Shown here: positions 1 through 27,899 of the stretch, piece by piece
Numbering within the stretch: the stretch's first letter is position 1
Layout of the letters: every line of letters starts with the position of its first letter
Virus record (IMG/VR): IMGVR_UViG_3300025108_006086
Coordinates: 1 to 27,899 of that record
From: a virus
Reading direction: 5' to 3' (one strand)
DNA length: 27,899 bases
Position numbers and translations under genes: made by a program
The notes under the pieces: model-generated
The model's database searches: none
The model's input: the letters and a program-made list of their open reading frames with translations, nothing else
What the model was told of the DNA's origin: nothing

Positions 1-291
1 TGTTAATGCCTCGGTGGCTCTGCCTTGTTGTGCTAGTGGATATCCATCGACCATTGTTGCCGCGGCTGAGTTTGCGCCTGGGATACCTAATAGTATTCCT
101 GCGTATGTGTCACCTGTTGTACTAGAGGCGACTACTGCCATACAAAAGATTACGCCCAAATATGGGTCGAAACCAAAATAACTTATGAAACCAAACATTG
201 CTACGAGTCCAGTAGTGGCTCCCGCACTTGGTATAAGTCCTATTATTAATCCGTAGAATGTACCTGCTAACAAGGTAAGAATTGCTGACAT
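1..291 (-). CDS. tctA: Tripartite tricarboxylate transporter TctA-family membrane subunit (N-terminal part, runs off the window)
   Basis: Ninety-seven codons are visible from ATG at 291; the frame is still open at base 1, so the gene is partial. The translation has a hydrophobic start (MSAILTLLAGTFYGLI), a GLIPSAGATTGL glycine-rich motif, a second hydrophobic stretch, and GDTYAGILLGIPGANSAAAT followed by DGYPLAQQG. The 'GIPG...AAT..DGYP' arrangement is characteristic of TctA, the large membrane subunit of the TTT carboxylate-uptake systems that import citrate-like acids with a periplasmic binding protein (TctC) and a small subunit (TctB). Neither partner is seen here, so the phage subunit would have to join host TctB/TctC if it transports. 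An AGGAAA lies upstream of the ATG. A strong sigma70 promoter lies at 413-441, leaving a leader of about 115 nt. The family call is from residues only; substrate unknown. Confidence 0.85.
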   Translation of the reverse strand, partial: MSAILTLLAGTFYGLIIGLIPSAGATTGLVAMFGFISYFGFDPYLGVIFCMAVVASSTTGDTYAGILLGIPGANSAAATMVDGYPLAQQGRATEALT

Positions 292-308
292 TGCCAATTT
301 CCTATTAA

Positions 309-315
309 ATTTATA
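309..315 (-). promoter_or_regulatory. Possible late-type promoter variant ahead of tctA
   Basis: Minus strand reads TATAAAT, 17 nt upstream of the tctA ATG. It resembles the T4 late element TATAAATA but ends in TT rather than the ATAC shared by the stronger copies in this window. In AT-rich DNA this could be chance. Confidence 0.25.
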
Positions 316-369
316 TTAAAATGTTTAAGATTTTGAACATGCCTTAGCAACTCTGCTATACATGATTGA

Positions 370-385
370 AGTACAGTTCTGTACT
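370..385. repeat. Short palindrome in the tctA leader
   Basis: AGTACAG-TT-CTGTACT is a perfect 7-bp inverted repeat with a 2-nt centre. It lies about 80 nt upstream of the tctA start and about 20-35 nt inside the transcript predicted from the promoter at 413-441. The tight spacing fits a dimeric-repressor operator better than an RNA hairpin; neither is proven. Confidence 0.4.
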
Positions 386-412
386 AGTTTTATTTATCTT
401 TTTTATACGAAT

Positions 413-441
413 ATAATATCACAATTGACAAGGGTTGTCAA
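413..441 (-). promoter_or_regulatory. Near-consensus sigma70 promoter for tctA
   Basis: On the minus strand, -35 TTGACA (441-436), 17-bp spacer, -10 TATTAT (418-413). The -35 is half of a perfect palindrome on the plus strand, TTGACA-AGGGT-TGTCAA (425-441), so the -35 box could also be an operator. No convincing plus-strand -10 goes with the mirrored TTGACA. Predicted transcript start is near 406. Confidence 0.7.
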
Positions 442-452
442 CAGTTTTTTAA

Positions 453-641
453 TTATTTTTGGATTATTTTTGAATATGCTTCTTCGAAACCTTCTTCCCA
501 TTCTGATAATGGTGCTCCGTCACAGCCTGCTCTCCATACACGATTAAAGTATCCTTCAGCACAAGATAACACTGTCGATTCTGACGTGTTAAAGTGTCCT
601 TTTATCATCCAAAATAACCTGTATGCTTCTTTATGTGACAT
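453..641 (-). CDS. Small acidic/aromatic protein of unknown function
   Basis: A 62-aa reading frame starting MSHKEAYRLFWMIKG and ending in an acidic, aromatic segment (SEWEEGFEEAYSKIIQK). I do not recognise it. It follows the methyltransferase by 53 nt in the same direction, and its composition is protein-like, whereas the overlapping plus-strand frame is hydrophobic and reads as a shadow. There is no clear Shine-Dalgarno sequence; a TAAATATATG element lies immediately before the ATG. One cysteine pair (Cys27, Cys40) is not in a known motif. The -35 box for tctA lies just downstream of its stop. Confidence 0.55.
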   Translation of the reverse strand: MSHKEAYRLFWMIKGHFNTSESTVLSCAEGYFNRVWRAGCDGAPLSEWEEGFEEAYSKIIQK

Positions 642-694
642 ACATATATTTACTCAATATGCGGGTCGTTAGCGTAAACATAGGTTATTTGTAA

Positions 695-1372
695 TTATTT
701 TTTGCGTAATACGAAATAAAATCTGTCGTTATCGTCTTGTCGTAAGACTAGAACATCACAGTTAAGATGTTGTGCGGCGTTTGAAATGAAAACTGGGTCC
801 CAGTCATAAAAATTAATCCATTTAGCCGCTGGGCGATTGTGTTGAATTCCTGGATTAACTCTGAAATATAAGAACCCACCTGACTTGACCATACTTACTA
901 CATTTTCAAGTTCACCAATTATCTTATCACTGCTACCAAAATTGACACTACCTAGACAGATGGCAACATCATATTCGACATCTGGTTTATAATCTAGTGT
1001 GTGAACACTAATATCTGCTCTATCATTATATGGGTCGATGCCAACTAGATTTTTAATCTTTCCTTTGAACTCATTATAACCACAACCGATATCAATGACG
1101 TTATCGGGATTCATAGCATTGACTTCATCAATAATGGCGAGACCACTATATTTGAACTTCTTTGTTTCTGGTTGCCATACTTTACTAAAATAATTTTTCA
1201 ATACTGCTCTATCGATTTGTTCTGCTAATGCGTGAACTTCGGTATCATCAATTTGATTCAGTTCAATATCAAATACACCATTTACAACTTGGCAATATGC
1301 ATGTTTATCCTGTAATAGACTTGGGTTGTTTTTAAGAATTCTGTCTAGTTCGTTTAAGATTTTTAAATTCAT
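695..1372 (-). CDS. Class I SAM-dependent methyltransferase-like protein
   Basis: 225 aa. Around residue 92 it has VIDIGCGYNEF, the motif I glycine loop that binds S-adenosylmethionine, then LVGIDPYND (acidic end of strand 2) and YDVAICLGSVNF followed by SGGFLYFRVNPG (motifs IV-VI region). This is the Rossmann-fold class I methyltransferase layout. The first about 80 residues are a mostly helical region without a recognised domain. The C-terminus (LNCDVLVLRQDDNDRFYFVLRKK) is the usual final beta hairpin. The substrate cannot be read from sequence; small molecules, nucleic acid or protein are all possible. Its ATG overlaps the stop of the upstream zinc-ribbon gene (ATGA), so the two are probably translationally coupled and may work together. 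Confidence 0.7.
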   Translation of the reverse strand: MNLKILNELDRILKNNPSLLQDKHAYCQVVNGVFDIELNQIDDTEVHALAEQIDRAVLKNYFSKVWQPETKKFKYSGLAIIDEVNAMNPDNVIDIGCGYNEFKGKIKNLVGIDPYNDRADISVHTLDYKPDVEYDVAICLGSVNFGSSDKIIGELENVVSMVKSGGFLYFRVNPGIQHNRPAAKWINFYDWDPVFISNAAQHLNCDVLVLRQDDNDRFYFVLRKK

Positions 1373-1500
1373 TTTTGTTCCTTTTTAAATCCCCAATCAA
1401 TGAGATATTTATGCCCACATCGTATACATGGTCCTGGCATAGGTGTGATATATCTATCTCCACATTGTAGACATTCCATCTCGTGTTCTATTTTTTTCAT
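1369..1500 (-). CDS. Zinc-ribbon microprotein (43 aa)
   Basis: A short frame that a 60-aa cutoff would miss. It begins MKKIEHEMECLQCGDRYITP and continues PGPCIRCGHKYLIDWGF. The two CxxC knuckles (CLQC and CIRC) are spaced 12 residues apart and should bind one zinc ion as a minimal zinc ribbon. It ends in an ATGA overlap with the methyltransferase gene, which supports it being real. A sigma70 promoter with -10 at 1509-1514 lies so close that transcription would begin almost at the ATG, giving a leaderless message; alternatively translation starts at the internal Met8 (ECLQC follows). Function unknown; an adaptor for the methyltransferase is a guess from position. Confidence 0.7.
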   Translation of the reverse strand: MKKIEHEMECLQCGDRYITPMPGPCIRCGHKYLIDWGFKKEQK

Positions 1501-1508
1501 ATGTTAGT

Positions 1509-1537
1509 ATTATAACACAAATAATTATATTATGCAA
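1509..1537 (-). promoter_or_regulatory. Sigma70 promoter for zinc ribbon and methyltransferase genes
   Basis: Minus strand -35 TTGCAT (1537-1532), 17-bp spacer, -10 TATAAT (1514-1509) inside TTTGTGTTATAAT. The same TTGTGTTATAAT core recurs at the promoter at 7959-7986. Predicted start near 1502, 0-3 nt before the ATG at 1500. Confidence 0.65.
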
Positions 1538-1546
1538 TAGATATTG

Positions 1547-2224
1547 TTAATACTCTACATCATATGTTATTGCCATATGCTTACTCGGTTTACTCGGCTG
1601 ATGAACTTTTATGTTTTCTACAGTTAAGCCTTTGATGTTCGATATCATTCTATCTAAATTAAATTTATTACCTTGTGGATGAACAAACGTGTCATAGTCA
1701 TTGAGATATGATGTGAACCCGCAATCTTTAATTAGGTCATCTAATTCTTTAAAATCACCTGGTTTGTTATGAAAATCTCCTGCTATTATACAGTTTGTGT
1801 TCTGAAGTTTATTTAATAAGAATTCGATATCTTCTAGTGTGTGTTTATGTGTTATAGTGTTGCCATCAGCATAACAAGGCAATACACTACAATACACTAT
1901 CTTATCAATACCTGTACATAATGCTTTAGAGCCTTGAAAATTGTGTCCTGACGCTCTAACTATATCTTTGCTTGGTAAATTAAACGATACACAAGATTCA
2001 AATTTTGATTTACCGTGAAATCTTGCTATACCGACATATAAAGATTTTCTCGCATTAGGTATACTTCTTTCTAAGTGTATTTCTTTTATATTTGGGCCTG
2101 ACAACTCATTCTTAATTGGCAGTCTTTGAAATAATGCGTAGTCTACGTCCTTGGTCACTTCTCCGAAATAATCACTTCCGTGATTAAAATCATCCGTATT
2201 ATATTGGAGTATACTGTGTCTCAC
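1547..2224 (-). CDS. Endonuclease/exonuclease/phosphatase (EEP, DNase I-like) fold protein, active site partly degenerate
   Basis: 225 aa from a GTG start (VRHSILQYN). Landmarks of the EEP superfamily are recognisable in order: an N-terminal ILQYN strand with the conserved Asn, ALFQRLP where active members have QE, IIAGDFHNKPGD matching the GDFN..P motif, LDRMI matching LDRI, and a C-terminal SKHMAITYDV matching SDH..V. The Gln-Glu metal ligand is Gln-Arg here, and the catalytic Asp of SDH is Lys. It may therefore be a weak or altered enzyme, or a binding protein with this fold. The start is placed at GTG because the first beta strand begins directly after it. There is little Shine-Dalgarno, and the clpS stop is 6 nt upstream, so translation may be coupled to clpS. 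Confidence 0.65.
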   Translation of the reverse strand: MRHSILQYNTDDFNHGSDYFGEVTKDVDYALFQRLPIKNELSGPNIKEIHLERSIPNARKSLYVGIARFHGKSKFESCVSFNLPSKDIVRASGHNFQGSKALCTGIDKIVYCSVLPCYADGNTITHKHTLEDIEFLLNKLQNTNCIIAGDFHNKPGDFKELDDLIKDCGFTSYLNDYDTFVHPQGNKFNLDRMISNIKGLTVENIKVHQPSKPSKHMAITYDVEY

Positions 2225-2230
2225 AGTAAA

Positions 2231-2548
2231 TTAAGTCGTTGGTTCTAAAGATACTGATAACGGATAATTTGCAACTCTACTTGCTTTGACTGTTTCTTCA
2301 ACTTTTTGTTCTGCAATTTCTAAGTTGTACATTCCTACAATTGCTTTTTCGTCTGTGTGTATTTTATGTGCTAAATCAGCCGACGTGTCTGCATCGTGGT
2401 TAAACAGTGCCATAAGTATATCAATAACAAAGTCGAATGGAGTTTTATCATCATTGTGCATTACAACATAATATTGCTTCGGTTCGCCTATTGTTAATAA
2501 CGAATTATCCGATGACTGTATCTTTTCTTTTTCGTTACTTTCAATCAT
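2231..2548 (-). CDS. clpS: ClpS, N-degron adaptor of Clp protease
   Basis: 105 aa from the ATG at 2548, chosen over a longer frame because GAGGGAGAG precedes it at good spacing. After an acidic disordered tail of about 25 residues, the core reads YYVVMHNDDKTPFDFVIDIL, the ClpS signature that forms the N-degron pocket (Asn-Asp-Asp and Thr). The later His in AHKIHTDEKAIVG corresponds to the pocket His, followed by EIAEQKVE and a C-terminal strand. In bacteria ClpS hands proteins with Leu, Phe, Tyr or Trp N-termini to ClpAP. No clpA or clpP is in the window; phage clpX is two kilobases upstream. It is preceded by both a sigma70 and a late promoter, with a hairpin between them. Confidence 0.93.
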   Translation of the reverse strand: MIESNEKEKIQSSDNSLLTIGEPKQYYVVMHNDDKTPFDFVIDILMALFNHDADTSADLAHKIHTDEKAIVGMYNLEIAEQKVEETVKASRVANYPLSVSLEPTT

Positions 2549-2570
2549 ATTACTCTCCCTCATATAGTAT

Positions 2571-2578
2571 GTATTTAT
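2571..2578 (-). promoter_or_regulatory. T4-type late promoter element for clpS
   Basis: Minus strand ATAAATAC within CATAAATACATA, 22 nt upstream of the clpS ATG. The same octamer sits 21-28 nt before four other starts in this window, matching the T4 late element TATAAATA read by the phage sigma factor gp55. Confidence 0.65.
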
Positions 2579-2602
2579 GCAAAATTCACAAGATTTGTTG
2601 AT

Positions 2603-2631
2603 AAAAAGAGACAAACATTTCTGTCTGTCTC
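2603..2631 (-). terminator. Hairpin with GAAA tetraloop and T-run between hsp20 and clpS
   Basis: On the minus strand GAGACAGACA (2631-2622), loop GAAA, TGTTTGTCTC (2617-2608), then TTTTT (2607-2603). The ten-pair stem has one G-U pair. It has the form of a rho-independent terminator for transcripts from hsp20. It also lies right at the predicted start of the sigma70 transcript from 2637-2665, so it may instead act as a 5' stabilising hairpin or early attenuator. Confidence 0.7.
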
Positions 2632-2636
2632 CTTTA

Positions 2637-2665
2637 ATTATAACTAATTAAGCAGTTAAAGTCAA
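2637..2665 (-). promoter_or_regulatory. Sigma70 promoter upstream of the clpS hairpin
   Basis: Minus strand -35 TTGACT (2665-2660), 17-bp spacer, -10 TATAAT (2642-2637). Predicted start near 2630, exactly where the hairpin at 2608-2631 begins. Confidence 0.65.
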
Positions 2666-2673
2666 GTAACTTC

Positions 2674-3102
2674 TTAGTTAATTTTGATAGACTTTGGTTT
2701 CTTTTCTTCTGGAACAATGCGTTCTAAAGAAATGTAAAGCATACCATTTTCCATCTTTGCTTCAACTACTTCAACGTATTCTGCTAATTTCCAAGTTCTT
2801 GTGAAACTTCTATTAGCAATACCTTTATGAAGATACTGAATATCTTCTGACTCTGTTTCTACTTTCTCACCTGTGATGGTAAGAGTGCCTTCTTGTACAT
2901 CGATTTTTAAATCATCTCGTACAAAACCAGCAAGTGCTAATGTGATTTGATATTTGTCATCACCAGTAGTCTCTACGTTGAAAGGGGGATACCCGTTGTT
3001 TACTCCAGTACTGAACGTTTGAAAGTCTTCGACCAATCGGTCAAATCCTAGCATTGTTCTGTGGAAGTCAGGCAGGGTTAATGTTGTTACGTGTCTTGTC
3101 AT
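2674..3102 (-). CDS. hsp20: Small heat-shock protein, IbpA/Hsp20 family
   Basis: 142 aa from the ATG at 3102, which follows AAGGAG; a longer frame to 3174 has no ribosome-binding site. An N-terminal arm (residues 1-38) leads into YPPFNVE and the alpha-crystallin domain: YQITLALAGF, LTITGEK, YLHKGIANRSFTRTWKLAEYVEV, and NGMLYISLERIVPEEKKPKSIKIN. The NGMLYISL strand and the C-terminal SIKIN tail (an I-x-I-type oligomerisation motif) are IbpA hallmarks. These ATP-independent holdases keep misfolding proteins soluble in the cytoplasm. Hsp20 genes are known in marine T4-like phages. Here it heads a short stretch toward clpS and is preceded by a hairpin at 3140-3158. Confidence 0.95.
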   Translation of the reverse strand: MTRHVTTLTLPDFHRTMLGFDRLVEDFQTFSTGVNNGYPPFNVETTGDDKYQITLALAGFVRDDLKIDVQEGTLTITGEKVETESEDIQYLHKGIANRSFTRTWKLAEYVEVVEAKMENGMLYISLERIVPEEKKPKSIKIN

Positions 3103-3139
3103 AATTTTTCTCCTTATATTAAGCAAGTTATTATTGTTC

Positions 3140-3158
3140 GAGACCCTTTCGGCGTCTC
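3140..3158 (-). promoter_or_regulatory. 5'-leader hairpin of hsp20
   Basis: On the minus strand GAGAC, bulged G, CC, loop GAAA, GG, GTCTC. No T-run follows, so it is not a terminator. It comes directly after an AT-rich -10-like TATATTATA (3159-3167) and lies about 40 nt before the start codon. It opens with the same GAGAC and uses the same GAAA loop as the hairpin before clpS. Confidence 0.5.
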
Positions 3159-3222
3159 TATAATATACAAACACTATTGTTCGTATACTATATATTTAGT
3201 CATTAATTCCGAAAATTCAAGT

Positions 3223-3465
3223 CTATAACCCGATTTTTTCTGAAAAAAGTACTAAATTCTTTGCTGGACCAACATCTTTTGGTAGTCCACCATGTTTTTC
3301 TATATATTCTCGTAGTACTGCCTTGTACCAATTCCGAGAATTATGATGTGCCAATTTGTTGAAACGTGATATTCCATGACTTGTTCCGTCCATAGTTAAC
3401 AATGCTCTAGCAGACTCTTTCTGTAGAGTTCTTACATCTAATGTTTCAAGTACATCATCTGACAT
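3223..3465 (-). CDS. Conserved-looking small protein of unknown function
   Basis: 80 aa starting MSDDVLETLDVRTLQKESAR and ending GPAKNLVLFSEKIGL. I do not recognise a family. It is hydrophilic with predicted helices and an aromatic/basic centre (HHNSRNWYKAVLREYIEKHGG). The ATG at 3465 overlaps the bS21 stop by one base (TGATG), so it is the last gene of the clpX - infC - rpsU run and is probably coupled to bS21. The TTG codon just upstream is in frame but less likely as a start. A ribosome- or protease-linked role is inference from position only. Confidence 0.75.
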   Translation of the reverse strand: MSDDVLETLDVRTLQKESARALLTMDGTSHGISRFNKLAHHNSRNWYKAVLREYIEKHGGLPKDVGPAKNLVLFSEKIGL

Positions 3466-3728
3466 CAATACATTCTTTTCTTATGTAATTTATTCTTTGC
3501 TTGTTCACGCTTAGTGCGTTGCTTGGCTGCCGCTTTCATCTTCTTTCTTTTTTCAGTCGGTTTGATAAATGCTTGGCGTTCTCTAACTTCTTGTACTGTG
3601 CCTGCGTCTGAACATTTTCTTTTCCAAAGTCTTAATGCTCTTTCAAAATTATCGCCAACTACTTCAACGTGTGTGCCAATTGGTCTTTCTCTACCAGTTT
3701 TCTGTTTCTTTGCTACATATTTACCCAT
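3465..3728 (-). CDS. rpsU: Ribosomal protein bS21
   Basis: 87 aa. The core VEVVGDNFERALRLWKRKC is followed by a region matching the bS21 pattern (QEVRERQAFIKPTEKRK) and a strongly basic tail rich in Lys/Arg (KMKAAAKQRTKREQAKNKLHKKRMY). The N-terminal extension ([18 protein letters not shown]) is longer than in E. coli S21 (71 aa). bS21 sits on the 30S platform near the anti-Shine-Dalgarno end of 16S rRNA and influences initiation on natural mRNAs. Phage bS21 is known from pelagiphages and very large phages and can replace the host copy in ribosomes. The gene overlaps infC by 8 nt (ATGGGTAA), implying co-translation with IF-3. Confidence 0.93.
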   Translation of the reverse strand: MGKYVAKKQKTGRERPIGTHVEVVGDNFERALRLWKRKCSDAGTVQEVRERQAFIKPTEKRKKMKAAAKQRTKREQAKNKLHKKRMY

Positions 3729-4260
3729 CTTTAAATAACACTCCTATTATTCTATTACCATTTAGTGCTAAATGTGAATCATATTTAAAATTCTCTAAAT
3801 GTGTTTCAATCGCTTCTTTAAAATGATTAAATACTTCTGAACTATTAGAATTTTCTCTTCCACGCATCTGAATAGTTATCTTCACTTTTGCACCTTTGTC
3901 TAAAAATTCTTGGGCATGATTCAATTTTATAAGTAAATCATGCTCACATATATTAGGTTTAAACTTTATTTCTTTTGTATCTATTTTTGCCGCTCTGGCT
4001 TTTTTAGCCATTTCTTTTTCATTTTTCTGTTGCTCGTATATATACTTATTCAATTCTATAATTCTAGCAACAGGCGGTTTTGCTTTTTCAACAACTAGAA
4101 CTAAATCTAAGTCCTCTGCTTGTGCTTTATCTAGTGCTTCTTCTCTACTCATTATTCCTAATTGGGCTCTATCTGGCCCTATTACTCGCAATGTATCAAA
4201 TTTTATTTGATGGTTAGATACAATCATATTCTTTTGATTGCCCTTATATATTTTACCCAT
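3721..4260 (-). CDS. infC: Translation initiation factor IF-3
   Basis: 179 aa, the usual full length with both domains. N-terminal domain: [20 protein letters not shown] and [29 protein letters not shown], closely following the IF-3 pattern (KPPV.R..D/E..KY.YEQQK). The linker is rich in Lys/Ala. C-terminal domain: [41 protein letters not shown], then a divergent loop (NSNSSEVF) in place of the usual MAHxxLG, and a final strand [15 protein letters not shown]-3 binds the 30S subunit, keeps 50S off and proofreads the start codon and initiator tRNA. It overlaps clpX and rpsU by the same 8 nt at each end. It is clearly IF-3, but divergent enough in the C-domain loop that altered start selection is possible. 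Confidence 0.95.
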
Positions 4261-5521
4261 CTATGCCTTGTTCTGCTTTTTTGCTGTCTTTTTTGTCATC
4301 TTCTGCATATACTAGTATCGGTGTATCTACCTCTGTATTAATAAATTCTTTGGTAATAATAACTTTCTCTAAACCTTCTTGTGCCAATTTTGGAAGAGTA
4401 AACTGTAATTTGAGTAGTGATTTCTCTATAACACTTCTTAATCCTCTTGCACCTGTAGTATCTTCATTCGCCACTCTGGCAATGGCTGCCAGTGTATCAT
4501 CACCCATTTCTAGTTCTACACCATCTAATGAGAATAATTTTTTAAATTGTGCTACTATACTATTCTTCGGTTCAATTAAAATTCTTACTAATTCTTTTTC
4601 TGTTAATTCATCAAGTCCTACAATGATTGGAAATCTACCCATAAATTCAGGAATAAGACCATATTTAAGAAAATCTTGTGTTTTAATATGTTCTCTGGCG
4701 TTACATTCACAACTTCCCTTTTGTTTTGCACCAAAACCAATTCCAGGATTTGTGTTAACTCTGTTCTCTACAATCTTGTCAATACCAACAAATGCACCAC
4801 CGACAATGAACAGAATCTTTCTAGTATCTACTTCAATCATATCTTGGTTTGGATGCTTACGACCCCCGCCAGGTGGGACACGAACAACTGTTCCTTCTAC
4901 AATTTTAAGCAATGCTTGTTGAACACCTTCACCAGAAACGTCTTTTGTGATTGATAAGTTTTCACCTTTCTTGGCTTTCTTATCAATCTCATCGATATAA
5001 ACGATGCCTCGTTCTGCTTTTTCGACATCAAAATCTGATGCAATCAACAATCGTTGTACTACATTCTCTACATCTTCGCCTACATAACCACTTTCGGTTA
5101 ATGATGTAGCATCAATCTGAGCAAAGGGAACATCTAAGAACTTCGCAATAGTTTTACCTATCAAAGTTTTACCTGTACCACTTGGGCCAAAGACTAGAAT
5201 ATTAGACTTATCTAATTCAACATCGGTGTCAGTAGAGTTGATGCGTTTATAATGATTATATACCGCAACTGAAATTACTTCTTTTGCTTCATTTTGACCA
5301 ATGACGTGTTCATCTAGGTAATCTTTGATTTCTTCTGGAGTTGTAGACACAGATTTGTAATCAGGATTGTTTACATCTTCTGCTTTTACTTCGTGGATTA
5401 TGTCATGGCATAAATCAATACACTCATTACAAATGTATTGATTTGGTCCCGCAATTAATGTTTTAATTTCATTCTTTGGTTTCCCACAAAATGAACATTT
5501 AAATTCTTTATTTTCTGCCAA
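4253..5521 (-). CDS. clpX: ClpX, AAA+ unfoldase with zinc-binding domain
   Basis: 422 aa, full length. The N-terminal zinc domain has CSFCG and CNEC; then Walker A GPSGTGKT, pore loop [11 protein letters not shown], Walker [27 protein letters not shown], the RKH loop in [19 protein letters not shown] containing the IGF loop that docks ClpX on ClpP, MGRFPIIV, and sensor-2 [10 protein letters not shown]. Every catalytic and ClpP-binding element is present, so it should drive a host ClpP since none is encoded here. The start is TTG at 5521 with AGGTG 6 nt upstream; no in-frame ATG lies near. The gene overlaps infC by 8 nt. Native ClpX unfolds ssrA-tagged and other substrates; the phage copy may redirect the protease or remodel virion complexes. 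Confidence 0.96.
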
Positions 5522-5538
5522 TATGCACCTATGCCCTT

Positions 5539-5733
5539 TTACTTTTTAGTATTAGTGTCAACATCATCTAACCAACCGTCTCGTTTGAATACTTCTGTAT
5601 TTATCTTACGTTGGACTTCTTTCTTAACTTCTTCAACTTCTTCTGGAGTTAAGATTTCTTCGATTTCATCAACTTCTTCTTCGACTTCTTCGACTTCTTC
5701 TTCGATTTCTTCAGACGTGGCGATATCTATCAC
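5539..5733 (-). CDS. Acidic C-terminal extension ORF, probably reached by -1 frameshifting
   Basis: Counted from a GTG at 5733 this is 64 aa: a Glu-rich helix ([20 protein letters not shown]) followed by [15 protein letters not shown] and an aromatic, charged end ([14 protein letters not shown]). The GTG has no Shine-Dalgarno sequence. The same frame is open for another 19 codons upstream, without an ATG, back to the slippery run at 5790-5796 where the 496-aa protein ends. Together these make independent initiation less likely than a frameshift extension of the upstream gene, adding 83 residues. If it is a separate protein, it would be a small acidic coiled-coil of unknown role. The clpX start is 17 nt downstream. 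Confidence 0.6.
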
Positions 5734-5786
5734 TTTGTCATTAGTAATATTATCGCTTATTTTGGGTGAAATGTCAAGTGGTTTCT

Positions 5787-7277
5787 TTACTTTTTTTTTA
5801 GAAGTGAAACTTTATCAAAGATTTCTTCTTGTCTACCACCACTGTTTCTATGTTGAAAACTATAGTTTGCCGCAATTAAAAGTAATACTGCCAACGGGTC
5901 AAACACGAAAATGAACACAATGATAAGCCATCTAACTGCTTCATCAATTGTATCGTTGTCTGTGTTGTCATAAACCATTTCTGCAATATACTTGATAGGT
6001 CCAATCTCTGTTGCTATCTTTCTAATCTCACGTTCTAGTTCAAACTTCTGGTCAATTAGTCCGTCAATTGCATCATCATTCGCATTGATTTTTATCTGTA
6101 TTTCTTCAATCTCTGCTGAATTATCAACTTGTGATACATTCAATAATTCATTGCGGAGTCTATCAAGTATGATTAAAGAACCAGCAACTTCTCTATCTGC
6201 TTTCTCACGCAATCTTTTGATTTCTTCTCTAGCGGAAGATATTACAGGAGACTCTACTCCTCTTGCATCTTCTATTTTCACTAGTAATTCCATCTTGCGT
6301 TCATTCACTGATTGAGTATCTTCGCCTCTTAACTTCACTACCATATTACTAAGTCTGATGCGTTCTTGTTTATATTGATTTTCAAAGTCTTTACGAACTT
6401 CTGCAATCTTCATTCCTAGTTCAGTTAGTTTCAATGCATTCGCTTCGTGCCATTCTTTAATAACTTCTGAATTTCTCCAGTAACCCCAAGGAATACCAAC
6501 GACTTGTTGTGCTTTCTTCAAGTCTTCTTGTGTACCAGATTTTGACATCTCTTTAAGTGTAGCAGTATCAGATTTGATTTTATCAATCTGGTCCTGAAAT
6601 GGTGCTACTGCATACTCATAACTTGTTGTATCTTTGCCAACATTATCAATATCATTTTCATACTTCTTGGCTTGTTCTTCTAACTTATCAAGTTCTTTAT
6701 CTAGGCTATCCATTTGATTTAAATATGGTGCAACTTTATTATCATCTTTTGATAGTTCAGTAGTAATGATTAAATTCTGTTCATCGATAGAAGGTTGAAT
6801 ACGAACCATAACATTGTCCATTCTGTTTTCTTCTGTATCAATTTGTTCTTGTACTTTTGAAGTGTCTGTTTCACCTTCAGAATCTAGTTTTATAATTTTC
6901 AGTTCAAGTCTATCATTTGTGTTTTCATATCTAGCCATATCCTGTACGATGCGTTCAATACGGGCAGTATTTTCTTCACTATCGGCAGCCTGTTCTAAAT
7001 GTGCTTTTGATAGGAAACCAAAAATACCCATTGAAGTAATGAGCATTAGGATTACTACTGCAATTGTAAGATATGATTTTAAAAGAAATGGTGCCCTTTT
7101 CCAGTTTCTATAAACCCAAGATGCTGATACTAATTTACCAACTTCTAGTGCTACTGCCATAATGGCAACTGAAACGGCGGACGCAGTAAAGATGGCCATA
7201 AGACCAGCGACTGAGAACCAAGCGGCAATTGCCGCAATTGTAATGGCGGTTATAAATGTAATTATCGGAAATAACAT
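5787..7277 (-). CDS. Membrane-anchored coiled-coil protein, 496 aa (about 579 aa if frameshifted)
   Basis: ATG at 7277 follows a strong AGAGGAGG. About three hydrophobic segments in residues 3-90 (including ITAITIAAIAAWFSVAGLMA and YLTIAVVILMLITSMGIFGF) are followed by about 340 residues of charged heptad-like coiled coil, interrupted by a GIPWGYWRN stretch near residue 265. A last transmembrane helix comes near residue 450 (WLIIVFIFVFDPLAVLLLIA), then a basic tail ending LLKKK. The domain between the membrane segments is long enough to span or line a compartment. I do not recognise a family name. Expression ahead of it includes a T4-type late motif, hinting at a late or virion-associated role. 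The stop is immediately preceded by A_AAA_AAG, see the frameshift site. Confidence 0.85.
   Translation of the reverse strand: MLFPIITFITAITIAAIAAWFSVAGLMAIFTASAVSVAIMAVALEVGKLVSASWVYRNWKRAPFLLKSYLTIAVVILMLITSMGIFGFLSKAHLEQAADSEENTARIERIVQDMARYENTNDRLELKIIKLDSEGETDTSKVQEQIDTEENRMDNVMVRIQPSIDEQNLIITTELSKDDNKVAPYLNQMDSLDKELDKLEEQAKKYENDIDNVGKDTTSYEYAVAPFQDQIDKIKSDTATLKEMSKSGTQEDLKKAQQVVGIPWGYWRNSEVIKEWHEANALKLTELGMKIAEVRKDFENQYKQERIRLSNMVVKLRGEDTQSVNERKMELLVKIEDARGVESPVISSAREEIKRLREKADREVAGSLIILDRLRNELLNVSQVDNSAEIEEIQIKINANDDAIDGLIDQKFELEREIRKIATEIGPIKYIAEMVYDNTDNDTIDEAVRWLIIVFIFVFDPLAVLLLIAANYSFQHRNSGGRQEEIFDKVSLLKKK
5790..5796 (-). promoter_or_regulatory. Candidate programmed -1 ribosomal frameshift site (A_AAA_AAG)
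   Basis: The zero frame reads CTA AAA AAA AAG TAA. The heptamer A AAA AAG, the same as the dnaX slippery site of E. coli, occupies 5796-5790, directly before the TAA stop. A -1 slip moves the ribosome to GTA AAG AAA CCA..., open for 83 codons to the stop at 5539. It is part of a run of nine A residues, so a sequencing or assembly length error (ten As would fuse the frames without slipping) is the main alternative. Confidence 0.6.
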
Positions 7278-7303
7278 AATAAATACCTCCTCTATAATGT
7301 AAT

Positions 7304-7329
7304 AAAAAAGCCTCTAAGAAGAGGCTTTT
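7304..7329 (-). terminator. Hairpin with T-run in the leader of the 496-aa membrane protein gene
   Basis: Minus strand AAAAGCCTCT (7329-7320 complement side), loop TCTT, AGAGGCTTTT (to 7306) followed by TT then ATTAC. A perfect 10-bp stem with four-base loop and six Ts has intrinsic-terminator form on the minus strand. It lies downstream of the late motif at 7343-7350 and upstream of the gene, so it could stop readthrough from the glycine-zipper gene, attenuate the late transcript, or cap its 5' end. Confidence 0.7.
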
Positions 7330-7334
7330 GTTTC

Positions 7335-7354
7335 TCTCATATGTATTTATGAGA
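7335..7354 (-). promoter_or_regulatory. Late promoter element embedded in a palindrome
   Basis: Minus strand ATAAATAC (7350-7343) lies within TCTCATA (7-bp arm) - 6 nt - TATGAGA. It is 65 nt from the ATG at 7277, farther than the 21-28 nt of the other copies, the extra distance being the hairpin at 7304-7329. A TATAAT -10 (7361-7356) with only a poor -35 lies just upstream. Confidence 0.55.
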
Positions 7355-7396
7355 TATTATAGCGGAATTGTGTTATCAGTTATAATAAGTGTGTAC

Positions 7397-7927
7397 TTAA
7401 TTCAATGATAATGACATTCTTACTGGTACAGTTGACCCTACTGAGTACTGTCTGTCAGTTCTAAAAGTTGGCGTAAAATCATCAAATCCATCACCTAACT
7501 CTATTGCTACTGTTGTTGAATATCCAGTCACTACTTCGGTTACTGCTCTTACATAAGTAATCTCGCACTGTTCTACTTGTTTGTAACCTACGATTACTTT
7601 TTGACCGCCGTGGTTCTCACCTGCTTTCGCACCAAGAATAGCACCGAAGATAGTAGCGGCATCTTTACCAGAACCTTTACCTACTTGATTGCCTAGAACA
7701 CCACCGATGATAGCACCGGCAATTGCATCACCAGCCGTGCCTTTAGTGTTGCCGTAAACAGGAACTTCTACGATGTTACAAGTCTTTTCTGGAACTTCCC
7801 TTATTACATCTTTTACGATAGCAGTACTTGATAAAACTGTGCCGTCTATTGAAACACTTGTGCCTGCTGACACATTTGTTGCTATTAAACTAAGCCCCAA
7901 TGTTACTATTGTTAATATATATTTCAT
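7397..7927 (-). CDS. Secreted glycine-zipper protein (17-kDa surface antigen-like)
   Basis: 176 aa. A classic signal peptide (MKYILTIVTLGLSLIATNVSA, cleavage predicted after SA at about residue 21) is followed by a central GTAGDAIAGAIIGGVLGNQVG and a second GAILGAKAGENHGG segment, the two glycine-zipper helices of the 2TM/SlyB-type family. The C-terminal third is beta-rich (VEQCEITYVRAVTEVV..). Host members are envelope proteins; no lipobox Cys is seen at the cleavage site, so it is probably a soluble periplasmic or outer-membrane-inserted protein rather than a lipoprotein. The ATG follows AAAGGAG. It has its own near-consensus promoter, which suggests expression early or independently. Role for a phage is open: envelope modification, superinfection exclusion or lysis are possibilities. 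Confidence 0.8.
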   Translation of the reverse strand: MKYILTIVTLGLSLIATNVSAGTSVSIDGTVLSSTAIVKDVIREVPEKTCNIVEVPVYGNTKGTAGDAIAGAIIGGVLGNQVGKGSGKDAATIFGAILGAKAGENHGGQKVIVGYKQVEQCEITYVRAVTEVVTGYSTTVAIELGDGFDDFTPTFRTDRQYSVGSTVPVRMSLSLN

Positions 7928-7958
7928 TTTTAACTCCTTTAGTTGTTGATTCTTAATT

Positions 7959-7986
7959 ATTATAACACAAAAGCGGTTTTTGTCAA
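7959..7986 (-). promoter_or_regulatory. Near-consensus sigma70 promoter for the glycine-zipper gene
   Basis: Minus strand -35 TTGACA (7986-7981), 16-bp spacer, -10 TATAAT (7964-7959). The TGA stop of the upstream GNAT-like gene lies inside the TTGACA. Leader of about 25 nt with AAAGGAG. Confidence 0.75.
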
Positions 7987-8486
7987 GTTTTTGCCGTTTT
8001 TTTCAATTTATATTCAAAATTTTGCGAAGAATCGTTAATTTTAAGTAATTTTGCACCATTTCTGATGTGAAAATGTGTTGCCATAGGTGTTAAAGGCGAC
8101 AATGTGACTACTTTTTTGATATTTGTATTTATAGTGAGATAATCTTTCAGTTTCGTCATAATCTCTTTACCAGCACCCCTCTTGCGACTCCAAACAGTGT
8201 ATGCCACTGCTGTATTGAAATCTTCTTTGAGATGTGCATTTTGACTTATTAAGTCTAATTCTCGTACACTCTGTGGAACATCGTTACAATATGCTACACA
8301 AATAACACCTTCAATATTATCTTCATATTTTAGTCCGTATATCTTACGACTGTAACTAGTTCTAAATTCTAAATCTAATTCTGGTCTAACTGGGTCTTCA
8401 CTGACATCAATATCTGTTAATTCTACAAGTTCTGTACCTTTTACCCAATGGAAAAAGTCATCTAATCGTGTCTTAAATGTTTTCAT
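7983..8486 (-). CDS. GNAT-like N-acetyltransferase
   Basis: 167 aa, taking the ATG at 8486 rather than the TTG just before it. The centre reads AVAYTVWSRKRGAGKEIMTKL, fitting the acetyl-CoA-binding motif A of GNAT enzymes (R-x-x-G-x-G/A at the start of the helix). It is followed by IKKVVTLSPLTPMATHFHIRNGAKLLK, similar to the motif B region where the substrate end is formed (hFYxxxGF/A-type). The N-terminal 60 residues are unfamiliar. Its substrate cannot be told. It is the third gene of the run beginning at the 50-aa basic protein (9004), 15 nt behind the ferredoxin gene. Confidence 0.6.
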   Translation of the reverse strand: MKTFKTRLDDFFHWVKGTELVELTDIDVSEDPVRPELDLEFRTSYSRKIYGLKYEDNIEGVICVAYCNDVPQSVRELDLISQNAHLKEDFNTAVAYTVWSRKRGAGKEIMTKLKDYLTINTNIKKVVTLSPLTPMATHFHIRNGAKLLKINDSSQNFEYKLKKTAKT

Positions 8487-8501
8487 CAATATATTATTCC
8501 T

Positions 8502-8846
8502 CTACTCTTTATCAAATTGGTCTAACAATGGCGTTTTATCTTCTGTGTATCCTTCTTTAGGATTATATTTGTCTGCATCTGGCAATGGGTCTATCTGTTC
8601 TACAATTACAGGCCATATCTGAGACATCTTATCATTTATATCTAAAAGTCTCTGTGTGAATTTTGGATGATTATCGGCTATGATTGCTTCTGCCGGACAT
8701 TCTGGCTCACAAACTCCACAATCAATGCATTCATCAGGATTAATAACCAACATATTTTCACCTTCATAGAAACAATCAACCGGACAAACCTCTACACAAT
8801 CTGTATACTTACATTTGATACAATCTTGGGTTACTACATATGCCAT
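8502..8846 (-). CDS. fdxA: 7Fe (3Fe-4S/4Fe-4S) ferredoxin, FdxA type
   Basis: 114 aa. [29 protein letters not shown] and [19 protein letters not shown] give nine cysteines at 9, 12, 17, 21, 25, 40, 43, 46 and 50, the pattern of Azotobacter-type seven-iron ferredoxins with one [3Fe-4S] and one [4Fe-4S] cluster. The C-terminal extension of about 55 residues ([15 protein letters not shown]...) is also as in the family. It is a low-potential soluble electron carrier. In the phage it may supply electrons to a host or phage enzyme (the radical SAM enzyme at 11639-12799 is one candidate) or support redox balance. The start follows GAGGAA. Very close to bacterial FdxA, so fairly recent acquisition from a host is likely. 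Confidence 0.95.
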
Positions 8847-8851
8847 CTCAT

Positions 8852-9004
8852 CTATTCCTCATCTAAATATTTGCCTGTGCTTTTCATCTCTCTTTTTCTG
8901 TCTATCTCTACTTTGCTTCTAAACCTAGGAGTACGGAGTGCTTTCGCAACAGGATTTCTTTTATTAATTTTCAATTTTTTCTTCTTACTCTTCTTCTTTG
9001 CCAC
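8852..9004 (-). CDS. Small highly basic protein (50 aa)
   Basis: GTG start at 9004, giving a Lys-rich N-terminus ([12 protein letters not shown]) then [28 protein letters not shown] frame open further upstream (TTG at 9049) is rejected because the promoter -10 lies inside it. The [13 protein letters not shown] core is, as far as I recall, recurrent in small basic proteins of marine T4-like phages, but function is unknown; the charge suggests nucleic-acid binding. It is first in the run 50-aa protein - ferredoxin - GNAT-like, downstream of the promoter with the inverted repeat. Confidence 0.75.
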
Positions 9005-9018
9005 GACTCTGTTCCATA

Positions 9019-9066
9019 AATTACGCCAGTTAGATATATTATAACCCAAACTGGCGTAATTGTCAA
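9019..9066 (-). promoter_or_regulatory. Consensus sigma70 promoter inside a 13-bp inverted repeat
   Basis: Minus strand -35 TTGACA (9066-9061), 17-bp spacer, -10 TATAAT (9043-9038). A perfect inverted repeat with 13-bp arms AATTACGCCAGTT (9019-9031) and AACTGGCGTAATT (9049-9061) flanks a 17-nt loop that holds the -10. The upstream arm fills most of the spacer; the downstream arm covers the transcript start. This is arranged like a repressor operator, or a cruciform or RNA structure that occludes the promoter. Confidence 0.8.
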
Positions 9067-9083
9067 CTATTTTCAGAGTTATT

Positions 9084-9242
9084 TTAGCCTTTAGTTAATA
9101 CTTGATAGGCGCCGAATGCGATAGCGGCATAAGCGGCTATATTGACCCAACTACCTAGAAAAAGAATTACTAAACCCACTGCAACTAAACCTAGTCCGCC
9201 GTGTGAGGCTTTTTCTTTTAATCTACTTGTTAAAAATCCCAT
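9084..9242 (-). CDS. Small membrane protein (52 aa)
   Basis: Too short for usual cutoffs but well supported: ATG at 9242 preceded by AAGGAG at good spacing. The translation starts MGFLTSRLKEKASHGGLGLV and has one or two hydrophobic segments (LVAVGLVILFLGSWVNIAAYAAIAFGAY as a near-continuous stretch), ending QVLTKG. The amphipathic basic start suggests a cytoplasmic N-terminus. Size and shape fit small holin- or antiholin-like or other inner-membrane phage proteins, but nothing identifies one. It follows the second SGNH-like gene by 14 nt and ends just before the inverted-repeat promoter. Confidence 0.75.
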   Translation of the reverse strand: MGFLTSRLKEKASHGGLGLVAVGLVILFLGSWVNIAAYAAIAFGAYQVLTKG

Positions 9243-9256
9243 ATTATTACTCCTTT

Positions 9257-10183
9257 CTAATTGTATCTCTCATTTATAAATTTATATAGCAGTATTGCTA
9301 CTTCCATATGTCCATCGATATTCCAATGTATGCCATAATCTGATATATAATGGTCTACATCTCCGTTGTGACTATTACCCAGATTACTAAGATAACTTTG
9401 CAAATTTCTATTTCCATTCAAATCACTAATTGTTAAATGATTAAGTAACGGATTTCCGTCAACTAGTTCTTTGTGATACGAATTAAAAAAGTCCATCTCT
9501 TTCCAAACATACCTTTCATCATCATTATATAAAAAACTTGAATAGCATCCATCAACGGCTTTTTTACTCACGTATCTAAATGGATTATCTCTCACCATAC
9601 GATAATCTAAATCATTAATTCCATCAAATGTTAGATAAGGAACATCATAACTAGATAATAGATAATACAACGCTCTCCGTTGTTTTATATGATTGAACAC
9701 ATCTTGCATACTGTTCCTAAAAATGCCCCAATTTTGAGCAAGTGTTTTAGGATTTACACCCGTGTAATTTGTTTTCCATGGATAAGTAACCTTGCCATCA
9801 GTTGAAATCATGCTAGTTGTCATATCTACTACTTCATATTCATTCTTATCATCTATTTTAAAAAATTGTGCATATCTGCTAGAACTAGTAAAATTAAATA
9901 AGATAAAAACTTTCTTTTTTGGATTACTGCGTAAAAAACTCTCTAAAGTCATCATCGACCTATCGTTAGATGCTCCTAGAAATCCAAAGTTTATCGAGTC
10001 TTTAAATCCTAAATTATCAGCAAGAAATTGAGTGTATGAATTGCTATTACATTCTGTTATATACTCCTGTTCAAGTTCAGTGTCTACTGGCTCTCTCATA
10101 AGAAATTCTGGCTTAGGAATAGTATCTTCACCGAAAGTGAAACTATCTCCAAAACTAACTAATGTATATTCTGAAAAGTCCAT
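9257..10183 (-). CDS. SGNH/GDSL-like hydrolase, copy 2
   Basis: 308 aa, ATG at 10183 overlapping the stop of its paralogue (TGATG). The N-terminal LVSFGDSFTFGED has the block I GDS with nucleophile Ser. INFGFLGASNDRSMM carries the block II Gly and an Asn-Asp. KKVFILFNFTSSSRY follows, and the C-terminal IHWNIDGHMEVA has the D..H arrangement of block V. So the catalytic set of SGNH esterases is plausibly present. Its neighbour at 10183-11130 is a tandem duplicate with the same motifs. Family members de-acylate carbohydrates, lipids or peptidoglycan. The host polymer or phage structure acted on is unknown; nearby nucleotide-sugar and glycosyltransferase genes make a glycan substrate a reasonable inference. 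Confidence 0.65.
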   Translation of the reverse strand: MDFSEYTLVSFGDSFTFGEDTIPKPEFLMREPVDTELEQEYITECNSNSYTQFLADNLGFKDSINFGFLGASNDRSMMTLESFLRSNPKKKVFILFNFTSSSRYAQFFKIDDKNEYEVVDMTTSMISTDGKVTYPWKTNYTGVNPKTLAQNWGIFRNSMQDVFNHIKQRRALYYLLSSYDVPYLTFDGINDLDYRMVRDNPFRYVSKKAVDGCYSSFLYNDDERYVWKEMDFFNSYHKELVDGNPLLNHLTISDLNGNRNLQSYLSNLGNSHNGDVDHYISDYGIHWNIDGHMEVAILLYKFINERYN

Positions 10184-11130
10184 CAATTATAACTCTTGCT
10201 TATAAATTCTTCTAACACTTTTGCTACTTCAATGTGTCCTTCAGTAGTCCAGTGACCGTTATTTGTCACGTAATTATTTTTATCATCATACCTATCTATG
10301 CCAATTTTCCAAATATAATTGTTCATATCAACTTTTTCAATTTTGCCATTTAGATTGTGTAAATTCTTCACAGAGTAATCCATTAGTAAATGATTAAGTA
10401 ACGGAGTGTTATTGACTGTTTCTTCATAATATGAATTCAAAAAGTCCATCTCTTTAAAAATATAACTTTCATCATTATATAAATCTTCCACAAAGCACCC
10501 GTCTACCTTTCTTTTATTTATATACTGCATTGGATTATCTCTTATCATACAAGCATCCATATCATTGATGCCATCGAATGTGGCGTATGGCACATTGTAA
10601 CTAGATAAGATATAATAAATTGCTCTTCTTTGTTTTACATGGTTATACACATCCTGTATACTATTTCTAAAAAAAGTCCAGTTTTGAGAAATAGTTTTAG
10701 TATTTATACCCGTGTAGACATTGCCATATTCTGTTTTCCATCCGTCGTAATTGGGAAGCATATTTACAGAATCATATTCGTTCTTATCGTCTCTTTTAAA
10801 AAACTGTATATACCTACTAGGATGAGTAAAGTTGAATAAGATAAAAACTTTCTTTTTTTTATTACTTCGTAGAAAACTCTCCAAGTTCATCATTGACCTG
10901 TCATTAGATGCCCCTTGTAATCCGAAGTTTATTGAATCTTTAAATCCTAAACTTTCAGAAAGAAATTTAGTGTATGAATTACTGTTACAGTCTTTTTTGT
11001 ATTTTTTTTCAAGTTTTTTCTGCTCCTTCTGTTGGGCAAGACTAGTATACCATTCTGGTACAGGAACAGTGTCTTCACCAAAAGTGAAACTGTCTCCAAA
11101 ACTAACTAGAGTATAGTCTGAGAAATTCAT
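10183..11130 (-). CDS. SGNH/GDSL-like hydrolase, copy 1
   Basis: 315 aa, ATG at 11130; the in-frame TTG at 11145 is judged less likely because it would begin inside the end of the deformylase gene. Motifs match the next gene nearly one for one: LVSFGDSFTFGED, INFGLQGASNDRSMM, KKVFILFNFTHPSRY, YNVPYATFDGINDMD and the C-terminal HWTTEGHIEVAK. Differences cluster after the first catalytic block (longer insertion KEQKKLEKKYKKDC) and near the C-terminus (extra YDDKNNYVTNNG). The pair arose by tandem duplication and has since diverged, so the two probably have different targets or form a heteromer. It is 5 nt behind def. Shine-Dalgarno is weak (AATAAG). Confidence 0.65.
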   Translation of the reverse strand: MNFSDYTLVSFGDSFTFGEDTVPVPEWYTSLAQQKEQKKLEKKYKKDCNSNSYTKFLSESLGFKDSINFGLQGASNDRSMMNLESFLRSNKKKKVFILFNFTHPSRYIQFFKRDDKNEYDSVNMLPNYDGWKTEYGNVYTGINTKTISQNWTFFRNSIQDVYNHVKQRRAIYYILSSYNVPYATFDGINDMDACMIRDNPMQYINKRKVDGCFVEDLYNDESYIFKEMDFLNSYYEETVNNTPLLNHLLMDYSVKNLHNLNGKIEKVDMNNYIWKIGIDRYDDKNNYVTNNGHWTTEGHIEVAKVLEEFISKSYN

Positions 11131-11135
11131 TTTAC

Positions 11136-11603
11136 TTATTGCCAACGTGATTTTCTTCTTCCGTTGTTTTTTGCGGCTCTTGTATCAAAAGTAACGCCAT
11201 TGAGGTGGTCACATTCGTGTTGAAATGCTTGTGCCCATACTCCAACAAATGTTGATGACTTTCTTTCTCCTTGTAAATCTGTAAAAGTTCCTACAATCTT
11301 ATTATGTCTAGTGATTTTTAATTCTAGTCCAGGAAAACTAACACATCCTTCTAAGAATTCTTCATCTTCACTGTCTTCTGCTTTATCCCACATTGGATTT
11401 ATACAAACAACAAAACCAGTATCTTTATGTCCGATTATCATAAGTGCTGTATTTTCGCCAACTTGTGGAGCGGCAAGACCAATTGCGTCTTTTTCTTGCA
11501 TTGTTACAATCATATCATAAACTAGTTTTTCAGAATGTTCTGAAATAATGTGTTCATCACACTTAGTTTTCAATATCTTATTATTTTTATCAACTAATTT
11601 CAT
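11136..11603 (-). CDS. def: Peptide deformylase
   Basis: 155 aa with all three catalytic motifs: GLAAPQVG (motif 1), EGCVSFPG (motif 2, with the metal-binding Cys) and QHECDHLNG (motif 3, HExxH with catalytic Glu). It removes formyl from the N-terminal Met of nascent proteins. Marine T4-like phage deformylases are known and shorter than bacterial ones (about 170 aa) because they lack the C-terminal helix; this one ends in a short basic tail (AAKNNGRRKSRWQ). A T4-type late element sits 24 nt upstream. With phage IF-3, bS21 and ClpS in the same window it adds to a set acting on initiation and N-terminal fate of proteins. Confidence 0.96.
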   Translation of the reverse strand: MKLVDKNNKILKTKCDEHIISEHSEKLVYDMIVTMQEKDAIGLAAPQVGENTALMIIGHKDTGFVVCINPMWDKAEDSEDEEFLEGCVSFPGLELKITRHNKIVGTFTDLQGERKSSTFVGVWAQAFQHECDHLNGVTFDTRAAKNNGRRKSRWQ

Positions 11604-11627
11604 AATTCTTCCTTTTAATAATTTATT

Positions 11628-11635
11628 GTATTTAT
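11628..11635 (-). promoter_or_regulatory. T4-type late promoter element for def
   Basis: Minus strand ATAAATAC, 24 nt upstream of the def ATG, in the 35-nt gap after the radical SAM gene. Confidence 0.6.
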
Positions 11636-11638
11636 CGT

Positions 11639-12799
11639 CTAATTTTTAACTAATTCTTCCATTATCTCTATTATTTCTGGATTTACATCCCTAAATGATA
11701 ACTCTGATTCTGTATCTAATACCTTCATCGCTTTCAGAAAACGTTTGACATCTGACGGACTTTCTCGGTAGTCCATCTCTAATATTTTATTAAATCTAGG
11801 ATGAACTGCTTTCCATTTTTGTCTATATTCTTTTGGAATTAAATTCAAAGATAGATGTTTTGGTCCTTGTAATACAGTAAAGGCATGGTCGTGGGGAGAA
11901 ATATTCAGGCTATGACGATATTGAAGTAGTGGCTCTATTTGATTACAATTTAAAATACTTACAGTAGTATGTACTGATACTTTGTATAGTTTTGTCATTT
12001 CTCTCATATTAGCATCTATAATTTCCCAAGGAACTTTCATTCTAGTTACAGTTGCTAAATCTCCCACTGCGTCAAGTGACACATCAATCTCAACACATTT
12101 AAATCCGTCAAACAATTCTTTAGGAGGTAATATACTTCCATTAGTAATAAGTGATATTTTAATATCTTTCCAATGTTCTTGTTTCTTTAATAGATTAATA
12201 AACCAAGGAAGATTTTTAGAATATAATGGTTCACCTCCAACTAACTTAACTTCTTTTAAATCAGATAAATCTGAGTTAGAAAGAACTCGTTTTATGTTAT
12301 TCGTATATTCTCTACTTCCTTTTGTTTTTATATAATTTACGGAATCTTCATCTGTTTCCATCAATTCTTTCATATCTTTTAATACTAGTGACGAATTCCA
12401 CTTAGAACTTTGTCTAGGTCCACATATTCTACACATCATATTACAAGTAAAATCTAACGCAAGTTCTAAATGTTGTATTTTATTAGTATCTGACGATATT
12501 GTTTTATTCCAATACTGCCTTAATGAAGGAATATTATTTACTTCTTCTCTAATACAATATTCACAATGAGGATTAGGACTAACAAAATTATTCCACTCAT
12601 AACTATCTACAACATCATCTAATGAACTGATATTGAATATACTAGAATCCACCTGCCAATATTTCCAATTAGGTCCTAAATTCTTAAAATAACAGCAAGG
12701 TTTAATATGTCCTTCAGGACTTATATGCACTGAGCCTTTTAAAGAATTACAGGACATATCTGGTATATCTTTAGAAAGTAGATTTTCTAACTCAATCAT
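11639..12799 (-). CDS. Radical SAM protein, twitch/SPASM-like
   Basis: 386 aa from the ATG at 12799, with AAGGAAAAG upstream; a longer frame would run into the epimerase. The core has LDFTCNMMCRICGPRQSS, giving the CxxxCxxC ligands of the radical [4Fe-4S] cluster, then KLVGGEPLYSKN (the GGEP motif that contacts SAM), SLITNGS and VSLDAVGD. An N-terminal part (MSCNSLKGSVHISPEGHIKPCCYF and CEYCIREE) carries a separate set of cysteines as in twitch/SPASM-type auxiliary-cluster enzymes. Such enzymes are frequent in marine T4-like phages near glycan genes. Substrate unknown. Electrons for SAM cleavage could come from the phage 7Fe ferredoxin. One base separates it from the epimerase stop. Confidence 0.9.
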   Translation of the reverse strand: MIELENLLSKDIPDMSCNSLKGSVHISPEGHIKPCCYFKNLGPNWKYWQVDSSIFNISSLDDVVDSYEWNNFVSPNPHCEYCIREEVNNIPSLRQYWNKTISSDTNKIQHLELALDFTCNMMCRICGPRQSSKWNSSLVLKDMKELMETDEDSVNYIKTKGSREYTNNIKRVLSNSDLSDLKEVKLVGGEPLYSKNLPWFINLLKKQEHWKDIKISLITNGSILPPKELFDGFKCVEIDVSLDAVGDLATVTRMKVPWEIIDANMREMTKLYKVSVHTTVSILNCNQIEPLLQYRHSLNISPHDHAFTVLQGPKHLSLNLIPKEYRQKWKAVHPRFNKILEMDYRESPSDVKRFLKAMKVLDTESELSFRDVNPEIIEIMEELVKN

Positions 12800-12800
12800 C

Positions 12801-13706
12801 TTACTTTTCCTTGAATATCTTTTCAAACATAGCATTTAGTCCAGGAACTATTAAAGTCTCTGGAGACCAGTGTAATAAATTCTTAGTCTTGCTAATATCT
12901 GCTAATGTCTCCGGTGCATAACCTTTTGGTTTATCTATATTAATTGCTTCTAAATCTGGTCTATGTTGCTTCAATATATCAACAACTGCATTGACTGATA
13001 TATTGTTTCCAGTGCCTACATTGAACGTATCGTTTTTAACTTTGCTTTCTATACTGGCAACACACGCTCTCGCAACATCAGACACGTGAATGTAATCTCT
13101 TTTGAATTCACCATCACCGTGAATAGTTACCGGTTGACCATCTTTTATCATTTGAGCAAACTTTCCAAACAATAAAGAAGTTGGTTGATTTTCAGAGTAT
13201 ACTGTAAAGAACCGTAAGATGTTATAGTTCAAATCAAACATAATCTTATATTGTTTACATAGATGTTCGCCAAACAACTTTGACATTGCATAATAGTTAA
13301 GTGGGTCTGGCTTATGATTAGGCTTATTAGGAGCAGTGTTATTGCCATAAACAGAACTAGAACCAGCATACACAAACTTTCTAATACCCACAGCACTTGC
13401 GGCCGTTAAGATGTTTCTTGTACCAGTTACATTCGCATCAAAGTACGCATCTGGATTAATAAAACTCTCTGGTATTCTGGCTTTGGCTGCCAGGTGAATA
13501 ACATAATCTTGTCCAGCACAAGCCATTACACATCTTGCAGGACTCGACAAATCACCTTGAATATATTTCACATGGTCTAGACCAATTGGTTTTTCTTGTT
13601 TATCCAAGATAGTTATTTCGTAGCCTTTTTTATATAACTGTTCTACTAACTCAGTTCCTATAAAACCTGCTCCGCCAGTAACTAATACTTTACCTTTAGT
13701 TTCCAT
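12801..13706 (-). CDS. NAD-dependent epimerase/dehydratase (nucleotide-sugar, extended SDR)
   Basis: 301 aa. VLVTGGAGFIGTELV is the GxxGxxG NAD-binding loop. VIHLAAKA, YAGSSSVYG and the catalytic YYAMSK (Y-x-x-x-K) follow in the expected order, then RFFTVYSENQP, the GDGEFKRDYIHVSDVA substrate loop and FNVGTGNNISV. Closest in type to UDP-glucose/UDP-galacturonate 4-epimerases, about 30 aa shorter than typical. It would change a sugar nucleotide in the cytoplasm for glycan synthesis. Its ATG follows the yggX stop directly (TAAATG) and its stop is 1 nt before the radical SAM ATG, so yggX - epimerase - radical SAM are co-transcribed. Confidence 0.93.
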   Translation of the reverse strand: METKGKVLVTGGAGFIGTELVEQLYKKGYEITILDKQEKPIGLDHVKYIQGDLSSPARCVMACAGQDYVIHLAAKARIPESFINPDAYFDANVTGTRNILTAASAVGIRKFVYAGSSSVYGNNTAPNKPNHKPDPLNYYAMSKLFGEHLCKQYKIMFDLNYNILRFFTVYSENQPTSLLFGKFAQMIKDGQPVTIHGDGEFKRDYIHVSDVARACVASIESKVKNDTFNVGTGNNISVNAVVDILKQHRPDLEAINIDKPKGYAPETLADISKTKNLLHWSPETLIVPGLNAMFEKIFKEK

Positions 13707-13967
13707 TTAAACAGGCGTAGGTGGGTCAAGTTTTTCACCGCCCTCAAAGAGAAATTCATCTCTTCGTTCAGCCAAGAATGTTCTAGCAGTTGAGTCCATC
13801 ATATTCAACTGATTTTCATTGATAAACATCGTCTGCATTTCAAGCCATTCATTCCAGGCCTGTGCTGATATTTCTTTTAAGATTCTTTCACCTGCTTCAC
13901 CAGGAAAAGGTGCAGATGCTAAAGCAGGCAATTCTTTGCCATATTTTGCACACATAACTGTACTCAT
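13707..13967 (-). CDS. yggX: Probable Fe(2+)-trafficking protein YggX
   Basis: 86 aa (E. coli YggX is 91). PGEAGERILKEISAQAWNEW, then QTMFINENQLNMMD, and EFLFEGGEK follow the YggX pattern closely (PGE.G.RI..EIS..AW..W...QTM.INE..LNMM, FLFEG). The single conserved Cys near the N-terminus is present (Cys6, MCAKYGKE). In enteric bacteria YggX protects iron-sulphur proteins from oxidants and has been linked to iron trafficking; its precise chemistry is debated. In this phage it has its own sigma70 promoter, with GGAG before the ATG, and leads into the epimerase gene. It sits directly after spoVR in a block rich in stress genes, which fits a job in iron/oxidative stress during infection. Confidence 0.9.
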   Translation of the reverse strand: MSTVMCAKYGKELPALASAPFPGEAGERILKEISAQAWNEWLEMQTMFINENQLNMMDSTARTFLAERRDEFLFEGGEKLDPPTPV

Positions 13968-13994
13968 TGGTTGTTCTCCATAATAGTTTAATTA

Positions 13995-14023
13995 ATTATA
14001 ACATATTTTGAACCAATATGCAA
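13995..14023 (-). promoter_or_regulatory. Sigma70 promoter for yggX and following genes
   Basis: Minus strand -35 TTGCAT (14023-14018), 17-bp spacer, -10 TATAAT (14000-13995), in the 64-nt gap after spoVR. Leader of about 20-25 nt with a GGAG site. Confidence 0.65.
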
Positions 14024-14031
14024 GAGTTAAT

Positions 14032-15558
14032 TTATATAAGTATTCCAGACCCAACTTTAGAATTAGAATGTTGCTGGCATTCAAATAAATCTAGTAATGT
14101 GTCATCGTGCATTGTGTATAGTTTTACTTTATAACCCCATAGTTTCTGTACATGAAATAATACTTGGTCTGCTGTTTTCTTGTCTAATCTTTTACCTTTG
14201 TAACTTTCGTGTAAAAGAGTCAAGTCACGTGAATGCATAATGTCTGCACTTGTTACCTGTATATCTGGTATCATTGCCGCTGTTTCATAACTAGAACTTA
14301 AATGCTTACGAATCTTTTTATATCCACGGCCATCGTGGATTGACGTAACTCTATAATCATCATAATGTACTTCATCGTGCAAGTTAAACATACCTTGGTC
14401 ACGAATAACTTTTGGTCCTAGAAACTGTAGAATGGCACTTTCATCTCTATAATTAGCAACGATATCTTTAATCGTAATGCGCCAATCAGTGTCTACTAGA
14501 TGCGGAAACCATTCTTTATCTTCTTCATCTGGCTCTGAGCATACTCTTTGAATATCTTTTAAAATAGCGAAGCCTAGTGCGTATGGATTGAAGCCACTGT
14601 AGTTGGGTGAGTCAAAAGATGGTTGATATAATACTGAACTATGTAATTTAAAAAATTCAATCATAGACCCATCATCTACTTTACCTTGGTCATACAACTT
14701 ATTAAAGATGTAGTGATGTGTGAAACTTGCAAAACCTTCATTCATTACTTTTGTTTGATACTGAGGATAAAAATACTGTGCAATTCTTCTAACAATTCTA
14801 CATATCTCACGTTGCCAAGGAGTCAATACTGGAGAATGCTTTTCTAAAAAGTATAATAAATTTTCTTCTGGTTCTGACGGCCAGTTCTTTTCCTCTAATT
14901 TTTGCTTTTCTTTTTCTTCTGGTAGAGTTCGCCATAAATCGTTTACTTGTGATTGAAGATATTCACTTCTTGCTCGTTGCTGTTCTGCTTCTTCACGGGC
15001 AGATATCTTATTAGGTCTTTTATACTTATTGATACTCTGATATTGAATAGCATGACAGGCATCTAGTGTTTCTTCAACAATTTCACTTCCGTACTTTTCT
15101 TCGCACTCTCTTATGTATCGTTTGGCAAATAATAAGTAATCTACTATAGCATCTGGTGATGTCCATTGCTTGAATAGATAATTGTTCTTAAAGAAGTGGT
15201 TGTGTCCGAAAGCGGCGTGAGCAATTACTAATGCCTGTGTTGTCATAGAGTTTTCTTCCATCAGATAATTGATGCAAGGATTAGAGTTAATAACTAACTC
15301 ATATGCTAATCCCATTTGACCAGCACTATACTGTTTATGATTTGAAATAAAACTTTTACCGAAACTCCAGTGATTATACATTAACGGCATACCAACACTT
15401 GAGTATGCATCTAACATTTGCTCTACTGTAATAATTTCAATCTGATTGGGAAAGCAATCAAGGCCCATATCATTTATTGCGATTTCTTCACACGCATCCA
15501 TCATACGATATAATTTATCTGAATTCCAACTAGAACCTGTATATATTAAATTACTCAT
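14032..15558 (-). CDS. spoVR: SpoVR family protein (YcgB-like)
   Basis: 508 aa, the usual family size. Diagnostic stretches include NHWSFGKSF near residue 65, GQMGLAYELVINSNPCINYLMEEN, AHAAFGHNHFFKNN, TKVMNEGFASFTHHY and NPYALGFAIL. The His-rich AHAAFGHNHFF and NEGFASFTHH look like metal-ligand clusters, though the family has no settled activity. SpoVR-type proteins accompany PrkA and DUF444 proteins in many bacteria and relate to stationary phase or sporulation. Its ATG overlaps the DUF444 stop (ATGA), so it is coupled to it. No frameshifts or missing blocks are visible, so the protein should be functional. Confidence 0.96.
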   Translation of the reverse strand: MSNLIYTGSSWNSDKLYRMMDACEEIAINDMGLDCFPNQIEIITVEQMLDAYSSVGMPLMYNHWSFGKSFISNHKQYSAGQMGLAYELVINSNPCINYLMEENSMTTQALVIAHAAFGHNHFFKNNYLFKQWTSPDAIVDYLLFAKRYIRECEEKYGSEIVEETLDACHAIQYQSINKYKRPNKISAREEAEQQRARSEYLQSQVNDLWRTLPEEKEKQKLEEKNWPSEPEENLLYFLEKHSPVLTPWQREICRIVRRIAQYFYPQYQTKVMNEGFASFTHHYIFNKLYDQGKVDDGSMIEFFKLHSSVLYQPSFDSPNYSGFNPYALGFAILKDIQRVCSEPDEEDKEWFPHLVDTDWRITIKDIVANYRDESAILQFLGPKVIRDQGMFNLHDEVHYDDYRVTSIHDGRGYKKIRKHLSSSYETAAMIPDIQVTSADIMHSRDLTLLHESYKGKRLDKKTADQVLFHVQKLWGYKVKLYTMHDDTLLDLFECQQHSNSKVGSGILI

Positions 15559-16829
15559 TTTTTGCCTTGACTTTTAAATATTTCTCTAAACACAGGATAT
15601 ATATCAAGTGAATCTTCTATATGCTTGGTTATGATGTTTTTATGATTGGCTTCTAACATTACATACTCTTGTAGTAAGTTTCCTGTATTATAATATCCAT
15701 GTCGTTTTTGCCCTACTTGAATATAACTAAAGTATTGTGTTATTGGCAAAATATCTTTATCTATGATATTTAGAAGGTCTGCGTTATCATGCTCAAAGTT
15801 ATCTCCATCACTTGCTTGAGCGAAATATATGTTCCATTCGTTTGGAGAATATCTATCATTTATAACTTCTTTTGCAAGTTTAAATGCACTTGAAACCATT
15901 GTGCCACCATTATCTCTTTTATTGAAGAAATCTTCTTCAGAACATTCAGTTGCCAATATATGATGTCGTATGAACACGCATTCTACTTTTTTATACTTAC
16001 GAGATACGAATAGATTAAGTAACATAAAGAAACGTTTTGCTAAGTCTTTATGCTGTTCTGTCATACTTGCACTTACATCCATCACAAAGAATACGACTGC
16101 TTGTGAAATTGGTGCTGGTTTCTTGCTGAAATTGTTATATCGTAAATCTACTGGGTCTACAAATGAAATAGCATTTGCTCTAATACGCAACTTACTAATT
16201 TCTTCTTCAATCTCAACTCTACGTTCTTTGTCTTTACAGGTTTCTAATTCTGCTTCTAGTTCTTTAATCTTTTTTAGTTTTGGTGATTTTAAAGCAATTT
16301 TACGACCAATAGAATTGACCATACTTTTCTCTAAATTCATTTGTGCAGGATTACCATCGTTAGTGTAACCACTACGAGTGAGTTCGAATCTTTCTACTGC
16401 TTTGTTTTCTTTAGAAATCATGTGAGGTAGTTCTAGGTCTTCGAACAAGATATTGACAAATTCATCGTTGCTTAATGCAAAACCAAATTCGTCTTCGCCT
16501 ATGCCTTCATTACTTGCTTCACCTTCACCGCCCTGTCCTTGTCCGCTTTGTGGCTTCTGTATTAAATCTCCCTCAACAAATTCTTTGTTACCTGGAAGAA
16601 CAATATCACGTGAGCCTGATTGGGGATTATGATTGAACTGAGGTTCGTCAATGCCTTTTCGAGTGATTACAACATCCTGTGAATCGCTAGAACCTTTGAT
16701 ACTACGCTTACCGAGTGTATCGTGTATACTTCTTCGTATCTCTTGCTTAGTACGTTTAATAAATTTTTGTCTATTGTTAGAAGACTTTGAACCTGGGTTC
16801 TTTCTTCTGTCAATTATTGTATTTGCCAT
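15555..16829 (-). CDS. yeaH: DUF444 / YeaH family von Willebrand A-like protein
   Basis: 424 aa. It starts MANTIIDRRKNPGSKSSNNRQKFIKR, the basic YeaH-like start, continues through a glycine-rich low-complexity stretch (residues about 80-115), and has a C-terminal VWA-like domain with FVMDVSASMTEQHKD, the D-x-S-x-S MIDAS metal site. IRHHILATECSEEDFF, the GGTMVSSAFKLA segment and AQASDGDN complete the metal-binding set. E. coli YeaH works with the kinase YeaG in the nitrogen-starvation response. Here it is 12 nt after prkA, with AAGGAAGG before the ATG, and overlaps spoVR by 4 nt, keeping the natural order of the bacterial cassette. Confidence 0.96.
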   Translation of the reverse strand: MANTIIDRRKNPGSKSSNNRQKFIKRTKQEIRRSIHDTLGKRSIKGSSDSQDVVITRKGIDEPQFNHNPQSGSRDIVLPGNKEFVEGDLIQKPQSGQGQGGEGEASNEGIGEDEFGFALSNDEFVNILFEDLELPHMISKENKAVERFELTRSGYTNDGNPAQMNLEKSMVNSIGRKIALKSPKLKKIKELEAELETCKDKERRVEIEEEISKLRIRANAISFVDPVDLRYNNFSKKPAPISQAVVFFVMDVSASMTEQHKDLAKRFFMLLNLFVSRKYKKVECVFIRHHILATECSEEDFFNKRDNGGTMVSSAFKLAKEVINDRYSPNEWNIYFAQASDGDNFEHDNADLLNIIDKDILPITQYFSYIQVGQKRHGYYNTGNLLQEYVMLEANHKNIITKHIEDSLDIYPVFREIFKSQGKK

Positions 16830-16841
16830 GAAAGCCTTCCT

Positions 16842-18776
16842 TTAGTTAGACTTCTGTACCCGCATATACCATTCTACTAATCGTTTAACTTGACGGGATG
16901 TATAACCCTTTTCTATCATTCTGTCTATGAAGTCATCGTGTTTAGATTGGTCTTCTTTGGTTTTCTTACTACCAAATGAAATAACTGGAAGTAATTCTTC
17001 TGTTCCAGCAAACATCTTGTGTTCGATTACTTCTTTCATCTTTTCGTAAGAAGTCCAAGGAGGATTATTTCCTTCATATTTACTTCTTGCTCGTAATACC
17101 CAATTTACGACTTCATTACGGAAATCTTTTGGATTGGCAATACCTGCAGGTTTTTCTATTTTTTCTAATTCTTCATTGAGAACAGAACGGTCAAACAAAT
17201 TGCCTGTATCAGCGTCTTTATAATCAATATTCTGAATCCAATGGTCAGCATATTCTAAGTATCTATTGAATAAGTTTTGTCCATACTCATTATAACTCTC
17301 TAAATATGCTTTCTGAATTTCTTTGCCTACTTGTTCGCTATACTTCACACTTAAATGGTCTTTAATGAAACCTAGTAGTTCGTTTTCTGTATCTTCTGGA
17401 AACTGCTCACGTTTAATTGCTGTTTCTAACACATACATTAGATGAACTGGGTCTGCCGCAATTTCTTCTGGGTCAAAGTTGAATGTCTGTGAAAGAATTT
17501 TGAATGCGAAACGAGTACTCATTCCATTCATACCTTCATCAACACCCGCAACATCTTTATATTCTTGCATACTTTTTGCTTTAGGGTCTACATCGTGTAG
17601 ATTTTCACCATCATAAACTCTCATCTTGGCAGCCAAGTTTGAGTTCTTATGCTCTTTTAGACGTGAAAGGACTGAGAACTGTGACAACAAATCTAAAGTA
17701 TGAGGCGCACATTTACTACTGTCTAGGCCTGATGAATCTAACATCTTCTTATAGATAGATGTTTCTTCAGTGGCTCGTAAACAATATGGCACTTTAACAA
17801 TATATACTCTGTCTAAGAATGCTTCGTTGTTCTTGTTGTTTCTGAATGTTTCCCATTCACTTTCATTTGAGTGTGCAACTACGATACCATTAAATGGAAT
17901 TGCTGAAATACCTTCAGTTCCCATATAGTTACCTTCTTGTGTTGCAGTAAGTAGTGGATGCAAGACTTTAATTGGTGCCTTAAACATCTCTACGAATTCC
18001 ATAATACCTTGATTACCTCGACATAATGCACCAGAGAATGCGTATGAATCTGGGTCATTTTGTGAGAAGTATTCTAATTTACGAATATCAGTTTTACCAA
18101 CTAATGCTGAAATGTCCTGATTGTTATCATCACCTGGTTCAGTCTTCATAATACCGATTTGCTTCAACTTAGATGGGTACATTTTCACAACACTAAATTG
18201 TGAAATATCTCCTTCAAATTCTTCTAATCTCTTTACTGCCCACGGTGATAATAGACCTGTAAGATAACGAGGTGGAATACCAAATTCTTTTTCTGCATCT
18301 GTACCAAATTCTTTAGGGTCAAATAGTCCTAGTGGTGATTCAAATACTGGTGAAATTTCATCACCTGCTTTTAGCACATACATTGGGTGCTTTTGCATTA
18401 GTTCTTTTAGACGTTCTGCTAATGATGATTTACCACCACCAACTGGTCCTAAAAGATATAATACTTGTTTCTTTTCTTCAAGACCTTGTGCTGATTGTCT
18501 GAAGTAGGCAACTAATCTCTCAATTGCTTCTTCCATACCATAGAAATCTGAGAACGCAGGATAAACTTTAATTGTACGATTTAAAAAAACACGACTCAAT
18601 CTAGCATCGTTACTAGTATCAACTATATCAGGTTCTCCAATAGCCGATAATAGTCTTTCGGCCGCTGATGCGTATGCTAAAGAATCTTTCTTACACAATT
18701 TGAGATAATCAGTAAGTGACATCTCTTCGTGTTCTTTACTAGCATATGATTTTTCAAACTTTTTAATTAAACTCAT
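16842..18776 (-). CDS. prkA: PrkA-type serine protein kinase / AAA+ protein (YeaG-like)
   Basis: 644 aa from the ATG at 18776 (preceded by GAGGA; an ATG four codons earlier overlaps that site), the same length as E. coli YeaG. N-terminal AAA region: LLGPVGGGKSSLAERL Walker A near residue 105, PMYVLKAGDEISPVFESPL, GIPPRYLTG, ALCRGNQGIMEFVEMFKAP and GIVVAHSNESEWETF, all diagnostic for PrkA. The C-terminal domain (residues about 400-644) has the DUF-like kinase part ending VKRLVEWYMRVQKSN. PrkA phosphorylates unknown partners under carbon/nitrogen stress and sporulation conditions; ATPase or protease roles have also been proposed. Intact Walker motifs indicate an active protein. It starts the prkA - yeaH - spoVR run, and no clear promoter is seen in the 40-nt gap upstream. 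Confidence 0.97.
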   Translation of the reverse strand: MSLIKKFEKSYASKEHEEMSLTDYLKLCKKDSLAYASAAERLLSAIGEPDIVDTSNDARLSRVFLNRTIKVYPAFSDFYGMEEAIERLVAYFRQSAQGLEEKKQVLYLLGPVGGGKSSLAERLKELMQKHPMYVLKAGDEISPVFESPLGLFDPKEFGTDAEKEFGIPPRYLTGLLSPWAVKRLEEFEGDISQFSVVKMYPSKLKQIGIMKTEPGDDNNQDISALVGKTDIRKLEYFSQNDPDSYAFSGALCRGNQGIMEFVEMFKAPIKVLHPLLTATQEGNYMGTEGISAIPFNGIVVAHSNESEWETFRNNKNNEAFLDRVYIVKVPYCLRATEETSIYKKMLDSSGLDSSKCAPHTLDLLSQFSVLSRLKEHKNSNLAAKMRVYDGENLHDVDPKAKSMQEYKDVAGVDEGMNGMSTRFAFKILSQTFNFDPEEIAADPVHLMYVLETAIKREQFPEDTENELLGFIKDHLSVKYSEQVGKEIQKAYLESYNEYGQNLFNRYLEYADHWIQNIDYKDADTGNLFDRSVLNEELEKIEKPAGIANPKDFRNEVVNWVLRARSKYEGNNPPWTSYEKMKEVIEHKMFAGTEELLPVISFGSKKTKEDQSKHDDFIDRMIEKGYTSRQVKRLVEWYMRVQKSN

Positions 18777-18815
18777 CTTTTTCCTCATTGTTAATAATTT
18801 GTCTTACTACAGTAG

Positions 18816-19667
18816 TTAGGCTTTTAAATCTTCGTTTTTGGTGGAAGAAGTGTAGAACATCTTACTGATATTACCCTTAAATGTATAATGACCAACATGG
18901 TCTAATTTTACAAGTGGGTCTAACCAAATTTCTCCACCTAATGCCTGCCATCTACGGCAAAACGCATAGTCTTCACTTAAATATCTTTTTGTCTCTGGTT
19001 CATGCATACAATCAAAAAACAGATATGTCCACTTTGCGAATTCTTCTTCAAATCTTAAATCATTATTGAAATACAATTCAGGATAAGACTCTACCATTTT
19101 TTCTATAACACTTCGTTTAATTAACATAAATCCAGTTGCGGCATCTTTCAGCCTTACTAGCCCCTCATTTATATGTAGTGTTCGTGTATCTGTTTCTTCC
19201 TTATAATCCCAATCTGGATTTAAGGCATAATTTGCTCCAGTATCTTTAAGAATGCCAACATCTAAACCTTTTTCTGATGCGTCTTTGATAGATGACCAGT
19301 CTAATTCTTTTTTAGGATATGCACCAACGATTACATCTTTATCGTGTTGTAGCATATGTAATATATCTATAGCATCGAAATTTATATCTGCGTCAATAAA
19401 CATCATATGTGTTGCTTCTGGATTAGCCATAAAATATGCAACCATATGGCATCTTGCCCGTGATATCAAACTTTCATTCGCTGAAGTTGTTAATGTATAT
19501 GGAATATTATATTTTGTGAACATCATGTGACCTTTAGTCCATGACCTAAAATATGGTTCTGAAATTTGTCCAGCGTAACAGGGTGTACAATAATGGACAT
19601 GTGTTTTTTTGATGAAATCTAAGTCAATATCTTTTCTATATTCAGCCAACTTATCTACTATTGCCAT
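18816..19667 (-). CDS. Glycosyltransferase-like protein (GT-A fold)
   Basis: 283 aa. VHYCTPCYAGQISEPYF at the N-terminus, ISRARCHMVAYFMANPEATHMMFIDADINF with the D-x-D metal/sugar-nucleotide motif (DAD), DVIVGAYPKK, AATGFMLIKRSV, and SEDYAFCRRWQALGGEIWLDP (acceptor/catalytic ED segment) are the sequence of landmarks in phage and bacterial GT-A-fold glycosyltransferases related to GT2/GT8-like families. It probably transfers a sugar from a nucleotide donor. Target could be phage DNA, a virion protein or a host surface glycan; the window also has an epimerase. It is 3 nt behind the P-loop kinase stop and 39 nt ahead of prkA. Confidence 0.82.
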   Translation of the reverse strand: MAIVDKLAEYRKDIDLDFIKKTHVHYCTPCYAGQISEPYFRSWTKGHMMFTKYNIPYTLTTSANESLISRARCHMVAYFMANPEATHMMFIDADINFDAIDILHMLQHDKDVIVGAYPKKELDWSSIKDASEKGLDVGILKDTGANYALNPDWDYKEETDTRTLHINEGLVRLKDAATGFMLIKRSVIEKMVESYPELYFNNDLRFEEEFAKWTYLFFDCMHEPETKRYLSEDYAFCRRWQALGGEIWLDPLVKLDHVGHYTFKGNISKMFYTSSTKNEDLKA

Positions 19668-19670
19668 ATT

Positions 19671-20432
19671 TTACTCATTCTCGTCTGTTGTTGGAGTTAT
19701 AGTACTAGGTGTATCAGCGTTTTTTAAATCAGGTGATGGAGTTGCCTTGTTTCGTCTCTCATTTTCTATCCACTCTTTAGCATTACGGTTTGTAACTGGA
19801 GCATTCAGAAACGCTGTAACATACTTCTGAACTGTTTCAAAGTTTTTCTTTCTATCTGGGTCTGATAAGTCACCATTGTTGTCAACAACTTGAAACCTGA
19901 TTTCTCCGAATATTTGTTGATACTTCTTCATATTGTTCTGTGCATCATTCCACATCTTTGAAACTTCTTCTGGCTTTAGAGTTCTTTTTCTATTAAGGTT
20001 TCGTTCTTGTGCGACATCCAAACTTGTATTCACAAAAACCATCATACATTGATAACCCATTTGTGTTAGTTTTTCTTTGGCACCCACTATCTTACTAACA
20101 TCTCTTCCTGTTCCGTCAATAATAACACCTAATCTACCATTTAAGTACATTTGTTCTCTTTTAGCAGTTACTTCTTTTGCTCTGCCACGAATTTCTTGAC
20201 CTTTGTCAGAATAGACAACATCTGGGTCACCATAATCTAGTCCTTCTTTGCCCATCTTGTATTCGTATATATCGTCTGAATTAACGACTCTTAGGCCGCC
20301 GCCTTTTAAAATAGGTGAATTTACTATACGACTTTTGCCACTTCCTGGACCACCAGCCATAAACACTGCTTTAAAGATATGAGGGTCATCGACACCTTCT
20401 TCTACACTACTAATTATTTCATTTACTCTCAT
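19671..20432 (-). CDS. P-loop kinase, zeta-toxin-like
   Basis: 253 aa. VFMAGGPGSGKSRIV near residue 30 is a Walker A. NSDDIYEYKMGKEGLDY gives an Asp-Asp acceptor-binding stretch as in zeta toxins, GVIIDGTGRD supplies the second-strand Asp, and RNLNRKR is a basic lid segment. Zeta-like kinases phosphorylate UDP-N-acetylglucosamine or other small molecules; phage relatives may modify nucleotides or nucleic acids. The C-terminal 40 residues (KATPSPDLKNADTPSTITPT...) are a disordered tail. No antitoxin (epsilon-like) gene is adjacent, so an addiction module is unlikely. Expression seems dual: a sigma70 promoter at 20497-20525 and a late element at 20461-20468. Confidence 0.78.
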   Translation of the reverse strand: MRVNEIISSVEEGVDDPHIFKAVFMAGGPGSGKSRIVNSPILKGGGLRVVNSDDIYEYKMGKEGLDYGDPDVVYSDKGQEIRGRAKEVTAKREQMYLNGRLGVIIDGTGRDVSKIVGAKEKLTQMGYQCMMVFVNTSLDVAQERNLNRKRTLKPEEVSKMWNDAQNNMKKYQQIFGEIRFQVVDNNGDLSDPDRKKNFETVQKYVTAFLNAPVTNRNAKEWIENERRNKATPSPDLKNADTPSTITPTTDENE

Positions 20433-20460
20433 AATATATTTCCAAAACTATCACTTTGTA

Positions 20461-20468
20461 GTATTTAT
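20461..20468 (-). promoter_or_regulatory. T4-type late promoter element for the P-loop kinase gene
   Basis: Minus strand ATAAATAC, 28 nt upstream of the ATG at 20432, downstream of a sigma70 promoter. Confidence 0.6.
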
Positions 20469-20496
20469 CTTAAAGTTTGTGATTATCTTACTGAAT

Positions 20497-20525
20497 AGTA
20501 TAACATTAATACAACGGACTGTCAA
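20497..20525 (-). promoter_or_regulatory. Near-consensus sigma70 promoter for the P-loop kinase gene
   Basis: Minus strand -35 TTGACA (20525-20520), 17-bp spacer, -10 TATACT (20502-20497). The -35 lies within the last codons of the 585-aa gene. Confidence 0.7.
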
Positions 20526-22263
20526 TACTATTCCATTCGGTTTTTATAGAATTCATGGAAGTTACTGCATTATTGTATATGCGAGTTTGTGCTGGTTGAA
20601 TACGAGCAATGTATATGTGTCGAATCTTTGCTTCTGTTACTCGACTTGGTATACCGCCTTCAGTCCAGTACTTGAATGAATCCATATACTGGTTTGTCAG
20701 GTTTGCTACATTTTGATGATTACTATATTGAAGGTCTAGTAATTGTGTGATTCTGTTCTTTATTGCTGTTTTGTTTATAAAGTTCTTATTATTTAAGGCT
20801 TCACGCATTTCATTCATTAATGTTTGAGAATCTCTTGTGTAGTTCAATTGTCTTTGTTGCCATTCTCTTACCATCGCTCTGGCTCTTAGTGAAACTACTT
20901 CTCGTTTCTTCATTGCTTCTGATTCTTTTTCTTCGGCTGTTGCTTGTCTTGTTGCCCCAATACGCTTCATAAATTCGTCCATAGTTTCGCCATCTCTTCT
21001 TTCCGGCATTGCATCTTCATCAAAACTATCAGATGGTCTTGCTTTCGGACGAATACTTTCATTTGGTGCTGAAGAATGTAAAACAGAGTCATGGGTAGTG
21101 TATGTTTTTGCCGCTTCTGTGAATGGTGATTGAGGGACACCAGCCTTTAGTAATGCTTCGGCTTTAGCCGCATCTAGTTTCTTAGTTACTTGACTTGCAT
21201 CTACCCTAGAATCTACGGATGTTTCTATAGAATTAGGCATACTCGTGCCTAAAGGTTGATTTAGTTGAGCAATAGCACCTTGCATGGCTGGTGAGCCTGT
21301 ATTATTCAGTACGTTTACTTTACAAGGGTCAGTTGCCGCACTTCCTATAAGTAGAGCCATCGCTTTTCTAAGTAATTCGGCTGCCATATCAGCAAGAGAA
21401 CTAATCTCTGTAGAGATTTGTGTGGTCATATCAGCCATAGCATTCATAATTTTTCCAACTAGAGGTGATAATGTTTGTAAGATTGTTGCTACTCCGCCAG
21501 CAATTAATCCAACTACTCCTGCAATTGCTGTAGCAACTACGCCGCCAGCACCTGTTAATGCTGAAAGAATACTTGATAATATTGCCGGAATACCAGTCTT
21601 GTTCACTAATGACGAAATATCACCAACTGCTGTTTCGATAAAATCTAAAGTACCATCAAATACCCCTCCTAGAATTCCCATCAATTGATTGAAATATCCA
21701 CATGGGTCACCAGATTCTCCGAACTGTTCATTCATTGCTGACAAAGAACTCGCATCTTCTAGTGTTTTTGGTATATCTGCTGTTTGACTGTTTGTGTGAT
21801 TAGCCAAAGATGTGTACATTGTGTTGCCTAATGCCATCAATCCCGCAATCTTTATAATTTTTTCTAAATCTACGCCTGTTGCTGATAAAACTCCTGCAAC
21901 AACTAATGCCCTATTGGCATCACTAAACCCACTAAAACCACCCTCAAGTAATCCTGCATTGATAGAACCAGTTGTACCATTCAGTGCAGAAAATAGAGAA
22001 TTAGCATAAACTGCCCTAGAAGCATAAGGATTAGTAAACGCATTAGTGTCTAATTCAGTTGATATTACGTTTAACGCCTTCTGTCTATTATATTGGTGTT
22101 GCCTTGCTTCTAATTGTGCCATCTGTAATGGTGTTAAATTAGAGGTAGAAACTGCATCAGAATACTGCTTAGGAGTTAAATTTGCGCCAGAAAAGGTAAA
22201 TGCTCCACCACCATTAGTGACAAACAGTTGATATAGTCGTTCTAATTCTGCTTCACTAGCCAT
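20506..22263 (-). CDS. Large protein of unknown function, probably virion/baseplate-associated
   Basis: 585 aa. Not a family I recognise. It begins MASEAELERLYQLFVTNGGG and has a helix-rich N-terminal third with small residues. The hydrophobic, Gly/Ala-rich centre (GAGGVVATAIAGVVGLIAGGVATIL, residues about 235-260) could be a membrane-active or transmembrane segment. A Pro/Ser-rich charged linker follows (residues about 385-450), and the C-terminal part (VREWQQRQLNYTRDSQTLMNEM) is coiled-coil-like. It starts inside the last codons of the PAAR gene (8-nt overlap), downstream of a late element shared with the 103-aa and PAAR genes. Spike-linked genes of this kind often code for tail-tip or injected proteins; that is inference. 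Confidence 0.7.
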   Translation of the reverse strand: MASEAELERLYQLFVTNGGGAFTFSGANLTPKQYSDAVSTSNLTPLQMAQLEARQHQYNRQKALNVISTELDTNAFTNPYASRAVYANSLFSALNGTTGSINAGLLEGGFSGFSDANRALVVAGVLSATGVDLEKIIKIAGLMALGNTMYTSLANHTNSQTADIPKTLEDASSLSAMNEQFGESGDPCGYFNQLMGILGGVFDGTLDFIETAVGDISSLVNKTGIPAILSSILSALTGAGGVVATAIAGVVGLIAGGVATILQTLSPLVGKIMNAMADMTTQISTEISSLADMAAELLRKAMALLIGSAATDPCKVNVLNNTGSPAMQGAIAQLNQPLGTSMPNSIETSVDSRVDASQVTKKLDAAKAEALLKAGVPQSPFTEAAKTYTTHDSVLHSSAPNESIRPKARPSDSFDEDAMPERRDGETMDEFMKRIGATRQATAEEKESEAMKKREVVSLRARAMVREWQQRQLNYTRDSQTLMNEMREALNNKNFINKTAIKNRITQLLDLQYSNHQNVANLTNQYMDSFKYWTEGGIPSRVTEAKIRHIYIARIQPAQTRIYNNAVTSMNSIKTEWNSIDSPLY

Positions 22264-22558
22264 TGATAATCACCTTACTTGAACCCGATACTATCGTTAC
22301 TCCACAAGAATGAGCATCGCCCACTCTACCCGCTGGCTGATTGTTTATTCGAACATTATGAGAACCTTTTACTAATGGTGTAACATGTGGCACACATCCT
22401 CTTGCAGGTTGTGGAACACCGTGTGGTTCTGTCTTATCAGTTACACGATATGCCGGTAATCCTTGAATAATCACATTGTCACTTCCAGGTCCACATTTTT
22501 CAGCCCCACAAGAGGCATGTGCTGTAATAGGGTCAGTTGTTCTAGCGGCCTGTGGCAT
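22256..22558 (-). CDS. PAAR-domain spike tip protein
   Basis: 100 aa. MPQAARTTDPITAHASCG, then NVIIQGLPAYRVTD, then TPLVKGSHNVRINNQPAGRVGD, and CGVTIVSGSSKVIING give the PAAR repeats (turns of the N-V-x-I-N-G type), with His/Cys residues (HASCG, CVPH, AHSC) available for the structural metal. PAAR proteins cap the gp5-like central spike of contractile tails and type VI secretion machines, sharpening it for membrane piercing. Here it is between a small beta-rich protein (1-nt TAATG overlap) and the 585-aa protein, consistent with a baseplate cluster. This is the clearest virion gene in the window. Confidence 0.95.
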   Translation of the reverse strand: MPQAARTTDPITAHASCGAEKCGPGSDNVIIQGLPAYRVTDKTEPHGVPQPARGCVPHVTPLVKGSHNVRINNQPAGRVGDAHSCGVTIVSGSSKVIING

Positions 22559-22869
22559 TACGTTATCAAGCCTCCTTTCTCTGGAGTTATAATTGTTGAT
22601 GTTGCTTGAATATATGAATCTGCTGTATCTTTTCTAGTCTTTAACACTGAAATGATTTTGTCAGACTTAAAATGTACATTGTTCTCACTATCACCTGTTA
22701 CAGTAAAAGTTTGAAATGCGGCACCTTTTGGTCCCATAGCAATCGTTAATGGCTTTGTAATAACTACACTAGAATCGTCTTCAGCATCAAATTTTCCTAA
22801 GATTTCTTGACCTGTTTGTAAGTATAATGTTACAATATCACCTTTTTCATATTTCGTTTCTTTTAGCAT
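22558..22869 (-). CDS. Small beta-barrel-like protein preceding PAAR
   Basis: 103 aa. The N-terminal part (KYEKGDIVTLYLQTGQEILGKFDAEDD, SSVVITKPLTIAM) resembles an Sm-like five-strand barrel: a 'G..V.L.L..G..I.G.' start and a later hydrophobic strand pair. The match is by pattern only, so the fold is a tentative call. It is translated from its own late element 24 nt upstream, overlaps the PAAR gene by one base and is first in the spike gene run. It could be a tail adaptor or chaperone for spike assembly, or an RNA-binding Sm-like protein. Confidence 0.7.
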   Translation of the reverse strand: MLKETKYEKGDIVTLYLQTGQEILGKFDAEDDSSVVITKPLTIAMGPKGAAFQTFTVTGDSENNVHFKSDKIISVLKTRKDTADSYIQATSTIITPEKGGLIT

Positions 22870-22893
22870 TTTATTTACCTGTTGTTGTTATAT

Positions 22894-22901
22894 GTATTTA
22901 T
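22894..22901 (-). promoter_or_regulatory. T4-type late promoter element for the spike gene run
   Basis: Minus strand ATAAATAC within ACTAAATAAATACATA, 24 nt upstream of the ATG at 22869. No sigma70 promoter is seen here. Confidence 0.65.
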
Positions 22902-22924
22902 TTAGTAAAAAACTTCGCACTTAA

Positions 22925-23368
22925 TCATTTTCTATTCTTAAGATACGGTTCTATGTCATTATACACAGTTCGTTCCATAATGTCAATATCGTTCTTAATA
23001 TCTTCATATTTTTCGACTTTGCCATTTAATCTGTTCAGAACATAACCGTCCATATGGGCAACTAAGTATATTTCACCGCCTTCCGTAAGGTCTAATATTA
23101 GCCATATTTCTGGGTTATGTTCTGGGTAGGAGTGGTATAGAGTATAGAAACATCCTAATCCATTACCACTATTCGTATAGAATTCTTCGCTGATGTATTC
23201 CCATACATCTGGCCAAGTCTTCACATCATCGTAATTAAATCCGTTTGCTGAATAAGGGAAGTCTTTCCACCAATTTACGATTTCTTGTAGTGTTGATTGT
23301 GTTAATTCTTTTTGTAATTTTAATCGTAATTGTCGCCACTCATAAAGCAATATTGCTTTATCTCGCAT
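22925..23368 (-). CDS. Conserved-looking phage protein of unknown function
   Basis: 147 aa. Starts MRDKAILLYEWRQLRLKLQ and has a Trp/Tyr-rich middle (IVNWWKDFPYSANGF, TWPDVWEYISEEFYTNSGNGLGCFYTLYHSY), then IWLILDLTEGGEIYLVAHMDGYVLN and a C-terminal helix. I recall similar WW...WPD.W proteins in marine T4-like phages near tail genes, but not a name. No signal peptide or membrane segment. It follows the fibre-like gene immediately (ATG TAA ATG) and precedes the late element at 22894-22901. Tail-associated, chaperone or enzyme roles are all possible. Confidence 0.7.
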   Translation of the reverse strand: MRDKAILLYEWRQLRLKLQKELTQSTLQEIVNWWKDFPYSANGFNYDDVKTWPDVWEYISEEFYTNSGNGLGCFYTLYHSYPEHNPEIWLILDLTEGGEIYLVAHMDGYVLNRLNGKVEKYEDIKNDIDIMERTVYNDIEPYLKNRK

Positions 23369-25930
23369 TTACATCGTCCATCTTTTTACTGTGTATGAAA
23401 TTTCTGTTGTGAAGGTATCAGATTGTGTATAATTAATCTCTAAGTCATTTCCTTGAAGTCCCACATTAAATGCAATATTTGAAAATTCGTTTGCGTCTTG
23501 TACCGAGTCGCTGTTTAAGTCGTCCCATACTTCTGTGTTCTCATCTGTTATACTAGTCTTCTGTATTCCCTGTGGTACACCATTGATAACTCTAAGTGTG
23601 CCGACACGAACAAATGTATTTGTACCGTCTGTTTGTTTTAATGAATAATCTATAAAGAATGATGTGCAATCTAGTTTAGGATATTTTAAGAATGTGCCTA
23701 ATTGTTCTACAGTACCTGTTCCTAATGGTGTTACTGAATTTGCAAAAAATTTAGTACCAACATTGCTATCTGCCGCACCATTCAATGTAAAGTCTGTATC
23801 ACCTGATGATAAGATTACGTATTGTTTACCTTCTACAATAGCAGTAGCATTAATTGTTGCTTGTGTTACTGGTAGTGTTTTCTTGTATAAGTCAGAACGT
23901 AAACCAGTCGAGGATGCATATGACTTTAAATGTTGATTTGCAAATAACTGATTTCTTGATTCTTCAGTAAGAACTTCAACATGTAATCTCTTATGTCCAA
24001 ATAATCCAATCTTAGTGTCTGTCAGACTGCCAGTAACTGATGTTGATTCAACTGATGGGTCTAATGTTGCATAATTAGGTGTACTAGGAGTACCAAAATG
24101 AAAATAAGGACTATTGTCTGGTGCATTTGTATAAGGCTTTGAAGTCACACCTTCTTGTTGATAATTAAAATAATCTGAGTTCTCTGAAACTTCTACAACT
24201 ACTGTAGTATTGCCACCGGCTTGTGTTGCTGTTTTTATTTTTCCGTTAGCATAAACATCATATCCTGTTATTTCTGCAACTGTATTATTTCCATTGTCAT
24301 AAGTTGCTATGCCATTTCCTTGTCCAGCGCCTGTTGCCGTAAATGTTGTGCCAACTATAACTGAAGTTGCTACACCTGTACCTTGATAGTTTGCAAAACC
24401 AGTTCCTGAACCTACACCCGAGGCTGTAAATATAGTACCAACATTGCTATTCAATGAACCAATTGTTGTAAAGTCTGTATCACCAACAGTACTAATTGTA
24501 TATTGTTCACCAATAACAAAGTTACCAGCACCTACTTCTTGTATGCCTACATTAGTTGCTGTGAACGTTTCACCTACTGACCATGAATTTCTTCTTGCCG
24601 TACCTGTTCCTGTGCCGACGCCTGTTGCTGTAAATACTGTATCAACGTTACTATCTGCCGCTCCAATTAAAGTGAAGTCTGTTGTTCCTGCTGTTACAAT
24701 TGTATATTCTCTTCCAACTATAAAACTTCCAGAAGTCATTGCTTCTGCGAAGTATGTAAAAATAGTTGTTCCTAACGACACGATTGAATATTGTTTTCCG
24801 ACTACAAAAGAACCCGCGGCTGTAACTGCTGGTGCTCCAGCGGCTTCCCAGTTTTGTTGAACTGTTGTTGATACTTCGTCTGAAGTGGAGTTTGCTGTGC
24901 CATCACCAAGACCAGTAGTAGAATTTTTTGTAAATACTGTTCCTACGACACTATCTGCCGCTCCGAGTGCCGTAAAGTCTGTTGTGCCTGGCACTAATAT
25001 TCTATATTCTTCGCCCTCTACCAAAGTTTGTGCTGTAAAAGTCTCAAAAGTAGTTACAGTACCTGTTCCTGTGCCAACACCTGTTGCTGTAAATATTGTT
25101 CCAACATTGTTATTCGATGAACCAACTGTTGTAAAGTCTGTGTCACCTACTGTTAATATTTTATATTCTCTTCCACTGACAAGTGCTGTTGCTAAATTAG
25201 TTACAAGAGTATCTGTTCCTAATGTTGATATTGTATAATCAGTTCCAGTCACAAAAGCACCTGCGTTCACTTCTAATACACTCTGAGTGAAACCTAACGC
25301 ATGTGCATCGCCGGCTGTTGGAAAAGTAATATTCAATTCTTTACCATCAATTTTTGTAAATATAATTCTACTTACATCAGTATTTGAAGAGACAATCACA
25401 TTGGCAGCCGAAATAGCCGCGTTTGCTTGTAGTGTACTAACCAACGAAGAAGAAGTTACTCCACTCACTGAAATAGTTTCTCCCTCAACTGTAAATATTG
25501 AAGTAATTGAGTTTATATTGGGAATTAAATTTGGAGACTGAAGAACTGTTGCTTTCTTTTTATATTGAGTTAAAAGTTCGCCTTCATTAAAGGTAGCAAC
25601 ATCCGTATTAAATACTACACTTTGGGAGTATGTATTTAACGCATTCATAATATTATCTATTTCACCAGCAGGAATATCAGCAATAATTAAATCTTCATCT
25701 ACTGTTAAATTTGGAACTGGACAATCAGAACTATCTAACCAAGTCTGAATAGTTGCATGTGCATTTGTAAAAGGGTCAAATTGAATTTCGTTAACTGCAG
25801 GCTCTACTAGACCAATATATAATTGATTGGTGTCAGTAGTATAACCTAGTTCTCCGCCAGATAATGTATCACCTGAGTTTAACTCAGCACGTTTGCCTCT
25901 TCTTAATAATATTTTTACGTTTGTTGCCAT
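23369..25930 (-). CDS. Fibre/appendage-like structural protein with internal repeats
   Basis: 853 aa. The N-terminus (KILLRRGKRAELNSGDTLSG, GELGYTTDTNQLYIGL) matches the short domain common at the start of marine phage tail-fibre proteins. Residues about 221-545 hold tandem degenerate repeats of the form GxxYxIxxxGDTDFTxxGxxxSNVGTxFTATGVGTGTG, with a further copy at about 698-742. A mixed region (residues about 560-690) and a beta-rich C-terminal domain (VRVGTLRVINGVPQG...) follow. Such repeats usually make extended beta-spiral shafts. The repeats likely form the shaft, with the ends for attachment and host contact. Late element 21 nt upstream, GGGAG before the ATG. Host-binding tip not identified. 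Confidence 0.85.
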   Translation of the reverse strand: MATNVKILLRRGKRAELNSGDTLSGGELGYTTDTNQLYIGLVEPAVNEIQFDPFTNAHATIQTWLDSSDCPVPNLTVDEDLIIADIPAGEIDNIMNALNTYSQSVVFNTDVATFNEGELLTQYKKKATVLQSPNLIPNINSITSIFTVEGETISVSGVTSSSLVSTLQANAAISAANVIVSSNTDVSRIIFTKIDGKELNITFPTAGDAHALGFTQSVLEVNAGAFVTGTDYTISTLGTDTLVTNLATALVSGREYKILTVGDTDFTTVGSSNNNVGTIFTATGVGTGTGTVTTFETFTAQTLVEGEEYRILVPGTTDFTALGAADSVVGTVFTKNSTTGLGDGTANSTSDEVSTTVQQNWEAAGAPAVTAAGSFVVGKQYSIVSLGTTIFTYFAEAMTSGSFIVGREYTIVTAGTTDFTLIGAADSNVDTVFTATGVGTGTGTARRNSWSVGETFTATNVGIQEVGAGNFVIGEQYTISTVGDTDFTTIGSLNSNVGTIFTASGVGSGTGFANYQGTGVATSVIVGTTFTATGAGQGNGIATYDNGNNTVAEITGYDVYANGKIKTATQAGGNTTVVVEVSENSDYFNYQQEGVTSKPYTNAPDNSPYFHFGTPSTPNYATLDPSVESTSVTGSLTDTKIGLFGHKRLHVEVLTEESRNQLFANQHLKSYASSTGLRSDLYKKTLPVTQATINATAIVEGKQYVILSSGDTDFTLNGAADSNVGTKFFANSVTPLGTGTVEQLGTFLKYPKLDCTSFFIDYSLKQTDGTNTFVRVGTLRVINGVPQGIQKTSITDENTEVWDDLNSDSVQDANEFSNIAFNVGLQGNDLEINYTQSDTFTTEISYTVKRWTM
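23705..25270 (-). repeat. Degenerate protein-coding repeat array in the fibre-like gene
   Basis: Five near-full copies of a 40-45-residue unit start at about residues 247, 302, 400, 467 and 698. Part-units are at about 221, 374 (which runs straight into the next unit), 448 and 523. They share the strings DTDFT/TTDFT, SNVGT and FTATGVGTGTG. The partial copies break at similar places, as expected from recombination between repeats. Confidence 0.75.
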
Positions 25931-25945
25931 TTTGGACTCCCATTA

Positions 25946-26635
25946 TTACATGTATTTATCAAAATACGCTTGGACCTTGCCAGCCCATAGTCTTGCATAA
26001 TGTTCATACTCATCAGTGTCAACAACAAATTCTTGGTAGTTACCCATATTATCCGCTTCTTCGTCCCAGCCAATCATCATTATAACAATTGTTTTGATAT
26101 CAGTGCCATAAATTTCATTATGGGCTTCGGCATATGCCGCACCTTGTAAGAAGTAATCATCAATCCATTCTCGTTTCTTTGGTTTACGAGTTGTTTTAAA
26201 ATCGATGATTGCTGGTTTGCCTTCGTATACACCAACACAGTCTGTTGTGCCTGCATATAGTCCGGGATAATATAATGGGACTTCTGTTCCCCACACTTCA
26301 TCTACTTTAGATAAGCCTTGTTCGATGACAATCTGTGACAATTCTCTTGCCATCTGATGTATCAGATTTGAACCATTAGGTCGGTCTTCTTCTAGTATAT
26401 ATTTTTCTAAATGCAAGTGAACTTGTGTTCCGATACCAGTAGCAAGTCGCATAATTCTATCTGCTTCTTCATTGCCGACACGTTTGCGCCATTCAAATAA
26501 AGCAGTTTTATCTTTTAATGCGTCAAGTACAGTAGTAACACTTGGCAAAGGCTGTCCGTCAGGCGTTTGATAATGCCGACTGCCTTTAATGTTTACTCGT
26601 TCTAAGGGATTATAGGTAAATTTTTCTTTAAGCAT
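25946..26635 (-). CDS. PD-(D/E)XK nuclease, RecB/MGME1-like exonuclease
   Basis: 229 aa. HYQTPDGQPLPSVTTVLDAL is the typical start of this phage exonuclease group; then GTQVHLHLEKYI (motif I region with His/Glu), GTTDCVGVYEGKPAIIDFKTTRKPK containing the D..D-F-K catalytic set, and DYFLQGAAYAEAHNE (QxxxY motif). No iron-sulphur cysteine cluster as in Cas4/AddB, so it is nearer to MGME1/RecB-like single-domain enzymes. Probably a DNA exonuclease for recombination or host DNA breakdown. A sigma70 promoter sits so close (-10 ends 7 nt before the ATG) that the mRNA would be nearly leaderless. The late element of the fibre-like gene lies within its last codons. Confidence 0.88.
   Translation of the reverse strand: MLKEKFTYNPLERVNIKGSRHYQTPDGQPLPSVTTVLDALKDKTALFEWRKRVGNEEADRIMRLATGIGTQVHLHLEKYILEEDRPNGSNLIHQMARELSQIVIEQGLSKVDEVWGTEVPLYYPGLYAGTTDCVGVYEGKPAIIDFKTTRKPKKREWIDDYFLQGAAYAEAHNEIYGTDIKTIVIMMIGWDEEADNMGNYQEFVVDTDEYEHYARLWAGKVQAYFDKYM
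25952..25959 (-). promoter_or_regulatory. T4-type late promoter element for the fibre-like gene
   Basis: Minus strand ATAAATAC, 21 nt upstream of the ATG at 25930, overlapping the codons for the last residues (DKYM) of the exonuclease. Confidence 0.65.
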
Positions 26636-26641
26636 AGCATT

Positions 26642-26670
26642 ATTATACTATACTTTAGACCAGAAATCAA
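26642..26670 (-). promoter_or_regulatory. Sigma70 promoter for the exonuclease gene
   Basis: Minus strand -35 TTGATT (26670-26665), 17-bp spacer, -10 TATAAT (26647-26642). Predicted start about 26635, the A of the start codon. Confidence 0.65.
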
Positions 26671-26676
26671 GTGCTT

Positions 26677-27084
26677 TTAAAGATTTTCTTTGATTTCTTC
26701 GATTAGTTTTGCTTTAGTGTGGCGTCTGTCTAATTGAATACCTAGATTTTCTTCAGCCCACATATCAATTTGCTTTTTAGTCATTGATTCGAAATTTACT
26801 TCAGGTAATTCAGTTTTTTCTGCTACGGTCTTTACTGTTTCACCTACAGCAATTGATACGATTTCGCTAGTTGCTACTGTGTTTGCTAAATCTCTTGCTT
26901 CGTTGTCCGCAACACGGCCCATAAATTCACGATGTCTTTTTGCAGACTGAACTTCTTTTCTCATCTGCTTCTTTGCATCGGAAAGACCTTGCAATGGGTC
27001 TGACTTCTTATTTAAATTTTCCATGTGTTGTTTCATCTCTTTCTTAGTGAGATTAATCATGCCGCCTTTAACTATAAATGCCAT
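26677..27084 (-). CDS. Helical protein with SAP/HeH-like C-terminus, unknown function
   Basis: 135 aa. Starts MAFIVKGGMINLTKKEMKQ; highly charged and helical (KKQMRKEVQSAKRHREFMGRV). The C-terminal 40 residues (MTKKQIDMWAEENLGIQLDRRH, TKAKLIEEIKENL) have the two-helix 'KxxIxxWAxxxxxxxLxxxxxKxxLI' pattern of SAP/HeH-type modules that bind nucleic acids. It overlaps the stop of the 106-aa gene (TAATG). Not identified further; a DNA/RNA-associated or virion-packaging role is possible. Confidence 0.7.
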   Translation of the reverse strand: MAFIVKGGMINLTKKEMKQHMENLNKKSDPLQGLSDAKKQMRKEVQSAKRHREFMGRVADNEARDLANTVATSEIVSIAVGETVKTVAEKTELPEVNFESMTKKQIDMWAEENLGIQLDRRHTKAKLIEEIKENL

Positions 27085-27404
27085 TATTTTTTCACCTTTT
27101 TCTTTGCTGTTTTGACTGCCAGTTTGCGTACTGAGTCTTTATCAGCCTTGTCACTTTTATTATATTTAGAATCTAACTCTATAGCATCTACTGTGACTTT
27201 AGATATATATTTACTATTAGATAATAAATTAACCATTGATTCTGCATCAACTGTGTATCCCATCCCATTTAACTCACGAACCATCATATCCATCTGAATT
27301 GATGGAATATCATTGGCTTTTAGAGATATGAGATAAGCATTAATATCGCCCATTAATTGGGCATCGTAGTTCGCTTTCTCTTGCAATAATGCAGAGACTT
27401 TCAT
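27084..27404 (-). CDS. Small protein of unknown function with basic tail
   Basis: 106 aa, MKVSALLQEKANYDAQLMGDINAYLISLK at the start, a mixed alpha/beta middle (MVRELNGMGYTVDAESMVNLLSNSKYISKVTVDAIEL) and a strongly basic C-terminus (RKLAVKTAKKKVKK). I do not recognise it. One base separates it from the upstream 151-aa gene and it overlaps the next gene by one base, so the three form a tight co-translated set. Confidence 0.7.
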   Translation of the reverse strand: MKVSALLQEKANYDAQLMGDINAYLISLKANDIPSIQMDMMVRELNGMGYTVDAESMVNLLSNSKYISKVTVDAIELDSKYNKSDKADKDSVRKLAVKTAKKKVKK

Positions 27405-27405
27405 A

Positions 27406-27861
27406 TTAGGCTCTTTCTTCTCTACCTAAAGGATTATCTTCTTCACCTGATGCTGATTCATCACCACCCATATCTGCTTCGATATCATTTGCAAAGTCAT
27501 CACCCATATCGCCACCAAGTTCAACATCACCCATGTCATCAGAAGATTTCTCACCTGATAGAACTAGTGTTGCATCTTGTACCGCATCTTTAGCCGAACG
27601 TGCTTGTCCTAGTAGACCATTAATTGCATCATCAACTGAACCTTTAAACGTTGACGCTTGGTCAGGACCGTGTGAGTATGCCATTTCGTCTGCTAGTGGA
27701 CCGATTTGGTCGTTTTGAATTTTGCCTAGTTTCTCAATTACATCTTGTAATTCATCAACAATGCCTCTGGCTGCCATTGTGATTTCTGCCTCAGCCGCAT
27801 CAACTTCAAGTAGAGCGTTTAACTCTTCCATTAAAGTCTTTTCTAAGTTAGTTTTTTCCAT
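27406..27861 (-). CDS. Acidic helical protein, possibly structural/scaffold-associated
   Basis: 151 aa. MEKTNLEKTLMEELNALLEVDAAEAEITMAARGIVDELQDVIEKLGKI is followed by a middle helix (ADEMAYSHGPDQASTFKGSVDDAINGLLGQARSA) and a very acidic Gly/Asp-rich tail (SSDDMGDVELGGDMGDD...), ending NPLGREERA. Similar acidic helical proteins occur in marine T4-like phages near head genes, but I cannot name one. The acidic tail is typical of scaffold, decoy or assembly proteins. The ATG is preceded by AAGGAA. The region beyond 27861 to the window edge (38 nt) holds only this leader. Confidence 0.7.
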   Translation of the reverse strand: MEKTNLEKTLMEELNALLEVDAAEAEITMAARGIVDELQDVIEKLGKIQNDQIGPLADEMAYSHGPDQASTFKGSVDDAINGLLGQARSAKDAVQDATLVLSGEKSSDDMGDVELGGDMGDDFANDIEADMGGDESASGEEDNPLGREERA

Positions 27862-27899
27862 TTTATTTCCTTGGTTATTAAATTTAATTACATTCCGTA

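Follow-up and report, generated by a model that had tools for sequence, protein, structure and literature searches.

A conserved clpX-infC-rpsU gene block in a probable jumbo-phage fragment, and a candidate viral lineage of initiation factor IF-3

What might a virus gain from carrying its own translation initiation factor 3 (IF-3) beside its own copy of ribosomal protein bS21? The question is raised by a 27.9-kb virus fragment (IMG/VR record IMGVR_UViG_3300025108_006086, positions 1 to 27,899, the whole of which is referred to below as the window) in which a first-pass annotation described the genes clpX, infC and rpsU with overlapping reading frames at 3465-5521. Both the gene names and the coordinates are correct, with all three genes on the minus strand, and they form part of a longer series that, in order of transcription, encodes a 496-aa membrane/coiled-coil protein, ClpX, IF-3, bS21, an 80-aa protein, Hsp20 and ClpS.

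The 496-aa protein (5787..7277, minus strand, as are all features of the series) heads the conserved island. The ClpX unfoldase (4253..5521, 422 aa, TTG start) scores 566 bits against its NCBIfam equivalog model, for which the cut-off is 359, and retains the Zn finger, Walker A (GPSGTGKT), Walker B (IVYIDE), the pore loop GYVGED and the IGF loop that docks ClpP. It is followed by infC (3721..4260), encoding a two-domain IF-3 of 179 aa, and by rpsU (3465..3728), whose 87-aa product carries a basic N-terminal extension of ∼17 aa and scores 54 bits with TIGR00030 (cut-off 29), placing it within the bS21 family. Start and stop codons overlap by 8 nt at both the ClpX/IF-3 and the IF-3/bS21 junctions, each of which reads ATGGGTAA, and rpsU is coupled to the 80-aa reading frame (3223..3465) through the overlap TGATG, a layout that is expected of translational coupling. 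An Hsp20/IbpA-like small heat-shock protein (2674..3102, ATG at 3102, Shine-Dalgarno (SD) motif AAGGAG) and a ClpS adaptor (2231..2548, ATG at 2548, SD GAGGGAG) complete the series. A search for known RNA elements gave none at gathering thresholds. The 80-aa protein that adjoins bS21 is predicted to be all-helical (AlphaFold pLDDT of 90) and is present at 26 related loci as well; it has no Pfam, PHROG or NCBIfam match and no relative was found in named phages. An assignment of function from its fold was abandoned since the PDB gave no significant match.

The window most likely derives from a jumbo phage, that is, a phage with a genome larger than 200 kb, of which the 27.9 kb available here is a fragment. 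The sequences most closely related to it are fragments of T4-type jumbo phages, and contigs carrying the cluster reach 342 kb within the window's own IF-3/ClpX clade and 453 kb in the wider set of loci that keep IF-3. In the large terminase subunit (TerL), a close relative shares 53% identity with PA5oct, 52% with Atu_ph07 and 49% with Phosso, values that point to a T4-type jumbo myovirus as the source. A bacterial chromosome as the origin of the run was considered and discarded on the basis of the virus record itself, the presence in the window of genes typical of phages, such as those for a PAAR spike and a prohead-related protein, and the TerL of relatives; a virus origin is thus borne out and bacterial flanks were not seen. 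Several further genes of the window, all on the minus strand, are recorded here in their own right. Adjoining genes for the PrkA (YeaG) kinase, DUF444 (YeaH) and SpoVR occur in this phage at 14032-18788, with the PrkA sharing 57-61% identity with its counterparts in three phages that are 634-642 kb in size. A phage peptide deformylase gene (PHROG 2890, 11136-11603) precedes the module here, as it does in most of the closest relatives, and a P-loop kinase with a Zeta-toxin/AAA_33 match is found at 19671-20432. Among 15 large contigs searched for ClpP, 8 carry a true gene for it (E below 1e-64), and the weaker matches are probably ClpP-fold prohead proteases.

The evidence that the three genes belong together comes from related loci, counted as distinct after de-duplication by exact sequence only. 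The order ClpX-IF-3-bS21-80aa is kept in each of the 13 close relatives for which the stretch is complete, with Hsp20 and ClpS next wherever the contig extends far enough. When the search was seeded with IF-3, bS21 lay within 200 nt downstream in 46 of 55 distinct loci and ClpX within 200 nt upstream in 25 of 55; seeded with ClpX, it returned IF-3 within 200 nt downstream in 53 of 69 and bS21 downstream in 62 of 69. Distances between the proteins are correlated (Mantel r of 0.70-0.91, none of 999 permutations being as high), with r = 0.91 for ClpX and IF-3 and r = 0.85 for IF-3 and bS21. Because the same order recurs in all 13 relatives and in most of ∼100 distinct loci, and because the dN/dS of IF-3 among close relatives is about 0.1-0.15, the arrangement is not a product of chance. 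These comparisons show clpX, infC and rpsU to be intact and overlapping genes, evidently under purifying selection and co-inherited in fixed order with Hsp20 and ClpS, so that the pairing of IF-3 with bS21 is stronger than was first claimed: it belongs to a conserved, co-diverging module.

The module also has variants. In one set of loci ClpX is followed directly by bS21, without IF-3; a degenerate IF-3 hidden between the two was ruled out, the room being insufficient. On a ClpX tree, which is unrooted and whose long branches leave the placement of PA5oct unsure, four changes suffice to account for the presence of IF-3, and groups lacking the factor are nested among those that bear it. In a further clade (L041-L076) an unrelated protein of ∼140 aa (VTPPDM...GP) stands in place of ClpX, after the membrane protein and before IF-3, and the idea that this gap held a zinc-finger-only ClpX decoy was dropped accordingly.

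That the infC product is a complete two-domain IF-3, as originally described, is confirmed by family profiles, the membership models being TIGR00168 together with PF05198 and PF00707. The TIGR00168 score is 141 bits (cut-off 60), and both Pfam domains are found, IF3_N with an E-value of 6e-24 (84 vs 27 bits) and IF3_C with 1e-19 (71 vs 35 bits). Structure prediction returned the IF-3 fold, with both domains modeled by AlphaFold at a mean pLDDT of 80: an N domain, a long linker helix and a beta-alpha-beta-alpha-beta-beta C domain. The best Foldseek matches to the model are IF-3 structures, among them IF-3 on the 30S subunit (5lmn, E of 2e-16). In sequence the protein is distant from its bacterial counterparts, with an identity of at most 40% and a median of 34%, as compared with the median of 59% for E. 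coli IF-3 against the same panel.

The departure of the C-domain loop from the usual MAHxxLG that had been pointed out earlier is real and common to the clade. In E. coli numbering, 90% of the bacterial IF-3s retain H137, as against 9% of those from phages; at position 168, Arg or Lys is found in 96% of the bacterial proteins and Asn in 81% of the phage ones; and Q169 is replaced by Arg in 62% of the phage proteins. The window IF-3 additionally has the changes R129Q, R147A and Y107L, with K110 and the RGRE motif retained. In E. coli IF-3 the arginines that are replaced here contact the 30S subunit. The phage-versus-bacteria contrast is a conservative one, since the bacterial sequences were selected for their similarity to the phage profile and should look more phage-like as a result. 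Single changes are also seen in some bacteria, with Asn at position 168 in a clostridial IF-3 and Arg at 137 in an actinomycete.

From where, then, does such an IF-3 come? In the trees 48 of 50 phage representatives fall on one side of a branch with an SH-aLRT support of 98 of 100, which stays at 97-98 once Clostridia, Bacilli, Actinomycetota, Fusobacteria and Thermus are added; the two outside the grouping belong to metagenomic megaphages (L017, L018). On these trees, for which the bacterial panel is mostly Pseudomonadota, without Bacteroidota or cyanobacteria, the phage IF-3s are placed as a separate viral lineage that is not nested within SAR11 or any sampled host. Nesting of the phage factor within one host clade, together with a host-like loop, was looked for and was not found. 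A derivation from SAR11 in particular finds no support in the trees, among whose taxa are alphaproteobacteria that have small genomes of 0.7-1.5 Mb.

Comparison with known phages shows which parts of this picture are familiar. IF-3 is documented in large phages, and the window is no exception to this, a jumbo phage being its most likely source. The IF-3s of PHROG 9787 (121Q, GAP32, CBB, XbC2) are two-domain proteins of large phages as well, about 30-35% identical to that of the window. In 121Q ClpS lies next door to IF-3, much as it is near IF-3 here, but neither 121Q nor XbC2 has bS21 or ClpX adjoining the factor. Closer in arrangement are the Sinorhizobium phages AP-J-162 and Phosso and the Agrobacterium phage Atu_ph07, in which clpX is directly followed by infC as in the window; the genomes of AP-J-162 and Phosso encode bS21 as well, in the case of Phosso 7 kb from clpX-infC and outside an overlapping cluster. 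The proximity of clpX to IF-3 in AP-J-162, along with a bS21, had already been noted (PMC11242549). Pseudomonas phage PA5oct (Arenbergviridae) shares the island order ClpX-bS21-Hsp20-ClpS but lacks an IF-3 between the first two. Phage bS21 is known from HTVC008M, from lake phages (Chen et al. 2022) and from huge phages (Al-Shayeb et al. 2020); it often bears a basic extension at its N-terminus and is sometimes encoded near Hsp20 and Clp genes (PMC9723584, PMC7162821), in neighborhoods from which, unlike the window, IF-3 is not reported. In the lake phages of Chen et al. bS21 sits in a terminase/capsid/portal cluster, whereas the bS21 of the window lies outside such a cluster, with ClpX, IF-3, the 80-aa protein, Hsp20 and ClpS as neighbors. 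The single pieces are thus already known: huge phages have IF-3 and bS21, AP-J-162 has clpX next to infC, and Hsp20/Clp genes occur near bS21. New here are the conservation and joint divergence of the whole series [membrane coiled-coil protein]-ClpX-IF-3-bS21-Hsp20-ClpS, together with the viral IF-3 lineage and the residue changes in its C domain; neither the module nor the lineage was found described in the literature searched, which was mostly without subscription papers and preprints.

One argument originally put forward for a role of IF-3, that TTG, GTG or near-leaderless starts in the vicinity would be sensitive to this factor, has turned out to be weak. Most of the nearby TTG and GTG starts are mechanical calls of open reading frames that have an ATG, and usually an SD motif, close by; in several (the 80-aa frame, those at 8489 and 10186, Hsp20 and ClpS) the ATG coincides with the called start or lies near it. 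SD motifs precede most genes in the window. The TTG of clpX is the exception, being kept in close relatives. Moreover, E. coli IF-3 screens out AUU, AUA, AUC and CUG rather than UUG and GUG. Upstream of clpX there is a promoter-like element (TTGACA-17-GATAAT, 5749..5777, minus strand), a match to consensus only, that is nearly invariant, with TTGAC and GATAAT kept in all 7 close sequences. The preceding 496-aa gene stops at CTA AAA AAA AAG TAA, beyond which the -1 frame is open for 83 codons (5539..5797, minus strand), and the end of this extension matches the C-terminus that homologues of the sister clade encode in frame (L027 RKINTELVKRSGWLDDL). A run of 9 to 11 A residues and the same -1 extension occur in all 7 distinct close-clade sequences, and the same A AAA AAG phase recurs in a second clade (L211, L218, L223, L225, L227, L238). 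A programmed -1 frameshift or transcript slippage at the end of this gene is likely.

How might such a module act? We lean, with some reservation, towards an interpretation in which this conserved island would serve jumbo phages in two ways at once, by taking over translation initiation and by controlling protein turnover. The genes would be produced together from one message, and the phage IF-3, by virtue of the retained K110 and RGRE, would bind host 30S subunits, seated differently on the platform because the contact positions H137, R129, R147 and R168 differ. Phage bS21 would occupy the neighboring platform site near the 3' end of 16S rRNA, the two proteins jointly shifting initiation in infected cells towards the mRNAs of the phage. 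Proteolysis would be redirected by phage ClpX and ClpS, with either phage or host ClpP. Al-Shayeb et al. have proposed that the initiation factors and bS21 of huge phages redirect or hijack initiation (PMC7162821), Chen et al. have tied phage bS21 to late infection and expression (PMC9723584), and the bS21 of HTVC008M, the only one for which this is shown, enters E. coli ribosomes (PMC6375957). A takeover appears to be the best-supported reading of the genomic data, with the intact domains, overlaps, fixed order, correlated divergence, purifying selection, viral lineage, phage-wide residue changes and IF-3 fold all counted in its favor. Counted against it are the impairment of E. coli ribosomes that contain the HTVC008M protein (PMC6375957), the distant bS21 of Phosso, the bacteria with single changes of the same kind, and the replaced arginines, which could equally mean weak binding to the 30S. 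It also counts against a takeover that in PA5oct and in those clades that keep the ClpX-bS21 island without IF-3 the factor must be dispensable.

The same observations have been weighed against other roles. IF-3 and bS21 could simply do their ordinary host job, sustaining initiation and subunit recycling through a long infection that demands much protein, with the choice of mRNA unchanged and the residue drift reflecting adaptation to the host ribosome. Purifying selection, the intact fold and the retention of RGRE and K110 all fit such support, as do the SD motifs and ATG starts of most phage genes, which resemble those of host genes, and the ATG with which infC of the window begins, in place of the AUU start of E. 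coli infC. Yet the changes at H137 and R168 are common to very divergent phages, which drift in each host separately would not predict, and we consider this account rather unlikely. The repacked loop and the changes at R129, R147 and R168 would also suit an altered IF-3 that binds the 30S and either blocks host initiation complexes or makes them dissociate, whether to inhibit host translation or to act in recycling or rescue, and Iyer et al. have suggested that the IF-3 of jumbo phages rescues ribosomes or supports translation (PMC7824862). Such a role is improbable given that both domains are complete and that the factor is coupled, in most loci, to bS21, a positive component of initiation. 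Least credible, and to our minds very hard to sustain, is that the two proteins ride in a proteolysis/chaperone island and have moonlighting or assembly functions that do not involve ribosomes; Asteriusvirus-type phages do have IF-3 with ClpS and DnaJ and no adjoining bS21, but the fold is fully conserved and bS21 and IF-3 are the tightest recurring pair.

A bolder form of the takeover interpretation can be put forward tentatively, as a possibility that we hold to be doubtful: that an old viral IF-3 lineage with a rebuilt 30S contact surface, together with viral bS21, may constitute a virus-specific initiation platform on host ribosomes that alters the start sites and mRNAs used. Since cultured phages are available both with IF-3 beside ClpX (Atu_ph07, Phosso) and with the island lacking IF-3 (PA5oct), the contributions of IF-3 and bS21 are separable. 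If the interpretation is correct, some viruses would bring a matched initiation factor and ribosomal protein with which to re-tune the selection of start sites by the host, going beyond the degradation of host mRNA or the addition of tRNAs, and the recurrence of this gene block in dozens of giant phages suggests a stable viral toolkit for takeover of the host ribosome.
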